Position numbers and translations under genes: made by a program. The notes beneath the pieces are model-generated. The model did no database searches. It was not told where the DNA came from and saw only the letters and a program-made list of their open reading frames with translations. This document shows positions 1-64,000 of a stretch of DNA of 64,000 nt, one piece after another; the stretch's first letter is position 1, and every line of letters begins with the position of its first letter. The DNA is from Halogeometricum rufum (GTDB lineage Archaea > Halobacteriota > Halobacteria > Halobacteriales > Haloferacaceae), in NCBI RefSeq assembly GCF_900112175.1, contig NZ_FOYT01000004.1, positions 1 to 64,000 on the forward strand. The letters are read 5' to 3'.

Positions 1-81
1 GTTTCGCCTTCGTCAGCTTCCTCGTCGGTTTCGCCTTCGTCAGCTTCCTCGTCGGTTTCGCCTTCGTCAGCTTCCTCGTCG
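1..81. repeat. 27-bp tandem repeat, three perfect copies, coding
   Basis: Three identical 27-base units occupy 1-27, 28-54 and 55-81, with a partial degenerate unit to about 105; the array continues past the left edge. On the minus strand each unit encodes nine residues of an acidic tail. The period is a multiple of three, so copy-number changes keep the frame. Confidence 0.9.
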
Positions 82-563
82 GTTTCGCCTTCGTCGTCTT
101 CGACGGTTTCGACCTCTTCGTCCACGTCCTCGTCGGCCTCCTCGCTCGCCGTGTCGTCCGACTTCAGTCGCGCCTGTTCGACCCACTCGGCCGCCTGTTC
201 GTCGTTCGCGCCCGTCTCCTCGACGAGCGTCTCGGGGTCCGCGCCAGCGAGGTCCTCGACCGACGCGTAGCCCGCGCTCCGGAGCCGTTTCGCGTACGTC
301 GAACCCAATCCGGGTAGTTGCATCAGTGGGTCGTCGAACCCGTCGTCGTCGGCCGTCTGCCCTCCCTCCGTGAGGTCGCGCGCCCGTTCGGTCGGGAGGA
401 CGAACCGCACCTCGTCCGCGGAGACGAACCCGAACACCCGGTTCTTCTTCAGGTCCTCGGTCAGGAGGACGCCGCTCTCTATCGCTTTGAAGTTCGTACA
501 GCCGATGGTCGTGCCGTCCCGACAGACGACGGTCAGCCGCGACTCGGAGTCGTCGTCGCTCAT
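1..563 (-). CDS. HhH-domain protein with acidic repeat tail (C-terminus beyond window)
   Basis: The ATG is at 561-563 on the minus strand and the frame stays open to base 1, so the C-terminus is missing. The first ~85 residues begin MSDDDSESRLTVV and form a small unrecognised domain with a Cys near residue 14 and a Cys near residue 22. A helix-hairpin-helix segment follows at about residues 93-130 (LPGLGSTYAKRLRSAGY), of the kind used for non-specific DNA contacts. After that comes an Asp/Glu-rich tail in which the 9-residue unit GETDEEADE is repeated. The gene lies 38 bases downstream of the lipoprotein gene on the same strand, so the two may be co-transcribed. The HhH call is from pattern only; no catalytic motif is visible, and a structural or DNA-associated role is inference. 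Confidence 0.75.
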   Translation of the reverse strand, partial: MSDDDSESRLTVVCRDGTTIGCTNFKAIESGVLLTEDLKKNRVFGFVSADEVRFVLPTERARDLTEGGQTADDDGFDDPLMQLPGLGSTYAKRLRSAGYASVEDLAGADPETLVEETGANDEQAAEWVEQARLKSDDTASEEADEDVDEEVETVEDDEGETDEEADEGETDEEADEGETDEEADEGE

Positions 564-601
564 GGGCGACTGTTCGTGCGGCGACGGCCTGTCTCTTTGG
601 G

Positions 602-1546
602 CTAGGACTCGGCGTCGTCCACGTACAACGCGTACCGGTACAGTTCGCCGTCGTACCAGAGCAATCGCCCGTTCGCGAACTCGTCGACCCCGCCCAGACC
701 GAGTCTGTCGAGGAGCGCGTCGTACGACTTCGAGAGCGGCGTCGTCTCCTCGTAGCCGCCCCGCCCGACGGCCGTTTCGAGCGTCTCCCGAACCCCGGAC
801 GAGAGGTCGGCCGAGTCGAGTTCGGCGTCGATTCGCGACCCGAACACCACCTCGCGGAACGCCGCGCGCGAGTCGGCGACGGCGACGGCCACGAGAGTGT
901 ACGCCGTCTCGACTATCTCGGTTCGGGTCGTCCGAATCCGGTACAGCCACGGCCCGTCCGTTTTCATCGTGACGACCCGCCCGTCGAACTCGCCCGCGGC
1001 GAGAGCGCTCTCGCGTTCGGCGGGGCGGCGGAGGACGTACGCGTCGCCGCGCAGGAGTTCGGCGCTCCCGCCCTCGCCTCCCGTCTGCGCGTTGCTGTGG
1101 AGTATCTTCACCACGCGTGCCGCCGGCCGTTCGAGCGAGTCGACGGGAATCGCGTCGTCGGACGCCGCCTCCCTGTCGATTGGCTCTGCTCGTACGAGCG
1201 TCCGTTCCATCCGTTCCCGGCCGGTGACGACGGACTCCGTCTGGTAGTACGTTCCCCCGTGTTCGACGTACAGGTCCGCGGAGACCGGTCGATAGCCGTG
1301 CGTGGTGTGTCGACCCTCCGGCAGGACGGCGTCGAGTGCGGTGCGGGCCGGGTCCCCGAACAGTTCGTCGTCGCTCGGTTCGTACAGCGCGTGTTCGACG
1401 GGCGACGCCGAGATTCGCTCGACGTCGAGACCGTACGTCCGAGACTCGTCGTCGCCGTCCCCGAAGACGGCGGACGTACATCCGGCGACCGATGCGAGCG
1501 TCGTCGCGGCGGCGGCACGGAGGACGCGGCGGCGGTGGAGGGCCAT
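602..1546 (-). CDS. Tat-type lipoprotein of unknown function
   Basis: This 314-residue protein starts with a twin-arginine-type signal (HRRRVLRAAAATTLASVAGC). The lipobox Cys is residue 23, so the mature protein should be anchored to the outer face of the membrane. The rest has no motif I recognise. Two segments share a loose pattern of LDA..L....GY followed by a Tyr-rich strand (about residues 70-105 and 240-310), which may be an internal duplication of a substrate or partner-binding fold. It points away from the iron-binding lipoprotein gene at 1667 and toward the HhH gene. No TATA element stands out before the start, so the start rests on the signal peptide, which fits well. Confidence 0.8.
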   Translation of the reverse strand: MALHRRRVLRAAAATTLASVAGCTSAVFGDGDDESRTYGLDVERISASPVEHALYEPSDDELFGDPARTALDAVLPEGRHTTHGYRPVSADLYVEHGGTYYQTESVVTGRERMERTLVRAEPIDREAASDDAIPVDSLERPAARVVKILHSNAQTGGEGGSAELLRGDAYVLRRPAERESALAAGEFDGRVVTMKTDGPWLYRIRTTRTEIVETAYTLVAVAVADSRAAFREVVFGSRIDAELDSADLSSGVRETLETAVGRGGYEETTPLSKSYDALLDRLGLGGVDEFANGRLLWYDGELYRYALYVDDAES

Positions 1547-1613
1547 AGCGACCGGTCGGTACGCCGACGTTTCAACCTGTCTGTCGCGTCCTCGCTCCCG
1601 GTATTCCGACTGA

Positions 1614-1662
1614 TTAGGTCTACCTAAAACCGAAACCGCTTTATCGATTTAGGCGAGCCGAA
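1614..1662 (+). promoter_or_regulatory. Promoter of siderophore-binding gene flanked by two DtxR-like operators
   Basis: 1614-1627 is a perfect inverted repeat, TTAGGT-CT-ACCTAA. 1649-1662 is a second, imperfect one, TTAGGCGAGCCGAA. Between them a TATA-like element, tttatcga, lies at 1640-1647, about 24 bases before the ATG at 1667, which implies a leaderless transcript. TTAGG...CCTAA is the known half-site style of DtxR/IdeR-type iron regulators. Binding of a metal-loaded repressor here would cover the TATA region and the start site. Confidence 0.7.
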
Positions 1663-1666
1663 AAAT

Positions 1667-2866
1667 ATGGCACGAGACTCGAAGTTCGGACAGTCGCGGC
1701 GGCGGTTCCTCCGGGCCGGCGCGGGCATCGTCGGCCTCGGTGCGTTCGCCGGTTGTACGGGCCAGAGCGACGGCGCATCGACCGAGACAGAGTCCGGCGA
1801 CCGGTCGGCGACGGCGTCGGAGACGACGGCCGACCCGACGGCGACGGAGTCGGAGACGGCGACGGCGTCCGCCGAACCGTACGAGGTGTCGATGGAACCG
1901 GTGGGGACGGTGACGTTCGACGAGGTGCCGGAGACGTGGGTCCCGTACACGGGCGACTACGCCGACATGGGCGTCGCACTCGGGCAGGCGGAGGGTCTGT
2001 CGGCGATCGGCGTCCGCGCCCGGTTCGGCGCGCACCTGTACGACGAACTCGACGGCGTCTCCGTCGCCACGGACGAACTCACGCAACTGTGGCAGGACGG
2101 CACGGGCAAGGAGGTGTTCTACGAACTCGACGCGGACGTCCACCTCGTCGACCCTAACTTCATGGTCAACCGACTCCAGTGGAGTCGGGCCGACGTGGAG
2201 GAGATAACGTCGAACGTCGCACCGTTCGTCGGCAACACGGTGTTCACGCGGGTGTACGACTGGCACGACTACTCGTACTACTCGCTGTACGAGGCGTTCG
2301 AGAAGGTCGCGCAGGTGTTCCAGCAACGGGAGCGCTACGAGGCGTTCCGCGCGTACCACGACGACGTCCTCGCGGACCTGCAGTCTCGCCTCCCCGCCGA
2401 GACGCCGGCCGTCGCCGTCCTCTATCCGGCGGGCGTCCCGCCAGAGTCGTTCTACCCGTACCTCGTCGGCGACGGGACGCAGTCGAAGCACTGGCGGGAC
2501 CTGAACGTCGGCGACGCACTGGCGAAGCACGACGTCACGGACGCGCAGGCGGGCGGCGGCACCATCGACTACGAGACGCTCCTCGAAATCGACCCCGACG
2601 CGCTGGCTATCCGGTTACAGGGCGAAATCACCCCGACGTACTTCGACGAGAAGATACGCTCGCACCTGGAGAGTCACGACGTCGCCAGCCAACTCACCGC
2701 GGTCCAGAACGACCGGGTCGTCTACGGCGGCCTGACGTACCAGGGGCCCATCATCCATCTGTTCCAACTCGAACGGGCGGCGCAAGGGCTCTACCCGGAT
2801 GCGTTCGGCGGCGAGGAACTGTTCGACCGCGGGCGAGTCAGCGACATCGTGACCGGCGACTTCTGA
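1667..2866 (+). CDS. Iron(III)/siderophore ABC transporter substrate-binding lipoprotein
   Basis: A 399-residue protein with a Tat signal (SRRRFLRAGAG) and lipobox AFAGC, Cys30. A Thr/Ser/Glu-rich linker runs to about residue 75. After that comes a two-lobed type III binding-protein fold of the FepB/FhuD/BtuF class, with typical stretches such as VPETWVPYTGDYADMGVALG near the start of lobe 1. It should capture a ferric chelate outside the cell for an ABC importer. No permease or ATPase gene is next to it, so it is an orphan binding protein or shares a distant transporter. Two iron-box-like repeats around its promoter support repression under iron sufficiency. Heme or cobalamin as ligand cannot be excluded. 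Confidence 0.88.
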   Translation: MARDSKFGQSRRRFLRAGAGIVGLGAFAGCTGQSDGASTETESGDRSATASETTADPTATESETATASAEPYEVSMEPVGTVTFDEVPETWVPYTGDYADMGVALGQAEGLSAIGVRARFGAHLYDELDGVSVATDELTQLWQDGTGKEVFYELDADVHLVDPNFMVNRLQWSRADVEEITSNVAPFVGNTVFTRVYDWHDYSYYSLYEAFEKVAQVFQQRERYEAFRAYHDDVLADLQSRLPAETPAVAVLYPAGVPPESFYPYLVGDGTQSKHWRDLNVGDALAKHDVTDAQAGGGTIDYETLLEIDPDALAIRLQGEITPTYFDEKIRSHLESHDVASQLTAVQNDRVVYGGLTYQGPIIHLFQLERAAQGLYPDAFGGEELFDRGRVSDIVTGDF

Positions 2867-2893
2867 CCCGTTTCCGTTCGACCCCACCCCGAG

Positions 2894-3391
2894 GTGGCCT
2901 CCCTCGACACGGGACCGCTGAACCGCTACGACCGCCTGACCGGCGAGAACACGCGCGCTCTCGGCGACGACCCGTCCGACGAGATACGAGAACGGAGAAT
3001 CGAGCCCGAGTTGGAGGTGTTCAACAACGGCCACCTGAACGAGGTGTACGGTCTCCTCGAACGCCGCGACCTCGCCGACCCCGCATACGCCACTCTCATC
3101 TTCGGTCCGGGGACACTGACGCACCCTCGTCACAGAACTTTTTGAATACGATGGGCGACGTACCATACGGGACGACGTTCGACACGCTCGGGTTCGGTCG
3201 GCACCGACTCCCGTTGGAATCATGTCGATAGATACGTCGGTTCTGGCCTCGAAGACGACGTCTACTACCGATGCGGCGAGTTGGCCGCGTCGAACGCGCC
3301 GTTGGTCGAACGAGTCGCCCGACTCGCCGAGACGTGGGGGAGACCGGTCGCGAGCACGTCTCAGGCGCGAGATGTCCTCGGTTCGAGCTGA
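2894..3391 (+). pseudogene. Decayed beta-keto acid cleavage enzyme (BKACE/DUF849), C-terminal part
   Basis: Three fragments of one protein can be read in two frames. 2894-3145 gives the segment with LEVFNNGHLNEVYGLLERRD and ATLIFGPGTLTHP. About 3120-3231 in the next frame gives NFLNTMGDVPYGTTFDTLG and GRHRLPLES. 3233-3391, back in the first frame, gives SGLEDDVYYRCGELAASNAP to a stop. These are consecutive parts of the C-terminal half of the BKACE fold (3-keto-5-aminohexanoate cleavage type; Zn-dependent cleavage of a beta-keto acid with acetyl-CoA). Two frame changes and a small deletion near 3231, where the usual GGH segment is missing, break it. The N-terminal half is absent, replaced by the end of the siderophore-binding gene. 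Confidence 0.75.
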
Positions 3392-3539
3392 TTCGCTCTC
3401 GTGCGGGGTACTCCTCGGGAACGGTGTCGACGCGGAGCGAGGCGTCGGCTCTCCGGGGACTCGACTGTCCAATAATTATGTCCGGAACGCCTCGAACGCG
3501 GGTCGGTTCGAGGCGGGCGTCGCTCCCCGCGATGGCACC

Positions 3540-4448
3540 TCACCCGACGAACTGGAGGACGAGGAGAATCGTCCCGACGGACGCCACCGTCGTCGCGAAC
3601 ACGTTGACCGAGGCGAGGTTCGCGTCGCCGCCGAGTTCGGTCGCGTAGATGAACGTGGAGACGGCCGTCGGCATCGCCAGCATCAGGACGCCCGCGCGTG
3701 TCGTCGAGAGATCCGCCGAGAGCAGGGAGAACGCGACGAGTGCCGCGGCGGGCATCACCAGCATCTTGAGGAGGACGACGGTGCCGACGGTGGAGAGGTC
3801 GGCCGACTCTCGGTCTATCGACAGCGACGCGCCGACGGCGAGGAGGGCGACGGGGAGGGCGAGGTCACCGACTGCGACGAGGGCCGACGAGACTGCGCCG
3901 GGGACGGCGACGTCGAGAGCGGCGGCGAGGAGTCCGGCGACGAGTGCCGCGACGACGGGGTTCGTGAGGAAGCCCCGGAGTTCGCGCGTGAGGTTCGCCT
4001 CCGAATCGTTGACGAACGCGAGAACCGCGACGCTCAACGGCACCTGCGTCAGGGCGCCGACGCCGAGGACGAGACTCGCTTTGGCGGCGACCACGTCGCC
4101 GAACGCCACCGCCGCGATGGGCAGTCCGAGGAAGCCGAGGTTGCAGTGGTACGACTGTACGACGGCGACGCTCCGAACTCCGGGCGTCGACTCCCGTCGA
4201 TGGACGACCCACGCCAGGCCGGCCATCGAGAGCAGGACGGCCCAGAACCCGACGACGAGGCGGGGTTCCAGCACCTCCCGAAGCGGTTGGGAGGCCGTCG
4301 AGGTGAACACCAGAGCGGGGAGGGCGACGTAGAAGGCGAATCGAGTGAGATAGGTCGCGCGGGCGTCGTTCAACACCCCGACGTATCGGCCGGCGAACCC
4401 GACGCACAGCACTCCGAGCAGATAGACGAGATTGGAGACGACGCCCAT
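3540..4448 (-). CDS. AEC-family (auxin efflux carrier-like) transporter
   Basis: A very hydrophobic 302-residue protein with about ten membrane segments in two halves of five, as in the AEC/BASS-like fold. The start is taken as the Met of MGVVSNLVYLLGVL at 4446-4448, because the first helix follows directly; longer forms add a basic, non-membrane stretch. Family members export or import organic anions; bacterial examples move malonate or malate. The Gly-rich, Asn-containing segment NLGFLGLPIAAVAFGD marks the discontinuous helix that forms the substrate path. The substrate here is unknown. It neighbours the BKACE remnant and an alcohol-dehydrogenase-fold gene, which hints at carboxylic acid traffic, but that is weak inference. 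Confidence 0.85.
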   Translation of the reverse strand: MGVVSNLVYLLGVLCVGFAGRYVGVLNDARATYLTRFAFYVALPALVFTSTASQPLREVLEPRLVVGFWAVLLSMAGLAWVVHRRESTPGVRSVAVVQSYHCNLGFLGLPIAAVAFGDVVAAKASLVLGVGALTQVPLSVAVLAFVNDSEANLTRELRGFLTNPVVAALVAGLLAAALDVAVPGAVSSALVAVGDLALPVALLAVGASLSIDRESADLSTVGTVVLLKMLVMPAAALVAFSLLSADLSTTRAGVLMLAMPTAVSTFIYATELGGDANLASVNVFATTVASVGTILLVLQFVG

Positions 4449-4682
4449 ACGGCCACGTCGGCGTTCCCCCCATTTGAGGGTACGTTCCGCGGCAACAGAC
4501 GGCCGGTTACGGCGGGTGTCGCTCCCCCACCGCGCACCGCTCCGGACCCGACAGAACCGCAAAGGCGGTTTTGCTATCTTTGTTTCTTTGCTATCTTTGC
4601 TCTCTTTTCCATACTTCCCATCTCGGAACGGGGCTGTCGCGCCACCCCTCCGCGGATACGCCCCGAACAGGCCCGTGAGGGC

Positions 4683-5882
4683 TCAGTACGCCTCTCGCAG
4701 GACCTCGACGACGTCCGCCACCGTCGGGTCGAGTCCCGGCGGAGCGTTGGCGACGAACGAGTCCGAGACGACGGCCTCCGCCACCGCCTCGAACTCGTCG
4801 GGTTCGGGGCCGTCCACGTCGCGGAGGCGGGTGGGCAACGAGAGTGCGTCGCGGACGGCCGCGACGCGTTCGACGACGGCGGCCGCGGGGTCGGAGGCAT
4901 CGCCGACGCCGAGTGCGTCCGCGAGTCGGTCGCGTCGGCCGTCCACCTCGTCGAACACGTACCGCAGGACGTGCGGGGCGACGACGCCGTGTGCGGCCCC
5001 TTGCTGCACGTCGTACGTGCGCGTCAGTCCGTGGCCGAAGGCGTGGAGTATCGAGAGCATCGTCCCGTCGGGTCGCGAGACGCCGTACTGGACGAGCATC
5101 GTCCCCTCGACGACGGGGTCGAGGACGACGTCGTCCACCTGTTCGGTGCCGAGTCGCCGGAGACCGGACGCCAGGAGTTCCAGACCGCGGGCGGCCGTCG
5201 CGTCGGTCACCGGCGTCCTGTTCCGCGCGTACAGCGCCTCGATTCCCTTGTCGAACCCGTTCATCGCCGACGCCGCGAGGACGCGGTTCGGCGTCGTCGC
5301 GAACAGGCGGGAGTCGTAGACGACCGCCGCGGGCATCAGGCGCGGGTCCGAGACGCCGCCGTTCGCGGGGTCCGCGACGAGGCCGGACGCCGGCGACGCC
5401 GTCACGCCCGCGCCGTTCGAAATCTCCGCGCCGGCCAGCGTCGTCGGTACGGCGACGACGGGGAGAAGCGGCTCCGAGGGGGGCGAAATCGTGCCCGTCT
5501 CGGCGAGTTCTCGGCCCACCGTCTCGGGGTCCCTGTCGTCGGCCGAGAGGAGGCTGACGACCTTCGCCACGTCGAGACTGCTGCCGCCGCCGAGACTGAC
5601 AAGCACGTCCGCGTCGTTGCGGCGCGCGGCCGCGAGGCCGTCGTACGCCGTGGCGAGACGTTTCTCGGGCGTCGTCTCCGCGAAGACGCCCACCAGCCTG
5701 TCACCCAGTCCCGACTCGACCGGGTCGACCACCGCGGGCGTCCGACCGACGGTCGACCCGCAGACGACGAGTGCGCGTTCGAAGCCGTGTTCGGCCAGTT
5801 CCGCGCCGAGGTCGGCCGCCGCACCGCTTCCTGACCTGAGCACCGGCGCGTCGAACTCGAACCGGAACCGGTCGTCGCTCAT
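4683..5882 (-). CDS. Iron-containing alcohol dehydrogenase-fold protein with altered metal site
   Basis: A 399-residue member of the iron-ADH/maleylacetate reductase superfamily. The start is MSDDRFRFEFDAPV (5880-5882), which gives the family's normal length. The dinucleotide motif GGGSSLD is intact near residue 97. Of the four usual metal ligands, three look changed. The D-x3-H pair appears as MNGFDKGIEAL (Asn and Lys in place of Asp and His). The second late His (normally PHG) is Gln (VQQG). Only the His in AFGHGL remains. An Asn in place of the first Asp, as in MNA..., is typical of maleylacetate reductases, which work without metal. An NAD(P)H-dependent reductase acting on an oxo-acid is therefore more likely than a classical Fe-dependent ADH. 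Confidence 0.8.
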   Translation of the reverse strand: MSDDRFRFEFDAPVLRSGSGAAADLGAELAEHGFERALVVCGSTVGRTPAVVDPVESGLGDRLVGVFAETTPEKRLATAYDGLAAARRNDADVLVSLGGGSSLDVAKVVSLLSADDRDPETVGRELAETGTISPPSEPLLPVVAVPTTLAGAEISNGAGVTASPASGLVADPANGGVSDPRLMPAAVVYDSRLFATTPNRVLAASAMNGFDKGIEALYARNRTPVTDATAARGLELLASGLRRLGTEQVDDVVLDPVVEGTMLVQYGVSRPDGTMLSILHAFGHGLTRTYDVQQGAAHGVVAPHVLRYVFDEVDGRRDRLADALGVGDASDPAAAVVERVAAVRDALSLPTRLRDVDGPEPDEFEAVAEAVVSDSFVANAPPGLDPTVADVVEVLREAY

Positions 5883-6030
5883 CTCGCCCGCCCTCCGTCG
5901 TCGGCGCGTCGATTGGTTCGCATGGTTTCTCTCGGACCTCCGGACGGGTATGGTTTTTCGGACGCGGAGGTCGCCTGGTAACACAGGGTAACCGCACGTG
6001 CGGCGACGCGCCGCCTCGACGGCAGAACGT

Positions 6031-6039
6031 ATTTTATCG
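6031..6039 (+). promoter_or_regulatory. TATA element of the thiolase operon
   Basis: attttatcg is centred about 26 bases before the ATG at 6061, implying a leaderless mRNA; a Gly/Cys-rich BRE-like stretch precedes it only weakly. Confidence 0.55.
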
Positions 6040-6060
6040 ACCGCGCAGAACCCACTCAGC

Positions 6061-7233
6061 ATGCCAGACGCGTACATCGTCGGCGCGGGTCAGACCGAGT
6101 TCGGGACGTTTCCGTCCGAGAGTTACCGGACGCTGTTCGCGGAGGCGTTCGAGGCGGCGGTAGAGAGCGTCGACGGGCCGATTGACGCCGGCGACGTCGA
6201 CGAGGCAGTCGTCGGAACGCTGGGCGTCGGCGGCCGACAACTCGGGCTGTCGGCCCCGGCGGTGACGGAGCACGTCGGCCTGCACAACGTCCCCAGCACG
6301 CGCGTCGAGAACGCCTGCGCGGCGGGCGGGTTCGCCGTCAGGCAGGCCGTCCAGGCCATCGAGAGCGGGATAGCCGACGTCGTCCTCGCGGGCGGCGTCG
6401 AGGTGATGTCCGACATGAGCGGCGACGCGACGAAGTACTGGCTCGGCGTCAGCGGCGAGACGGAGTGGGAGCGACTCACCGGGACGACGTTCTCGGGCGT
6501 CTACGCCCAGATGGCCAGCGCCTACCTCGACCGGTACGACGCGACGACGGAGGACCTCTCGCGCGTGGCGGTGAAGAACCACGCGAACGGCGCGAAGAAC
6601 CCGAAGGCGCACCTCGACTTCGCCTGTTCGCTGGCGGACGCGACGGACGCGCCGACGGTGGCGGACCCGCTGAACCTCTATCACTGCTGTCCGACCTCCG
6701 ACGGGGCCGCCGCCGTCCTCCTCGCGAGCGGAGACGTGGTCGGGGAGTACACGGACGAACGGGTTCGCGTCGCGGGCGTCGGCGCCGCCAGCGACCGGGT
6801 CGGACTCGCCGACCGCGACTCGTACACGGCCATCTCCGCCTCGAAAGAGGCCGGTACGCGGGCCTACGAGATGGCCGGCGTCGGACCGGCGGACCTCGAC
6901 TTCGCCGAGGTGCACGACTGCTTCGCCATCGCCGAACTCGTCGCCTACGAGGACCTCGGCTTCTGCGACCCCGGCGAGGGGGCGACGCTCCTCCGCGAGG
7001 GCGTCACCGACCCCGGCGGTGACCTGCCGGTGAACACCTCGGGCGGCCTGAAGTCGAAGGGGCACCCCATCGGCGCGACGGGCACCGGCCAACTGGTCGA
7101 GGCGTTCGACCAACTGACGGGGAACGCGGGCGAACGGCAACTGGACGACCCGACGTACGGACTCGCCCACAACGTCGGCGGAAGCGGCGGTGCCACCGTC
7201 GTCCACGTCCTCGAACGGGAGGCGGCGCGATGA
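6061..7233 (+). CDS. Thiolase-family acetyl-CoA C-acyltransferase (SCP2/DUF35-associated type)
   Basis: A 390-residue thiolase. The nucleophile sits in VENACAAGGFAV (Cys86). The second active-site region is HDCFAIAELVAYEDLGF, and the C-terminal motif GGLKSKGHPIGATGTGQL carries the catalytic His. The start is MPDAYIVGAGQTEFG, just behind a TATA element. It would condense or cleave acyl-CoA (acetyl-CoA plus acyl-CoA to 3-oxoacyl-CoA). Its stop overlaps the next start in ATGA (7230-7233), so the two proteins are translationally coupled. In archaea, thiolases of this type form complexes with HMG-CoA synthase through a DUF35 zinc-ribbon protein; here the partner carries the DUF35 part fused. A role in beta-oxidation or in a side pathway is as likely as mevalonate synthesis. 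Confidence 0.9.
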   Translation: MPDAYIVGAGQTEFGTFPSESYRTLFAEAFEAAVESVDGPIDAGDVDEAVVGTLGVGGRQLGLSAPAVTEHVGLHNVPSTRVENACAAGGFAVRQAVQAIESGIADVVLAGGVEVMSDMSGDATKYWLGVSGETEWERLTGTTFSGVYAQMASAYLDRYDATTEDLSRVAVKNHANGAKNPKAHLDFACSLADATDAPTVADPLNLYHCCPTSDGAAAVLLASGDVVGEYTDERVRVAGVGAASDRVGLADRDSYTAISASKEAGTRAYEMAGVGPADLDFAEVHDCFAIAELVAYEDLGFCDPGEGATLLREGVTDPGGDLPVNTSGGLKSKGHPIGATGTGQLVEAFDQLTGNAGERQLDDPTYGLAHNVGGSGGATVVHVLEREAAR

Positions 7234-8648
7234 CGCTCCGACTCGCGGGCGTCGGCGCGTACGCGCCGCGGAACTACGTCACCGCGGAGACGATACGCGA
7301 GGCGTGGGGGCGGTTCGACGGTGCGGGCATCCGGCAGAAGTCCGTGACGGGTGCGGACGAAGACACGCTGACGATGGCCTACGAGGCCGCCCGACGTGCG
7401 CTCTCGGCGGCCGGGACGGACCCGGGTGCGGTCACGTCGCTCGTCTTCGGCACGACCACGCCGCCGACCGAGGTGGAGTCGGCGACGGCCAGACTGGTCT
7501 CGTTCCTCGGTCTCGCGGCGGACGCGACGACGACGCAACTCGCCGGGAGCGCGAACGTCGGCGTCGAAGCGGTCACGCTCGGACTCGACGCCGGTGACGG
7601 CGAGACGGTGCTCGTCGTCGCCAGCGACGCTCCTCGCGGTGCCCCCGACGGCGACGTCGAACACGGGGCGGGCGCGGGCGCGGCGGCAGTCGTCCTCACC
7701 GCCGACGGCGCGGGCGCGGTCACGGACCGGGCGACGCACACCGCGACGTACCCGGGAACGCGGTTCAGACCGGCCGGCGAGAGCGAGACGCGGGCGCTCG
7801 GCGTCACCCAGTACGACCGGCGGGCGTACCGCGAGACGGTCGGCGGAAGCGTCGCCGGACTCGACGCGGACCCGGACCCGGACGCCGCGGCCCTCGGCGG
7901 TCCGGACGGGGACCTGCCGTACCGCGCGGCGGACGAGGTTGGCCTCGAACCCGAGACGATTCGGGCGGGGGCGACCGTCCACGAACTCGGCGACGCGGGC
8001 GCGGCGACGCCGCTTCTCGGACTGGCGAACGCGCTCGACGGCGGCGCGTCGCGCGTCCTCGTCGTCGGCTACGGCGCGGGAAGCGAGTCGACGGCCGTCC
8101 TCGTCGACGGCGACGTTCCGACCGCGTCGGCGACCGAGGGGACCGTCGAACGCTCCTACGCCGAGTACCTCCGCCTCCGCGGCGTCGTGACTCCGGGCGA
8201 ACCCGAGGGCGGCGGCGCGTACGTCAGCGTCCCGAGTTGGCGGCGGACGCTCCCCCAGCGACACCGTCTCGTCGCCGGCCGATGCCGGAACTGCGGGTCG
8301 CTCTCGTTCCCGCCGTCGGGCGCGTGTTCGTCCTGCGGCACGCGCGATAGCTACGCCGAGGTCACCCTCCCCGGCACCGGCACCGTCGAGGCGGCGACGG
8401 TCATCGGACAGGGCGGGGCACCGCCGGAGTTCGTCGAGCAACAGGCTCGCGACGGGGCGTACGTCAGCGCCGTCGTCGCCCTCGACGGGCCGGACGGCGG
8501 CACGGTCAGCGCGCCGATGCAGGTGGTCGAGACGGACGGGAAACCGGGCGTCGGCGACGAACTGACCGCGACCGTCCGACGCGTCTACACGCAGGAGGGC
8601 GTCACGCGGTACGGAGTCAAGATGCTCCCCGTCGACGCCGAACGGTAG
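7230..8648 (+). CDS. HMG-CoA-synthase-like ketosynthase fused to DUF35 (zinc ribbon + OB fold)
   Basis: A 472-residue fusion. Residues 1-~330 have the thiolase-like fold of archaeal HMG-CoA synthase/KAS III (GVGAYAPRNYVTAETI at the start, FGTTTPPTEVESATARLV in the first half). Residues ~335-472 are a DUF35 domain with a rubredoxin-like zinc ribbon (Cys352, 355, 366, 369) and an OB fold ending in RYGVKMLPVD. The ketosynthase part contains no Cys at all. At the active-site position (normally AC.AGT) it reads LAGSANVG, and the usual Asn motif GNTYSG reads LGDAGA. It is therefore probably not a working HMG-CoA synthase. A scaffolding or acyl-CoA-binding subunit for the coupled thiolase is the best guess. 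Overlaps the upstream gene by four bases. Confidence 0.85.
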   Translation: MTLRLAGVGAYAPRNYVTAETIREAWGRFDGAGIRQKSVTGADEDTLTMAYEAARRALSAAGTDPGAVTSLVFGTTTPPTEVESATARLVSFLGLAADATTTQLAGSANVGVEAVTLGLDAGDGETVLVVASDAPRGAPDGDVEHGAGAGAAAVVLTADGAGAVTDRATHTATYPGTRFRPAGESETRALGVTQYDRRAYRETVGGSVAGLDADPDPDAAALGGPDGDLPYRAADEVGLEPETIRAGATVHELGDAGAATPLLGLANALDGGASRVLVVGYGAGSESTAVLVDGDVPTASATEGTVERSYAEYLRLRGVVTPGEPEGGGAYVSVPSWRRTLPQRHRLVAGRCRNCGSLSFPPSGACSSCGTRDSYAEVTLPGTGTVEAATVIGQGGAPPEFVEQQARDGAYVSAVVALDGPDGGTVSAPMQVVETDGKPGVGDELTATVRRVYTQEGVTRYGVKMLPVDAER

Positions 8649-8885
8649 TCGCGGGTCCGGACGATACCACTCGCCCGTCGTTCATCGACCCGACGCTGGG
8701 CCACGAGAACAGTCTACGTTCGTCCGCCACTCGACCGGTGGTGAACCTGCCACTGAGCTTCACAGCTATAGTATCGTAATGACCGACGCGCGCGACGGTG
8801 GCCGCGCTGATACCCGCCTGCCGTTCGTCGGTCGTTCGAGGCGAGGAGATAGTGGTTCCGGCCGACTTCGGCGCTCGCCGCGCTG

Positions 8886-9617
8886 CTACCAGTACGTTTC
8901 GGCAATCTCGGCGGCGTGGTCGAGCGTCTCGTAGGAGTCCGGACGCTCCTCAGCCTCGTATATCAGCCAGTCGAAGCCGTGGTCGCGGACCGTCGAAACG
9001 GTCTCCTCGACGTCGATGTCTCCCTCGCCGACTTCGGCGGGTTCGCCCGTCTCGGCGTGGTAATCCTTCAGGTGGACCAGACGTATCCGGTCGGCGTGGT
9101 CGTCGAGGTACGAGAGCGGGTCGTAGCCGGCGGCGCCGACCCACCCGAGGTCCAGTTCGAAGGAGACGTCTTCCGTCGCCTCCATCAGGCGCGTCAGAGC
9201 CGGTTCGCCGTCGAGGTCCGTGAACTCCTGGTCGTGGTTGTGGTAGTGCAGAGAGAGGTCGTACTCCGCGAGGTCCTCGGCGACGGCGTTCAGGCGCGCG
9301 CCCGCCGCTTCGACGGACGCTCGGTCCTCGAACTCCTCGGGCTCGAACCACGGCACGACGACGTTCTCACAGCCGAGTGCGCCGTACGTCTCCGCGACGG
9401 CTTCGGCGTTCGCCTCCAGTTCCTCGATGCCGACGTGCGCCCCCGCGAGTTCGAGCCCCGTCCGTTCGAGGGCGTCACCGACGTCCTCGGGGTCTGCATC
9501 ACCGAGTCCGGCGAGTTCGACGCCGTCGAACCCCGTCTCGCCGACCCGTTCGACGACGGTCGGGAGTGGGTCGTCTATCGCGTGAACGCTGTACAGTTGG
9601 AACGCGAACGATGTCAT
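8886..9617 (-). CDS. Sugar phosphate isomerase/epimerase-like TIM-barrel protein
   Basis: A 243-residue xylose-isomerase-like TIM barrel (AP endonuclease 2 family). The start is MTSFAFQLYSVHAIDD. Metal and substrate positions of the family are visible: HYHNHDQEF near residue 120, ELDLGWVGAAGYDP near 150, and VHLKDY near 182. Members isomerise or epimerise sugars, keto-acids or inositol derivatives using a divalent metal; the substrate cannot be told from sequence alone. A TATA-like element (cttatcag on the minus strand, near 9640) sits about 25 bases upstream. It lies tail-to-head after the AGE epimerase gene on the same strand and near a Gfo/Idh dehydrogenase, suggesting a small sugar-use module. 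Confidence 0.88.
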   Translation of the reverse strand: MTSFAFQLYSVHAIDDPLPTVVERVGETGFDGVELAGLGDADPEDVGDALERTGLELAGAHVGIEELEANAEAVAETYGALGCENVVVPWFEPEEFEDRASVEAAGARLNAVAEDLAEYDLSLHYHNHDQEFTDLDGEPALTRLMEATEDVSFELDLGWVGAAGYDPLSYLDDHADRIRLVHLKDYHAETGEPAEVGEGDIDVEETVSTVRDHGFDWLIYEAEERPDSYETLDHAAEIAETYW

Positions 9618-9708
9618 AGTCGACGTTCGACGGTTCGGCTGATAAGTGTCGGTGAACGACCAAGGGTTGCCGACTCTCGGGCGGGAGGCTCCGAACGGGA
9701 ACCGGAGG

Positions 9709-10911
9709 TCAGACGGCGTCCAGCGACTCCAGCACCTCGTAGCAGGCGTTGACGTGATGGTAGCCGCTCTTGACCTTCGGGGTCTCGTCGATGCTCGGGT
9801 GAATCGCTCCGTCGGGCGTGAGCCGTTCGTAGCGGATGCCGAGCGAGCGGTTCGTCGCGTACTCGTGCAGGTAGTCGTGGATTCGGTCGTACCAGCTCCA
9901 GTAGCGGTCGTCGCCCGTCGTCGCGCCCAGTCGCGCCGCCGCGCCCAGTCCCTCCTCCAGCGCCCACGTGTACTTCGCGTCCACGATGGGTTCGCCCTCC
10001 CGGTCGATGGTGTAGTAGAAGCCGCCGCGTTCGTCGTCCCAGCCGTCGGTGACGGAGGCGTCGAAGAAGCGCTCGGCCCTGTCGAGGTACCAGCCGGCGT
10101 CGTCGTGGTGGTGCAGGCGGACGAGCAGTTTCGCCCACTCCAGCATGTGACCCGGTTGGTAGCCCCACGGGCGGAACAGGTCGGCCTTCTCGTCGCGGTT
10201 GTACTCCCAGTCAACCTCCCAGTCGGACGTGAAGTGTTCGCAGAGCAGTCCGTCAGCTTCGTCCGGTTTGTCCCGCGCGATGGTCTCTGCGACCGTCGCC
10301 GCCCGCGAGCGGTATCGTTCCTCGCCGGTGGCCTCGTAGGCGGCAAGCAACGCCTCGGTGGCGTGCATGTTCGCGTTCTGTCCCCGGTAGTCCGGTTCGG
10401 CGGGTTCCCAGTCGGCCGTCCGGTTGCTGGCGAACGCCCCGTGTTCGGCCTCCCAGAACCGCTCGTCGAGGATGTCGAACGTCTCTCCGATGCGGTCCGC
10501 CACGTCGCCGATGCCGGCGCGCGTGGCCGTTGCGTACGCGAGGAGGACGAACGCGTGGCCGTACGTCGACCGCGTCTCGTCGGTCGGTTCTCGCCCCTCG
10601 AACAGCCACGCGTAGCCGTCCCGTTCCTCGTCGTAGGCGACGTTTCGGAGGTACGAGAGGCCGTGTTCGGCGGCCGGTTCGCACCACACCGGGCCGTCGA
10701 GGAGTTCGCCGACGCTGAATGCGAAGACGAAGCGCGCGGTGGGGACGAGGTGCTTCGTCCGCGAGTCGTAGATGGCGCCGTCGCGGTCGCTCACCTGTGC
10801 GACGTAGCCGCCGAAGTGGGTGTCCACCGATCGCTCTCGGTGAAACTGGAGGGCGTCGATGGCGTCTCGACGGAGCCACTCGGGCGACCGGAACGGGGTC
10901 TGGTCGTTCAT
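9709..10911 (-). CDS. N-acylglucosamine 2-epimerase (AGE)-family sugar isomerase/epimerase
   Basis: A 400-residue (alpha/alpha)6-barrel protein with AGE-family signatures: [17 protein letters not shown] (the Arg and His of the R..HLVP motif), [15 protein letters not shown] (central His), and [14 protein letters not shown] (PGH..EW motif with the acid/base His). The start [15 protein letters not shown] at 10909-10911 gives the usual length. AGE-fold enzymes interconvert N-acylglucosamine and N-acylmannosamine, or act as mannose or cellobiose 2-epimerases and aldose-ketose isomerases (YihS type). The R..HLVP variant without a clear ATP site points to a free-sugar isomerase such as mannose isomerase. 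It diverges from the dehydrogenase gene at 11024; the 112-base gap must hold both promoters. Confidence 0.88.
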
Positions 10912-11023
10912 AGCCGTCCATCTTCGCCGCCGTGGAAAAAGCCACCGACGCCTCGCGGTTCGGTCGGTGACCGTCACCGACGCTCCCACTACACTTTTGC
11001 TCGTTCCGCTGAACTGCCGTACC

Positions 11024-12112
11024 ATGACAGTAGACGAGTTCCTGCGAGGTGTCACCGCGCGCGACTGGGAGCGGCTGGAGTCGGGAACGCTCCGTCTGGC
11101 GATGGTCGGCCTCGGCTGGTGGACGCGCGAGCAGGCGATACCCGCCGTCGCGGATTCGAAGTTCTGCGAGACCACCGTCCTCGTCAGCAGTAGCCACGAG
11201 AAGGGCGACGAGGTGGCCGAGGACGTGCCGCACGTCGAGGCGACGCTCACTTACGAGGAGTTCCAGGCCGGCGAGGCCACCGACGCGTACGACGCCGTCT
11301 ACATCTGCACGCCGAACGCGCTTCACCTACCCCACGCCGAGGCGGCGGCCGACCACGGCAAGGCGATTCTCTGCGAGAAACCGGTCGAGGCGACGCGGGA
11401 ACGCGCCGAGGAACTGGTCGCGGCCGCCGAGGACGTCCCCCTGATGGTCGCCTACCGGATGCAGACCGACCCGGGCGTCCGGCGGATGCGCGAACTCGTC
11501 GCCGACGGCGCCATCGGCGCGCCCGTCGCCGTCCACGGCCACATGGGTCAGCAGATGCTCGACGTGGTGTCCGGCGACCCCGACCAGTGGCGACTCGACC
11601 CCGAACTCGCGGGTTACGGCGCGACGGTGATGGACCTCGGCATCTACCCGCTGAACACCGCCCGGTTCGTCCTCGACGCGGACCCCGTGAGCGTGACCGC
11701 GCAGATGCACTCGGAGAACGAGGCGTTCCGGAAGGTGCCCGACCAGCACGCCACGTTCACGATTCGGTTCGACGACGACACGTACGCCGCCTGCACGGCC
11801 AGCCAGCACGCTCACCAGTCGGGCCACCTGCGCGTCGTCGGCACCGAGGGCGAACTGATACTCGAACCGACGTTCCTCGGCGAGTCGCCGCAGACGCTGA
11901 CGCTCCGGACCGACGGCAAGGAGATGGTGGTCGACGACGGCCGTCGGGACGTGTTCGGCGACGAGATGACCGAGGAGTTCGACTACTTCGCCGACCGGGT
12001 GATTCGCGGCGAACCGCTCTCGCCCGACGGCGAACACGCGCTGGTCGACATGCGGACGCTCGCCGCCATCTACGAGGCGGCGGAGACGGGCGAGGAGGCT
12101 TCGGTCGAGTAG
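11024..12112 (+). CDS. Gfo/Idh/MocA-family dehydrogenase, D-xylose 1-dehydrogenase (Gfo6)-like
   Basis: A 362-residue NAD(P)-dependent sugar dehydrogenase. The start [19 protein letters not shown] follows the odd N-terminal extension seen in haloarchaeal xylose dehydrogenases, ahead of the Rossmann motif [17 protein letters not shown] (about residues 27-45). The EKP motif (ILCEKPVEA, near residue 120) carries the catalytic Lys. A C-terminal alpha/beta domain follows with [14 protein letters not shown]. In haloarchaea this type oxidises D-xylose (and some other aldoses) to the lactone with NADP, the first step of oxidative pentose breakdown. No lactonase, dehydratase or semialdehyde dehydrogenase is adjacent, so the xylose role is family inference, not locus evidence. 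Confidence 0.85.
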
Positions 12113-12125
12113 GGGGTCCGCGCGC

Positions 12126-12473
12126 TCACGCGTCCGCGCCCTGCCGTTCGAGGATGTCGACGAGCATGTTCGCGAACTCCACCGTCCGCGTCGGGAGGCC
12201 GTACCGGTCCGTCTCCATGTCGTACTCGCGGAGTTCCGACACCGCCTCCGCGGTGTGGCCGAGCGTCGTCGCCGCTTCGCGTACGTCCACCTCCAGTACG
12301 CCCTCGTCCGTCTCCAACCACGGCTGTCTCCGTTGTCGCTCGTCGTACTCGATGGTGTACGTCTCGCCGCCGACTGCGTCCACGACGTCGTCGACCCGAC
12401 CCACCTCGAGTCGGTCGTCGCCGCCGCGCAGAAACAGCGTCTCGTTCTCCGTCTCGGGTTCGTAGCGTATCAC
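12126..12473 (-). CDS. Small conserved-looking protein of unknown function
   Basis: A 115-residue acidic protein, MIRYEPETENETLFLRG, with no motif I can name. The middle has YTIEYDERQRRQPWLETD, strand-like, and the C-terminal half looks alpha-helical (TLGHTAEAVSELREYDME, EFANMLVDILERQG). Codon use and residue bias match neighbouring real genes and it fills the gap between two enzymes, so I take it as coding. Its stop faces the stop of the dehydrogenase gene 13 bases away, so it belongs to the opposite transcription unit. It may be a cytoplasmic accessory protein; nothing supports a specific role. Confidence 0.65.
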   Translation of the reverse strand: MIRYEPETENETLFLRGGDDRLEVGRVDDVVDAVGGETYTIEYDERQRRQPWLETDEGVLEVDVREAATTLGHTAEAVSELREYDMETDRYGLPTRTVEFANMLVDILERQGADA

Positions 12474-12611
12474 TTTCCGGGCTATCCCGCTCGCGTGCTA
12501 ATAGTAGTGTCGCCGCGAGTGCTAGCCCCCCTCGTCGTGGGGTCGGCCAACGTCCGGAACCGAAGTCGTTCGGCGGGCGACTCTTCGTCTTCGACACCGC
12601 CGTCCGACGAG

Positions 12612-13604
12612 TCACCAGCGGTGGTGAACGTGCTCGCGGACGTGTTCTTCGTAGGCGTCCAGAACGGCGCCGTGCGTCTGGTGCGACAGGGCGTCGAAGT
12701 CGGCCGCCGCCGCGTTCTCCGCGACGTGGTCCGACGACGTCGAACCCGGGATGACCGTCGAGACGGCGTCGTGGTCGAGTATCCAGCGGAGCGTGAACTG
12801 CGCCATCGTCATCTCCTCGGGGACGTGCGGCCGAAGCGCGTCCACCGCGTCGACGCCCGCGTCGAACGGGACGCCGGCGAACGTCTCGCCGCCTTTCGTC
12901 CCGACGCCCGCGTCGACTCCGCCCTCGATAGCGGCCGCGCGGTGGTCGTCCTCGTCGAACTCGGTCGTCTCGTCGAACGCCCCCGCGAGGAGGCCGGACG
13001 CGAGCGGAACGCGGACGATGAGGCCGACGTCGCGACGCTTCGCCTCCTCGAACAGTCGCTCTCGGGGGCGGAGTCTGAGCGGGTTGAAGATGAGTTGGAC
13101 GGACTCGACGACGTCGTACTCGATGGCCTTGAGTCCCTCCTCGACGAGTTCGACGCTCACGCCCGCGTGGTCGATGAGTCCCTCCTCGCGGAGTTCGGTG
13201 AGTGCGTCGAACACGTCGGGGTCGTAGAACGCGCTCGTGTCCGGGCAGTGAAGTTGGACGAGGTCGAGGCTGTCGACGCCCAGACGGTCGAGCGACCCCT
13301 CGACGGACTCGCGGAGGCCCGCCATCGAGTGCCCACCGTCCGGGTCGGGTGCCGCCTTCGTCACCACGTCGATGTCGTCCGCGTCGTCGCGTTCGGCGAG
13401 TACCTCCCCGATGAGTCGTTCCGCACGCCCGTCGCCGTACACCTCCGCCGTATCGACGAACGTGATTCCCTCGTCTAACGCGGTGTGAATCGCCGCTCGA
13501 ATCTGGTCGTCGCTCACGTCGCCCCAGACGGGGCCGACGTTCCACGTCCCGAGGCCGACCGCCGTGGCGTCGATACTCGTACTGCCGAGTGGTCGTGTCT
13601 CCAT
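12612..13604 (-). CDS. Aldo/keto reductase
   Basis: A 330-residue (beta/alpha)8 AKR. The start is METRPLGSTSIDATAVGLGT at 13602-13604, six residues inside a longer frame, because that is where AKR homology begins. The tetrad is present: Asp and Tyr in FVDTAEVYGDGRAERLIG, Lys in VVTKAAPD, and His in VQLHCPD. The NADPH-binding end is VIPGSTSSDHVAENAAA. It should reduce an aldehyde or ketone, or run in reverse on a sugar. It neighbours the sugar module at 8.9-12.1 kb but is read toward it, and substrate choice cannot be read from the sequence. Confidence 0.88.
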   Translation of the reverse strand: METRPLGSTSIDATAVGLGTWNVGPVWGDVSDDQIRAAIHTALDEGITFVDTAEVYGDGRAERLIGEVLAERDDADDIDVVTKAAPDPDGGHSMAGLRESVEGSLDRLGVDSLDLVQLHCPDTSAFYDPDVFDALTELREEGLIDHAGVSVELVEEGLKAIEYDVVESVQLIFNPLRLRPRERLFEEAKRRDVGLIVRVPLASGLLAGAFDETTEFDEDDHRAAAIEGGVDAGVGTKGGETFAGVPFDAGVDAVDALRPHVPEEMTMAQFTLRWILDHDAVSTVIPGSTSSDHVAENAAAADFDALSHQTHGAVLDAYEEHVREHVHHRW

Positions 13605-14215
13605 ACCGTACGTCCGGCCCAATCCGGTAAAATACTGTGGGTAACGGCGACGTGCCGGGCCGCGGGCGGGTACGACTGGCGGTCACGTCCGCGACCGTAG
13701 ACCTTCACCCGAACGGAACGGTCGACGTTACAGCCGTAACTCCGTAACGCAGAGTGGCCACGACCGTCTGCGGAGCGACCGCACCTCGGATACTCTCGCG
13801 ACCGACCGGAGCAAGCGGCCGACCGCTGGCGTTCCCCCGGACTTCGATGGGCATTGTGCACCCATTGAGTAACAAACGCTCTATTCGTATTTTTGAATCT
13901 CGACTACTTACTTCCAAATAGCTCTAACCGACACAGATCACTCGAATAACTCGGAAAGCACGACTAGAAGGGTCCGAATCCGACTACTATAGATACACTC
14001 ACCCGTATCGGACACTCGACTTCGTTTGGACCGTCGGCCACGTTCTGCGACGGGACCAGATGGAGCGTCGGAGCGTCGGCGACTGTCGCGACTGAGTGGG
14101 TTGAGTGAGGAGAGACGGACGACTATCCGGCCGGATGTCCGCTACACCGTCTGTTCGTCGCGCCGATTCGCCTCGACCACGCTCGTTCGTCGGCGCAGTT
14201 CGGAGTCGCGGGTGG
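13605..14215. other. Non-coding stretch, 611 bases
   Basis: No convincing gene. 13865-14000 is AT-rich with several TATA-like runs. A 70-codon minus-strand frame (13705-13917) lacks any recognisable sequence and I do not call it. The stretch separates the aldo/keto reductase from the zinc microprotein. Confidence 0.6.
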
Positions 14216-14386
14216 CTACCCCCTGCACCGTCGACAGTGGTTGGTGTTCTTCGAGAGGCCGATGGACTGACAGCCCGTGCACGTCACCTCACCGCAGTCC
14301 GCGCACACGAAGCCGCTGTCGCTCTGAGCGACTGTCACTCCGTCCTCGACGACTGTACTCCCACAGACGTGGCACGTCTGTACCAT
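14216..14386 (-). CDS. Zinc-ribbon microprotein with four CxxC pairs
   Basis: A 56-residue protein with four CxxC knuckles: Cys5/8, 28/31, 36/39 and 51/54. That is enough for two zinc sites, as in the small zinc-finger proteins common in haloarchaea. The start MVQTCHVCGS at 14384-14386 is supported by a TATA element about 27 bases upstream. It is too small for catalysis; such proteins act as regulators or as protein or RNA adaptors, and their roles are mostly unknown. It is read away from the aldo/keto reductase gene and is followed by non-coding DNA, so it is likely monocistronic. Confidence 0.8.
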   Translation of the reverse strand: MVQTCHVCGSTVVEDGVTVAQSDSGFVCADCGEVTCTGCQSIGLSKNTNHCRRCRG

Positions 14387-14408
14387 ACCTCTCTCTTTCA
14401 CAATAATA

Positions 14409-14417
14409 TAGTATAAA
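14409..14417 (-). promoter_or_regulatory. TATA element of zinc microprotein gene
   Basis: The minus strand reads tttatacta, centred about 27 bases before the ATG at 14386, so the mRNA is probably leaderless. Confidence 0.55.
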
Positions 14418-14607
14418 TCTTACTCAGAATACAAGTGGATTCAGCTGCCGATAGACGGCGCTCTCGAAGCGATTCCCGACTCGCCGAGAGCGTCGGCGAG
14501 GGGAGGTAGACCGGTGCCGGACGGTGACCTCTACGACATCGGTCGGGTCTTGTCCGATGGGTCCCGCAGTTCACGGGTTCGTCCGTGAGTGGACGCCGCC
14601 CGCCGTG

Positions 14608-16308
14608 TCAGTCGCCCTTCATGACGCTGAGTTGCGGTTGCTCGCCTTCTCGACCCAACTGCTGGACCGACTCGGTTAGCTCGAAGCCCTCGTAGCCCTT
14701 CTCGGCCACTTCGAGGATGGTGTCGTGGTAGAGGTCGACGCCGCCGGGGTACGGGGTGAACACCGTCGGCTTGTCCGGGATGTTCTCGTTCATGTACCAG
14801 GAATCGACGGTCGTGTACAGCGTCGATTCGGCCACCTGACGGTTGTGAGTCGTCCACGCCTCCTCGGCCGCCTTCGTCGGTTCGATGAGTTGGATGTCGT
14901 TGTCGACGAGATGCTCGATGGTGTCCGAGACCCACTCGACGTGGTGCTCTATCGACACCGGCATGTTGCTGAGCACCGACGGACTCTGCGGCCCCGTGAT
15001 GGTGAACATGTTCGGGAAGCCGTGGAGCGTCAGTCCGAGGTACGTCTGCGGACCGTCCTCCCACTTCTCTTCGAGCGTCAGTCCGTCGCGCCCTTCGATA
15101 TCCATCTGCAAGAGCGTCCCCGTCATCGCGTCGAAGCCGGTGGCGTAGATTATCATGTCGAAGTCGTGGTGGCCATCGGCGGTCTGGACGCCGTCGGGCG
15201 TGATTCGCTCTATCGGGTTCTCCGTGACGTCCACGAGACTCACGTTGTCCCTGTTGTACGTCTCGTAGTAGTCGGTGTGGAGGGGCGGTCGCTTCGTCGC
15301 GTAGTAGTGGTCCTTCGGGGCGAGTTTCTCGGCCAGTTCCGGGTCGTCGACCGTCTCGCGGATCTTGCCGCGGAGGAACTCGGACACCTTCTCGTTGGTC
15401 TCCTCGTTGACCAACAGGTCCTCGAAGGCGAGCAGGAACCTGAAACCGCCCTCCTGCCAGCGCGGCTCCAACGCCTCTTCGACTTCCTCCATCGTCATGT
15501 CCGCCGCCGTCTCTTGTCCCACCTCGAACGGGAACCCGAACCCCGAGTCGTGTGCGCGTTGGAGGATTTCGTCGTAGTTCGACTGTATCAGTTCCCAGTC
15601 GTCGTCGTCGAGCGGTCGGTTGCGCGCGGGGACGGCGTAGTTCGGCGTCCGCTGGAACACGGTCAGATGCTCGGGGTCGGACTTCGCGACTTCCGGAATC
15701 ACCTGGATACCGGTCGCCCCCGTGCCGATTACCGCGACGCGCTTACCCTCGAAGTCGACGGGTTCGTGCGGCCACTTCCCCGTGTGCGTCCAGAACCCCT
15801 CGAACGATTCGATGCCCTCGAAGTCCGGGATGTAGGGCTCGGAGAGGCAGCCGACGGCGGTGACGAAGAACTGCGAGGAGACGGTCTCTCCGTCGTCGGT
15901 GCTGATGCGCCACGTGCCGGAGTCCTCGTCGAACGCCGCCGAGGTCACCTCCGTCTCGAACTCGATGTTCCGCCGCAGGTCCAGTTCGTCAGCGGCGAAT
16001 CGGAGGTACTCCAGCACCTCCGGCTGTTCGGGATAGCGTTCGCTCCACTCCCAGTTCTGCAGGATGTCCTCGTTGAACGAGTAGCAGTAGATGTGACTCT
16101 CGCTGTCGCACCGAGCGCCGGGATACCGGTTCCAGTACCACGTGCCGCCCACGTCGTCTGCCTTCTCGATGACCTTGACCGACAGTCCCAGTTCGTCTCG
16201 GAGTCGGTGGAGTTCGTACAGCCCCGAGAACCCAGCCCCGACGATGATCGCGTCGTAGTCTGTCCCCGCTGTAGCCCCAACACTATCGTGTGAGGTAGTC
16301 TCTGACAT
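14608..16308 (-). CDS. Baeyer-Villiger flavin monooxygenase
   Basis: A 566-residue class B flavoprotein monooxygenase. The FAD site is VGAGFSGLYELHRL (GxGxxG at residues 24-29). The NADPH site is AVIGTGATGIQVI (about 195-200). Between them lies the type I BVMO fingerprint, FEGFWTHTGKWP (Phe169, Gly171, His175, Trp179). It inserts one oxygen from O2 next to a ketone to make an ester or lactone, with NADPH as reductant, in the cytoplasm. It sits on the same strand as, and just downstream of, an HSL-type esterase that could hydrolyse the product, and an IclR regulator stands at the head of the group. The preferred ketone (linear, cyclic or aryl) cannot be told. Confidence 0.92.
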   Translation of the reverse strand: MSETTSHDSVGATAGTDYDAIIVGAGFSGLYELHRLRDELGLSVKVIEKADDVGGTWYWNRYPGARCDSESHIYCYSFNEDILQNWEWSERYPEQPEVLEYLRFAADELDLRRNIEFETEVTSAAFDEDSGTWRISTDDGETVSSQFFVTAVGCLSEPYIPDFEGIESFEGFWTHTGKWPHEPVDFEGKRVAVIGTGATGIQVIPEVAKSDPEHLTVFQRTPNYAVPARNRPLDDDDWELIQSNYDEILQRAHDSGFGFPFEVGQETAADMTMEEVEEALEPRWQEGGFRFLLAFEDLLVNEETNEKVSEFLRGKIRETVDDPELAEKLAPKDHYYATKRPPLHTDYYETYNRDNVSLVDVTENPIERITPDGVQTADGHHDFDMIIYATGFDAMTGTLLQMDIEGRDGLTLEEKWEDGPQTYLGLTLHGFPNMFTITGPQSPSVLSNMPVSIEHHVEWVSDTIEHLVDNDIQLIEPTKAAEEAWTTHNRQVAESTLYTTVDSWYMNENIPDKPTVFTPYPGGVDLYHDTILEVAEKGYEGFELTESVQQLGREGEQPQLSVMKGD

Positions 16309-16461
16309 GGTATTACCCGATTGTTCATGTGTAAGTCTGAAGTCATAAATCTACCGGTAGGTCCTCTCGGTTCGGTCCGGCTACTCGGTGACCGACGCGG
16401 GCGTCGACTGTCGGTCTGGGATACGACCGTCGCCCTCGAAAAAGCGGGACTGGTGCGGTCC

Positions 16462-17427
16462 CTACTCGAACGTCGCCGTCAGGTCGGCGGCCACGTCGTC
16501 TATCAGTTCGCGGGACCGGGTCAGGTCCATCGGTTCGACCAGGAACTGGGCGATGCCGTGGATGGCGTCGTCGTAGTTGATGTGGTTGACCGAGACGCCC
16601 GCCTCCTCCAGTCGGTGAGCGTACGCCGCCCCCTCGTCGCGGAGGGGGTCGAACCCGCAGGTGAGAACCGTCGCCGGCGGGAGTCCCTCCAGATTCTTGG
16701 CCTGAAGCGGCGAGGCGTACGGGTTCTTCCCGTCCACGTCGGACTCGAGGTAGTGGTCCCAGAACCACTCCATGTCCTCCTTCGAGAGCAGGTACCCCGC
16801 CCCGTTCTCTTCGTACGACTCGGTGTCGAACGAGTGGTCGGTGACCGGATAGATGAGCACCTGTCGGTCGATGTCCGGGCCCCCGCGGTCACGGGCCATC
16901 AACGCCAGTGCGGCGGCCAGGTTGCCACCGGCCGAGTCACCGGCGACGGCGACGTTGTCCGTGTCCACCTGCATCGTCTGCGCGTCGTCGAACACCCACT
17001 CGAGGGCGGTGTAGCAGTCTTCCAGCGGTGTCGGGAACGTGTGTTCCGGCGAGAGTCGGTAGTCGACCGACACCACCATCGCGTCCGTCGCGTTCGTTAT
17101 CGCCCGACAGGTCTCGTCGTGCGTGTCGACGTCGCCGAGTACCCAGCCCCCGCCGTGGACGTACACCACCGTCGGGTACGGCCCTTGTCCCTCGGGAACG
17201 TAGACGCGCACCGGGACGCCTTCGTCGCCGAGATGCAGGTCCATGACGTCACCCACCGGTTCGGGCTCGTCGGGGTCCGGGAACATGTGTTTCATCAACT
17301 GACGCGCTCCCGTCGGCGACAGCGACGAGAACGACGGCGCCGGCGCGGCACCCATCTGTTCCAACAGGCCGGCGATTTCGGGATGCGGTTCCTCAGCGGC
17401 AGTGGCTTCTGGTTGTTCCAGCGACAT
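16462..17427 (-). CDS. Alpha/beta hydrolase, HSL-type esterase
   Basis: A 321-residue esterase of the hormone-sensitive-lipase family. The oxyanion-hole motif HGGGW is at 91-95, the nucleophile elbow GDSAGG has Ser165, the acid is in FDPLRDEG, and the His is in DAIHGIAQF. The ATG at 17425-17427 is preferred over a GTG one codon earlier. It hydrolyses short esters. Lying between the IclR gene and the BVMO gene on one strand, it is well placed to cleave the ester made by the monooxygenase, giving an alcohol and an acid. No signal peptide, so cytoplasmic. The 153-base gap to the BVMO gene has its own TATA-like sequence (near 16345), so separate transcripts are possible. Confidence 0.9.
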   Translation of the reverse strand: MSLEQPEATAAEEPHPEIAGLLEQMGAAPAPSFSSLSPTGARQLMKHMFPDPDEPEPVGDVMDLHLGDEGVPVRVYVPEGQGPYPTVVYVHGGGWVLGDVDTHDETCRAITNATDAMVVSVDYRLSPEHTFPTPLEDCYTALEWVFDDAQTMQVDTDNVAVAGDSAGGNLAAALALMARDRGGPDIDRQVLIYPVTDHSFDTESYEENGAGYLLSKEDMEWFWDHYLESDVDGKNPYASPLQAKNLEGLPPATVLTCGFDPLRDEGAAYAHRLEEAGVSVNHINYDDAIHGIAQFLVEPMDLTRSRELIDDVAADLTATFE

Positions 17428-17538
17428 CACTGTGTCATGTCATCCTCTCACATGATAAGCTTAATGATTTATCACACGAGTGGGGCGGTGGAACGGAACC
17501 GCTCCGACGGGCGAACCGACGCTTCGGGGGGTGGCGGA

Positions 17539-18309
17539 TCACCAGTTGGAGTACAGGTCGTCGAAGTCGTACCGTGAGAGGCGGTGTTCGACCTCTTTGA
17601 CCGTCTGGACGAGCAAGTTCGGCAGTTCCCGATTCGCTCGGCGTTCGTCCAGTCGGTGCAGGACCGTGCTGATGAGGAGGGACCCGTAGATTTCGTCGCC
17701 CACTTTCACCGGCGCGGCAACGGCCCAGATGTTCTCGTGACTCTGTCCCTCGTCCACCGCTAGTCCCCTCTCTCGGATGTCTTCGAGTTCGGTCTCCAGT
17801 CGTTCGGTCGTCTCGGAATCGAGGCCGTTGCCGGAGAGAATCTCGCGACGGTCCGATTCGGGCATCTGCGCGAGTATCACCTTTCCCTGCGGCACCTTCC
17901 CGAGGTGGAACGGTTCCCCGAGGAACGGCGGGGGCACGTGAACGGCGTGGTGACTGTTCGCCTCGTGTATCATCACGGCGTGTACCCCCTCCTTGACGAA
18001 CACCGAGATGTACTCGTCGATGACCTTCGAGAGAACGTCGATGGGTTCGGTGGCGGCGTGCATGATGGGGTAGGAGTTCCGCACGGCGCGTCCCTTCTGC
18101 AGGAACTTGAGGGTGAGTCTGTATCGCCCGTCGTTTCTGATGACGTACCCCCACTCCTCCAGTGTCCTGAGGTAGTTGTAGACGCTACTGGCGGAGAGTC
18201 CCACGTGGGCCGTGAGTTCCGAACAGGTCGGCTGGTCGAGTTGCTCTATCTTTTCGATAATGGTGAACACGTTCTCGGCAGTTTTTATATTCTTGTATTG
18301 TTGTGACAT
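17539..18309 (-). CDS. IclR-family transcriptional regulator (BVMO-esterase locus)
   Basis: A 256-residue IclR protein. The start MSQQYKNIKTAENVFTIIEK at 18307-18309 begins right at the winged-helix domain. The HTH covers about residues 20-65 (TCSELTAHVGLSASSVYNYL), then the wing, then the GAF-like effector domain (about 85-250) with VILAQMPESDRREILSG and VGDEIYGSLLIST. It would bind a small aromatic or acid effector and control the esterase and BVMO genes lying directly downstream, and probably itself. A perfect 12-base palindrome lies about 40 bases before its start. Confidence 0.9.
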   Translation of the reverse strand: MSQQYKNIKTAENVFTIIEKIEQLDQPTCSELTAHVGLSASSVYNYLRTLEEWGYVIRNDGRYRLTLKFLQKGRAVRNSYPIMHAATEPIDVLSKVIDEYISVFVKEGVHAVMIHEANSHHAVHVPPPFLGEPFHLGKVPQGKVILAQMPESDRREILSGNGLDSETTERLETELEDIRERGLAVDEGQSHENIWAVAAPVKVGDEIYGSLLISTVLHRLDERRANRELPNLLVQTVKEVEHRLSRYDFDDLYSNW

Positions 18310-19487
18310 ACCATAGACACGCCGCTCTATCCGCAAAAGCATTGTGCACGAACGTTCGTCAACGTTTTAGGGCACTCTCGAGGCGGCGACAACCGACTCG
18401 AACGGGTGATCCCACGCACTCCGTCTCGTTCGACGGCCTGCACGCTTCCGGTCGCCGTTCGTGCGGCGACGTGGCCGCAGTCGTTCGTTTCACACTCGCG
18501 TTCCGGTTCTCTCCCGTAGCTATTTTTCCGTTCGGCGAAACGTCTAATTATGCGTGTACGGAGGTGCGTCTCCACGAGTCAGCCATTCTGCACCACGATC
18601 CCGAACCGCGAATTTTGGAATTAAACTACCTGACCGTACCACTGTGATTTCTGAACTGAGCCGACCGACCGAACTGGCACCCGAAGCGAGATGGCCTCCC
18701 ATCCCTTCGAATACGACGTTCCAGAATTAGTTGAAAAATGGTTATATAAATCTATTGAATGTAGTGGTTCGGTCTCACGCACGCCGAGCGTCGGGACCTC
18801 GGTTCCGGTGAGTGGACCGACTGCCGCCTGTGAAGGGGAGGGATGCGCGGGTGAAAGCATTACACACCTACTATCGTAACGTCATCCGACGTCTAACGGG
18901 CGGTTGTCGGACTTCGGGGAGACACGCCGAGGAGGCGCCGACCGGGCCGTCGAGGTTCGGTGTCGCCTCCGTGGCCGGACTGGTCGACGGCGTTCTCGAC
19001 GCGAACTGAGATTCGCCGCTTACGACCGGAAGAACGGCCCACGGTAATCTTAAGTATTTGTACGAATCTCGATTCGGACCCACGAGACGAGCGGACGAGA
19101 GAGCGCGACGACTGCGGGTACTTCTCTCGCTGGAGGCACCTCACGCTGTCCCGGAACGAGGCATCTGAGCACGCTCGAACTCGGTTCGTGCGCATCGACC
19201 GCGAGTTCGTCCTTCGAGAGCTCTCTCGCAGTGAAGACGCGGGATGTGCGTGGCTCTCGTGCGTTTTGAACCCTGTAACACGTCCCTAAGCGAATCTGCA
19301 GTCCGCTCTCGTTCTCTCTCGACTGTAGCGAACACGAGACGGCGCCGAGTGACGCCGACTCGGACTAAAGTACGATTATTTCTATTCGACACGTCGGGCG
19401 ACGACGGTCGCAAGGAGACGCCGGTGGCCGGTCTCTCGAAGGGGTCTTTCCAGTACGAACGGCGTTCGGAGCGGCACCGTTCGGCGT
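18310..19487. other. Non-coding stretch, about 1.2 kb
   Basis: I see no convincing gene. A strong TATA-like run, gttatataaatc, is near 18740 but no credible frame follows it. A short plus-strand stretch encoding HPFEYDVPELVEKWLYKSIE (about 18700-18760) reads like protein and may be a gene remnant, but it is isolated. Base composition is mixed. Confidence 0.5.
18348..18359. promoter_or_regulatory. 12-bp palindrome upstream of iclR gene
   Basis: ACGAACGTTCGT is a perfect palindrome 39 bases upstream of the IclR start. It is a candidate autoregulatory operator; short palindromes are expected by chance, so confidence is low. Confidence 0.35.
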
Positions 19488-19556
19488 GTGTTCCGCGAAC
19501 GCCGTCGACAACGTCAAAACGGTGCGATTTTGTGCGCCGAGCGCGCTATTACCTCC

Positions 19557-19931
19557 GTGAGCAGTATCCGTCCGAACGAACTGGACGAGCGCATCCGCTC
19601 GGGGACGAGAGACGAACCGTTCCTGCTCGACATCCGCCCGGAGTCCGATTTCCGAGCGAATTCTATCGAGGAGAGCCGGAACGTCCCCGTCTACGACGAG
19701 TTGCGACAGGGCGACGAATCCGCGCTTCGCGACCGACTCGGAGAGATTCCGACGGACAGAGACGTGGTCGTCGTCTGCAAGATGGGAGTGGTCGCGAAGC
19801 GAGCGACCAGTCTGCTCGCGGACGAGGGGTACGACGCGGTGACGCTCCGGGGCGGGATGAGCGGGTGGACCGGCTATCAGAACGACTCGCTGAGTTACAG
19901 GTTGCGGTCGGTCCTGTGGGACCTCTTCTAG
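19557..19931 (+). CDS. Rhodanese-domain sulfurtransferase-like protein
   Basis: A single rhodanese domain. The GTG at 19557 (VSSIRPNELDERIRSG) is the likeliest start, giving 124 residues; an ATG 23 codons upstream adds a basic tail foreign to the family. Key parts are FLLDIRPESDF (the substrate-side Asp-Ile-Arg), VPVYDEL, and the active loop VVVCKMGVVAKRAT with the catalytic Cys. The end is GMSGWTGYQNDS. It would carry sulfur as a persulfide, or act as a single-domain sulfide/thiosulfate-handling protein. It is isolated: non-coding DNA upstream and a convergent gene downstream, so no pathway is implied by context. Confidence 0.8.
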   Translation: MSSIRPNELDERIRSGTRDEPFLLDIRPESDFRANSIEESRNVPVYDELRQGDESALRDRLGEIPTDRDVVVVCKMGVVAKRATSLLADEGYDAVTLRGGMSGWTGYQNDSLSYRLRSVLWDLF

Positions 19932-20010
19932 CGAGGTGCCATTCGCGGCGAGAACGGACCGCCCCCGAGAGTCGGCCGGTCGGTACCGGTCCGCTATCGG
20001 CGCGTTCGGC

Positions 20011-20952
20011 TCACTCGACGTCGTCGCCGAGTGACCCCTCGTACTTCTCCTGTTCCTCGTCGGGGAGGTACGCCCGTTCCCACTCGACGACTTCGGGGAA
20101 GCCGGAGAACTCGTGGAGACTCCCGACCGGCGTCTCGTTGAACGCGTCGTCGATGTCGCGCATCGCCGCGACGGGGTCGTCGGCGAAGGCGCTGAGGTCG
20201 GCGTAGGCGTTGGCGATGGTCGAGAGCGTCGCGGCGATGGGGAACAGCACCACGTCGAAGCCCCAGTCTTCGAGCGACGACAGGTCGACGTACGGCGAGG
20301 AGCCGAGGTCGCCGACGAAGTTGTACACGAGCGGTCCGTCCACCGCGTCGCCGATGCGCCTGAGTTCGGCCTCGTCGGTCGGTCCTTCGACGAACGCCAC
20401 GTCGGCACCGGCGTCGAGGAAGGCGTTGACGCGGCCGATGGCCTCGTCCAGCGACCCGCCGCCGGTCCCGCGGGCGTCGGTGCGGGCGATGAGGACGAAC
20501 TCCTCGCCGCGTTCGTCGCGCGTGTCGGCCGCGGCCGCTATCTTCCCGACCGCCTCCTCCCGCGGTATCACCTGTCGCCCTTTCGTGTGTCCACAGCGCT
20601 TGGGGAACGTCTGGTCCTCGATGTGGATGCCGCCGACGCCGGCCTTGATGTACTCGCGGACGGTCCGGACGACGTTCGTCGCGTTACCGTAGCCGTTGTC
20701 GGCGTCGGCGATCAACGGGACGCCGATGCGTTCCTGGATGTTCGCGGCGTTGTCTATCATCTCCGGCATCGTGATGAAACCGGCGTCGGGGTAGCCGATC
20801 TTCGACAGCGACGTGCCGTAGCCGGTCATGTAGATGGTCTCGAAGCCGACGGCGTCGGCGACGGCGGCCGTGAGCGGGTCGTGGACGCCGGGGCAGACCA
20901 GCATCCCGTCGCTGTCGAGGTGGTCGCGGAGTGCGGCACCGTACTCGGTCAT
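20011..20952 (-). CDS. Isocitrate lyase/PEP mutase-family enzyme
   Basis: A 313-residue TIM barrel of the PEP mutase/methylisocitrate lyase family. Mg-binding acids are in LIADADNGYG (Asp83, Asp85), and IHIEDQTFPKRCGH carries the mobile catalytic loop KRCGH (118-122), including its Cys. That Cys is typical of C-C lyases (methylisocitrate, dimethylmalate lyase) and of oxaloacetate-type decarboxylases rather than P-C mutases. It would cleave a 2-hydroxy di- or tri-carboxylate or decarboxylate an oxo-acid. It is the last gene of a minus-strand run with hyuA, hyuB and an isochorismatase-family hydrolase (60-base gap), so it probably processes the carbon skeleton from that pathway. Confidence 0.88.
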   Translation of the reverse strand: MTEYGAALRDHLDSDGMLVCPGVHDPLTAAVADAVGFETIYMTGYGTSLSKIGYPDAGFITMPEMIDNAANIQERIGVPLIADADNGYGNATNVVRTVREYIKAGVGGIHIEDQTFPKRCGHTKGRQVIPREEAVGKIAAAADTRDERGEEFVLIARTDARGTGGGSLDEAIGRVNAFLDAGADVAFVEGPTDEAELRRIGDAVDGPLVYNFVGDLGSSPYVDLSSLEDWGFDVVLFPIAATLSTIANAYADLSAFADDPVAAMRDIDDAFNETPVGSLHEFSGFPEVVEWERAYLPDEEQEKYEGSLGDDVE

Positions 20953-21012
20953 GGCCGCTCACAGGGGAGACGCGGGCTAGTCGGTTTCGATACGGTCGGG
21001 TCTGCGGGTTCG

Positions 21013-21678
21013 TCAGTCATTGGTAGAGAGGTGTTCGAGGACGGCGTCGGTCGCGACGACGTCGCCGTACTTCGCGTCGATGTCGAACAGGTTGGCGCGG
21101 TGCGGTCCCTCGGCGCGGTCACCGACCGCGTCTGCGGGGACGACGGTGCGGTAGCCGTGCTGGAGGCTGTCGACCGCCGTCGCGCGGACGCATCCGCTCG
21201 TCGTCACGCCCGTGATGACGAGCGTGTCCACCCCGTTCGTCGTCAGTTCGGTCTGCAGGTCCGTGCCGAAGAAGGCGCTCGCGTACTTCTTCAGGACGAC
21301 TCGCTCGTCGCCTTCGGGCGCGACCCGGTCGTCGACTTCGACCGCCTCGGTGCCGAGTTTCAGTTCGCGGAGCGCCGGCACCTTCTCGATGAAGCGTCCG
21401 GCGTCGCCGTAGGACTCCTCGAAGGCGACGGTGGTGAAGTACCGCGGCAGGTCGTGTTCGCGGAACGCCGCGAGCAGACGAGCCGTCTGCTCCAGCACGT
21501 CGGTGACGTCCGAGCCGAGGTCCGTCTCCGGGTCGGTGAAGGCGTTTATCAGGTCGACGACGAGCAGTGCGGGCCGGTCGCCGAGGCCGACGCTCGCGCC
21601 GAAGGCCGCGTCGTCGTAGTCGGCGGCTTCGTACTCGGCGTCACCGTCGCCGGCGTTGACGTCGTGTGGACTGTCCAT
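21013..21678 (-). CDS. Isochorismatase-family cysteine hydrolase (N-carbamoylsarcosine amidase-like)
   Basis: A 221-residue cysteine hydrolase with the complete catalytic triad of the family: Asp42 in LLVVDLINAFTD, Lys130 in VVLKKYASAFFGTDL, and Cys163 in GVTTSGCVRATAVD, preceded by the cis-peptide pair. The T.SGCVRATA.D form is the one found in N-carbamoylsarcosine and related carbamoyl-amide hydrolases rather than in nicotinamidases. Such enzymes release NH3 and CO2 from an N-carbamoyl amino acid, the product expected from a hydantoinase. The gene starts 21 bases after hyuB on the same strand, strong support for that order of steps. Nicotinamide or other amides remain possible. Confidence 0.85.
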   Translation of the reverse strand: MDSPHDVNAGDGDAEYEAADYDDAAFGASVGLGDRPALLVVDLINAFTDPETDLGSDVTDVLEQTARLLAAFREHDLPRYFTTVAFEESYGDAGRFIEKVPALRELKLGTEAVEVDDRVAPEGDERVVLKKYASAFFGTDLQTELTTNGVDTLVITGVTTSGCVRATAVDSLQHGYRTVVPADAVGDRAEGPHRANLFDIDAKYGDVVATDAVLEHLSTND

Positions 21679-21699
21679 TGTGTGGTGGGCTCGGGTCGT

Positions 21700-23556
21700 T
21701 CAGCTGTGCCGGTTCTCGAACGTCCGGCGTTCCTCGGCGATGCGTTCCGAGAGCGTCTCTTCGTCCGGTAACGGGCCGTAGTCGAACTGCTGTGGGTCGC
21801 CGCGGGTCGAGCGAATCTCCGCGCGCCGGTCCTCGGTCGCGGCCTCGTCCACGGTGCCGTCGTCGGCGAGGACGACGCCGTACTCGGTGCGAGCGGCCGA
21901 CTCGGAGACGAGTCCGCGTTCGACCTCTCCGGCGACGACGTCCGGGTCGCGGTCGAGGGGGTCGCCCAGTCCGCCGCCGCCCGCGGTGCTGAAGACGAGT
22001 TTGTCACCGGCCGACACGGCGACGTTCTCGACCTTCGAGGGGAGGTCTTCTTCGGTGCCGTCGGTCCGAATCAGCGTCTTCTCGCTCGTCTGCGCGTGCG
22101 TGCCCCCGTCCACGCCCCACGGGTACGTGTGCGCGCGGTCGTCCTGGAACGTGATGGCACCGTCCTCCTCGAACGTGTAGACCTTCGTGATGCCGTGGCC
22201 GCCGCGGAACTCGCCCGCGCCGCCGGTGTCGGCGCGCGTGCTGTACTCGTCTATCGTCAGCGGGTAGTACGCCTCCTGGTACTCCGCCGGCACCGTGCGG
22301 AACAGCGGCCACCACGAGTGACCGTCGAGGCCGTCGCCGCCGGGACGGGCTGGAATCCCCCCGTAGAGGATCTCCAGCATCTGGAAGTCGTTGCCGTCGG
22401 AGTCCGTCCCCGCGTACACGAGGTTCGGCGACGTGCCGTAACTGCCGGCGACCGAGAAGCCGTCGATGAGTTTCGAGAACGTCGCCTGCAGCACGTCGAA
22501 CTGCCGGGCCATCGTCGGCAGTCGGTTGCCGAGCGGTGCCGGGAACTCCGGTTGCAGCACCGACCCCTCCGGGAGCGTGACCTCGAACAGGTCGTAGTAG
22601 CCGTCGTTGAACGTCAACAGCGGGTCGAACGCCATGATGAGGAACACGCCGGTGAACATCTTGAACATCTTCTCGTTCAGGAGGAAGTTCACCGTCCCCG
22701 GCACCTGCGCGTCCGTGCCGGTCCAGTCGAGGTAGACCGTGTCGCCCTCGCGGTAGATTTCGAGGTGGAGTTTGATGGGCCCGTTCCCCATGCCGTCGTC
22801 GTCCACGTGGTCCTCGAACGTGTACCGCTCGCCCTCGGGAACGAACTCGTGGATGAGGTCTATCATCCCGTCGCGGGTGCGGTCGAGGATGGCGTCGCAG
22901 GCTTCGAGATAGGTCTCCTTACCGAACCGGTCGCAGAGTTCCTGTATCCGCGTCTCGGCGGCCTTCGTCCCCGCCGCGAGCGCCTTGATGTCGGCCTCCG
23001 CGTGTTCGGGCAGGCGCGTGTTGTGAGCGAACGATTCGAGCAGTTCGCTGTCGATTTCGCCGCGCTTGTAGAGTTTGACCGGCGGGAGGCGCATCCCCTC
23101 CTCGAAGATGGTGGTAGCCTGTACGGGCATGCTGCCGGGCGTCTTCCCGCCGACGTCCATCAGGTTCCCCCACTGGCTGGAGAACCCGACGAGGTCGCCG
23201 TCGTAGAAGATGGGCCGCAACAGGAGCATGTCCGGCGTGTGCGAGACGGCGCCGGCGCACATGTAGGGGTCGTTGGTGGCTATCACGTCGCCGTCTTCGA
23301 GGTCCTCGCGGTCGAACGGCGAGTTCGTGAGGATGGTGTCGATGGCGGACCCGAACTGGCCCATCACCATCCGCCCCTGCGCGTCCGCGATGAGTGGGAA
23401 CTGGTCGGACTGTTCGCGGATGACGGGGCTGATGGCCGTCGTCTCCAGCACGCGGTCCATCTCGTAGCGGACGTTCGAGAGCGTGCTCTCGATGATGTCG
23501 AGGGTGGTCTGGTCGACGTCGTGGTCGCCGACGAACTCTGGTGGTGCGTCGCTCAT
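21700..23556 (-). CDS. hyuB: Hydantoinase B / oxoprolinase family subunit
   Basis: A 618-residue HyuB. The start MSDAPPEFVGDHDVDQTTLD at 23554-23556 overlaps the hyuA stop by four bases (ATGA), so it is translated with it. Typical segments are NVRYEMDRVLETTAISPVIR, GDVIATNDPYMCAGAVSHTP, SMPVQATTIFEEGMRLPPVK, and the C-terminal GGAGEFRGGHGITKVYTFEE. HyuA and HyuB form an ATP-dependent cyclic amidase: HyuA phosphorylates the imide oxygen and HyuB opens the ring. Known substrates of the family are N-methylhydantoin, 5-oxoproline and related rings; carboxylases of acetone or acetophenone are relatives. Given the amidase next door, a hydantoin-type ring is favoured. Confidence 0.92.
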   Translation of the reverse strand: MSDAPPEFVGDHDVDQTTLDIIESTLSNVRYEMDRVLETTAISPVIREQSDQFPLIADAQGRMVMGQFGSAIDTILTNSPFDREDLEDGDVIATNDPYMCAGAVSHTPDMLLLRPIFYDGDLVGFSSQWGNLMDVGGKTPGSMPVQATTIFEEGMRLPPVKLYKRGEIDSELLESFAHNTRLPEHAEADIKALAAGTKAAETRIQELCDRFGKETYLEACDAILDRTRDGMIDLIHEFVPEGERYTFEDHVDDDGMGNGPIKLHLEIYREGDTVYLDWTGTDAQVPGTVNFLLNEKMFKMFTGVFLIMAFDPLLTFNDGYYDLFEVTLPEGSVLQPEFPAPLGNRLPTMARQFDVLQATFSKLIDGFSVAGSYGTSPNLVYAGTDSDGNDFQMLEILYGGIPARPGGDGLDGHSWWPLFRTVPAEYQEAYYPLTIDEYSTRADTGGAGEFRGGHGITKVYTFEEDGAITFQDDRAHTYPWGVDGGTHAQTSEKTLIRTDGTEEDLPSKVENVAVSAGDKLVFSTAGGGGLGDPLDRDPDVVAGEVERGLVSESAARTEYGVVLADDGTVDEAATEDRRAEIRSTRGDPQQFDYGPLPDEETLSERIAEERRTFENRHS

Positions 23557-25616
23557 TGGCTCTCTCCTCTGGTGATTTCGATGTTGGCGTAGCGGTCGAT
23601 GGTCGCGACGTGGTCCGGTTGCAGGACGACGGTCGAGTCGTCGTCGGTGACGATGGCCGGGCCGACGAGTTCGTTGCCCGGTCGGAGTTCGCCGCGGTCG
23701 TAGATGGTCGTCTCGCGGTACTCGTCGTCGAAGTACACCTCGCTCGTGCCGAGTTCGGCGTCGCTCGGGTCGGCACCGGTGAGCGCGTGTTCCTCGATGG
23801 TGACGCCCTGCAGGGTCCCCTTGCCGACGACGCGGAGGTTCGCGATTTCGAGGGGCGCGTCGAGCGAGAACCCGAACTGGCGGTCGTGCCGGGCCTCGAA
23901 GTCGTCCTTTATCTCCGCGAGTCCGCTCTCGCCGCGGAGGTTCTCGACGGTCACCGGAATCGACATCTGGATGTCCTGCCGGAAGTACCGGCAGTCGGCG
24001 AAGTAGTCGAACGCGTGGTCTCCCTCGGGGACGCCCTCGGAGGTGAGCCACTCGCTCGCCTCGGCTTCGAGCGCTCGGAGTTCGTCGTGGATGTCCCCGC
24101 CGTCGACGTCCTCCTCCGTCTCCAGATAGGTCTCCGCGAACTCGTTCTGGATGTCGGACGTGAGGAAGCCGAACGCGGACATGACGCCCGGTCCCGGCGG
24201 GACGACGAGGGGGTACGCGCCCATCACGTCCGCCAGCGCGTTGGCGTGCATCGGCCCGGCGCCGCCGAACGCGACGAGGCCGAACTCCCGCGGGTCGTAG
24301 CCGCGTTCGACCGAGACGACCCGGAGCGCGCTGTGCATGTTCTCGTTGACGATGTCGAGGATGGCCTGTGCGGCCTCCTCGACGCTCGTATCTCGCTCCT
24401 CGGCGATCGTCGCGACGGCCTCGTGGGCCGCCTCTCGGTCGAGTGCCATCCGGCCGCCGAGTTGGACCGACTCCGGGATGCGGCCGAGGACGACGTTCGC
24501 GTCCGTCACCGTCGGTTCCTCGCCGCCCTGCCCGTAACACGCCGGTCCCGGGTCGGCACCGGCGCTCTCCGGGCCGACCTGGAGCGACCCGTTCAACTGG
24601 ACCCGGGCGATGGACCCGCCGCCGGCACCCACCGTGTTGACGTCCACGGACCGGGACGTGAACTCCCGGTAGCCGACCTTCGTCTGCCGCGTCGTCTCCG
24701 GCGTGCCGGCCTCGACGAGCGACACGTCGGTCGAGGTGCCACCCATGTCGAGCGTCAGCACGTCCGGGACCCCCTTCTTCTCGGCGATGGTCGCCGCGCC
24801 GACGACGCCGCCGCTCGGACCCGACAGCGCGAGTTCGACCGGTCGCTCCTTGGCGGCCGCCGTGCTCATCAGTCCGCCGTCGGAGCGGACCACGTTCATC
24901 GTCGCCGACGACCCGGCCGCCGCCAGCGAGTCGTCCAGGTCGTCGAGGTAGTCGATGACCGTCGGCCGCGCGTAGTCGTTGATGACCGTCGTCAGCGTCC
25001 GCTCGTACTCGCCGTACTCGGGGACGATGTCCGAGGAGATGGACACCGGAAGCTCCGGGGCCTCTTCGGCGACGATTTCGCGGACTCGCTCCTCGTGTGC
25101 GGGGTTGAGGTAGGAGTTCAACAGCGCGACGGTCAGCGACTCGACGCCGGCGTCGTCGAGTTCTCGAACGGCCTCCCTGACCGCCGCCTCGTCGAGCGGT
25201 TCGGTCTCCTCGCCCGAGGGTGAGGTTATCCGCCCGCCGACGCCGCGCGTGTCCACGAGGTCCGCCAGCGGGTTCGGTTTCTCCATGCCCATCCACCCGT
25301 ACAGCGGACCGGGCGTCCACGCCCGGGCCAGGTGGAGGATGTCCTCGTGCCCCGTCGTCGTGACGAGTCCGACGCGGGAGCCCGTCTCCTCCAAGAGCAT
25401 GTTCGTCACGACCGTCGTGCCGTGAAACAGGAGGTCGAGTTCCGAGACGGACGTGCCCGCCTTCTCCGTCGCCTCCTCGACACCGCGTAGCACCCCCTCC
25501 GACGGATTCGCGGGTGTCGAGAGCACTTTGTCTATCGTGAGTTCGTGGGTCGATTCGTCGAAGACGATGACGTCCGTAAACGTCCCGCCCACGTCCACGC
25601 CGAGATTGTATGTCAT
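23553..25616 (-). CDS. hyuA: Hydantoinase A / oxoprolinase family ATP-binding subunit
   Basis: A 687-residue HyuA with an actin-like ATPase fold. The start MTYNLGVDVGGTFTDVIVFD (phosphate-1 loop) is at 25614-25616. Other conserved parts are LLFHGTTVVTNMLLEETGS, LALSGPSGGVVGAATIAEKK, LTLDMGGTSTDVSLVEAG (phosphate-2), and LVAFGGAGPMHANALADVMG (adenosine loop). It activates the ring amide with ATP for HyuB. It leads a four-gene minus-strand operon and diverges from a Bat-type regulator gene; the 154-base shared region has a 14-base palindrome. An in-frame upstream extension exists but carries no family sequence, so the shorter start is used. Confidence 0.93.
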   Translation of the reverse strand: MTYNLGVDVGGTFTDVIVFDESTHELTIDKVLSTPANPSEGVLRGVEEATEKAGTSVSELDLLFHGTTVVTNMLLEETGSRVGLVTTTGHEDILHLARAWTPGPLYGWMGMEKPNPLADLVDTRGVGGRITSPSGEETEPLDEAAVREAVRELDDAGVESLTVALLNSYLNPAHEERVREIVAEEAPELPVSISSDIVPEYGEYERTLTTVINDYARPTVIDYLDDLDDSLAAAGSSATMNVVRSDGGLMSTAAAKERPVELALSGPSGGVVGAATIAEKKGVPDVLTLDMGGTSTDVSLVEAGTPETTRQTKVGYREFTSRSVDVNTVGAGGGSIARVQLNGSLQVGPESAGADPGPACYGQGGEEPTVTDANVVLGRIPESVQLGGRMALDREAAHEAVATIAEERDTSVEEAAQAILDIVNENMHSALRVVSVERGYDPREFGLVAFGGAGPMHANALADVMGAYPLVVPPGPGVMSAFGFLTSDIQNEFAETYLETEEDVDGGDIHDELRALEAEASEWLTSEGVPEGDHAFDYFADCRYFRQDIQMSIPVTVENLRGESGLAEIKDDFEARHDRQFGFSLDAPLEIANLRVVGKGTLQGVTIEEHALTGADPSDAELGTSEVYFDDEYRETTIYDRGELRPGNELVGPAIVTDDDSTVVLQPDHVATIDRYANIEITRGESQ

Positions 25617-25665
25617 ATGGTATCGTTCATCGTATCTATCGGCAGATTGGGGAGTAAGGATTTCC

Positions 25666-25679
25666 CCAACAGCTGTTGG
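25666..25679. promoter_or_regulatory. 14-bp perfect palindrome between hyuA and Bat-type regulator
   Basis: CCAACAGCTGTTGG lies in the divergent promoter region, 50 bases before hyuA and about 90 before the regulator gene. A TATA-like stretch (gcttatat, 25680-25688) touches it. It is a good candidate operator for control of both genes. Confidence 0.5.
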
Positions 25680-25770
25680 CTGCTTATATGGCCGGATCGG
25701 CCGCGTCGGCGCGTCCCCCCTCGTCGCGTAGCTTTTTGTCCGTGGGGAGTGTTGGCACGGGAACCCACAG

Positions 25771-26433
25771 ATGTTCATCGCGACAGTTCACTTCACCCAG
25801 CACCGAGAGTGCGTGCTCCGCCGACTCACGGCCGACGTCGAGACGCCGATTCCCATCGAAATCGAGGAGATACAGAACGGGTTCGTGACGTTCGTCCTCC
25901 GGGCCGGTCCGCACGCCGACGAGTTCCAGCGAGAACTCGAAGCGACGGACCACGTCGAACACGTCAAGCGCCTCGACGACGACAACCTCCTCGTGACGAA
26001 GCCCTCCTGCGGGGCGTACTCGGCCATCTACCAGAACCACGGTACGCTCCGGCGGTCGAACACCGTGTCGGGTCGTCAGCGAGAGTACCACGTCCTCGTC
26101 TTCCGGCGGGAAGACCTGAAGGACATTCTCGACGATTTGGCGTCGTTCGGCACCGTCACGCTCGGGAAACTCACGGAGTTCAGAGCCGGCTCCGACTCCC
26201 CCCTGACCGAACGGCAGCGCGAAGTCGCGACCGAAGCCCTCGCGCGGGGGTACTACGACTGGCCGCGGAAGATAACGAACGAGGAACTCGCCGCGGAACT
26301 GGGAATCAGCCGAGCGACGCTGCACGAACACCTCCGAAAGGCCGAGCGGACGCTGCTGTCGTCCGCACTGACGGATAACGCGAAGCAGACGGACAGTTCC
26401 CACGAGTCGGAGCCGCATCGCGGTAGCGTGTAG
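25771..26433 (+). CDS. Bat-type HTH-10 transcriptional regulator
   Basis: A 220-residue regulator of the haloarchaeal bacterio-opsin-activator family. Residues 1-~150 form the N-terminal sensor-like domain (MFIATVHFTQHRECVLRRL, YQNHGTLRRSNTVSGRQREY). Residues ~155-210 are the HTH-10 domain, SPLTERQREVATEALARGYY with the recognition region ELAAELGISRATLHEHLRKA. It diverges from the hyuA operon and is the obvious candidate to control it. The ligand is unknown; the N-domain has a single Cys (SCGAYS). The start ATG 25771 gives the usual length of the short form of this family. Confidence 0.88.
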   Translation: MFIATVHFTQHRECVLRRLTADVETPIPIEIEEIQNGFVTFVLRAGPHADEFQRELEATDHVEHVKRLDDDNLLVTKPSCGAYSAIYQNHGTLRRSNTVSGRQREYHVLVFRREDLKDILDDLASFGTVTLGKLTEFRAGSDSPLTERQREVATEALARGYYDWPRKITNEELAAELGISRATLHEHLRKAERTLLSSALTDNAKQTDSSHESEPHRGSV

Positions 26434-27811
26434 GCGTGCCGAGCGTTTCGGTCGGTGCCGTTCGTCGAGTACGCGGTGTTCCTGCGACGTGCGGGAACGG
26501 TCTGGATGCGTGCGGACTGCTGCTCCTCGGCGCTCGACATCGAACCCACCGGCGGCCGCGACGACTACCTCACGGGCCTCGGAGTCGGCACCGAGGACGT
26601 CCACGGACCGTCGAGTGGCGGCGCGTCGACGGCTCTCTCACCCGGTAGTGGCTCGCTCGTTGGAAGTCGAGCTTCCGAGTGTAAGCGCTGTCCGAAGAAA
26701 CAACACAGAGAACTACAGAACGAGGCTATGTACTAACGAATATATCGAATGAATACTGTATGTGGCTGTTCATGCTCGCTATCGGGGACAAATGGAGTAT
26801 CAGCTCCGGAAACGGAGGCAGAATTCGCTAATCGACTCGCAGAACGCGGACGGAGCTCGACCGACCGTCCGGGGACTCTGTCGCGGCCCGGGTCGTACCG
26901 TGGTCGAAGTCGAACGTCGGACTCGGCGTCGGCCGCGTCGCCTCCGACAGAAACACGGCCGTCGATTGGCCCCTTTCGACGTTCGACCGACGGAAACGAC
27001 ACGCCGGCGTCTCTCGTCTCGGTGACTGCACCGCTCTGCAGACGTCTCCGTCCGGAACCGACCGGCTTCGTCCGAGTGTCAGCGTCAGACCACGACGGCG
27101 GTATCGGCGCAGCATCCGACGACGTCCGGTTCGTCGCCAGTCGGTCCGAGAGCGTGCGTTCGCCACTCGTCTGTCGTCTCCCATTGCAGTGCTATTGTTG
27201 TAACGGATAACTCGGAGGTCCGGAGTCAAACCTCGTCACGTGTCGGTTCGGGTGTCGAATCGGAATTACGAAGCTATGGTTGTAATGGTAGCTCGAAACC
27301 GGCCTCACGGAACGTCAGCAGCCCCGGATTCGTCGGAGACGTGCGTGTTGAGCATATCAAACGAATCCACACCGAGAGGGACGGCGGCGGCGAGTGAGGC
27401 TCTCACGTCGGGGTCGTGGTGCCGTTCGCGGACCCATCGCGACCAGTTCGCTCGCTCTCGCCAACGTCGGTACCAGTCTGTGATCGTTCGAAACATCCCT
27501 CGCACGTAGTTCGGTGTCCGGTGTTTCGAGCGAGTCGAGGGAATCGAACGCACCGATACGGTGGGGCGGCATCGAACGTCATCCTGTCGTCCCTCCTTTC
27601 GGGAATGTTCCGTCTCTATCATATATATTCTTACTGAACTGCATTCGACGAAAGACCCTTTTCGTCGGACATTCGTTTGAGCATATCGACAACTCGAGTC
27701 TATACCGGAGTAAAGAACGTAGCGACCGGACGAGAGGCCGGGTAGAACTGGGGTGAATCGGCTGGTGCGCGACGTTCCCGCTCGGGCGTCGCAGCGGTCG
27801 TCGTCACCGCT
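26434..27811. other. Mostly non-coding stretch, about 1.4 kb
   Basis: No gene with recognisable sequence. The best minus-strand candidate is 27305-27496 (63 residues, MFRTITDWYRRWRERANWSR at its start, mixed charged and hydrophobic); it reads somewhat like protein but I cannot identify it. A TATA-like run lies near 27625. Otherwise I see only chance frames. Confidence 0.5.
27305..27496 (-). CDS. Possible 63-residue protein, unidentified
   Basis: The frame has a basic, Trp-rich N-terminal half (three Trp in MFRTITDWYRRWRERANWSR) and then a milder segment ASLAAAVPLGVDSFDMLN. The residue mix is closer to real haloarchaeal protein than the surrounding chance frames, and the AT-rich DNA upstream could hold a promoter. 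No motif is recognisable. It may instead be the C-terminal remnant of a larger, lost gene. Confidence 0.3.
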   Translation of the reverse strand: MFRTITDWYRRWRERANWSRWVRERHHDPDVRASLAAAVPLGVDSFDMLNTHVSDESGAADVP

Positions 27812-28573
27812 TCACGACCGTGCCCGCTGGATGTTGATCTCGATCTGGTTGGCGGCTTCGATCATCGTCTGGACTAGCTCGTCGGTGTCCTTCGTCTCGA
27901 ACCGTCCTATCGTCCCGCTGATTCCGATGGACCCGGCGAGAGAGCCGTCGGGGAGTTGCACGTCGGTCGCGTACGTCTGCGCTCCCACCGTTTGTTCCTG
28001 ATAGTTGTTGGCGTACCCACGTTCTCGGACCGTCTCCAACTCCTCGTAGAGTTGTTCGCGGTCGGTTATCGTGTGCGTGGTGAGCGATTCGAGCCCGTGT
28101 TGGTCGATGATCTCCTCGACGCGGTCGTCGGACATCTTCGCGAGGAGCGCCTTTCCGGTGGCCGAGGCGTGCATCGGTAACCGCCCGTTGCTCGGGGTTT
28201 CCTGCTTGAGCGACCCTCGCGAGGAGTACAGCATGTAGACGACGCCGTCGGACTCGACGGCGAGATGCGTCACGTCACCCGTCGCTATCGCCAGTTCGTT
28301 GGCTTCGTTCCGCCCGTGTCTGTATATCGGCTGGCGTTCTCTGATGGAGGATGCCAGGTCGAGTATCTTCAGGTTGAGGTCGTACTCGCCGTCGCTGGAC
28401 TTCCGGATGAAGCCCTCCTCGTTGAGCGTGACCAGGTACGTGTGGACGGTGCCCCTCGTCAACTCCACCTGCTCGGTCACTTCGGCGACCGACGCCCCGC
28501 CTCGCTCTTCGAGAACGGCCATTATCTCCCGCGCGTTCTCGACCGACTGTATCGTTCGGCGGTTCTCGTTCAT
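27812..28573 (-). CDS. IclR-family transcriptional regulator (opine-like locus)
   Basis: A 253-residue IclR protein starting MNENRRTIQSVENAREIMAV. The winged HTH is at about residues 8-65 (SVAEVTEQVELTRGTVHTYL). The effector domain follows (about 80-250), with ATGKALLAKMSDDRVEEII and the LAGSIGISGTIGRF strand. It diverges from a DAO-type oxidase gene at 28800 and is the nearest regulator to the ABC transporter and opine-type enzymes to its right, so it probably controls them. A TATA element about 30 bases upstream gives a leaderless mRNA; a small dyad, TATGAACATA (28609-28618), overlaps this promoter and could be its own operator. Confidence 0.9.
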   Translation of the reverse strand: MNENRRTIQSVENAREIMAVLEERGGASVAEVTEQVELTRGTVHTYLVTLNEEGFIRKSSDGEYDLNLKILDLASSIRERQPIYRHGRNEANELAIATGDVTHLAVESDGVVYMLYSSRGSLKQETPSNGRLPMHASATGKALLAKMSDDRVEEIIDQHGLESLTTHTITDREQLYEELETVRERGYANNYQEQTVGAQTYATDVQLPDGSLAGSIGISGTIGRFETKDTDELVQTMIEAANQIEINIQRARS

Positions 28574-28597
28574 ACTCGGGACCGACGAGCTTGTCCT

Positions 28598-28618
28598 CCA
28601 TAAATTTGTATGAACATA
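28598..28618 (-). promoter_or_regulatory. Promoter and small dyad of the IclR gene
   Basis: The minus strand reads aaatttatgg (28598-28607), TATA-like, about 30 bases before the start at 28573. Immediately upstream is the dyad TATG-AA-CATA (28609-28618), a possible autoregulatory site. Confidence 0.4.
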
Positions 28619-28768
28619 TCAAACGCTCCGCGCTGCCGGTTCTGCGTACGCCCGTTGCATCCGTCGGATAGCGTCGGACGGGCCGGATTCGCGGGGACCC
28701 GACGAAGTCCGGTACCGCGACGAGTGACCCCTCGTCCGTTGGCGGCAGGCGGGCGACTCCCTCCCAAA

Positions 28769-28777
28769 GTTTTACGA
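28769..28777 (+). promoter_or_regulatory. TATA element of first DAO oxidase gene
   Basis: gttttacga is centred about 27 bases before the GTG at 28800, which supports that GTG as the start of a leaderless transcript. Confidence 0.5.
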
Positions 28778-28799
28778 ACGCTCGCGGTGAGCCACTGTT

Positions 28800-29987
28800 G
28801 TGAGTTCGACATACGGAATCATAGGTGGCGGTATAGCGGGTGCGAGTATCGCGTATCACCTCAGCCAGCGGACCGACGACTCCGTCGTCGTCTTCGAGCG
28901 CCAGTCGCCGGCGTCGGAGACGACCTACAAGTCCGTCGCCCAGTACGGATTCTACGGAGACGAGACCCAGTACAGGATGAAGCGCTACGGCATGAAGCTC
29001 TACAACCGCTTCTTCAGAGAGTCTCGCGTGAACCCCCGATACACGTCGATGGGAATCCTGACGGCGGCGACCGAAGCGGACAACGCCGACAGGATGGAAG
29101 AGGCGGTTCGGACGGACGGGGACACCTACTTCGGAAAGATGGGCATGGGGTTCGACAGGGACTTGGTCGAGTACATCGACGGCGACGCGATCAAGGAGAA
29201 ACTGCTCCTGCCGCCGGTCGACGAGGAACCGATCGAGGGAGCGCTGTTCCGACCGAAGGTCGGCTACATGGACCGGCCGCAGGAACTGGCGTACGAGTTC
29301 CTCGAACGCGCGAAGGACAACGGCGTCGACGTGCGTGCGAACACCGCCGTCGAGGAGATAACGACGGACGGGGGCCGGGCGACGGGTCTGGTAACGGAAG
29401 GCGGCGAGGAGGTCGAACTGGACGAGGTCATCTGCGCCGCGGGGCCTTGGAACATCGAACTCGCCGAATCGGTCGGGATCGAACTGCCGGTCAAACACAC
29501 TATCGCTCCGATACTCGTGTTACGGCCCGACGACCAGTCCGACTACACGCTCCCGGCCATCAATCACTTCGAGTCACCCTACACGTTCCACCGTCGGAGT
29601 GAGGACGAGTTCCTCATCGGGTACAATCCGGGCGACGTGTACGAGGACGCGACGGAGTACGACCCGAGGGCGATGGGCGAGACGGTACCCGAGGACATCC
29701 GGGACCGGGGAATCGACCTCCTCCAACGGCTGGTCCCCGACCTCATCGACGCGAAGGTGGTCGAAGAGTGGGTCGGGATTCGGTCCATCACGCCGGACAA
29801 GAACCCGGTCGTCGGCTGGACCGACCTCGAAGGCTTCTCCATCGCGGCCTTCCACACGTCCGGAATCCAACTCGCTCCGGCGGTCGGAAAGATGATCGCA
29901 CAGCAGGTGCTCGACGACGACCCGACGGACTACTACGACGACCTCTCGATAACCCGGTTCGAAGGATACACCGACCACCGCTCGTGA
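28800..29987 (+). CDS. DAO-family FAD-dependent oxidoreductase (paralogue 1)
   Basis: A 395-residue flavoprotein of the D-amino-acid/glycine/sarcosine oxidase family. The GTG start is chosen because the FAD loop YGIIGGGIAGASIAYHL follows at once and a TATA element lies 27 bases upstream. Later family segments are AAGPWNIELAESVGIELPVK, VEEWVGIRSITPDKNPVVGW and AAFHTSGIQLAPAVGKMIAQ. It oxidises a C-N bond of an N-substituted or D-amino acid to an imine; members include sarcosine, proline and opine (octopine/nopaline) oxidase subunits. A close paralogue lies at 39562, on the other side of the transporter genes. Electron acceptor (O2 or a carrier) is unknown. Confidence 0.9.
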   Translation: MSSTYGIIGGGIAGASIAYHLSQRTDDSVVVFERQSPASETTYKSVAQYGFYGDETQYRMKRYGMKLYNRFFRESRVNPRYTSMGILTAATEADNADRMEEAVRTDGDTYFGKMGMGFDRDLVEYIDGDAIKEKLLLPPVDEEPIEGALFRPKVGYMDRPQELAYEFLERAKDNGVDVRANTAVEEITTDGGRATGLVTEGGEEVELDEVICAAGPWNIELAESVGIELPVKHTIAPILVLRPDDQSDYTLPAINHFESPYTFHRRSEDEFLIGYNPGDVYEDATEYDPRAMGETVPEDIRDRGIDLLQRLVPDLIDAKVVEEWVGIRSITPDKNPVVGWTDLEGFSIAAFHTSGIQLAPAVGKMIAQQVLDDDPTDYYDDLSITRFEGYTDHRS

Positions 29988-30157
29988 GACGGCCGTCGCC
30001 ACGATAGACCGGCCGCAGAACCGACTGGTGTGGGCGAGTCACTCCGAATTACGACTGCTTACCTTGCTCTTCGCGCCGTTCGAACGAGGCACCGTTCCGA
30101 GTAGCGACGCCCCCAGCCGGTTCGGCGACCTTGCTGCGCCGAGAACCGTTCTTACCG

Positions 30158-30169
30158 TAAAAATTAAGA
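30158..30169 (+). promoter_or_regulatory. TATA element of the ABC transporter operon
   Basis: taaaaattaaga lies about 23 bases before the ATG at 30186. It closely resembles the element before the opine dehydrogenase gene (gaaaaaattaag, 40828-40839). Confidence 0.5.
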
Positions 30170-30185
30170 GTGACTGTGGACCACA

Positions 30186-31124
30186 ATGGCATGGAATACT
30201 ATACCAATGAATGTCCTCGGAAAAGAGATCGGTCGTGACCAATCATACCTTATCCGGAACCTGAGCCGCGGATTCAAGGTCATCTGGCGGGACCCGACGT
30301 CGAGATTCGCGTTCCTGTACCTCTCTGCGCTCTTGGTTCTCGCGGTGGTGGGTCAGGAGATCACGCCGTACAGTTACGATCGCGTCTTCTACGCGAGCGA
30401 AGGCGGAATCCTCCGTTCGCAGCCGCCGTCGATAGCCCACCCCCTGGGGACCACCTCGAGCGGGCGTGACGTCCTCTCGCGACTCGTCTACGGCGTCCAG
30501 CCGACGGTGATCACGGGCTTCGTAGGCGGAGCTATCATCATCGGAATCGGGATGACGGTCGGCGTCCTCGCCGGGTACGTCGGCGGATGGGTGGAGTCGA
30601 CGCTCATGCGAATCACCGACTTCGCGTACTCGGTGCCCACGATTCCGTTCGCCATCGTCCTGGTCAGTTTCCTCGAGGTCGGATTCTTCGCCTCTATCAT
30701 CGTCATCGGCCTCATCCTCTGGCGCGGCAACGCTCGCGTGCTGCGGTCGCAGGTGATTCAAATCAAGGAGCGACCGTTCATCCTCGCCGCGAAAGCCACC
30801 GGGTCCAGTCGCATCCGCATCATCGTCAAGCACATCCTCCCCAACATCGCTCCGATGGCGGCGCTGTTCTTCTCGCTGGGCGTCGGATACGCGATACTCG
30901 TCAACGCCGGACTCGCGTTCATCGGGGTCTCGAGTCCGTTCATCCCCTCCTGGGGCGTGATGATTCGGAACGCCTACCAGTCGGGGACGATGGTTCAGGC
31001 GCCGTGGTGGTCGCTCCCACCGGGAATCCTCATCTCACTGACCGTGATGTCGGCGTTCATGATCGGTCGGCAACTCGAAGACAGCGACGAAGACGAGCGG
31101 TCCGTCACGGGGGCTGGTCCGTAA
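30186..31124 (+). CDS. Peptide/opine-type ABC transporter permease (DppC-like)
   Basis: A 312-residue inner-membrane permease, first gene of the transporter operon. One N-terminal membrane segment (FLYLSALLVLAVVGQEI) is followed by a periplasm-side loop with HPLGTTSSGRDVLSRLVYG, the mark of the DppC/OppC subunit. Five more segments follow, with the EAA cytoplasmic loop AAKATGSSRIRIIVKHILPN. It pairs with the DppB-like protein at 33204 to form the channel. Its stop overlaps the next gene's start in TAATG (31122-31126). Confidence 0.92.
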   Translation: MAWNTIPMNVLGKEIGRDQSYLIRNLSRGFKVIWRDPTSRFAFLYLSALLVLAVVGQEITPYSYDRVFYASEGGILRSQPPSIAHPLGTTSSGRDVLSRLVYGVQPTVITGFVGGAIIIGIGMTVGVLAGYVGGWVESTLMRITDFAYSVPTIPFAIVLVSFLEVGFFASIIVIGLILWRGNARVLRSQVIQIKERPFILAAKATGSSRIRIIVKHILPNIAPMAALFFSLGVGYAILVNAGLAFIGVSSPFIPSWGVMIRNAYQSGTMVQAPWWSLPPGILISLTVMSAFMIGRQLEDSDEDERSVTGAGP

Positions 31125-32158
31125 TGTCGAGCGAACCGCTGCTCGAAGTCGAGAATCTGACTATCGAGTACGACACCCGTCAGGGGCCGCTCACGGCCGT
31201 CTCGAACGCCGACTTCACGGTCGAAGACGGGGAGTACTTCGGCCTCGTCGGCGAGTCCGGATGCGGGAAGAGCACGCTCGCGAAGTCCATCATCGGCGGT
31301 CTGGACGACAACGGTCGCATCGCGTCGGGGAAACTGAAGTACAGGGGCGAGGAACTACAGGACCTCGGCGACGCCGAACTCAACGAGAAGGTTCGCTGGA
31401 AGGAGATCGCGTACATCCCGCAGGCGTCGATGAACAGTCTGGACCCGATGCAGCGACTCAGCGAACAGGCGCTCGAGATAGCCAACGTTCACACGGACCT
31501 CTCCGAGGAGGAGGCACTCGCGCAGTTCGAGGAGATGTTCGAGGTGGTCGGACTGCCGGAGAACCGCATCCGCGACTACCCCCACCAGTTCTCCGGGGGG
31601 ATGCAACAGCGCGCTATCATCGCCCTCGCGCTGTTCCTCCAGCCGTCTATCGTCATCGCCGACGAGCCGACGACGGCGCTGGACGTCATCATGCAGGACC
31701 AGATATTCAAGTATCTGGACGAGATCCGCGACTCGACGGAGACCAGCATGATCCTCATCACGCACGACATCAGCCTGGTCTTCGAGTCGTGCGACGAACT
31801 GGCGGTGATGCACGGCGGGCAGATAGCCGAGACCGGTCCGATAACCGACGTGTACGACGACCCGAAACACCCGTACTCGTACCTGCTCCAGCGGGCGTTC
31901 CCGGACATCCGATTCCCCGACCGGGAACTGGAGACCATCGAGGGGACGCCCCCGCAGCAGTTCGGCGACGTGGACTACTGCACGTTCGCGAACCGGTGCC
32001 CGTGGGCCGAGGAGGGCTGTCGCGAGGCAGCGCCCCCACTCGAAGCCAGCGACACGTCGGCCGATGGCCACCGTGCGGCGTGCTTCAGAACGAACGAGAT
32101 ATTCGAGCAAGAGGACCCGGCGGAGAGTCTGGCGGCGATACGAGGTGACCAATCGTGA
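31124..32158 (+). CDS. Peptide/opine-type ABC transporter ATPase (DppD-like)
   Basis: A 344-residue ATPase: Walker A GESGCGKST, signature FSGGMQQR, Walker B IVIADEPTTALD, and the switch His in LITHDIS. The C-terminal oligopeptide-transporter domain holds a Cys cluster (CTFANRCPWAEEGC), the usual iron-sulfur or zinc-like site of DppD/OppD proteins. It energises uptake with the DppF-like partner encoded next; their genes overlap by four bases (GTGA). Confidence 0.94.
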   Translation: MSSEPLLEVENLTIEYDTRQGPLTAVSNADFTVEDGEYFGLVGESGCGKSTLAKSIIGGLDDNGRIASGKLKYRGEELQDLGDAELNEKVRWKEIAYIPQASMNSLDPMQRLSEQALEIANVHTDLSEEEALAQFEEMFEVVGLPENRIRDYPHQFSGGMQQRAIIALALFLQPSIVIADEPTTALDVIMQDQIFKYLDEIRDSTETSMILITHDISLVFESCDELAVMHGGQIAETGPITDVYDDPKHPYSYLLQRAFPDIRFPDRELETIEGTPPQQFGDVDYCTFANRCPWAEEGCREAAPPLEASDTSADGHRAACFRTNEIFEQEDPAESLAAIRGDQS

Positions 32159-33204
32159 ACGACCCACTGATGGAACTGGACGAGATGGAGAAGTATTTCA
32201 GCCGGAGCTCGGGGTTCCTCGATTCGCTCTTCGGCAGCGACGAGTACGTGAAGGCCGTCGACGGCGTCTCGTTCACGCTCGACGAGAACGAGGTCGTCGG
32301 CGTCATCGGCGAGAGCGGGTGCGGGAAGACGACCCTGCTCAAGACGCTGATGGGCCTCCACGACCCCACGGGCGGTGAAATCAGGTACGACGGGACGCCG
32401 CTCTCGTCGTTCGACCGCAGCGAGTGGAAAGCGTTCCGTCGAAACGTGCAGATCATCTTCCAGGACCCGTTCAACTCGATCGATCCGAAGATGTCCGTCC
32501 AGGAGACGCTGAAGGAACCGCTCAAGATCCACGACATGGAGGCGAGCGAGGAGCGGATTCTGGACGTCCTCGAACAGGTGGAGCTGAACCCGGCCAGGAA
32601 CTACCTCAACCGCCTCCCGCAGCAGTTGAGCGGCGGGGAGAAACAACGCGTCTCGATCGCTCGAGCGCTCGTGACCGAACCGGACGTGATTCTGGCCGAC
32701 GAGCCCGTCTCCATGCTGGACGTGTCCACGCAGGCGTCCGTACTCAACCTGCTCTCGGACCTGACGACCGAACTCGGGGTGAGCATGATATACATCTCGC
32801 ACGACCTCTCGACGGTCGGATACGTGTGCGACCAGATCAAGGTGATGTACCTCGGACGAATCGTGGAGTCGGCACCGACGCAGACGCTGCTGGACGACCC
32901 CAAACACCCGTACACCCAGGAACTGGTGTCGGCCGTACCGATACCGGACCCCCATCACCAACGGGACCGAACGTCGATAGAGGGTGCCGTCGCGGACCCG
33001 ATAGGCTTGGGAAGCGGATGCCGGTTCCGCGACCGGTGTCCGGACCGGATGGACATCTGCGAGAAAACCCCGATGAACGTCGAACACGGAGCGGAACGAG
33101 AGGTGGCGTGTCACCTCCACTACGACCACGAACGACGCGTACAGACCGGAGCGGACGGGGCGTCCGCGAATCAGCGAGCCACGGGCACGGAGGGTGACGA
33201 CTGA
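32155..33204 (+). CDS. Peptide/opine-type ABC transporter ATPase (DppF-like)
   Basis: A 349-residue ATPase with GTG start overlapping the upstream gene. It has Walker A GESGCGKTT, signature LSGGEKQRVSIARAL, Walker B VILADEPVSMLD, switch His in YISHDLSTV, and a C-terminal Cys-containing segment GSGCRFRDRCPDRMDIC. An unusual N-terminal insertion (SRSSGFLDSLFGSDEYVKAV) lies before the first ATPase strand, as in other haloarchaeal DppF proteins. Its last codon overlaps the start of the DppB-like permease gene. Confidence 0.93.
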   Translation: MNDPLMELDEMEKYFSRSSGFLDSLFGSDEYVKAVDGVSFTLDENEVVGVIGESGCGKTTLLKTLMGLHDPTGGEIRYDGTPLSSFDRSEWKAFRRNVQIIFQDPFNSIDPKMSVQETLKEPLKIHDMEASEERILDVLEQVELNPARNYLNRLPQQLSGGEKQRVSIARALVTEPDVILADEPVSMLDVSTQASVLNLLSDLTTELGVSMIYISHDLSTVGYVCDQIKVMYLGRIVESAPTQTLLDDPKHPYTQELVSAVPIPDPHHQRDRTSIEGAVADPIGLGSGCRFRDRCPDRMDICEKTPMNVEHGAEREVACHLHYDHERRVQTGADGASANQRATGTEGDD

Positions 33205-34199
33205 TGTCGACCGCACGATACTTCGTCAACCGGACGCTCCAGACGGTCCTGTTGCTGTGGGGGATACTGACGTTCCTGTTCCTCCTGTTCCGCGCGATGC
33301 CCGGCGACCCGGGGACGCTCATGCTGAACTCGGGAGCGAGTCCGGAAGCCGTCGCCGCGGCGCGTGCGCGATGGGGCCTCGACGAACCGATACACATCCA
33401 GTACCTGCAGTACGTGCGGAGTCTGGCGACGTTCAACCTCGGGAACTCGCTGACGAGCGGGGTCCCGGTGTGGGAACTCGTCCGGATGAAGATATTCAAC
33501 ACGTTCATCCTCGTCGGACCGGCGACGGTGGCGTTCTACATCATCGGGTCGATAGTCGGCGCCGTCCTCGGGTCCAAGCGCGGGACCAAACTGGAGAGCT
33601 ACGGCATCATCCCGTTCTTCGTCATGGGGACGATGCCCTCGTTCTTCCTGAGCATCATCCTCGTGGTGGTGTTCGCGATGTACCTCGACCTGTTCCCGAC
33701 GTCCGGGATGTTCTCGGCGGGCTTTCTCGCCCTTCACCCGGAGTGGCCGTGGTGGCGGCCGTACTTCACCCAGGACTTCCTTCACCACTACATCCTGCCG
33801 TTCACGGCGGTGATACTCCGGTACGTGTACTCGCCGCTGCTGGTGATGCGGACGAGCGTGACCGAGGTGATGGGGCAGGACTTCACCTACTACCACCGCA
33901 TCACCGGTCTCCCCTCGAAGAAGCGGCTCAAGCACGTCTCGAAGCACGCGAGTCTGCCGGTCATCACGCTCTTCCCCACGTCGATGCTGCAGGCGGTCAG
34001 CGGTCTCGTGCTGATCGAAGTGGTGTTCAACTGGCCGGGAATCGGCAACCTGCTGGTGCACTCCATTCTGGGACGGGACTACCCGGTCGTTCAGTTCGTC
34101 TTCTTCGCCGCCGCCGTGAGCGTCGTGCTCGGCAACTACGCCGTCGACATCCTGTACGGCGTCATCGACCCGCGGGTCAGCGTGACGGACGACGCTTAG
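33204..34199 (+). CDS. Peptide/opine-type ABC transporter permease (DppB-like)
   Basis: A 331-residue permease with six membrane segments. The N-terminus RYFVNRTLQTVLLLWGILTF and the loop RAMPGDPGT are typical of DppB/OppB. The EAA loop is HRITGLPSKKRLKHVSKHAS, and the last segment includes IEVVFNWPGIGNLLVHSILG. The order C-D-F-B, then the binding protein, is unusual compared with the bacterial A-B-C-D-F order but common in haloarchaea. The 232-base gap to the binding-protein gene contains a separate promoter. Confidence 0.93.
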   Translation: MSTARYFVNRTLQTVLLLWGILTFLFLLFRAMPGDPGTLMLNSGASPEAVAAARARWGLDEPIHIQYLQYVRSLATFNLGNSLTSGVPVWELVRMKIFNTFILVGPATVAFYIIGSIVGAVLGSKRGTKLESYGIIPFFVMGTMPSFFLSIILVVVFAMYLDLFPTSGMFSAGFLALHPEWPWWRPYFTQDFLHHYILPFTAVILRYVYSPLLVMRTSVTEVMGQDFTYYHRITGLPSKKRLKHVSKHASLPVITLFPTSMLQAVSGLVLIEVVFNWPGIGNLLVHSILGRDYPVVQFVFFAAAVSVVLGNYAVDILYGVIDPRVSVTDDA

Positions 34200-34381
34200 G
34201 CCGCCGTCCTCCCCGCCCTCGGGTTCGAGAGTACCTCGGACGCCGCCTCGGGGTCGGTCCGACGCTAACACGATTTTTCACGCGGGGCTACGACGCGGTC
34301 CGAGGCGGACGTGCGGCCTCGTTCGCGACTGCCCCCTGCCTCCGAACTATATTCCGTCCTGTGAGTCACGATGACAAACGC

Positions 34382-34423
34382 AAATATTTAATAGATAGAT
34401 ACTGTTGAGTGTGGCACGGTGAA
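34382..34423 (+). promoter_or_regulatory. Promoter and Shine-Dalgarno of the binding-protein gene
   Basis: A TATA run, aaatatttaata, at 34382-34393, and a GGTGA at 34419-34423 eight bases before the ATG at 34432. The transcript should therefore have a short leader, and the binding protein can be made in excess over the membrane parts. Confidence 0.55.
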
Positions 34424-34431
34424 ACACAGCC

Positions 34432-36234
34432 ATGGGTGAGCATGCCATAGACAGACGGCAGTTTGTGAAGACGATGGGTACTATCGCCGGAGCGACGGCC
34501 GTCGCCGGTTGCAGCGGCGACGACTCGGGTGACGGAACGGGTGACGGCAGCGGTGGAACGGCCAGCGACGGTGAACTCGGCGAGCGGGTTCCGTCGCTGG
34601 CGTGCCCGTACTGGTCGGACGTCGGGCGCGCCCCGACCTGTGAGGAGCAACTCTCCGTCGCCAAGCCCAACGTGGAAAACGCGCTGGGGGTTCAGGTCGA
34701 ACTGCAGCCGAAAGACATCGCGACGACCATCTCCGAGTGGAACAACGACGTTCGGAAGTTCCCCATCGCGTACTGGTACATGGGGAACACCGGCGGGCGA
34801 CTCGACCCGAACCCGATCATGGTCCGTAACATGATCACTCGGGCGGGCGGCGACGGACTGTTGAACTCCTCGCACTACCCCTCGTGTGAGTTCTCGAAAC
34901 TCGCGCACGACCAAGTCTCCGCACCGTCGCTCGACAAGCGGAACGAGATGGTTCGGGAGGGGATCAAGATAATGAGCGAGGACGCCGCCCACATCCCGAC
35001 GACGAACACGCTCAACTTCAACGCCGCAAGGTCGGCCGTGAACACGGAGCGAGTCGGTCAGGCCGGCTACGCGAAGAACAACCCCCGGTTCCACATCTAC
35101 TCGTCGGTCGAAGACAAAGACCAGATGGTGTTCAACGCCGACGGGAACACGATGGCCACGTCCGCGTTCCCGCGGATGGACTCGGACTCCCTGTGGAACC
35201 ACATCGTGACGTCGACGCTGATGGAGTACGACGAGAACTTCGAACTCCAGCAGAACATGGCCGCCAGCCTCGAAACGGCCCGCGAAGGCAAGCGCATCAT
35301 CGTCGAAATCAAGGACGCGACGTTCCACAACGGCGACCCGGTCACCGCGGAGGACGTCCAGTACACGTTCCAGTGGAACCACGAGAACGGCAGCGTGGTG
35401 CCCGACCACACGGCCATCCCCTACGAGGGCGGCGCCGACGGCATCAAGATCGTCGACGACAAGACGGTCGAGTTCAACCTGAAGCAGGCGTACTGGCCGT
35501 TCATCAACAAGAAGCTCCAGAAGCGCGGCATCTACCACAAGCAGTCGTTCGTCGAATCCGGTGCCGACGAGAACCCCTCGAACTTCACGCTGAACGAGAT
35601 CATCGGCTGCGGCCCCTATCAGGTCGTCAACTTCCAGCCCGGACAGTCGGTCACACTCGACCCGTTCCCGGACTGCGCCGCGCACGACCCGCCGAACCAG
35701 CGAAAGGTGTTCCTCGCGTTCGACAGCAAGCAGGGCGCGGCCCAAGGGTTGCAGGCCGGCGAGGTCGACGTCGTGTCACAACTTCCGACGGGACTCTTCG
35801 ACCAGATGAAGCAGGCGGACGGCATTCAGACGAACGTGTTCAGCGGCTTCATGGGCTACCACTTCCACCCGCACCACGGCGTCGCGCCGACCAAGTTCCT
35901 CGAGTTCCGCCGCGCGTGGGGTAAGGCGCTCAACCGAAAGGAGATCAATCAGGTCTCTCAGTCCGGACAGGGCGAACCGCAGTACCACGGCAGCCACTTC
36001 ATCACCACGCACCCCTCCTATCCCGACGACGACAGCGACGTCTACAAGTACACCACCGAACCCACGGGCGAACCCGAGGCGGCAAAGCAGTTACTCGAAG
36101 AGAACGGGTGGGGTTGGGACGACCAGGGGCGACTCCATTACCCGCCCGACGCGGACCTGAGTCCGCTCTGGCCCAAAGAGGGAACGCCGTCCGAGGAAGA
36201 CTTCCCCTGCCTCTCGGAACTCCCCGAAGACTAG
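34432..36234 (+). CDS. ABC transporter substrate-binding lipoprotein (SBP_bac_5 fold), apparently circularly permuted
   Basis: A 600-residue lipoprotein with Tat signal (DRRQFVKTMGTIAGATAVAG, lipobox Cys27) and an acidic Gly linker. In DppA-type proteins the chain begins with the 'dP..s..iye.L' segment and ends with 'r.ely..aq.i...ap.ip'. Here the end comes first. Residues ~55-205 hold CPYWSDVGRAPTCEEQ, VQVELQPKDIATTISEW, DKRNEMVREGIKIMSEDAAH and IPTTNTLN. The usual N-terminal part follows: MATSAFPRMDSDSLWNHIVT, ATFHNGDPVTAEDVQYTFQW, GCGPYQVVNFQPG, EFRRAWGKALNRKEINQV. The C-terminus is EPEAAKQLLEENGWGWDDQG, the point where the first part would normally continue. It binds the solute for the transporter encoded upstream; its stop lies one base before the convergent gene. 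Confidence 0.9.
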   Translation: MGEHAIDRRQFVKTMGTIAGATAVAGCSGDDSGDGTGDGSGGTASDGELGERVPSLACPYWSDVGRAPTCEEQLSVAKPNVENALGVQVELQPKDIATTISEWNNDVRKFPIAYWYMGNTGGRLDPNPIMVRNMITRAGGDGLLNSSHYPSCEFSKLAHDQVSAPSLDKRNEMVREGIKIMSEDAAHIPTTNTLNFNAARSAVNTERVGQAGYAKNNPRFHIYSSVEDKDQMVFNADGNTMATSAFPRMDSDSLWNHIVTSTLMEYDENFELQQNMAASLETAREGKRIIVEIKDATFHNGDPVTAEDVQYTFQWNHENGSVVPDHTAIPYEGGADGIKIVDDKTVEFNLKQAYWPFINKKLQKRGIYHKQSFVESGADENPSNFTLNEIIGCGPYQVVNFQPGQSVTLDPFPDCAAHDPPNQRKVFLAFDSKQGAAQGLQAGEVDVVSQLPTGLFDQMKQADGIQTNVFSGFMGYHFHPHHGVAPTKFLEFRRAWGKALNRKEINQVSQSGQGEPQYHGSHFITTHPSYPDDDSDVYKYTTEPTGEPEAAKQLLEENGWGWDDQGRLHYPPDADLSPLWPKEGTPSEEDFPCLSELPED

Positions 36235-36235
36235 C

Positions 36236-36925
36236 TCAGCGGACGCCTCGCATCTCGGCGGTCGTCAGCGAGTTGTCGACCTCTCTCTCCACTACTTCTT
36301 CGACGTGCGCGCCTTGGAGTCGACTGTCTATCGTCCCGTCGACGACGAACAGTGTGGTCGGACCGCCGACGACGTCGTACCGGTCTTCCAGCATCTCGGC
36401 ACAGTCCGGGCCGTACACCGACAACAGCGTGACCGAGTCGTGACCGCGTTCGAAGACCGACTCGAGGGCGTCACGCATCTCGTCACAGTCGGGACACCGC
36501 TCGCGCCAGACGTACACGACGGCCACCGGGAAGACGCCGAGCATCGCGGGGAGTCGCTCCCCCGCGACCGGAAGAAACGGCTCGGGAGACCCGTCCGTCG
36601 GCGGCACGGATCCGGTGAACCGGTCGAGCAGTATCACGACCCGAACGCTCTCGACGAACCCCAGCGCCTCCGCCACGTCCCGAACTGCGAGATACCGGGC
36701 GACGAAGTCGGGCGCCTCGTCGGCGACGGCGACGAAGTCGGCCACGCGTCCGGACGGGGTGTCGACCGCTCTCAGTTCCTCCCCGAGGTCCGTCTCGTCG
36801 CGTATCCGCTCGTCGTATCGGGAGACGACCGACTCGAAGTCGCTCGACGGTCGGACTTCGCCGTCGTCCTGTGCCGACAGCACGCCGGATTCGATCAGCG
36901 TCTCGAAGAGTTCGTTCTCGTCCAT
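36236..36925 (-). CDS. Thioredoxin-like domain protein
   Basis: A 229-residue protein. Residues 1-~120 are mostly helical and unrecognised (MDENELFETLIESGVLSAQ). Residues ~130-225 have a thioredoxin fold with the redox motif CPDC in VYVWRERCPDCDEMRDALES, and the cis-Pro region VVGGPTTLFVVDGTI. There is no signal peptide, so it acts in the cytoplasm as a thiol-disulfide reductase or a redox sensor. An ATG at 36923-36925 is preferred to a GTG one codon upstream. It converges on the binding-protein gene and shares a strand with the FetAB pair but is 79 bases from it, so the link is unclear. Confidence 0.8.
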   Translation of the reverse strand: MDENELFETLIESGVLSAQDDGEVRPSSDFESVVSRYDERIRDETDLGEELRAVDTPSGRVADFVAVADEAPDFVARYLAVRDVAEALGFVESVRVVILLDRFTGSVPPTDGSPEPFLPVAGERLPAMLGVFPVAVVYVWRERCPDCDEMRDALESVFERGHDSVTLLSVYGPDCAEMLEDRYDVVGGPTTLFVVDGTIDSRLQGAHVEEVVEREVDNSLTTAEMRGVR

Positions 36926-37004
36926 CACGACGGTGAGATTCCCGCTGATCGTATAGAAGTGTTGGGGTGAGACGAGAACCTCCGGAGGGCCGGAGAGACG
37001 GCAG

Positions 37005-37841
37005 TTACTCGACGGCGTCGGTGGTCGAGTCCTTCGGTTGGAGCCGCTCGAGTTGCTCCGCGTCGGTGAACAGGTGCTCGGCGACGAGGAGGCTGCTGCT
37101 CATGCTCGTCAGTCCGCCCGCGGCGAATATCATCGCCATGATGACGAACTGGTAGAGCGCGGCGTACAGCGGGTTCTCGCCGGAGAGTATCATCCCGGTC
37201 ATGATACCCGGAATCCAGACCCACCCGAGGCTCTTGAGCGAATCTATCGTCGGGATGAGCGCCGCTCTGACGCCGGTCTGGATGTGCCGTGTGACGACGG
37301 CCGACGGCGGCGCCCCGAGCGCCAACCCCGCTTCTATCTCGTCGCGGTTCGAGAGAACTTCGCCACGCACGCGGTCGAGTGCGAGCGAGTTGATCTTCAT
37401 CGCGTTGGCGATGACCATGCTCCCGACGGGAACGAGGTCCCGCACGGTCGATTCGATGGCGCCCGTCAGCGTCATCGCCACGATTACCGTCCCCGCACCG
37501 AACGATATCGAGAGGAACGAGACGCGAGTAACCGCCGGGAGGCCGTCACCGCGGTTCTTTGATATCCACGTCGCACCCCCGACCATCCCGAGGAGGATGA
37601 GCCAACTCCAGAAGTACTGCACGCTGAGGAGGACGCCGATGAGCGACCCCATGACGAGGACCTGAACGAACCCTCGGACGAGTGCGACGCTGAACTCCCG
37701 TTCGAGTGCGAGACCGCGGACCCGAGAGACGCCCACTACCACGAGCGCGATTGCGACGGCGGCGGCGACCTGGAGCAGCCCTTTCACGACCGTCGGGTCG
37801 AGACGGGCGAACAGGTCCGCGAGCGGGAAACCACCCGTCAC
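37005..37841 (-). CDS. fetB: FetB-like (UPF0014) ABC permease, probable iron or metal exporter
   Basis: A 278-residue membrane protein with about seven segments and the UPF0014 signature parts FSVALVRGFVQVLVMGSLIG, GAGTVIVAMTLTGAIESTVR, MVIANAMKINSLALDRVRGE, RHIQTGVRAALIPTIDSLKS and IPGIMTGMILSGENPLYAAL. In E. coli FetAB (YbbLM) exports iron and protects against peroxide stress. Start overlaps the stop of the ATPase gene by four bases, so the two form one transporter. It lies inside the opine-like locus without obvious link to it. Confidence 0.88.
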   Translation of the reverse strand: MTGGFPLADLFARLDPTVVKGLLQVAAAVAIALVVVGVSRVRGLALEREFSVALVRGFVQVLVMGSLIGVLLSVQYFWSWLILLGMVGGATWISKNRGDGLPAVTRVSFLSISFGAGTVIVAMTLTGAIESTVRDLVPVGSMVIANAMKINSLALDRVRGEVLSNRDEIEAGLALGAPPSAVVTRHIQTGVRAALIPTIDSLKSLGWVWIPGIMTGMILSGENPLYAALYQFVIMAMIFAAGGLTSMSSSLLVAEHLFTDAEQLERLQPKDSTTDAVE

Positions 37842-38545
37842 GGCGACAGCACCTCGCGAGCGGGTCCGAGGTCGCTGACGGCGCCGTCCTCCAGCGAGAG
37901 CACTCTATCGGCCAGCCGTCGCGCTTGGTCCGGGTCGTGCGTGACGATGACGCACGCGATTCCGAAGTCGGCGACGACTTCCCGTATCAGCGCTTCCACG
38001 TACGCTTCGGTGCCGGCGTCGAGGTTCGAAGTCGGTTCGTCGAGCAGGAACGCGTCCGGGTCGTTCACCAGCGTCCTCGTCAACGCCACTCGCTGGGCTT
38101 CGCCGCCGGAGAGGTCGCCCACGTCCTTCGCCTCGTAGTCGGCGATGTCCAGACGTTCGAGCAACTCGCGCGTGCGTTCCTCGGGGACGGGTTCGTCTCT
38201 GAGCGTCGGGCCCCGAACGACGTTCTCCCAGACCGTCCCCGGGACCAGCGAGGGTTGCTGCGGGACGAGGCCGATGCGCTGTCGGAGCGTTCGCGGGGAG
38301 AGTTCGCGGTAGTCGACGCCCTCGACGTACACCGACCCCGAAGACGGCTCGTCCAGTCGATTCAGTAGCCGCAGGAACGACGACTTCCCCGCTCCCGACG
38401 GCCCCACGACGGCCAGTACCTCACCTCTGGAGACGGTCACAGAGACAGTGTCGACGACGGCGGTTCCGTCGACCAGTCTCGTCAGTCTCTCCGTCTCGAG
38501 GAGTGGCGCGTCCTCCGACTCGGAAGCGTGCGTGTCGTGTTTCAT
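37838..38545 (-). CDS. FetA-like ABC ATPase partner of FetB
   Basis: A 235-residue ATPase: Walker A GPSGAGKSSFLRLLNRLDEP, Q-loop in GLVPQQPSLVPGTVWENV, signature LSGGEAQR, Walker B AFLLDEPTSNLD, and switch His in IVTHDPDQA. The gene is the first of a two-gene unit with fetB (ATGA overlap, 37838-37841). It should energise export of iron or another cation. An upstream gap of about 140 bases to the stress-protein gene must hold the promoter; I saw no iron-box repeat there. Confidence 0.88.
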   Translation of the reverse strand: MKHDTHASESEDAPLLETERLTRLVDGTAVVDTVSVTVSRGEVLAVVGPSGAGKSSFLRLLNRLDEPSSGSVYVEGVDYRELSPRTLRQRIGLVPQQPSLVPGTVWENVVRGPTLRDEPVPEERTRELLERLDIADYEAKDVGDLSGGEAQRVALTRTLVNDPDAFLLDEPTSNLDAGTEAYVEALIREVVADFGIACVIVTHDPDQARRLADRVLSLEDGAVSDLGPAREVLSP

Positions 38546-38683
38546 GTCTGTAGGGGGGCGAACTCCGGAATGACTCCGGAAGTACCCTGGGCCTTCGGTG
38601 TCGGAGGTTCGCCGGGGCGGTGACTAAAACTACCGATTGCGGTGACAGTTCTCGCCAGAAGTCGCTCGGTCGCCGAGGCGTCG

Positions 38684-39139
38684 TCAGGAGGAGTCGGGCG
38701 TCCTGACCGTGAGCACCGGACGGTCGGAGTTCAGTAGAATCGACTGCGTCGTGCTGCCGAACATGGCCTTTCCGACCGGCGATTGGTTCCGCCCACCGAT
38801 GACGACGTACCTCGCGTCGACTTCCTCGGCGACGGAACGGACCTGCGTCTCCGGCCGGCCGACGCGCCCCGCGACGTCCACTCGCTCTCGCTGTTCTCGG
38901 TCCAGCGTCTGCTCGACCATCCGCCTGACGAAGTCCGCGGCCCGGTCACTCTCGTCCGAGACGCCGGTATCGGAGTACCCCGGCAACTCCCGCATGGTTC
39001 GGATGTGTTCGTCCACCTCCTGTTCCGGAATCACGTGTACCACGACGAGCGTATCGTCGTACGCCGTCGCGAGGTCCGCGGCCACCTCGATAACCCGCTT
39101 CGATGCCTCTTCTTCTCCGATTGCAGCTAACACGGCCAT
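38684..39139 (-). CDS. Universal stress protein (UspA family)
   Basis: A 151-residue UspA-fold protein starting MAVLAAIGEEEASKRVIEVA at 39137-39139. The usual ATP-binding pattern G-x2-G-x9-G-S is only partly kept: VIGGRNQSPVGKAMFGSTTQ has Asn at the second Gly. The end is SDRPVLTVRTPD. Usp proteins bind nucleotide or partner proteins under stress; the exact role is unknown. It is read with the FetAB pair, which would suit a metal-stress response, but the genes do not overlap. Confidence 0.88.
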   Translation of the reverse strand: MAVLAAIGEEEASKRVIEVAADLATAYDDTLVVVHVIPEQEVDEHIRTMRELPGYSDTGVSDESDRAADFVRRMVEQTLDREQRERVDVAGRVGRPETQVRSVAEEVDARYVVIGGRNQSPVGKAMFGSTTQSILLNSDRPVLTVRTPDSS

Positions 39140-39367
39140 GAACTCGAATACGAGAGCAGATATAAAAAATCTCCTCCGGGCGGGGGAAGCGACGGCGACG
39201 ACGACCGAGTGGGGCGGACGGCGGGCGTCGACTGGCCGAACGCCGCGGCGAGGGCTGGTCGAAGACGGCAAACTCCGTCCAGCAGTGGAATACGGCCCCG
39301 GACGCCTCCCTCGCCACCAAAGATTTATTCCCTAGTGAGCCAGTCGTTTTGCATGTAGCCTGATAGC

Positions 39368-39562
39368 ATGGCACGACGCAACTCCTCAGCGGACGGCTGG
39401 ACAGGCCCCGGTGAGTCGGTCTCTCAGGAGACCGACGACGTACGAGACCGGCTCCCGGGACCGAACGACAGCGAGTCTCCGAACCGGACCTCACCGGTGA
39501 GACGCGACGACCCCGAGGCGGCCTATCGCTCCACGCTCGGAACAGCGGAGGCGGCGACCTGA
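39368..39562 (+). CDS. Small hydrophilic protein coupled to DAO oxidase gene
   Basis: A 64-residue, Ser/Asp/Arg-rich frame from ATG 39368 (MARRNSSADGWTGPGESVSQ) whose TGA overlaps the ATG of the oxidase (TGATG, 39560-39564). A TATA-like stretch, aagatttattcc, lies near 39325. It has no motif, looks disordered and could be a short regulatory or partner peptide. Small subunits coupled to FAD oxidases exist in opine and sarcosine oxidase systems, often with Fe-S sites, but no Cys is present here. It may also be only a translated leader. Confidence 0.5.
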   Translation: MARRNSSADGWTGPGESVSQETDDVRDRLPGPNDSESPNRTSPVRRDDPEAAYRSTLGTAEAAT

Positions 39563-40746
39563 TGACCGCCGAAGGCGGGTATCACGTCGTCGGCGGGGGT
39601 ATCGTCGGTGCCAGCATCGCGTACCACCTCGCTCGGCGAACCGACGAACCGGTCCACGTCTACGAGAAGGGGACGCTGGCGAACGAGACGACGAAGAAGT
39701 CGCTCGCGTTCTTCGGGTTCTACGGCGACGAGACGCAGTACCGCATGAAGCGGTACGGGATGGAACTGTACAACGAGTTCCTGTCGTCGCCGCGCGCCGA
39801 CCCCGGATACGTCACGACCGGGTTACTCGACGTCGCGACGTCGGACGACGGCGCGGAATCGCTCCGGCGAGCGGTCGAAGAGCGAGGCGAGCGACTCGCC
39901 CACGCCGACGCTGACCGGGTCGACACGTCCCCGGTCGACTTCGTCCAACCGGACGAACTGAAGCGGACGGCCGTGCTGCCGTTCCTCGACACCGACGTCG
40001 TTACCGGCGGCGTGTTCCGGCCGCAGGTCGGCTATCTCCGACCGCGAGAGATGGCGCTCGAATTCGTCGACCGGGCGCGGGACGAGGGTGCCGTCTTCCA
40101 CGAGAACGCCACCGTAACGGACCTCTCGGTCGACGACGGCGTCCTCTCCGGCCTCTCCGTCGACGGCGAGGAACGACCGGCGGCGGCGGTCGTCTCGGCC
40201 GCCGGACCGTGGAACCCCCGCGTCGCCGAGATGGCGGGCGTCGAACTCCCCGTCAAACACACGCTCGCTCCGGTCTTGGAACTCGAACCCGACGAAGAGA
40301 TTCCGTACACGCTACCGTGGATAACCCACCACGAGTCCGGATTCTCCATCCGACGGAACGCCGACGGACGCGTGTTGATGACGAACCACCCCCCCGGCGG
40401 ACACGAGGAGGCCACAGAGTACGATCCCGATGAGGTCGGCGACGCCGTCCCCTCGGACCTCCGACAGCGGGGTCTCGAACTGCTCGAATCGCTCCTCCCG
40501 ACCGTCGAGACGTTCGAAGTCGTCGACGAACGGGTCGGAATCCGCTCCTCGACGCCGGACGGTAATCCGGTCGTGGGCTGGACGCGCGTCGACGGCTTCT
40601 CCGTGGCGGCGTTCAGCACGTCGGGCATCCAACTCGCCCCGGCGACGGGGAGCGTAATCGCAGAGCAACTCCTCGACGACGAACCGTCCCAGTTCTACGA
40701 GGGACTCTCGGTCAGTCGCTTCGACGCCTATGTAGACCACAGATAA
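39562..40746 (+). CDS. DAO-family FAD-dependent oxidoreductase (paralogue 2)
   Basis: A 394-residue paralogue of the protein at 28800: VVGGGIVGASIAYHLARRTD, FFGFYGDETQYRMKRYGMEL and VDERVGIRSSTPDGNPVVGW match it almost residue for residue in the FAD and active-site regions. Same predicted role: FAD-dependent C-N oxidation of an N-substituted amino acid. The two may act on related substrates or form one hetero-oligomer, like the A and B subunits of opine oxidases, although both here are of the B (DAO) type. It precedes the opine dehydrogenase and cyclodeaminase genes on the same strand. Confidence 0.9.
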   Translation: MTAEGGYHVVGGGIVGASIAYHLARRTDEPVHVYEKGTLANETTKKSLAFFGFYGDETQYRMKRYGMELYNEFLSSPRADPGYVTTGLLDVATSDDGAESLRRAVEERGERLAHADADRVDTSPVDFVQPDELKRTAVLPFLDTDVVTGGVFRPQVGYLRPREMALEFVDRARDEGAVFHENATVTDLSVDDGVLSGLSVDGEERPAAAVVSAAGPWNPRVAEMAGVELPVKHTLAPVLELEPDEEIPYTLPWITHHESGFSIRRNADGRVLMTNHPPGGHEEATEYDPDEVGDAVPSDLRQRGLELLESLLPTVETFEVVDERVGIRSSTPDGNPVVGWTRVDGFSVAAFSTSGIQLAPATGSVIAEQLLDDEPSQFYEGLSVSRFDAYVDHR

Positions 40747-40803
40747 CACCTCCCCACACAGACCCGACGAGACCATCTTTTGACGGCTATTTGCAAATAT
40801 AGA

Positions 40804-40839
40804 ATTTTATTTCATAAAATCATCCACGAAAAAATTAAG
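40804..40839 (+). promoter_or_regulatory. Inverted repeat and TATA element of opine dehydrogenase gene
   Basis: ATTTTAT-TTC-ATAAAAT (40804-40820) is a perfect inverted repeat with 7-base arms, directly upstream of a TATA-like run gaaaaaattaag (40828-40839), about 30 bases before the ATG at 40864. The repeat is well placed as an activator or repressor site. Confidence 0.5.
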
Positions 40840-40863
40840 GCGGTACACGTCGATGCGTGAGTC

Positions 40864-41976
40864 ATGGGACAACAGATCACGGTCCTCGGCGCGGGCGCGG
40901 GCGGTCTCACCACGACCGCCGACCTGACGATTCAGGGCCACGACGTGACGCTGTTCGAACTTCCGAAGTTCGAGTCGAACCTGGAAGCGATTCGGAGCAA
41001 CGAGGGAATCGACATCACGGGCGCGGCGAACGAGGGCCACGCGCGACCGGCGACCGTCACCTCCGATCCGGCAGAAGCGGTCGAAGACGCCGACCTCGTC
41101 ATCCAGGTCGTCCCGAACTTCGCGTTCGAACCGTTCGCCGAAGCCGTCGGTCCGCACCTCTCCGAGGGACAACCGTTCGTCCTGCTCTCGGCGAACACCA
41201 TGAGCGCACTCGAGTATCGTCAGATTCTCGACGACGTGGGTGCCCCGGAGATTCGTCTCGGCGAGACGCCCTCGCTCGCGTACGCGGTCCGGAAGACCAG
41301 TCCGAGCAGCGTCCACGTCCTGGGAATCAAGCGCGAACTCTCCGTCGCCGGCCTCCCGGCGGAACACTCGTCGGTGCTCGCGGAGCAGATGGACGACGTG
41401 TTCCCCTTCTCCGTCAGTGCGGCGGAGAACGTTCTCGAGACGAGTCTGTTCAACGCGAACCCCGTGATTCATCCCGTCGGGGCCCTGCTGAACGCGGGCG
41501 AAATCGAGTCGCCGGACGACGAGTACTACCTGTACCAGAACGTCACGGACTCGATCGGACGGGTGATGTCGAGGGTCGACGAGGAACGAGCGGAGATCGG
41601 CGAGGCGCTGGGATTGGAGGTGAAGACGGTCGGCGAACTCTTCCACGACTGGTACGGTATCGGGGAGAACGAGTACTACGCGACGACGACGAACTCCCTG
41701 CGTACGAGTTCGATCCACGGGCCGATTCAGGGGCCGGACTCGCTCGACCACCGCTACGTCACCGAGGACGTCCCGTACGGTCTCGTTCCTCTCTCGGAGA
41801 TGGCCGCGGCCTGCGGCGTCGAGACGCCGACCATCGACTCGCTCATCCAACTCGCCGAGGACGTCCACCACACGGACTTCCGCGCCGACGGACGAACGCT
41901 CGACGACTGCGGCATCGACGCCACCGACAGAGACGCACTCCTCCGGGTCGCGACTCGGAGCAACGCCCGCGTCTAG
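40864..41976 (+). CDS. Opine dehydrogenase family (octopine/nopaline dehydrogenase-like)
   Basis: A 370-residue NAD(P)-binding dehydrogenase: Rossmann loop VLGAGAGGLTTTADLTIQGH (GxGxxG at 9-14), then the octopine-dehydrogenase C-terminal domain. The catalytic His lies in FNANPVIHPVGALLNAG, and the substrate-side Asp in TEDVPYGLVPLSEMAAACGV. Family members make or split N-(1-carboxyalkyl) amino acids from an amino acid and a 2-oxo-acid, in either direction. Next to two DAO-type oxidases, a cyclodeaminase-like gene and a peptide/opine transporter, a catabolic or interconverting role on opine-like compounds is reasonable; the actual substrate is unknown. Confidence 0.88.
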   Translation: MGQQITVLGAGAGGLTTTADLTIQGHDVTLFELPKFESNLEAIRSNEGIDITGAANEGHARPATVTSDPAEAVEDADLVIQVVPNFAFEPFAEAVGPHLSEGQPFVLLSANTMSALEYRQILDDVGAPEIRLGETPSLAYAVRKTSPSSVHVLGIKRELSVAGLPAEHSSVLAEQMDDVFPFSVSAAENVLETSLFNANPVIHPVGALLNAGEIESPDDEYYLYQNVTDSIGRVMSRVDEERAEIGEALGLEVKTVGELFHDWYGIGENEYYATTTNSLRTSSIHGPIQGPDSLDHRYVTEDVPYGLVPLSEMAAACGVETPTIDSLIQLAEDVHHTDFRADGRTLDDCGIDATDRDALLRVATRSNARV

Positions 41977-42288
41977 CTTCGCCGAAGCATGTCGATAGCG
42001 TTCGTCGGCGGCGGCGGAAAGACCTGTGGCGCGGAAACGGCCCGGAACCCGGCGGGCGTCGCTCTCCCGACGCGTGTTCGAGGGAACGCGAACGGGGCGA
42101 GAGCCGTCTTCCCGCGGTCGAAGGCGTCACTATCGCGGACGCGGACGCCAGTAGGCGGGACACGGTGAGCGTCGACGGAGTCCCGGCCGTGCGAAGCGGG
42201 TTCCGGCCGGCGACGGACACCGTTCGCCCCGAATCTCGAATCGAGCCGAGTCCGACCATTCCGGACCCCACCACACTAACAGCACACT
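41977..42288. other. Intergenic, 312 bases
   Basis: No gene or clear promoter seen between the opine dehydrogenase and cyclodeaminase genes. The GC content remains high, so it could be an eroded coding stretch, but I find no family sequence. Confidence 0.45.
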
Positions 42289-43311
42289 ATGAGCACGACA
42301 GACGACACGACCGAACGCAGTACCACCCGGACGACTATCGTTTCGAGCCGCGACGTCGAAGCGCATCTCGACATGGGGGACCTCGTCCCCGCGGTCGAAG
42401 CCGCGTTCGCCGCATACGAGAACGGGACGGCGCAGATGCCTCCGAAATCGTACGTCGACCTCCCCCAGTACGACGGCGACTTCCGCTCGATGCCCGCGTA
42501 CCTCGAAACGGACGACTGGCAGGCGGCGGGTATCAAGTGGGTGAACGTCCACCCGGACAATCCGAGCCAGTTCGACTTGCCGACGGTCATGGGGACGCTC
42601 GTGTACACCGACCCACGGAGCGGCTTTCCCCTCGCGGTGATGGACGCGACGACGTTGACGATGAAGCGGACGGGGGCGGCGGCCGCAGTCGCCACCGACC
42701 ACCTCGCCGTCCCGGACGCCTCGACGCTCGGCATCGTCGGTGCCGGCGTCCAGTCGTACTCGCAACTCGAAGCGATCGCCGAGGTCCGGCCCATCGACAC
42801 GGTGGTCGTCAGCGACCCCGACGACGACCGACTCGCCCGGTTCGTCGAGGCGTTCGAGAACGACTTCGACGTACGGACCGGCACGGTGGCGGAGGCGGCG
42901 TCGTGCGACGTGCTCTCGACGGTCACCCCGGTCGAATCACCGATCGTGTCGGTGGACGACCTCGGCGACCACACCCACGTCAACGCGATGGGGGCCGACG
43001 CCGAGGGGAAACAGGAGCTACAGACGGAGGTCGTGCGCGAGGCCACTCTCGTCATCGACGATTTCGAGCAGACGACCCACTCCGGCGAAATCAACGTCCC
43101 CTGGCGCACGGAGAGACTCGACAGACGGGACATCGACGCCGAACTCGGCGAAGTCGTCGACCACGACCCATTCGGCGGCGACGTCCGCGCCGGCGTTACC
43201 GTCTTCGATTCGACCGGATTGGCCATCCAGGACCTCGCCGCCGCCCGCGTCGTCTATCACTCCCTCGACGACGCTGGGAGCGACCTCGAACTGGTCGCCA
43301 CCGGACGGTGA
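42289..43311 (+). CDS. Ornithine cyclodeaminase / mu-crystallin family protein
   Basis: A 340-residue protein of the ornithine cyclodeaminase/alanine dehydrogenase (mu-crystallin) family. Expected parts in order are MPPKSYVDLPQYDGDFRSMP, GIKWVNVHPDNP (substrate-side Lys), MDATTLTMKRTGAAAAVATD (Arg region), and Rossmann loop GIVGAGVQSYSQLEAI. Members convert L-ornithine to proline and NH3 with bound NAD, or reduce ketimines and imino acids. After an opine oxidase or dehydrogenase releases arginine or ornithine, cyclodeamination to proline is the classical next step in octopine use. Ketimine reduction is an equal possibility. Confidence 0.88.
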   Translation: MSTTDDTTERSTTRTTIVSSRDVEAHLDMGDLVPAVEAAFAAYENGTAQMPPKSYVDLPQYDGDFRSMPAYLETDDWQAAGIKWVNVHPDNPSQFDLPTVMGTLVYTDPRSGFPLAVMDATTLTMKRTGAAAAVATDHLAVPDASTLGIVGAGVQSYSQLEAIAEVRPIDTVVVSDPDDDRLARFVEAFENDFDVRTGTVAEAASCDVLSTVTPVESPIVSVDDLGDHTHVNAMGADAEGKQELQTEVVREATLVIDDFEQTTHSGEINVPWRTERLDRRDIDAELGEVVDHDPFGGDVRAGVTVFDSTGLAIQDLAAARVVYHSLDDAGSDLELVATGR

Positions 43312-43761
43312 CGAATCGCGGTCCCGAACAGTTCAGCGCCGCCCCCTCTCCGCTTCACCCACAAACGAACCTCGTTCGCTGAGAGTTCTCCCCACAGTAC
43401 GGACGTATAGTCCCGATTCGTGTTTGTAAATCGGAATACGAAAATATCAATTCTAGATTCAAAATATATTGGCTCATTGATACTCACTCGAACGTTATCT
43501 ATTCTCAGAATCTGACTGCACAGTCACCAAACCCTCTCGAATCTGCTATCTATCCTCAATCAATCTACAGCTACCTAGACGCGGCTACGTTCCGTCCGTC
43601 ACTCCTACCGGTCGGGTGTCTCCTCTCGGAGTCGACCGGTCTCACTCGACGGCTGGCCCGTGTGATCGCCGCCGCGCGTCCGGTCGTCGAGAGCCGTCCG
43701 CAGGATGGTGCATCTGCGTCACGGGAGAGGGGAGTCTCTCCCTCGAACCGCCCGGTCCCTC
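43312..43761. other. Intergenic, 450 bases, AT-rich core
   Basis: 43400-43560 is markedly AT-rich compared with the rest and has several TATA-like runs. No gene seen. It marks the border between the opine-like locus and the ATPase cassette. Confidence 0.6.
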
Positions 43762-46359
43762 TCAGGCGAGCGTCAGGAACAGCCAGAGCGGGACGGCGTA
43801 GACCGGTTTCTCGTCTTCGGGACTCTCGTATCGCTCGACGCTGTTCCCGCCGGTGAGCACCAGTCCGAACTGCGCCTCGCCGTCGTGGATGCGGTGGTGC
43901 GTGGTCGCGCCGGACGACCCCCCCGTCGGGTCGTCGTCGTTCTCGCCCCACCTGAACGCCTCGTAGGAACCCCGGTACTCGCTGTCCGGTTCCTCGCGCA
44001 GCCCGTTCCACCAGCCGTCGTCGCCGCGGCGCAGACGGTCGATGCGGCGCTCGTACTCGCCGTCTTCGCCGCGCTCAGTCCGATGTTTCGCGGCTTCGAT
44101 AACCCGTTCGGCGGTCGTCTCGGTGAACCCGTCGAGCGCCGCCACCTCCGCGACCGTCGCCGCACCCAGTCGCTCGACGGTCCAGTGGGTCGGGTCGTCG
44201 GTCCCCGGGTTCCACAGCGTCTCCTGCTTGGCCGGGCCGACGCCGCGTACGTCGCTGACGGCGTCGTACAGCGCTATCGCGTCCGCGACCGTCTCGGCGT
44301 CCGCTCGACTGAGGCCGTCGATAGCCGCCAACGCCTCGACCGACGCGTTCCACAGGTCGCTCAGTCCGTCCACTTCGCCGGCGTCTTCGAGTGCGTCCAG
44401 CACGCGACGCTCGAGCCACTCCGACAGTTTCGACAGCCCACCGGACGGTCCGGTTCGGGGAGACCCGACCGTCGGTTCGTACCGCACGAAGTCGTGTAAG
44501 CCGGCGTCGGGGTCGGCGCTCTGTCGGTCGAGGAACCGTCCGACCGCGTCTATCTTCTCGACGGGCGTGTCGGAGGCGGTGTCGATGCCGATGGGGACCG
44601 GCGCTCCCCTGACCTTCGGGACGAACTCGACGAAGTCGTCGCCGTCGCGCCAGTATCGGACGACGCCGCAGTTCGGGTCGAGCGGATGGTTGACGTTGTA
44701 GCTGAACCGGATGACGTGGTCGAACGCCACCATGTACTCGAGTTTCGAGCGGACGCCGTCGCGGTCGCTCGTCACGTCGTCGAGGTCGCGCCACTGGAGG
44801 ACGTTCCCGAGGCCGACGTCGCGAAGCCCGACGCGGAGGTGGCGCGGTTTCTTCTGGCCGTAGCCGTCGCTGAACGCCACGAGGACGAGTTCTTCGAGCG
44901 TCGCGAAGTACTTCTCGCGGAGCGTGCGCCTGTCGACGTCGAGAATCCAATCCCCGGGGTCGCCGGATTCCCCGAGGAGGTCGTCGTAGTCGAACGGCCT
45001 CGTCTCTAACTCGTCGGCTACCCACGAATACAGTCGCGACAGGTCCCGCACTCGCCGCGGCTTAATCGACTGCAGCGACGGGGCCTGTTCGTGGAGCGAC
45101 CCGAGGAGGTCGTCTGCGACGCTGCCGGCGTCGTCGGCGAAGGTGTGGCCCTCTCCGTCGGCGTCGCCTCGCAGGTACGCGCGGAACCACTCGTCCGACC
45201 GCTCGAACAGGTCGTCGTCGAGGGCGAGTGCGAGGTAGCCGCCCAGGAGGAGGTACTCCTCTAACGCGCGCTTGATCCACGCCCGCGGCGAGTCCGAGCC
45301 ACCGCTGCCGACCAGTCGGTACATCCGGTCCAACTGCGACTCGTACGACTCCAGCGCCGAGAGCAGTTCGTCGGGATGGTCGACGGCAGCCCTCACCTTC
45401 GTCGTGAACTCACTCGGACTGACACGGTACGTGTCCGGGTCCCGTTCGAGCGAGGCGTCGCCGTCGAGCGCTGCGTGGTACGCCATCTCGACGCCGTCCG
45501 CCGCGTTCGCCCCCTCGAACAGCGGGTATCGACGCTGGAGGTAGTCTCGGAACTTCGCCGGGAGAATGGTCTCTATCTCGTAGTCGTCCAGTCGCATCTC
45601 GTCGCGTTCGGCGTCGTACAACTGTCGTTCGACCACGTCGTCGGAGGTGGCGGTTCCGACGACCGTTCGCGCGGGAGCGTCGCGGCAGAGTTCGGCGACC
45701 AGTTCCCCCCAGCCGTCGTCGCCGGCGTCGTCGTCGAGGACGTCGACGTCGTCGACGAAGACGAAGTGACGCGTCTCTGCGGGGTCGCCGTCGAGTACCT
45801 CCGCTTCGTAGTACGCGACTGCGTCCCGTATCTGGCGTTCGGGTCTGAGCTGGAAGGCCGGGTCTGCGTCGAGCGGGAGGTAGAGGACGCGATTCGGGCC
45901 GAGGTCCGGGAGTTGGTTGACGAAGTGGGACGACTCTCCGTCGGCATCGCTCGGGTCGTAGTGGTATCTGTCGATGGCCCAGGCGGTGCGCACGTCTCGA
46001 GGCCCGCGCGCGAGATGCTCGACGTCGTCCGTCTCCGGGAGCGTCCACAGCAGTTCTCGAAACCGGTCGTCGACGAACAGTCTGACGAGTTGACCGAGGA
46101 GCGTCGTCTTCCCCGTGTTCTCCGACCCCGCGATCGCGAAGAACCGCGTCTGCGGGGCCTCTGATTCGGGGTCCCACGCGAGTTTCTGTATCGCGCTGTA
46201 GAAGTCGGCCTTGTAGTTGGCCCAGGATCTTTTCGTCGGGATGCACCCCGGGCGCCCCGGGCGGTACTCCCGGTTGGAGTCTGGCCACCAGTAGTTGATG
46301 TCCGGGAGGCGTCGAACGAGCGCCTTCTCGGAGCGGTCACCGTCCTCGCGCGTGGTCAT
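43762..46359 (-). CDS. AAA-type P-loop ATPase with C-terminal helix-hairpin-helix repeats
   Basis: An 865-residue protein I cannot place in a named family. Walker A is FAIAGSENTGKTTLLGQL (Lys84), Walker B HFVFVDDVDVLDDD (Asp203/204), and a sensor-like strand TVVGTATSDDVVER follows. The order fits STAND/archaeal-ATPase-like AAA proteins. The N-terminus carries an aromatic-rich lead (PDINYWWPDSNREYRPG). The middle 300 residues are helical. Residues ~690-770 contain two HhH-like units (IDGLSRADAETVADAIALYD, VSDVRGVGPAKQETLW) and another GFTETTAERVIEAAKHR, suggesting DNA contact. It diverges from the VWA gene; a TATA element 27 bases before its ATG suggests leaderless expression. Confidence 0.8.
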   Translation of the reverse strand: MTTREDGDRSEKALVRRLPDINYWWPDSNREYRPGRPGCIPTKRSWANYKADFYSAIQKLAWDPESEAPQTRFFAIAGSENTGKTTLLGQLVRLFVDDRFRELLWTLPETDDVEHLARGPRDVRTAWAIDRYHYDPSDADGESSHFVNQLPDLGPNRVLYLPLDADPAFQLRPERQIRDAVAYYEAEVLDGDPAETRHFVFVDDVDVLDDDAGDDGWGELVAELCRDAPARTVVGTATSDDVVERQLYDAERDEMRLDDYEIETILPAKFRDYLQRRYPLFEGANAADGVEMAYHAALDGDASLERDPDTYRVSPSEFTTKVRAAVDHPDELLSALESYESQLDRMYRLVGSGGSDSPRAWIKRALEEYLLLGGYLALALDDDLFERSDEWFRAYLRGDADGEGHTFADDAGSVADDLLGSLHEQAPSLQSIKPRRVRDLSRLYSWVADELETRPFDYDDLLGESGDPGDWILDVDRRTLREKYFATLEELVLVAFSDGYGQKKPRHLRVGLRDVGLGNVLQWRDLDDVTSDRDGVRSKLEYMVAFDHVIRFSYNVNHPLDPNCGVVRYWRDGDDFVEFVPKVRGAPVPIGIDTASDTPVEKIDAVGRFLDRQSADPDAGLHDFVRYEPTVGSPRTGPSGGLSKLSEWLERRVLDALEDAGEVDGLSDLWNASVEALAAIDGLSRADAETVADAIALYDAVSDVRGVGPAKQETLWNPGTDDPTHWTVERLGAATVAEVAALDGFTETTAERVIEAAKHRTERGEDGEYERRIDRLRRGDDGWWNGLREEPDSEYRGSYEAFRWGENDDDPTGGSSGATTHHRIHDGEAQFGLVLTGGNSVERYESPEDEKPVYAVPLWLFLTLA

Positions 46360-46382
46360 TAGCCGTGCTTGGCGCGCCCGCT

Positions 46383-46390
46383 ACTTAAAT
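46383..46390 (-). promoter_or_regulatory. TATA element of the AAA-HhH gene
   Basis: The minus strand reads atttaagt, centred about 27 bases before the ATG at 46359; leaderless mRNA implied. Confidence 0.55.
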
Positions 46391-46786
46391 CGTGCAGGAA
46401 ACTATTGTCGATGCGTTATTTATCAGACACTCGGGCGGCCGAGTCGACGTCGGTCCGGCCCGCTGCCGCCTCTCGTCTGACTGGCGCTCTTCGTCCCGTT
46501 CGCGTCCTTTCTCACCTGTTTGGCCGTAGTATCGTTCGGAACGCCGAACCCGGACGCGACGCGTGCCGACTCGGCGTCGGGCCGTTCGAGGAAAAAATTC
46601 GCAATTTCCGGTGATGTCCGCTCTGTGTCTCGGTCTCACTATCGGAAACTTATCTCGATACTGCCGACGCGGGGAAGAGAAAAGTGGCAGAACAGCGCCG
46701 AAGGGGGGCCTCTACCTCGGGTTCTGTTCCCGTTTGACGACTCGAATCTGGGAAAATAATCTACATCGAATTATTTTTTGTCGCAA
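46391..46786. other. Divergent intergenic region between ATPase and VWA genes
   Basis: About 400 bases without a gene, AT-rich at 46740-46800. It holds the two divergent promoters; the length leaves room for a further regulatory RNA or operator, but I saw no clear one. Confidence 0.5.
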
Positions 46787-46795
46787 GCTTTATCA
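46787..46795 (+). promoter_or_regulatory. TATA element of the VWA operon
   Basis: gctttatca is centred about 27 bases before the ATG at 46818, favouring that start over a Met 26 codons later. Confidence 0.5.
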
Positions 46796-46817
46796 CTCCT
46801 CCCCGTCGTATCGATAG

Positions 46818-48962
46818 ATGAAAACACATCGAGATTCAGAATATCACCTCTCGACTCACGACGGTCACGGGCAACTACCACCACCCCCTCGAACGATGAA
46901 CACCGACACCAACGACGAACGACGAACCGACGTCACCGGGACGTTCGTGACGCACCGCAGCACCGAACAGGGCGACGAGACGGTCTGGCACCTCACGATA
47001 GACACGGGGAGCGAACACCGAAGCGTGTTCCTCGCGCCGGCGCGGAGCGACGTCCGGTTCGACCTCCTGACTGGACGCGAGTACGCCTTCTCGGGCGTGC
47101 GTGTCTGTACGCCGGCAGCGGCCGAAACCGTCGACGACGCCGACTGTCCGTCGTGCGGCGGTGACCTCCGCGAGTGGACCGCCGTCGACGACTACCCCGC
47201 CGTCCGTGCCGCACTCCCGGAGTTCGACGTCGAAGACGAGTTCTACGTCGTCGACACCGCGACCACGTTCGACGCACCCGACGACGAGCGCTCGTACCCC
47301 GTCGACGACTGGCGCTCCTGGCGGACCACCACTCCTCCGGGGGTCGTCTGTCTCGACTGCGACCGCGAGTTCGACTCGCGGGAGTTCCGACTGCCAACCG
47401 GCGAGGCGCATCCGACGGACACCGTGGAGGACCACTCGGTCGCCGCGCCGGAGTCCATCGGCCTCGCGACAGGGGGCGCGAACGACGCGTCGAACTTCCG
47501 CGAGAACGTCGCGAACGGCTACACGCCCCGGCCGGATTCGCTCGCCCCCGAGGGCCTGTTCCACGACTACCGGTTCCCCACGCGCGGAGACACGGACGCG
47601 GCCGGGATGTTCGTCCCCACGTCTTCGCAGTCCGTCTCGACGAACCCCGTGACCGGCGACGAGGAACGATACGTCGCCGTCGGTCTCGACTCGTCGCTCC
47701 CCGTCTCCGAGTTCGAACGCCCGCCGCTGGACCTCGTCGCGGTCCTCGACGTCTCGGGGTCGATGCAGAGCGGGTTCGACGAGTACTACTACGACGAGAC
47801 CGGCACTCGGCGGGAGGTCCCGGCGGAGGAACGCTCGGCGGAGACGAAGTTGGAGGCGGCGGCCGAGTCGCTGTGTGCGCTCACCGGTCACCTCGCCCCG
47901 AACGACCGCTTCGGCGTCGTCCTCTACAACGGCGACGCACACGTCGCCAAACCCCTCGGCCGCGTCGACGAGACCGACCTCGCCGCGATTCGCGGTCACA
48001 TCCGCGACGTGCAGGCCGGCGGCGGCACCGACATGAGCGCCGGGTTCGACGCCGCCCGAGACCTCCTCGCCGACGCACCCGCCGACGAGGACCGCGAACG
48101 TCGCATCGTCTTCACGACGGACGCGATGCCGAACACCGGTCTCACCGGGTCGGCGGCGCTCACCGACCTCGTCGCCGACGCCGCCGACGGGGGCGTCCAC
48201 ACGACGTTCGTCGGGATGGGCATCGACGCGAACGCCGAGTTGACGAGCGACCTCTCGGCCGTCCGCGGCGCGAACCACTACTTCGTCCACTCGTCGGCGG
48301 AGTTCGAACGCCGCCTCGGCGAGGAGTTCGACTACTTCGTCTCGCCGCTGGCGTTCGACCTCTCGGTGGACGTCGACGCCGACGACCACGCGGTCGCGGG
48401 CGTCTACGGGTCGCCGAACGCCGACCCCGAGGCGGGGCGGGCCATCCACGTCGAGACGCTGTTCCCCTCGCCGACGGCGGACGGGGAGTCTCGCGGCGGC
48501 GTCGTCCTCGTCCGACTCGACCCGGTCGCCCCGGTGGCGGACGACGCCGAAGTACGCCTGCACGCCTCGTGGACCGAACGCGACGGGACCGAGGACGAGA
48601 CGACAGTCACCGCCCCTCTCCGCGGGGCGGGACACGACGACGACGGAGTCCGGAAAGCCGTCGCACTCGCCCGGTACGCCCGGACTCTCCGTGCGTGGGC
48701 CGACCGAGTACGCGGGCACGACGCCGACGAACCGGTCGACGACTGGCGCAGTCGGGAGGGCCAACGAGCGTCGCGGCGGTCGCGACACGAACGCGGGTCC
48801 GTCCCCCTCCGCGTCTCGGCAGACGACGCGGCGACGTTCGAGGTTCTCGCGTCGTACCTCCGCGAGGAGCGAGACGCCGTCGACGACCCGTCGCTGTCGC
48901 GGGAACTGGACGTCTTGGAGGTCCTCCAAGCGGCGGTGCGCGGTGCGGAGGCCAGACGATGA
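46818..48962 (+). CDS. Zinc-ribbon VWA-domain protein
   Basis: A 714-residue protein. Residues 1-~90 include a hydrophilic lead and an OB-like strand region. Two CxxC pairs (Cys110/113 in DCPSCGGDL, Cys178/181 in VVCLDCDREF) form a probable split zinc ribbon. Residues ~300-500 are a von Willebrand A domain with an intact MIDAS: DVSGS (Asp311, Ser313, Ser315), then GGGTDMSAG, then FTTDAMPNTG. A beta-rich domain follows (about 510-610), then a helical tail. VWA proteins bind partners through a metal, often next to AAA ATPases. Its stop overlaps the next start (ATGA), so three genes are coupled. No signal peptide, hence cytoplasmic. Confidence 0.88.
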   Translation: MKTHRDSEYHLSTHDGHGQLPPPPRTMNTDTNDERRTDVTGTFVTHRSTEQGDETVWHLTIDTGSEHRSVFLAPARSDVRFDLLTGREYAFSGVRVCTPAAAETVDDADCPSCGGDLREWTAVDDYPAVRAALPEFDVEDEFYVVDTATTFDAPDDERSYPVDDWRSWRTTTPPGVVCLDCDREFDSREFRLPTGEAHPTDTVEDHSVAAPESIGLATGGANDASNFRENVANGYTPRPDSLAPEGLFHDYRFPTRGDTDAAGMFVPTSSQSVSTNPVTGDEERYVAVGLDSSLPVSEFERPPLDLVAVLDVSGSMQSGFDEYYYDETGTRREVPAEERSAETKLEAAAESLCALTGHLAPNDRFGVVLYNGDAHVAKPLGRVDETDLAAIRGHIRDVQAGGGTDMSAGFDAARDLLADAPADEDRERRIVFTTDAMPNTGLTGSAALTDLVADAADGGVHTTFVGMGIDANAELTSDLSAVRGANHYFVHSSAEFERRLGEEFDYFVSPLAFDLSVDVDADDHAVAGVYGSPNADPEAGRAIHVETLFPSPTADGESRGGVVLVRLDPVAPVADDAEVRLHASWTERDGTEDETTVTAPLRGAGHDDDGVRKAVALARYARTLRAWADRVRGHDADEPVDDWRSREGQRASRRSRHERGSVPLRVSADDAATFEVLASYLREERDAVDDPSLSRELDVLEVLQAAVRGAEARR

Positions 48963-49294
48963 GGTCGAATCCGCTGGCCGTCTCGCCGTCGTCCCCGGAG
49001 GAGTTAGACGCGTTCCTCTCGGAGACGGCGCCGGACGCGGCCTACGAGTTCCACCTGTCGGTCGGTCCGTCCACGCCCCGATTCGCCTCCTCGGTCGAAC
49101 GCCTCGGCCTCGACGGACCGTTCGACGGGGCGGTGTATCGGTTCGTCCACGCGGATGGATGCGGGGAGACGAACGTGGCCGCGGAGTTCGTCGCCCGAGT
49201 CCTCGTCGCCGAGGACCTGCGGACCGAGGCGACCCGCACCGGCAGGGGCGACGCTAACCGCGTGACCGACCGACAGACGGGAGGCCGGGCGTGA
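48959..49294 (+). CDS. Unknown 111-residue protein between VWA and MBL genes
   Basis: The start ATG overlaps the VWA stop, and the stop overlaps the GTG of the nuclease gene (GTGA, 49291-49294), so it is certainly part of the unit. The sequence (LSVGPSTPRFASSVERLGLD, VYRFVHADGCGETNVAAEFV) has no motif I know; one Cys and a His lie in HADGCGETN. Residues 90-111 look disordered. It may be an adaptor that links the VWA protein to the nuclease-like protein. Confidence 0.75.
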   Translation: MRSNPLAVSPSSPEELDAFLSETAPDAAYEFHLSVGPSTPRFASSVERLGLDGPFDGAVYRFVHADGCGETNVAAEFVARVLVAEDLRTEATRTGRGDANRVTDRQTGGRA

Positions 49295-51585
49295 GTACAG
49301 AGCCCGCGACCGACCCCGGATTCGCAGGACTCGACGACCACCCGGTCGAACTCTCGTACCAGCACGCGAATCCGTCGGCCGGGAACGAGTCGGTCCTGTT
49401 GCGGTTTGGCTACGAGGGCCGCGACGGCGACGCCTGTCTGCTTGTCGACGCGGGTGCCGACGCCTCGCTGGACCGACTGCTCGGACCCGAAGACCGACTG
49501 GTGGGGGTGTGTCTCACGCACGCCCACCTCGACCACTACCGGTCACTCCCGGCGTGCATCGACGAGGACGTCCCCGTCTACGCGTCGCCGGCGACGGCGG
49601 CGATGGCCGGCGACGTCCTCGACGTGGCGAGCGAACGCCACGACGTGACCGACCGCGGCGTCGCCGACGCACTCGTCGGCGTCGACGGCTGGACGACCGT
49701 CTGTCCGGGCGTCCGCCTCCACCCCCTCCCGGCGGGGCACGCCCCGGGTGCGGTCGGGTTCCTCGTCAGATTCGAGGACGGCGACGACCACCACGACGTC
49801 GTCGTCACCGGTGACTTCACGCACACCGACTGCGCGGGTGCGCCCGGCTTCCAGACGGACCTCGCCACGGACGTCGAACTGCTGTTCCTCACCGCCGCGA
49901 CCGCCAGCGACCCCGGCGACGCGCTGACAGACGCACTCGGCGACGCGCTCGAACGCGCGACTGCGGGCGGTCGAACGCTCGTCACCGCGGGCGCACTGGT
50001 GGGCGTACACGTCGCGACGCTCGTGGCCGCCGCGAACGCGGAACTCGACGTCTCCGTTCCGGTCCGACTCGTCGGGCAGACGGCGAAGCTGTACGACGCC
50101 CTCGGGTACGACCACGACGCCGTCGAGACGGTCCCGGTGTTCGAGGACCCCCGGACGTGTCTGACGCCCGGGACGGTCACTATCGCCGGTCCCGAAGTCC
50201 CCGTCGACGACAGCAGCGAACGCCTGTACGGCGAACTCAAAGACGACGCCGACGCCGCACTCGTCCAACTCGTCACGAGCGGTTCGCCGCCCGTGCAGAC
50301 GGGCGGGTGCGTCAGCACGCACTACGAACTCTCGATGCACCCGACGGAGTCGGGACTTCGGTCGGTCGTCACGGACCTCGAACCCATCCAGACGGTCCTG
50401 ACGCACTGCCGCGGCACGGACGAGTACAACGACCTGCCGACGTGCGTCTGGTCGCCCGGCGACGATACGGTGTACCCGCTCTACCGAGACGACTCGTGGT
50501 GCCCGCCGCCGTGGATGTCCAACGTTCGGCGCCGAGATACCAGTGAGACGACCCGCCTCGGCGCGTTCGCGGGCGACGCCTTCGCCGACCTCTCGCTCCC
50601 GAGTCTCGACCGGGTCTCGACCCCGAACCTCGCCGCCGAAGGCGTGGACGCCGACCGACTCGCTGACCGACTGGCCGGCCGACCGGACACGACCACTGTC
50701 GGTCACTCCGAGAGCACCGACGGCAGTCCCGACGCCGAACCGCCTCGAGACGACCAGACCGCGACCAGTACGTCTGATTCAGACACTATGAGTGACGCAG
50801 ACACCAGCGACGACGGTACCGACCACGAACTGTATCGCACGGCGGGGGCCGACGTCGACATCGAGGTTCCGGCAGACTTCGAGGAGACGCTCCCGTCCCC
50901 GAACAACATCATCTCCGCGCGCGCACGGAGACGGGTCCTCGGCGGAGACGGCGACGAAGACGAGGGGACGGCTACACCCGTCGACGAGCACGAGGAGTCC
51001 ACGGTCGACGAACCCGACGACAGGACCACCGACACCGAGACTGCACCGGACACGACCGACGACGGCGCGGAGGCAGACACCAGTTCCGACTCTGTCGACT
51101 CGCCCAAGGTGGAGTCGTTCACGAGCACCGACGACGGCCTCGAAGCGACTACGACGCTCGACGTCGAACTGGACCCGATACTCGCGGCACTCCTCGAACG
51201 CCACCGCGCGACGACCGACGACGACCGGTCGCTCGGAACCGTCGTCGCCGACGCCGTCGAAGCATACCTCGACGCCGTCCTCCGCGACGAACTCACGCCT
51301 TCGGCGACCACGACCACCGTGAGCGTCACCGTCGACGGACTCCTCGACGAGACGCTGACTGACGCCGTCGAAACGGCAGACGTCGGCGACCTCGACGCCG
51401 CCGTCCGTGACCACATCGCGGCCGCCATCGCCGACGACCTTCAGACGACGGTGACGACCGACCTCGGGCGCTGTGCGTCACTCCTCCGCGCCGTCCACGA
51501 GACCCACGACGCCTTCGAGACCCGGGCCGACGTCGTCGACGCCGCCGTCGAGCGGTATCTGGCGACCACCGCGTCTGCAGACTGA
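49291..51585 (+). CDS. Beta-CASP-like metallo-beta-lactamase nuclease with long acidic tail
   Basis: A 764-residue protein. Residues 1-~190 are a metallo-beta-lactamase fold: HxHxDH in LTHAHLDH (77-82), His150 in AGHAPGAVGF, and Asp175 in VVTGDFTH, giving a full two-zinc site. Residues ~225-380 resemble the beta-CASP part of RNase J/CPSF73: LVTAGALVGVHVATLV is like the 'PafavGRaqE' strand, YELSMHPTESGLRSVV has the 'SaHad' His (350), and TVLTHCRG has the final His (372). An acidic, Thr/Ser-rich linker (about 440-620) leads to a helical C-terminal domain (VVADAVEAYLDAVLRDEL). RNA or DNA cleavage is inferred. The GTG start overlaps the previous gene. An in-frame Met at 50788 could start a separate tail protein. 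Confidence 0.85.
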   Translation: MSTEPATDPGFAGLDDHPVELSYQHANPSAGNESVLLRFGYEGRDGDACLLVDAGADASLDRLLGPEDRLVGVCLTHAHLDHYRSLPACIDEDVPVYASPATAAMAGDVLDVASERHDVTDRGVADALVGVDGWTTVCPGVRLHPLPAGHAPGAVGFLVRFEDGDDHHDVVVTGDFTHTDCAGAPGFQTDLATDVELLFLTAATASDPGDALTDALGDALERATAGGRTLVTAGALVGVHVATLVAAANAELDVSVPVRLVGQTAKLYDALGYDHDAVETVPVFEDPRTCLTPGTVTIAGPEVPVDDSSERLYGELKDDADAALVQLVTSGSPPVQTGGCVSTHYELSMHPTESGLRSVVTDLEPIQTVLTHCRGTDEYNDLPTCVWSPGDDTVYPLYRDDSWCPPPWMSNVRRRDTSETTRLGAFAGDAFADLSLPSLDRVSTPNLAAEGVDADRLADRLAGRPDTTTVGHSESTDGSPDAEPPRDDQTATSTSDSDTMSDADTSDDGTDHELYRTAGADVDIEVPADFEETLPSPNNIISARARRRVLGGDGDEDEGTATPVDEHEESTVDEPDDRTTDTETAPDTTDDGAEADTSSDSVDSPKVESFTSTDDGLEATTTLDVELDPILAALLERHRATTDDDRSLGTVVADAVEAYLDAVLRDELTPSATTTTVSVTVDGLLDETLTDAVETADVGDLDAAVRDHIAAAIADDLQTTVTTDLGRCASLLRAVHETHDAFETRADVVDAAVERYLATTASAD

Positions 51586-51780
51586 CCGCTCGCCTACGCG
51601 TGTGCGGCGAACAGGTCGAACGCGACGCCGCTCTCTCCGGTTCACTCCCGGGCACTCTCGTACCGGTCGACCCGACGGAGTAGTGCGCCCGAGACTCCGC
51701 CGAGACGAACGGGACGGAGGAAGGCCACAGAGACTCCGGGGCCGCGGTTAGAACCGGCGACCGACGAGGGCATCACACGG

Positions 51781-51788
51781 GTTTATCG
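51781..51788 (+). promoter_or_regulatory. TATA element of aldo/keto reductase gene
   Basis: gtttatcg is centred about 27 bases before the ATG at 51812; leaderless mRNA implied. Confidence 0.55.
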
Positions 51789-51811
51789 ACCCGCGGATAG
51801 TTGCCGATGGT

Positions 51812-52822
51812 ATGAGCGACACGACGGACGTCGACCTCGAATTCGTTCGACTCGGCGACACGGGTATCCAGACCAGCGAACTCCAGTTCGGTACGTGGCG
51901 GTTCGGAAAGGAGACCGAAGAAGGGAACGTCGAGATAGACGAAGAGCGCGCGCACGAACTGTTGGACGCGTACGACGCGGCGGGCGGACGCTACATCGAC
52001 ACCGCCGACGTGTACGGCGGCGGCGCGAGCGAACGGTGGATCGGTGACTGGCTGGCGGACCGCGACCGTGAACGGTACACCATCGCCTCGAAGATCTACT
52101 GGCAGATTCGCGACGGCGACCCGAACAGTCGCGGCACGAACCGCAAGAACGTCCGCCACCGCATCGACGCGCTGCTCGACCGCCTCGACACCGACTACGT
52201 CGACGTGCTCTACATCCACCGCTGGGACGACCAGACGCCCACACGGGAGATGATGAAGACGCTGAACGGACTCGTCGAAGACGGGAAGGTCCACTACCTC
52301 GGCGCCTCGACGCACCGGCCGAACGCGTGGAAGGTGGCGCGGGCGAACGAGATCGCCCGCGAGAACGGGTGGGAACCGTTCACCGTCTCCCAACCGCGCT
52401 ACAACCTCGTCGACCGCGAGGTAGAGGGCGACTACCTCGAGATGACGCGGTCGTACGGCATGGCGGTCTGTCCGTGGAGTCCGCTCGGTCAGGGCTTTCT
52501 CACCGGTAAGTACTCGCGCGAAGAGGGACTCACCGGCGAGTCGCGCGCCGCGGAGTCCAGTCGGTTCGAGGACGCCTACCTCACGGCGGAGAACTTCGAC
52601 GTGCACGACGAACTCGACGCCGTCGCCGACGAAGTGGGCGCGTCGGCCGCACAGACCGCCCTCGCGTGGTTGATGCACCGCGAGGGCGTCACGGCACCCA
52701 TCGTCGGCGCGCGCACCATCGACCAACTCGAAGAGAACCTCGCGGCGGCGACGGTTGACCTCTCGGACGACCAGGTCGACCGCTTGACCGAGGCGAAGGG
52801 CGGACCGTACGCGGGCCTGTAA
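51812..52822 (+). CDS. Aldo/keto reductase
   Basis: A 336-residue AKR of the YhdN/Kv-beta-like branch: LQFGTWRFGKETEEGNVEID, RYIDTADVYGGGASERWIGD (Asp, Tyr), TIASKIYWQ (Lys), VLYIHRWDD (His), and the NADPH-binding end PIVGARTIDQLEENLAA. It is expected to reduce aldehydes or ketones with NADPH. It shares about the same fold as the AKR at 12612 but differs enough to be a separate lineage. It converges on a secreted phosphatase/nuclease-fold gene with 34 bases between stops, so no operon partner exists. Confidence 0.92.
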   Translation: MSDTTDVDLEFVRLGDTGIQTSELQFGTWRFGKETEEGNVEIDEERAHELLDAYDAAGGRYIDTADVYGGGASERWIGDWLADRDRERYTIASKIYWQIRDGDPNSRGTNRKNVRHRIDALLDRLDTDYVDVLYIHRWDDQTPTREMMKTLNGLVEDGKVHYLGASTHRPNAWKVARANEIARENGWEPFTVSQPRYNLVDREVEGDYLEMTRSYGMAVCPWSPLGQGFLTGKYSREEGLTGESRAAESSRFEDAYLTAENFDVHDELDAVADEVGASAAQTALAWLMHREGVTAPIVGARTIDQLEENLAAATVDLSDDQVDRLTEAKGGPYAGL

Positions 52823-52856
52823 GCGAACGGCGCTCCGACCGGTCTCGTCGTCCGTT

Positions 52857-54107
52857 TCAGTCGCCGGGGTTCGTCGCGACGTCGGCCCAGACGAGTCGGT
52901 GGTCCGAGGCGGTTTCGACGGCCTCCAAGAGGCCGTTCTCCGTGGTTGCCTCGCTCGGCCAGACGACTCCCGAGTCCCGCAGCGAGAGGTCCGGTGAAGG
53001 GAGGACGTAGTCGATCAGTTCGACGACGCCCTCCACGTCGCCGCCGAAACGCGTCGCGGTGGGGAGATCGCGGTGGAACCCGCCCGGACTCGTCGGGAGA
53101 CGGTCGGTGTTGAAGTCGTCGTTGTCGACGAAGAACTTCTGAGCGGGCTGGAGTGGACGCTCGTCCCGATTTCGACCCGGCCCGGCGTTCATATCGCCCA
53201 TCAGGACGAACGAGGCGTCGTCGTTGAGACCCCCGTGGTTGCCGTCGTCGTCGTAGATGTACTCCTCGCCGGCGACGTAGTCCGCGAAGAACCGGACCTC
53301 GTCGTGGTTCCACTTCCCATTGAAGTTGTTCACGCCGTCGAAGCCCGGCGGCGTCGGGTGCGCGAACAGGCCGTGAACCGTTCCTCCCTTCACCCGGAAC
53401 GGGACGTCGACGTGCGTCTTCGAGGAGAGCCGATAGACGTCGAGTTCCGCTTCCGTGAGGTAGATTGCCGTCTCGTCCTCCGCGGGGTCGGTGACGACGC
53501 CCTCCTCGCCCGCGACCGGAATGCGGTTGTCGGGCATGTCTGCCCACTGGAACGTCTGAAAGGACCGGATCTCCGACTCGGCGATGGGATACTTGCTCGC
53601 GATTGCGAACGCGTAGTGTCCCGGAAACTCCCCGAACCCGAACGCGTCACCGGGCAGTGCGCCGGCGTCTCCGTCTTTGTTGAAGTCGTAGTCCTCCTCG
53701 GGAAGGACGCCCGTGTTGCTGGTCGGCTGGAGGGTATGCTCGTAGTGGATACCGTCGAGACCGTCCCGTTGCGGGACGCTGAGGTAGTTCTCGACGAACG
53801 CGTCGATGTTCGCCGTGTCGGTGTGTTCGCCTTCCTGGAGGTTGTTCGTGAGTTCGTTGACGACGAGGATATCCGGCTGGACCTCTTGGACGACTCGGGC
53901 GGCCGCTTCCGCCTGCTCGTCGCCCTGCTGTTGGACCTGCTCCGTCTCCAGTTCGATCACGTTGAAGGCCGCGTAGCGCGTCCCGCGACGACGATTCCGG
54001 CTTCCCGACTGCTGTCGTCGTCCGCTAGCGGTGCCCATCAACCCGGCCGCAGTCGCCGTGCCAGCGATCGTCTTGAGTAACGCGCGTCTGGTCTGCTGTA
54101 GGGACAT
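52857..54107 (-). CDS. Tat-exported endonuclease/exonuclease/phosphatase-fold protein
   Basis: A 416-residue secreted protein with a Tat signal (QQTRRALLKTIAGTATAAGL) but no lipobox Cys, so it is probably released or held at the wall. The EEP fold is clear: AAFNVIELE (first strand Asn), ILVVNELTNN (metal-binding Glu), GLFAHPTPPGFDGVNNF, FVLMGDMNAGPG (Asp-x-Asn), VELIDYVLPSP, and SDHRLVWADV (catalytic Asp-His). It would cleave a phosphodiester or phosphate monoester outside the cell; DNA, inositol phosphates or phospholipids are possible. Salvage of phosphate from extracellular DNA fits halophile life but is inference. Confidence 0.9.
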   Translation of the reverse strand: MSLQQTRRALLKTIAGTATAAGLMGTASGRRQQSGSRNRRRGTRYAAFNVIELETEQVQQQGDEQAEAAARVVQEVQPDILVVNELTNNLQEGEHTDTANIDAFVENYLSVPQRDGLDGIHYEHTLQPTSNTGVLPEEDYDFNKDGDAGALPGDAFGFGEFPGHYAFAIASKYPIAESEIRSFQTFQWADMPDNRIPVAGEEGVVTDPAEDETAIYLTEAELDVYRLSSKTHVDVPFRVKGGTVHGLFAHPTPPGFDGVNNFNGKWNHDEVRFFADYVAGEEYIYDDDGNHGGLNDDASFVLMGDMNAGPGRNRDERPLQPAQKFFVDNDDFNTDRLPTSPGGFHRDLPTATRFGGDVEGVVELIDYVLPSPDLSLRDSGVVWPSEATTENGLLEAVETASDHRLVWADVATNPGD

Positions 54108-54594
54108 CGACTACGTTGACATGACGACTACACGGCATAAATTTCAGTATAAGAATATAAGATATTATCGAACGCGTACCGAAACTCGGGACGTTCGTCG
54201 TTCACGGTAGGGTGCGACCACCCCCGATTGGGGAGGCCCGCCTTCTCTCCCTCTCGAAGCGCGGAGATTCGGCGCTGTCGTGGCTACAGATGGATGGACG
54301 GCGTCGACCCCGCACAATCCACTTGGTTTTACTAATCTAAAACAAAGTGCAAGCGCTTCGACTCGATTCAATACAGAGAACACCTGAAACGCCAGTATTC
54401 GGGGTTTCAGAAGGAAGATTCCACACCATATACTATATATGGCTATACAAAATGTCGCTCTTGGAAGTTCCGCAGTTCGGAGGATAGGCTAGTTTTGGGT
54501 CGTATATCCGTCGACTCGTGGTGCTGTTCACCAACCAGTCTAAACCGTTACCTCTGTCTGACCCCGTCTTTCCGCCGATCTTAGTGAAAACCAC
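54108..54594. other. Intergenic, 487 bases, AT-rich in parts
   Basis: AT-rich near 54130-54170 and 54320-54460, with TATA-like runs. No gene seen. Contains the promoter of the secreted EEP protein on the minus strand (gene start 54107). Confidence 0.55.
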
Positions 54595-55014
54595 TTACCG
54601 AGCGACGATTACAGAGACGGGCGAGTTGCGGAACACTTTCTGGGCGACGTTCCCGACGACCAGTCGATCGACCAACGAGCCGCCGTGGCTCCCGATGACG
54701 ACCGCATCGAAATCGTCGGCCCTGTTCAAAATCGCCCGAGCCGGTTGGCCCAGTTGAACCTCGGTCGTGATCTCGACGTCGTACTCGGCGGCCAACTCCC
54801 GGGCGCCGTCGAATACCTCCTTCGCGCGTTCCTCGGCGGCCTCTTCAAGGTCCTCCTCGAGAGCGAGTGACGTGGCTGTTCCCCCCCACGGCGACGGTTC
54901 GCCTACGACCTGCAAGACGGTGATCTCCGCGTCGGGATGGTTCTCGAGGGCGTACTCGAGCGCTCGCTGGGCCATCTCCGAGCCGTCCATCGGAACGAGA
55001 ATCCGTGAGATCAT
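54595..55014 (-). CDS. Universal stress protein (UspA family)
   Basis: A 139-residue UspA protein, MISRILVPMDGSEMAQRALE at the start. The nucleotide-binding pattern is nearly complete, GSHGGSLVDRLVVGN (G-x2-G-x9-G), and the end is FRNSPVSVIVAR. It is likely an ATP-binding stress protein of the cytoplasm. Quite different in sequence from the Usp at 38684, so not a recent duplicate. Flanked by non-coding DNA on both sides, hence monocistronic. Confidence 0.93.
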   Translation of the reverse strand: MISRILVPMDGSEMAQRALEYALENHPDAEITVLQVVGEPSPWGGTATSLALEEDLEEAAEERAKEVFDGARELAAEYDVEITTEVQLGQPARAILNRADDFDAVVIGSHGGSLVDRLVVGNVAQKVFRNSPVSVIVAR

Positions 55015-55390
55015 GGTACAACTACGGACGCGGGGTGATTAAAGCGGCGGGTCGCTCGATCGGATATGCACTCGGCCGCAGTGAACGTGTTCGGTCTCAC
55101 GGGCGACAGTAATCACGGGGACGGGCGCAGTTCGCACGGTTTGGTCGACGTCGCCCTTCGCGTTCATCCTCGTCGAGAGCAACTCTGTCCACGTGGCGAG
55201 GGGCGAACAGTGGCGGAACACCCCGCTGTGATGTCGTGGCCCTACGCGTTTGTTCTCGCTTGGGTACGCCTTCGAAGTGCCGAGCAGGTGTCTCTTTCGA
55301 CCACCGCCAGGAAGAGTTACCCACTTAATCAAAAATTGGTCAGTCGTGAATATATCAACCGTTAATCCACTTTCGGGTGCTAGCTCACCT
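55015..55390. other. Intergenic, 376 bases
   Basis: No gene seen. TATA-like runs near 55325 and 55350 on the plus strand precede the small membrane protein gene. Confidence 0.5.
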
Positions 55391-55627
55391 ATGAGTGAAT
55401 CAACTGACGAAACGACGGGAGTCGCACGAGAACTAGACGAGAGCGGCCTCGGCCCCGGGGCGATGGCAGCAATGGGCTCCGTTGCGCTCGCCCTGTACTA
55501 CTACTACGTCCGTGGTGAAAAGCAGCGAGGGCAGTTCGTCGGGTTGTGGCCGGCGACGATACTCGGTCTCGCCGTCTACCTCAAGCTGGAGCACATAAAA
55601 CGGATGTTACAAGACTCCCAGAACTGA
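55391..55627 (+). CDS. Small membrane protein, unknown
   Basis: A 78-residue protein starting MSESTDETTGVARELDESGL. Two hydrophobic stretches are visible, AAMGSVALALYYYYVRG and FVGLWPATILGLAVYLKLEH, joined by a short basic loop (EKQRGQ), so it probably spans the membrane twice with both ends inside. Similar small haloarchaeal membrane proteins are common and uncharacterised. The ATG lies 40 bases after a TATA-like run. It stands alone before the SDR gene (79-base gap), and no function can be given. Confidence 0.7.
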   Translation: MSESTDETTGVARELDESGLGPGAMAAMGSVALALYYYYVRGEKQRGQFVGLWPATILGLAVYLKLEHIKRMLQDSQN

Positions 55628-55706
55628 ACGCGGGGAACCGCTGGCGACCCGCAGTGCTTCGGGGCGAGGTCAGGGTGTTTTGTCTGTCGCCCTCCTGTAA
55701 CGCATA

Positions 55707-56660
55707 ATGAGTGAACTCCCAGAAACCATCGCGGGTGTGTCCGACGTCGACTGTACCGGACTACAGGCTCTCGTCACGGGATCGACGAGCGGAATCGGCC
55801 GCGCCGCCGCGCTGGCGCTCGGCCGACTCGGCGCGGACGTCGTCGTCCACGGCCGGGACCCACGAGCCGGCGCGGAGGTGGTCGAAGAACTCTCCCGGAC
55901 TGGTGGCGACGCGACGTTCGTCCAGGCGGACTTCGCGGATCTCGATGCGGTCCGAGCTCTCGCGGTCGCTGTGCGCGAAGAGACCGAGGGGCTCGACCTC
56001 CTCGTCAACAATGCTGGCGGGCTGTTCCGGAACGGGGGGCTGACCGACGCTGGCGTCGAGTACACCTTCCACGTCAACCACCTGTCGCCATACCTGCTGA
56101 CGACCGAGTTGCTGAGCCACCTCCGCGAGGGCGCTCGGATTGTCACGACCGCATCCGACGCTCACAAGGGGGCCTCGCTGAATCTGGACCGGGTGCGGGG
56201 CGCCGATCGATACACCGGATTCAACGCATACAGCCACTCGAAACTCGCGAACGTCCTCTTCGCCACCGAACTCGCCAGACGACTCGACGCAACCGGTCGC
56301 GAGGTTACCTCCAACAGCATCCACCCGGGCGCGATTCCGGGGAGCGGGTTCAGTCGGTTCCTCCCTGGCCCGCTCCCAGGTCTGTTCCAGCGACTCGAAG
56401 CGGTCCCTGGGGTGACGTCTGTCGCCGACGGGGCCGCAGAGATCTTGTTCGTCGCCGTCTCGCCACGCGCTGCGGAGGTATCCGGGCGGTACTTCACGAA
56501 CCAGCGGCCGCGGACCCCCTCCAAGGCCGCCCGGGACAGCGAGGCTTCCCGGCGGCTCTGGTCGGAGAGCGCAACGCTACTCGACATCGAGGAGCCACTG
56601 GCGGAACGCGACCGACAGCCCGTCTCGACCGGCGATGGGACTGCCCCGGGTGACGTCTGA
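55707..56660 (+). CDS. Short-chain dehydrogenase/reductase (retinol dehydrogenase-like)
   Basis: A 317-residue classical SDR. Cofactor loop TGSTSGIGRAAALALGRLG (about residues 25-43), NNAG at LLVNNAGGLFRNGG, catalytic Ser region IVTTASDAHKGAS, and YSHSKLANVLFATELARRL with the YxxxK pair. The C-terminal extension (RYFTNQRPRTPSKAARDSEA and later) is like that in retinol-dehydrogenase-type members. It reduces a carbonyl or oxidises an alcohol with NADP(H). An 86-residue unknown follows 10 bases later, so the two are probably co-expressed. Confidence 0.9.
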   Translation: MSELPETIAGVSDVDCTGLQALVTGSTSGIGRAAALALGRLGADVVVHGRDPRAGAEVVEELSRTGGDATFVQADFADLDAVRALAVAVREETEGLDLLVNNAGGLFRNGGLTDAGVEYTFHVNHLSPYLLTTELLSHLREGARIVTTASDAHKGASLNLDRVRGADRYTGFNAYSHSKLANVLFATELARRLDATGREVTSNSIHPGAIPGSGFSRFLPGPLPGLFQRLEAVPGVTSVADGAAEILFVAVSPRAAEVSGRYFTNQRPRTPSKAARDSEASRRLWSESATLLDIEEPLAERDRQPVSTGDGTAPGDV

Positions 56661-56670
56661 CTCCCCCAGC

Positions 56671-56931
56671 ATGAATCACGACCGCATTCACGCACGGGAG
56701 CCCACTCACCGCCGTGATCGGTGGTCGGTCGGGACTATCGCGTCGGTCGCAGAGCGGGACGGCCACTGTGTCGTCACGGTCACTCCTGAGGAGGGTGAGA
56801 CGATAGACCTCGTCGTCACGCTCGCCGTTCGCGACCTGTTCGTGAGTCGGCTGGATATCGACGAGGGGGAGTCACCCGTCGGCGAGCGTGTCTGGTACCG
56901 GAAACACGGCAGTCACACGTCCCAGTCATAG
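56671..56931 (+). CDS. Small protein of unknown function
   Basis: An 86-residue protein from ATG 56671, 10 bases after the SDR stop. Segments WSVGTIASVAERDGHCVVTV, LVVTLAVRDLFVSRLDIDEG and ERVWYRKHGS suggest a compact beta-rich fold such as an OB or SH3-like barrel. The sequence looks coding, but I do not recognise the family. Proximity suggests co-transcription with the SDR. Confidence 0.65.
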   Translation: MNHDRIHAREPTHRRDRWSVGTIASVAERDGHCVVTVTPEEGETIDLVVTLAVRDLFVSRLDIDEGESPVGERVWYRKHGSHTSQS

Positions 56932-57170
56932 CCCTGTGACGCCATGTTGAACCCCCAGTCGGTGATGTATCTCCTCAGTCGTGCTGAATACAGGGGGCGA
57001 ATGTCTCTGTCGAACGCACTTAGCTACGTAGACGTGTCGTAAGTCGATGCCGAACGTGAATTCGCGCATCACGCATCCTCCGGTTCGTCACGGGGACTCG
57101 ACGACACACCATCGAACTCCGCCGGCGAGCGCGAAAGAATTCCCGCTCGGCGCATATTCTCTTTCGGAAA

Positions 57171-57185
57171 CATAATTATTATTAA
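57171..57185 (+). promoter_or_regulatory. Promoter of the SBP56 gene
   Basis: The run cataattattattaa is preceded by a purine-rich BRE-like cggaaa. It ends about 30 bases before the ATG at 57215, so a leader of up to ten bases is expected. Confidence 0.5.
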
Positions 57186-57214
57186 TTCTGGACTTGACCG
57201 TGTTGACACACACC

Positions 57215-58618
57215 ATGAGCGCCGACGAACCCAATCAGTCGACCGACACACATGGGCACGAACATCACGGAGTAGAGGGGCCGGGGTATCCGACGCCAGC
57301 GGCGATGCGCACCGAGTCGGAACACGAGGAGACTGCCTTCGTCATGGGGCTCCGGGTCGGCATGGACGTGGACGAACCCGACTTCGTCGGCGTCGTCGAT
57401 GTCGACCCGGACTCCGAGACGTACGGCGAACTGATCGACACGGTCGAGATGCCGAACAAGGGCGACGAACTCCACCACTTCGGCTGGAATACCTGCTCCT
57501 CTTCCTGCCACGCCGAGGGCCTGGTCCGGGACCATCTTATCGTCCCCGGCCAGCGTTCCTCGCGCATCCACATCGTCGACGCTTCCGACCCGCGCAGCCC
57601 GGCAATCGAGAAGGTCATCGAACCCGAGGAGGTGTTCGAGCACGACCTCTCGGCGCCGCACACGGTCCACTGCGTTCCCGAGGGAAAAATCGTCATCAGT
57701 ATGCTCGGGAACGCCGACGGCGAACTCCCGGGCGGCTTCCTCCAACTCGACCAGGACGACTTCTCCATCGACGGCCACTGGGAGATCGACCGCGGCGACA
57801 TGGAGATGAACTACGACTACTGGTATCAGCCCCGCCACGGCGTGATGCTGTCGACGGAGTGGGCGGCGCCGGAAACCTACTATCCGGGATTCGACTTGGA
57901 CGACGTCGAAGACGGTAAGTACGGCGACAGCATCCACGTCTGGGACTGGGAGACGAAAGAACACCGGCAGACGCTGACGTTCGGCGAGGAGGGGCTCATT
58001 CCACTCGAGATTCGGATGCCCCACAACCCCGAGGAAACCGAGGGCTACGTCGGTGCCGCCCTCTCTTCGAACATCCTCCGGTTCTGGGAGGCGGAAGACG
58101 GCCGCTGGGAGTGGGAAAAAGTCATCGACGTCGAGGACCGCGAACATCCCGACTGGGACATGCCCGTGCCGGGACTGGTGACGGACATCCTCCTGTCGCT
58201 CGACGACCAGTACATGTTCTTCTCGAACTGGCTCCACGGCGACGTGCGGATGTACGACATCAGCGACACGGGGAGCCCGCGGTTGGTCGACCAGTGCTGG
58301 GTCGGGGGCAACTTCGCCGAGCGCCAGTCCGTCGGCGGCCACGACGTCCGCGGTGCGCCCCAGATGCTCCAGCTCTCCCGGGACGGCCGACGGCTCTACT
58401 GGACCACCTCCCTGTTCTCCTCCTGGGACAACCAGTTCTACCCCGAAATCGGGGAACGGGGGTCGCTGATGATGAAAGCGGACGTGTATCCCGAGGAGGG
58501 GCGGATGGAACTCGACGAGGAGTTCGTCGTCGACTTCGGAGACGCCCCCGGTGGCCCGGCCCGCGCCCACGAGATTCGCTGGCCCGGCGGCGACTGTACC
58601 AGCGACGTCTGGCAGTAG
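57215..58618 (+). CDS. Methanethiol oxidase / selenium-binding protein (SBP56) family
   Basis: A 467-residue SBP56 protein, the family's normal length, forming a seven-bladed beta-propeller. The start MSADEPNQSTDTHGHEHHG is used; a TTG seven codons upstream is less likely. Signatures are ELHHFGWNTCSSSC (selenium/thiol-binding region), HTVHCVPEGKIVISML, RHGVMLSTEWAAPETY, DILLSLDDQYMFFSNWLHGD, and HDVRGAPQMLQLSRDG. Methanethiol oxidases need copper and convert CH3SH to formaldehyde, sulfide and peroxide. The 2Fe-2S ferredoxin gene follows after 6 bases, suggesting electrons can pass to it. The N-terminal His-rich stretch may bind metal. Confidence 0.92.
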   Translation: MSADEPNQSTDTHGHEHHGVEGPGYPTPAAMRTESEHEETAFVMGLRVGMDVDEPDFVGVVDVDPDSETYGELIDTVEMPNKGDELHHFGWNTCSSSCHAEGLVRDHLIVPGQRSSRIHIVDASDPRSPAIEKVIEPEEVFEHDLSAPHTVHCVPEGKIVISMLGNADGELPGGFLQLDQDDFSIDGHWEIDRGDMEMNYDYWYQPRHGVMLSTEWAAPETYYPGFDLDDVEDGKYGDSIHVWDWETKEHRQTLTFGEEGLIPLEIRMPHNPEETEGYVGAALSSNILRFWEAEDGRWEWEKVIDVEDREHPDWDMPVPGLVTDILLSLDDQYMFFSNWLHGDVRMYDISDTGSPRLVDQCWVGGNFAERQSVGGHDVRGAPQMLQLSRDGRRLYWTTSLFSSWDNQFYPEIGERGSLMMKADVYPEEGRMELDEEFVVDFGDAPGGPARAHEIRWPGGDCTSDVWQ

Positions 58619-58624
58619 CCGCCG

Positions 58625-58942
58625 ATGCCCCACGCAGTCACTCTGGAGTGGCGCGACGGCCGGGAGGCGACCATCGAGGTCCGGGAAGCCGAGGTGGTCA
58701 CCGACGCTACCGAGCGTGCAGGCCTCGGCGTCCCCTACGGCTGTCTGTACGGTGCGTGCGCCACCTGCACCGGACGCCTGCTGGAGGGTGACCTCGTCCA
58801 CGTCGAACGCCCGCGGGGGTTGAAACCCCGACACCGACAGGCCGGTTACGTCCTGCTCTGTGTGGCCGAACCGCGCTCGGACTGCCGTATCGAGGTGGGT
58901 GCGGAGGTACAGGCCGACCTCGTGCCGAACCCGTGGAAATGA
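58625..58942 (+). CDS. Plant-type [2Fe-2S] ferredoxin
   Basis: A 105-residue ferredoxin. Four cluster Cys: 40, 45, 48 (PYGCLYGACATCTG) and 79 (YVLLCVAEP), in the C-x4-C-x2-C...C spacing of plant-type clusters. It lacks the long acidic insertion of the abundant halophile ferredoxin, so it is a specialised carrier. Lying 6 bases after the SBP56 gene, it is almost certainly co-translated and is the likely redox partner of that enzyme. Its stop overlaps the start of a short downstream frame (ATGA). Confidence 0.92.
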   Translation: MPHAVTLEWRDGREATIEVREAEVVTDATERAGLGVPYGCLYGACATCTGRLLEGDLVHVERPRGLKPRHRQAGYVLLCVAEPRSDCRIEVGAEVQADLVPNPWK

Positions 58943-59161
58943 GTGACTATCGGGTGTTCGTCCGTTGGGGCGAACAGGCGCAGTCACGGCGACTCGAGGC
59001 TGGTGACCGAGCGCTCGCTGTCGTCCTCGCACCGGTCGGGGGACGTCGTCGTTCGAAACGTCCCCTTCGCGTCGCACTCTCCCTCACAGGCCTCTCTAGT
59101 TGCAGGCGTTACTGACCGCCGGTTCAGCGCGAGCGCACCGAGATGGACACCGTTCGAGTGA
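58939..59161 (+). pseudogene. Probable frameshifted small gene after the ferredoxin
   Basis: From ATG 58939 (overlapping the ferredoxin stop) the frame reads MSDYRVFVRWGEQAQSRRLE and LAVVLA, then turns Arg-rich. In the next frame from about 59028, protein-like sequence continues: SGDVVVRNVPFASHSPSQAS, LVAGVTDRRFSASAPRW. Joining the two gives about 73 residues. The likeliest reading is a small third gene of the unit broken by one base change; a sequencing error would look the same. No family is recognised. Confidence 0.4.
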
Positions 59162-59170
59162 TGGTGACCT

Positions 59171-59386
59171 TCAGGGCCGAGTGAGCATGCCCACTCCGCG
59201 AATCATCTCCTTTAGGAAGCGCGCGAAGACTCGCTCACGAACTGGCGGGACTAGGCTGATCAGTACCTCCAAAATCACCATCAGACTGGCTGAAAACGTC
59301 AGCTGAGACAAGAACCGGGTGTGGTACAGCCCGGTTTGGCTCAGATACCACCATCCCGTAACTTCCGCTTTCTCAGTATGTGCCTA
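59171..59386 (-). pseudogene. C-terminal remnant of an unidentified gene
   Basis: A minus-strand frame of about 70 codons ends at 59171 and begins after a stop at 59384-59386, with no start codon near its upstream end. It reads as protein: TEKAEVTGWWYLSQTGLYHT, then a hydrophobic helix FSASLMVILEVLISLVPPV, then RERVFARFLKEMIRG. It looks like the tail of a larger (perhaps membrane-linked) protein whose upstream part is lost. I cannot name it. Confidence 0.35.
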
Positions 59387-59495
59387 GTAGACGAATATCG
59401 GGCAAGCACGATGATGTTAGTGCATAGTAACGGAAATCGTGAGTAGCTATGTATCTATCCACAGGTTCCATTCCCGCAGGAACTGATGAACAGGT
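59387..59495. other. Short intergenic stretch
   Basis: Contains TATA-like and AT-rich pieces ahead of the 57-residue gene; nothing else seen. Confidence 0.4.
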
Positions 59496-59669
59496 ATGTA
59501 TACGAAAGCGGAACTCGACGACGGTCCCGAGCCCGTCGATGCTGACGAGTGTACTGAAATGAATCGTGCAGACGAACTCGGATACACGGTGGAAGCGATC
59601 TCGACGCTGTTCGAGTTCGAGAAAAAGACAGTCGAACAGCACCTCCACGACGACTGTAAACACTACTGA
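59496..59669 (+). CDS. 57-residue HTH-like small protein
   Basis: The frame reads MYTKAELDDGPEPVDADECT, then RADELGYTVEAISTLFEFEK and KTVEQHLHDDCKHY. The second half fits the pattern of short haloarchaeal HTH segments (DELG.....IS..F....KTVE.HL...C.H). Two Cys and two His could bind one zinc. It is likely a small DNA-binding or adaptor protein. It converges with the ABC-2 exporter gene 98 bases away. Confidence 0.6.
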   Translation: MYTKAELDDGPEPVDADECTEMNRADELGYTVEAISTLFEFEKKTVEQHLHDDCKHY

Positions 59670-59767
59670 TTCCGTCCTCTATCGCGCTGTTCCGAAGAAG
59701 GAACTCACCCGTGAGTATTCGGACAACACCGTAGAGAGTCCGACTGACGTTCCTCCACGGCGTGTTC

Positions 59768-61339
59768 TCACTCGATCGTCGCCTCGCGACGGCGTCCTGC
59801 GACTGCGACGCCGAACGCGACGGCGGTCGAGAGCAGATACACGGCCGGAACTCCCGCCGCCGTAGTCGCCGGCATCGTCGCGGTGTAATCGAGCGGGACG
59901 ACGCCGTTCACGGGGCCGAGATACCACGCGACCAGATACAGCAGTTCGAAGAGGCGCGGACGGCCGGTCCAGACGCCGAGCGCGAGGGCGAGGCTCGGGA
60001 GGAACGCCACCGCAGCGACGCCCCCCACGAACGAATCCCAGCTACCGACCGCCGCGAAGCGAACGAGTGCGGGGAGTATCAGTACGGCACCGAGACCGAC
60101 CGCGACGACGTACGTACACGCCAACAGTCGCGTCACGTCGACGTCGACGAACACGAGTTCAGTCGTTCGAGAGAGTCGTTCGCGGGCGCCGAGGCGCGAC
60201 CAGACGGGCAGCGGAAGTAGCAACACAATCGGCAACACGAACGCGCGCAGCGCGTCGAGCGGTGCGACGGCCGTCGCCGCGACCCCGCCGACGAACGCGA
60301 GGTACCACCACCACCGTCGTCCGCGCAGCGCCATGCGAAACTCGGCCGCCAGTACCCGACCGATGGCGAACCCGCCGTTCTCGACCGGCGTGAGGGTCTC
60401 GACCGAGACCAATGGCTCGCGCCGTTTCGATTCGGTGTCGTCCGTCGCACCCGTGTCTCCGTCTCCGAACCGGTTGCCGAACGCGAACCGACGGCCCCCG
60501 TCGTCGAACCGGTCGAAGGTGACGGTCGCGGCGCCGAGAAACCCGACGGCGACGGCGAGGACGCGCGCCCGCCCTGCGAGTCGGTCGAGCGACCACTCGA
60601 GGCCGTCCCACCGGAACGACTGGAGCCCCGACTGTGTCGGCTGATACGCGAGCATGCGGATGTCGCCCCCGAACGAGGGGAACTGCGCGGCGATAGACGT
60701 CGCCACACTGTCACGGAGCAGTGCGATACCCGCTATATCGACCAACGGGTCGGGTGCGACGCTCACCGCGACGGCGGCCAGTGCAAGGGCGAAGTATACG
60801 GCCGTCCCGACCGACCCACGGAGGGGTCGAACCGTCTCGAAGCAGACTGCTGCTGCGGCGACGACGGTCACCGCCGGGAGCGTCAGGAGGACGAACGGCG
60901 ACGCTAACGCGACGAGATCGAACGCCCCGGTGCCCTCGACGAGGAAAGACGCGGCGGTCGCCGCCGCGAGGACGCCGGTGGCGACAGTGAGAACGGCGAC
61001 GTTGCTCAGCCACTTGCCGACGATGTACTGCCACGTCGGGATCGGTGCCGTCGCGACGAGGTGGTCGACGCCGGTCGTCCGGTCGTGTTCGATGCTTCCG
61101 TCGACGAGAACACCGCCGAACACGAGGAGGACTGTCGTTCCGGCGCACGCGACCATCCCGCCGTACCACGCCGCCGTCGGCGCGCCCGTGTACTCTCCGG
61201 CGAAGACGAGCATCGAGTCGACGGTCAGTACCTTTGCCAGATAGGCGATCAGAACCGGGACGGCGAGGAGTTTCGACGTTCTGGAACGCGCTCTGAAGTC
61301 CGCGAGCGCCACGCTGTATATCACCCCGACCCGAGTCAT
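59768..61339 (-). CDS. ABC-2-type membrane protein (exporter subunit)
   Basis: A 523-residue membrane protein with about twelve hydrophobic segments in two halves separated by a hydrophilic loop (about 270-310, GNRFGDGDTGATDDTESKRR). Typical ABC-2 parts are DGSIEHDRTTGVDHLVATAP and TWQYIVGKWLSNVAVLTVAT. It pairs with the ATPase gene upstream, overlapping its stop by four bases (ATGA). Such fused, double-length permeases in archaea export lipids, peptides or drugs, or help insert cytochrome parts; the cargo here is unknown. Confidence 0.88.
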   Translation of the reverse strand: MTRVGVIYSVALADFRARSRTSKLLAVPVLIAYLAKVLTVDSMLVFAGEYTGAPTAAWYGGMVACAGTTVLLVFGGVLVDGSIEHDRTTGVDHLVATAPIPTWQYIVGKWLSNVAVLTVATGVLAAATAASFLVEGTGAFDLVALASPFVLLTLPAVTVVAAAAVCFETVRPLRGSVGTAVYFALALAAVAVSVAPDPLVDIAGIALLRDSVATSIAAQFPSFGGDIRMLAYQPTQSGLQSFRWDGLEWSLDRLAGRARVLAVAVGFLGAATVTFDRFDDGGRRFAFGNRFGDGDTGATDDTESKRREPLVSVETLTPVENGGFAIGRVLAAEFRMALRGRRWWWYLAFVGGVAATAVAPLDALRAFVLPIVLLLPLPVWSRLGARERLSRTTELVFVDVDVTRLLACTYVVAVGLGAVLILPALVRFAAVGSWDSFVGGVAAVAFLPSLALALGVWTGRPRLFELLYLVAWYLGPVNGVVPLDYTATMPATTAAGVPAVYLLSTAVAFGVAVAGRRREATIE

Positions 61340-62199
61340 TGCCGGGGCCTCCCGTCGAGGAGGTGGAGATAGGCGTCTTCGAGGGTCGGTTCGACGGGGT
61401 CGGCGTCGGCTGGCCGGTCATCGCTGACGATGCGGACGCGGACGCCGTCGCGGCATCGGGTCGTCCTGCAGACGGTGTGCGCCGCCCGTACGTCGTCGAG
61501 TGCCGCGTCCGAAACGACTCGTTCCCAGACGGAACCGTGGCTCCGGTCGATCAGGTCACTCGGCGGTTCGTGCGCGACGACGCGTCCGCCGTCGAGAACG
61601 GCGATGTCGCTTGCGGTGGCCTCTACGTCCGGCACGATATGCGTCGAGAGGACGACGATTCGCTCCTCTCCCAGTTCGGCGAGGATGTTCCGGAAGCGGA
61701 TTCGTTCTTCGGGGTCCAGACCCACGGTCGGTTCGTCGACGACGAGTAGTGACGGGTCGGACAGAAGGGCCTGCGCGATACCGACTCGCTGTCGCATCCC
61801 TCCGGAGAACGTCCCGAGCCGTCGGTTGCGGTCGGATGAGAGGTTGACAAGGTCGAGGAGGTCCTCGATTCGATCGTCCGGGTTTCGGACGCCGCGGATG
61901 CCCGCGAGGTACGAGAGGAACTCCTCGGCGGTGAGGTTCGGATAGACACCGAATTTTTGGGGGAGATATCCGACAGCCTCACGGATCGCACGCGGCGTCT
62001 CGACGATGTCGGTACCGTTCCAGCGAACGGTGCCGTCGGTCGGTTCGGTAAGCGCAGTCACGATGCGCAACAGCGTGGACTTCCCCGCACCGTTCGGGCC
62101 GAGTAAGCCGACGACGCCGTCAGTGAATCGAAGCGTCACGTCGCTGAGGGCCCGTGCGTCGCCGTAGCGTTTCTCGACGCCTTCGATGTCGAGTTTCAT
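61336..62199 (-). CDS. ABC exporter ATP-binding protein
   Basis: A 287-residue ATPase of the CcmA/DrrA class: Walker A GLLGPNGAGKSTLLRI, signature FSGGMRQRVGIAQALL, Walker B LLVVDEPTVGLDPEE, and the switch His in VLSTHIVPD. A C-terminal extension of about 60 residues (from SHGSVWERVVSDAALDDVRA) probably contacts the membrane partner. It is the first gene of a two-gene unit with the ABC-2 protein. An AT-poor gap before its ATG at 62199 gave no clear TATA. Confidence 0.92.
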   Translation of the reverse strand: MKLDIEGVEKRYGDARALSDVTLRFTDGVVGLLGPNGAGKSTLLRIVTALTEPTDGTVRWNGTDIVETPRAIREAVGYLPQKFGVYPNLTAEEFLSYLAGIRGVRNPDDRIEDLLDLVNLSSDRNRRLGTFSGGMRQRVGIAQALLSDPSLLVVDEPTVGLDPEERIRFRNILAELGEERIVVLSTHIVPDVEATASDIAVLDGGRVVAHEPPSDLIDRSHGSVWERVVSDAALDDVRAAHTVCRTTRCRDGVRVRIVSDDRPADADPVEPTLEDAYLHLLDGRPRQ

Positions 62200-63476
62200 G
62201 GGTGCAACTGGCTATGGAGTGATGTCGGTCCGGAGGCACCGTCGACGCCTCCATCTCGAGCGTATCTACAATCGGTCGGGATCGGAGGGACCTGCACGAT
62301 ACCGATCGGGCGGCGACGGGGTATAAAAACCGAACCAGAGTTGCCGAGCAAGCGAGTGTGGTGTCCGATTCACCAACGCTGTCTCCGAGGGGGTAGTGCC
62401 GTATCAATGAGTCGTGAGAACCGTGGAACGGGCTTCACTCCACCCCGCATATTACGGCCGATTTCTTCGTCGGTGTCACGCATCTGTCGACGCTGACGCA
62501 CTCGTGACGTGGTTCGCCCAGAGTCACTGATAATCGATAGTTAGTAGATGGTTCCATTTGTAAGCAGTATAGCGCAGTATCCCTGTATATAGTGTGCAAT
62601 AACCGATAGTAGCAGTGCTATTTCCGCGAATGGAGATATCCGGTTCTTATCTAGTCTCCGTTTGCTGGTAAACGTGCCGAAAATGCTAATTCGACAGATT
62701 CTCGTGGAGTCGGTATCGGCGCGTAGCTATCTGATCACCGACAGCGACTTTCAGCAGGAAACCAGCGAGTCATCAGGTATCGTACAGGTACTCCGCGAAC
62801 ACGACGAAGAACGACCGGGACCCGTAATCACACGATGAGGCCCTCGTTCCGACGACTCGCGTTCGTTCTCGACCAGGCACGACAAAATACCCCGATGACA
62901 CCCCCGCCTCGAAAGTGCTCTCTCGACGGACGGTCGTGGACACGGCAGTCTCGCCACACCTACTCGACGGACCATCGAGAAACCCATTAGGCCGTTATCG
63001 GGGAGGACGACCCGAGTGTGATTTCGTAGCCAGTCTCGGGCCGTTCGTTTTCGATTGCCTTCTTCAACTGTGTTGTTATTATCATCGTTTATCATGCTTA
63101 TGTCAACACACATAGCGTTACAGCTCTAAATTTGTAACGATAGCGCGAGTGCAGGACAACGCTACGAGGTGTTTACTTGCTCTTCGGTATGGGATACGGT
63201 AGCTGGATACCGGAGTGTTCGACGGGTGTGACGTACTCGTCCGGCCCTCTCCGTTCCTGTAGCAGTCTGCGTCTCAGCACGAGCGACAACCGCTCGTTCG
63301 GGGTTTCGAGGCACCTCTCCGGTTCCGTGTTTCGGACGAGACGCCGTTTTCCCCGGTTACTATCACGCAGTGCTGGTTCACCGGTGGCCTATGCCGCATA
63401 GTGGGACAACGAGCGCCATCGTCAGACCTATATCATTAATTCCTTACGCTTTTAGAACTGTAATACTAACGCCTCG
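62200..63476. other. Non-coding stretch, about 1.3 kb, AT-rich centre
   Basis: 62420-62760 and 63040-63180 are AT-rich for this genome. A 51-codon plus-strand frame from ATG 62683 to 62838 (LIRQILVESVSARSYLITDS, GIVQVLREHDEE) reads slightly like protein but has no family match that I know. No other gene, tRNA or repeat was recognised. Confidence 0.5.
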
Positions 63477-64000
63477 TCACGAGAGCGAGTACTCGAGTTC
63501 GAACTCGTTCGTTACCCCCAGCGCGATGCTCGGGAGTTTCTCTTCGAACCACTCGTCGCTCATCCGGTTCGCCGGGCTGGCGACGCTGAATGCCCCGATG
63601 ACACGGTCGTCCGGGCCGGTGACGGGAACTCCGACTGCCTTCACGCCTTGCAGTTGCTCTTCGCGGTTGAAGGAGTAGCCTCGGTCTCTGATCACGTCTA
63701 ACTCCTCGTACAGTTCTTCCGGGTCGGTAATGGTGTTCTCGGTCCGCGCCGGGAGTCCCCATCGGTCCACTATCTCCTCGACTTCGGGTTGAGAGAGACG
63801 GGACAACAGGGCCTTGCCGGCAGCCGTCTGGTGGAGGTAGAACCGCTTCCCGACCGTCGAGTAGTGCCACACCGCGTGCTTTCCCGAGAAGGTATGGAGG
63901 TAGACACCGCGGCCGTTCTCTTCGACCACGAACACGGCGCGGCACTCGGTTTCGGCGGCGAGTTGCTCGGTGTACGACTCCGCGATTCGGTACGACTCTT
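63477..64000 (-). CDS. IclR-family transcriptional regulator, C-terminal part (N-terminus beyond window)
   Basis: The frame is open to base 64000, so only the effector domain is seen. It holds ESYRIAESYTEQLAAETE, AVFVVEENGRGVYLHTF, AAGKALLSRLSQPEVEEIVD, YEELDVIRDRGYSFNREEQL, VKAVGVPVTGPDDRVIGAFS and SVASPANRMSDEWFEEKLPS, all normal IclR ligand-domain parts, ending ELEYSLS. The DNA-binding half lies to the right. It is the third IclR gene in the window, close in pattern to the one at 27812 but not a duplicate. Its target genes are not in view. Confidence 0.9.
   Translation of the reverse strand, partial: ESYRIAESYTEQLAAETECRAVFVVEENGRGVYLHTFSGKHAVWHYSTVGKRFYLHQTAAGKALLSRLSQPEVEEIVDRWGLPARTENTITDPEELYEELDVIRDRGYSFNREEQLQGVKAVGVPVTGPDDRVIGAFSVASPANRMSDEWFEEKLPSIALGVTNEFELEYSLS

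What the first reader, a model, noticed from the sequence alone, without database searches (positions are those of the whole stretch)
34432..36234. Circularly permuted oligopeptide-type substrate-binding protein
Seen: the segments that normally form the last third of a DppA-like protein (up to the '...IMSEDAAHIPTTNT' tail) come directly after the lipobox linker. The normal beginning follows, and the protein ends at '...AAKQLLEENGWGWDDQG', exactly where the moved block would usually start. Known: in SBP_bac_5 proteins the two natural termini lie close together in one lobe, so a cut in the far lobe and a join of the termini is structurally possible. Inference: this is a stable, functional permutation, since length, signal peptide and operon context are intact. 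I know of no described example in this family.
Basis: partly seen in the sequence, partly recalled or inferred. Interest (0 to 1): 0.8.

Follow-up and report, generated by a model that had tools for sequence, protein, structure and literature searches.

The report
Circularly permuted peptide-type binding protein
A salt-loving archaeon's nutrient-uptake protein has its last third moved to its front, and this rearranged order turns out to be an old, widespread and apparently functional form of a common transporter family that I found no earlier description of.

Summary
In the 600-aa lipoprotein at 34432-36234, the C-terminal third of an OppA/DppA-type (SBP_bac_5) protein comes right after the lipobox linker. 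The normal N-terminal two thirds follow and end where that third would normally begin. A profile of 27 relatives matches DppA, AppA and others twice, in reversed order (AppA: i-E 3.7e-65 and 4.8e-14). The moved block alone matches the C-terminal thirds of solved SBP5 structures (fold). It is not a one-off. At least 155 of 391 sampled Halobacteria genomes, in 53 of 86 genera, carry a full-length permuted protein. The window's own genome has a second, 25% identical one, and six alphaproteobacterial plasmids carry it. Low dN/dS (0.09), an intact dpp-type ABC gene cluster and a confident AlphaFold2 model (pLDDT 86.6) support a working binding protein. Natural permutation of binding proteins is known in another class (TpMglB-2, PMC4990184). 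I found none described for SBP_bac_5 in the papers searched. I also found a second permutation of this family, with a different breakpoint. Best filed as a new variant of a known kind; ligand unknown.

The parts
34432..36234 (+). Circularly permuted SBP_bac_5 lipoprotein, 600 aa
   Evidence: ORF; full-length co-linear relatives
34432..34512 (+). Twin-arginine signal peptide with lipobox AVAGC (Cys27 = 34510-34512)
   Evidence: Sequence; RR and AGC invariant in A1; weak Pfam TAT hit below cut-off
34513..34572 (+). Gly/Ser/Asp linker of the mature lipoprotein
   Evidence: Sequence; low pLDDT; variable in relatives
34573..35085 (+). Moved block (aa 48-218): equals the C-terminal third of a normal SBP (about DppA mature 355-497)
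   Evidence: Profile hits to C-terminal thirds; hhalign; fold of the block alone
35086..35202 (+). Junction where the natural C- and N-termini are joined (about aa 219-257)
   Evidence: Between the two reversed hits: 37 profile positions against about 28 residues left over at the two ends of DppA; junction dN/dS 0.081
35194..36135 (+). Normal N-terminal two thirds (aa 255-568), Pfam SBP_bac_5 2-286
36136..36231 (+). Conserved C-terminal tail beyond the new C-terminus (aa 569-600), PPDADLSPLWP...FPC
   Evidence: Alignment A1; dN/dS 0.023
34885..34887 (+). Cys152 of the moved block (SHYPSCEF), candidate disulfide partner
   Evidence: Occurs together with the tail Cys in the window-type clade only; pairing not tested
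36208..36210 (+). Cys593 of the tail (DFPC), candidate disulfide partner
   Evidence: pairing not tested
30186..31124 (+). ABC permease (BPD_transp_1), DppC-like
31136..32158 (+). ABC ATPase with oligo_HPY, DppD-like
32155..33204 (+). ABC ATPase with oligo_HPY, DppF-like
33204..34199 (+). ABC permease (BPD_transp_1 and N-terminal domain), DppB-like
28800..29987 (+). FAD-dependent oxidoreductase (DAO family) upstream of the transporter
27812..28573 (-). IclR-type regulator, divergent from the cluster

Best explanation
The gene encodes the substrate-binding lipoprotein of a dpp/opp-type ABC importer whose chain is circularly permuted. The natural termini are joined by a short linker, and new termini are opened in the loop before the strand that starts the C-terminal third (DppA mature residues 339-355). 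Shown: the reversed order, its conservation, the intact signals and operon, and purifying selection. Inferred: it folds into the usual two-lobed Venus flytrap, captures a small amino-acid-type or peptide-type ligand, and docks on the DppBC-like permease. Because the new N-terminus is in the C-lobe, the lipid anchor is tied to that lobe and not to the N-lobe as in normal relatives. In the window-type clade a conserved tail, perhaps with a Cys152-Cys593 disulfide, may hold the opened site together. The most likely origin is tandem duplication, fusion and loss of the outer parts, once and long ago. The alphaproteobacterial members read here are not lipoproteins by sequence, so membrane anchoring alone does not explain the permutation.
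For: Reversed double hits of the 27-sequence profile on AppA, CtaP and DppA, of Pfam on the paralogue, and of hhalign against normal haloarchaeal proteins. The block alone hits C-terminal thirds by sequence and by fold (all 50 listed rows are SBP5 or related C-terminal regions, Z 8.3 to 6.0). The AF2 model has pLDDT 86.6 and pTM 0.84; model residues 226-574 match chain starts to about 345, Z 22.5. Distribution. Bacterial members with verified order. dN/dS mature 0.09, block 0.073, junction 0.081. Operon. One origin is compatible with the concatenated tree.
Against: No binding, expression or structure data. The model uses only 26 sequences and its coordinates could not be superposed permutation-aware here. 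Single origin has weak support (63), and the N-part tree alone needs two changes. The dipeptide-binding Arg and Asp of DppA (R383, D436, PMC12136057) are not generally conserved in the profile alignment, so the ligand may not be a plain dipeptide. No fused tandem intermediate was found.
Confidence: 0.9

Rival explanations
1. Segment capture, not rotation: an SBP that lost its own C-terminal third gained one from another SBP gene at its front, giving the same topology by a different route.
For: Window-type block and N-part are each too diverged from normal relatives to show a common donor; the authors of the TpMglB-2 paper raised the same possibility for that protein (PMC4990184).
Against: CP1 falls on one side of a branch when both parts are joined. 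In the second permutation (CP2) the moved tail and the core are about equally close to the same normal orthologues (tail 49-65%, core 60-68% for the main clade), so rotation of one gene does happen in this family.
Confidence: 0.12
2. Unrelated N-terminal domain added to a truncated SBP.
For: Single-sequence Pfam finds no family for aa 1-233 above cut-off.
Against: The profile of the block hits C-terminal thirds of solved SBP5s with E down to 3.7e-12; hhalign E 2.3e-17; fold match.
Confidence: 0.01
3. Assembly or rearrangement artefact, or a decaying gene.
For: A lone odd order in one genome could be a misjoin.
Against: Same order in at least 155 of 391 class genomes, including 88% identical Salinigranum salinum; dN/dS 0.09; no stops.
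Confidence: 0.01

Closest known systems
SBP_bac_5 proteins of cluster C (DppA, OppA, AppA, DppE, NikA)
   Same: All sequence segments and, by model, the fold parts; dpp-type ABC operon with BPD_transp_1 permeases and oligo_HPY ATPases; lipoprotein or secreted signal.
   Different: Segment order is C-third then N-two-thirds; anchor on the other lobe; conserved tail at the new C-terminus; DppA R383/D436 ligand pair not generally conserved.
TpMglB-2 (Tp0684) of Treponema pallidum, circularly permuted type I / cluster B glucose-binding lipoprotein (PMC4990184)
   Same: Natural, inherited circular permutation of an ABC substrate-binding protein, found across related species; ligand binding retained there.
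   Different: Different structural class, different breakpoint (first strands of the N-lobe moved to the C-terminus); mostly tethered proteins, whereas permuted SBP_bac_5 also occurs in apparently untethered alphaproteobacterial proteins.
Engineered or split permuted PBPs (for example permuted halves of ribose-binding protein, PMC9815098; known to me here from its abstract only)
   Same: Show that PBP folds tolerate cutting and reordering.
   Different: Artificial constructs, other class.

Membership tests
SBP_bac_5 (PF00496) family | Pfam SBP_bac_5 match above the curated cut-off | tested here: met
   151.1 bits against 32.4, hmm 2-286 of 368
SBP_bac_5 (PF00496) family | Co-linear match over the whole profile (order 1 to 368) | tested here: not met
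   The C-terminal part precedes the N-terminal part; filed therefore as a permuted variant
SBP_bac_5 (PF00496) family | Export signal and ABC importer operon | tested here: met
   RR plus lipobox by sequence; permeases and ATPases with oligo_HPY
SBP_bac_5 (PF00496) family | Type II / cluster C fold | tested here: met
   AF2 model 226-574 to NikZ, AppA, DppA (Z 22.5-20); block alone to C-terminal thirds
Circularly permuted protein | Two homologous blocks in reversed order with little lost at the cut and a join of the natural termini | tested here: met
   DppA 19-339 and 355-497 covered by query 256-560 and 72-219
DppA/OppA equivalogs (NCBIfam) | Score above the equivalog cut-off | tested here: not met
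   Best 82 bits against 650 (Opp4A); DppA 33.9 against 1005
TpMglB-2-like cluster Bc | Type I / cluster B fold with that breakpoint | tested here: inconclusive
   The sequence and fold matches listed are cluster C proteins and the breakpoint differs; no direct comparison with TpMglB-2 was run, so the absence of a cluster B match is not a formal exclusion
Functional binding protein | Ligand binding and transport | not testable with these tools
   Needs experiment

The most novel reading that the evidence does not exclude
SBP_bac_5 chains have been circularly permuted naturally more than once: one ancient event that founded a large archaeal and bacterial clade (the window type), and at least one further, younger event with a different breakpoint, whose topology has changed state at least twice among close orthologues. 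The family would be a natural laboratory of topology switching in which permuted and normal orthologues at 60-68% core identity can be compared directly.
Probability: 0.7. Interest if true: 0.72.

Novelty: new variant of a known kind. Interest (0 to 1): 0.62.

Why it matters
OppA/DppA-type proteins are among the most abundant and best studied transport receptors, and annotation tools call the permuted ones plain 'ABC transporter substrate-binding protein'. Domain searches by normal-order models truncate them. A large natural permuted clade lets one ask whether chain order, and which lobe is anchored to the membrane, matters for ligand closure and docking. It also bears on the suggestion made for TpMglB-2 that permutation is an adaptation to tethering: the alphaproteobacterial members read here have no lipobox by sequence.

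Tried and rejected
Unrelated N-terminal domain: rejected. Misassembly or pseudogene: rejected. A fused tandem SBP as duplication intermediate: eight loci looked at, several with very long open frames; none had a repeated block. Solved permuted SBP5: none of the 60 listed PDB chains spans the junction profile (50 further hits were not shown). A Rhodococcus plasmid hit that looked co-linear in tblastn turned out to have normal order, so single-piece tblastn alone was not counted as proof. Searching a bacterial class with a plasmid locus as centre was not possible, so chromosomal spread in Bacteria is untested. In a sample of 295 genomes of the phylum, only members of the same order matched at 1e-95. 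No tandem repeats in the cluster, and only short, imperfect direct repeats around the gene. Literature: searches gave no permuted SBP_bac_5; only open-access papers are held.

Full report
What is there. The ORF at 34432-36234 (600 aa) starts with a twin-arginine signal and lipobox (MGEHAIDRRQFVKTMGTIAGATAVAGC) and a Gly/Ser/Asp linker. It lies 232 bases downstream of four same-strand genes for two permeases and two ATPases of dpp/opp type. Pfam SBP_bac_5 positions 2-286 of 368 match aa 272-568, and the rest of the model has no place after them.

Test of the permutation. Four independent comparisons agree. (1) A profile of 27 relatives (A2) against all PDB sequences hits normal-order proteins twice in reversed order: AppA 36-346 with query 252-563 (i-E 3.7e-65) and 363-516 with query 68-228 (i-E 4.8e-14); DppA 19-339 with 256-560 and 355-497 with 72-219. 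Only about 15 residues at the cut are unmatched, and the join (37 profile positions) is about as long as what is left over at the two natural ends. (2) The block alone (aa 48-218 plus relatives, A3) hits the C-terminal thirds of solved SBP5s, best DppE 380-499 at 3.7e-12. (3) hhalign against normal-order haloarchaeal SBPs gives the same two blocks, E 1.4e-71 and 2.3e-17. (4) In the second permuted protein of the same genome (G000:C7), Pfam's own model gives hmm 287-365 upstream of hmm 4-288.

Structure. AlphaFold2 with 26 sequences gives pLDDT 86.6 and pTM 0.84. A sequential aligner matches model 226-574 to residue 1 to about 345 of NikZ, AppA, DppA and others (Z up to 22.5). The block folded alone (pLDDT 70, pTM 0.60) matches residues around 350-500 of the same family in all 50 listed rows (Z 8.3 to 6.0; modest Z, but every listed row is this family or its close kin).

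Spread and age. 37 of 170 family genomes have a relative at E <= 1e-40, nearly all full-length and co-linear. Most are 32-39% identical; Salinigranum salinum is 88%. The more diverged own-genome paralogue (25% identical) has its own set in many genera. With the combined profile at E <= 1e-95, at least 155 of 391 Halobacteria genomes and 53 of 86 genera carry one, and the listed places span essentially the whole profile (a lower bound, since three candidates per genome were scored). In 295 genomes drawn from the phylum only the same order matched. On plasmids of Alphaproteobacteria (Roseomonas, Nitratireductor, Maritalea, Ketogulonicigenium, Neorhizobium, Microvirga) the order was checked with separate N and C profiles. 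The three read in full have plain signal peptides by eye and lie in dpp-type operons. A tree of both blocks joined puts all permuted proteins on one side of a branch, but with support of only 63; the N-part alone needs two changes. One ancient origin with transfer between Archaea and Bacteria is thus compatible, not proven. In the window's own genome, two of six SBP_bac_5 proteins are permuted (order of the rest).

Function. Against the 88% identical Salinigranum gene, dN/dS is 0.09 over the mature protein, 0.073 in the moved block, 0.081 across the junction and 0.023 in the tail, so the whole permuted chain is under selection. The window-type clade has a conserved tail ending in FPC and a Cys in the moved block (Cys152, Cys593). 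Both are present in the 32 window-type sequences examined, and neither motif in the 44 other permuted ones. The script's pattern missed the block Cys in three of the 32 (HYPSC in the window protein and its nearest relative, NWANCG in L094); I read those by eye. A disulfide that closes the opened site is an inference. The DppA residues R383 and D436 that hold the dipeptide termini (PMC12136057) are not generally conserved in the alignment. The neighbourhood (IclR regulator, two DAO-family oxidoreductases, an octopine/nopaline-dehydrogenase-like protein and an ornithine-cyclodeaminase-like protein) hints at an amino-acid derivative as ligand; this is a weak inference.

Known and new. A natural circular permutation of an ABC binding protein is known in cluster B: TpMglB-2, where the authors proposed a subclass and suggested a link with tethering (PMC4990184). 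I found no description for SBP_bac_5 / cluster C in the searchable papers, and none of the 60 listed PDB chains is permuted. The window protein is therefore a member of an apparently unrecognised permuted branch of a known family.

Second permutation. While checking relatives I found proteins in which only the last ~50 residues sit at the front (L057/L126 and others). The main clade is 60-68% identical over the core, and 49-65% over the moved tail, to normal-order orthologues. A single origin of this state is rejected when the diverged pair L148/L151 and the outgroup L152 are included (p-AU 7e-7), but not within the main clade alone (p-AU 0.175).

Noticed in passing
L057:749-2395 (G012:C1:2371248-2372894) and L126-L140, L148-L150: A second circular permutation of SBP_bac_5 with a different breakpoint: the last ~50 residues of the normal protein follow the lipobox linker. 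Normal-order orthologues at 60-68% core identity exist (L141-L147), and the trait changed state at least twice on the tree.
   Followed up: partly
G000:C7:7761-9575 (L003): A second, strongly diverged permuted SBP of the window type in the same genome (25% identical), itself 45-87% identical to proteins in many haloarchaeal genera.
   Followed up: yes
window 39562-43311: DAO-family oxidoreductase, octopine/nopaline-dehydrogenase-like protein and ornithine-cyclodeaminase/alanine-dehydrogenase-like protein in a row, possibly a catabolic set served by the transporter.
   Followed up: partly
window 37005-38545 (minus strand): UPF0014 permease with an ABC ATPase (FetAB-like) next to a USP-family protein.
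   Followed up: no
G000:C1:1210100-1211248 (L074, 680 aa): Long, very diverged normal-order SBP_bac_5 with a long end branch in the tree.
   Followed up: no
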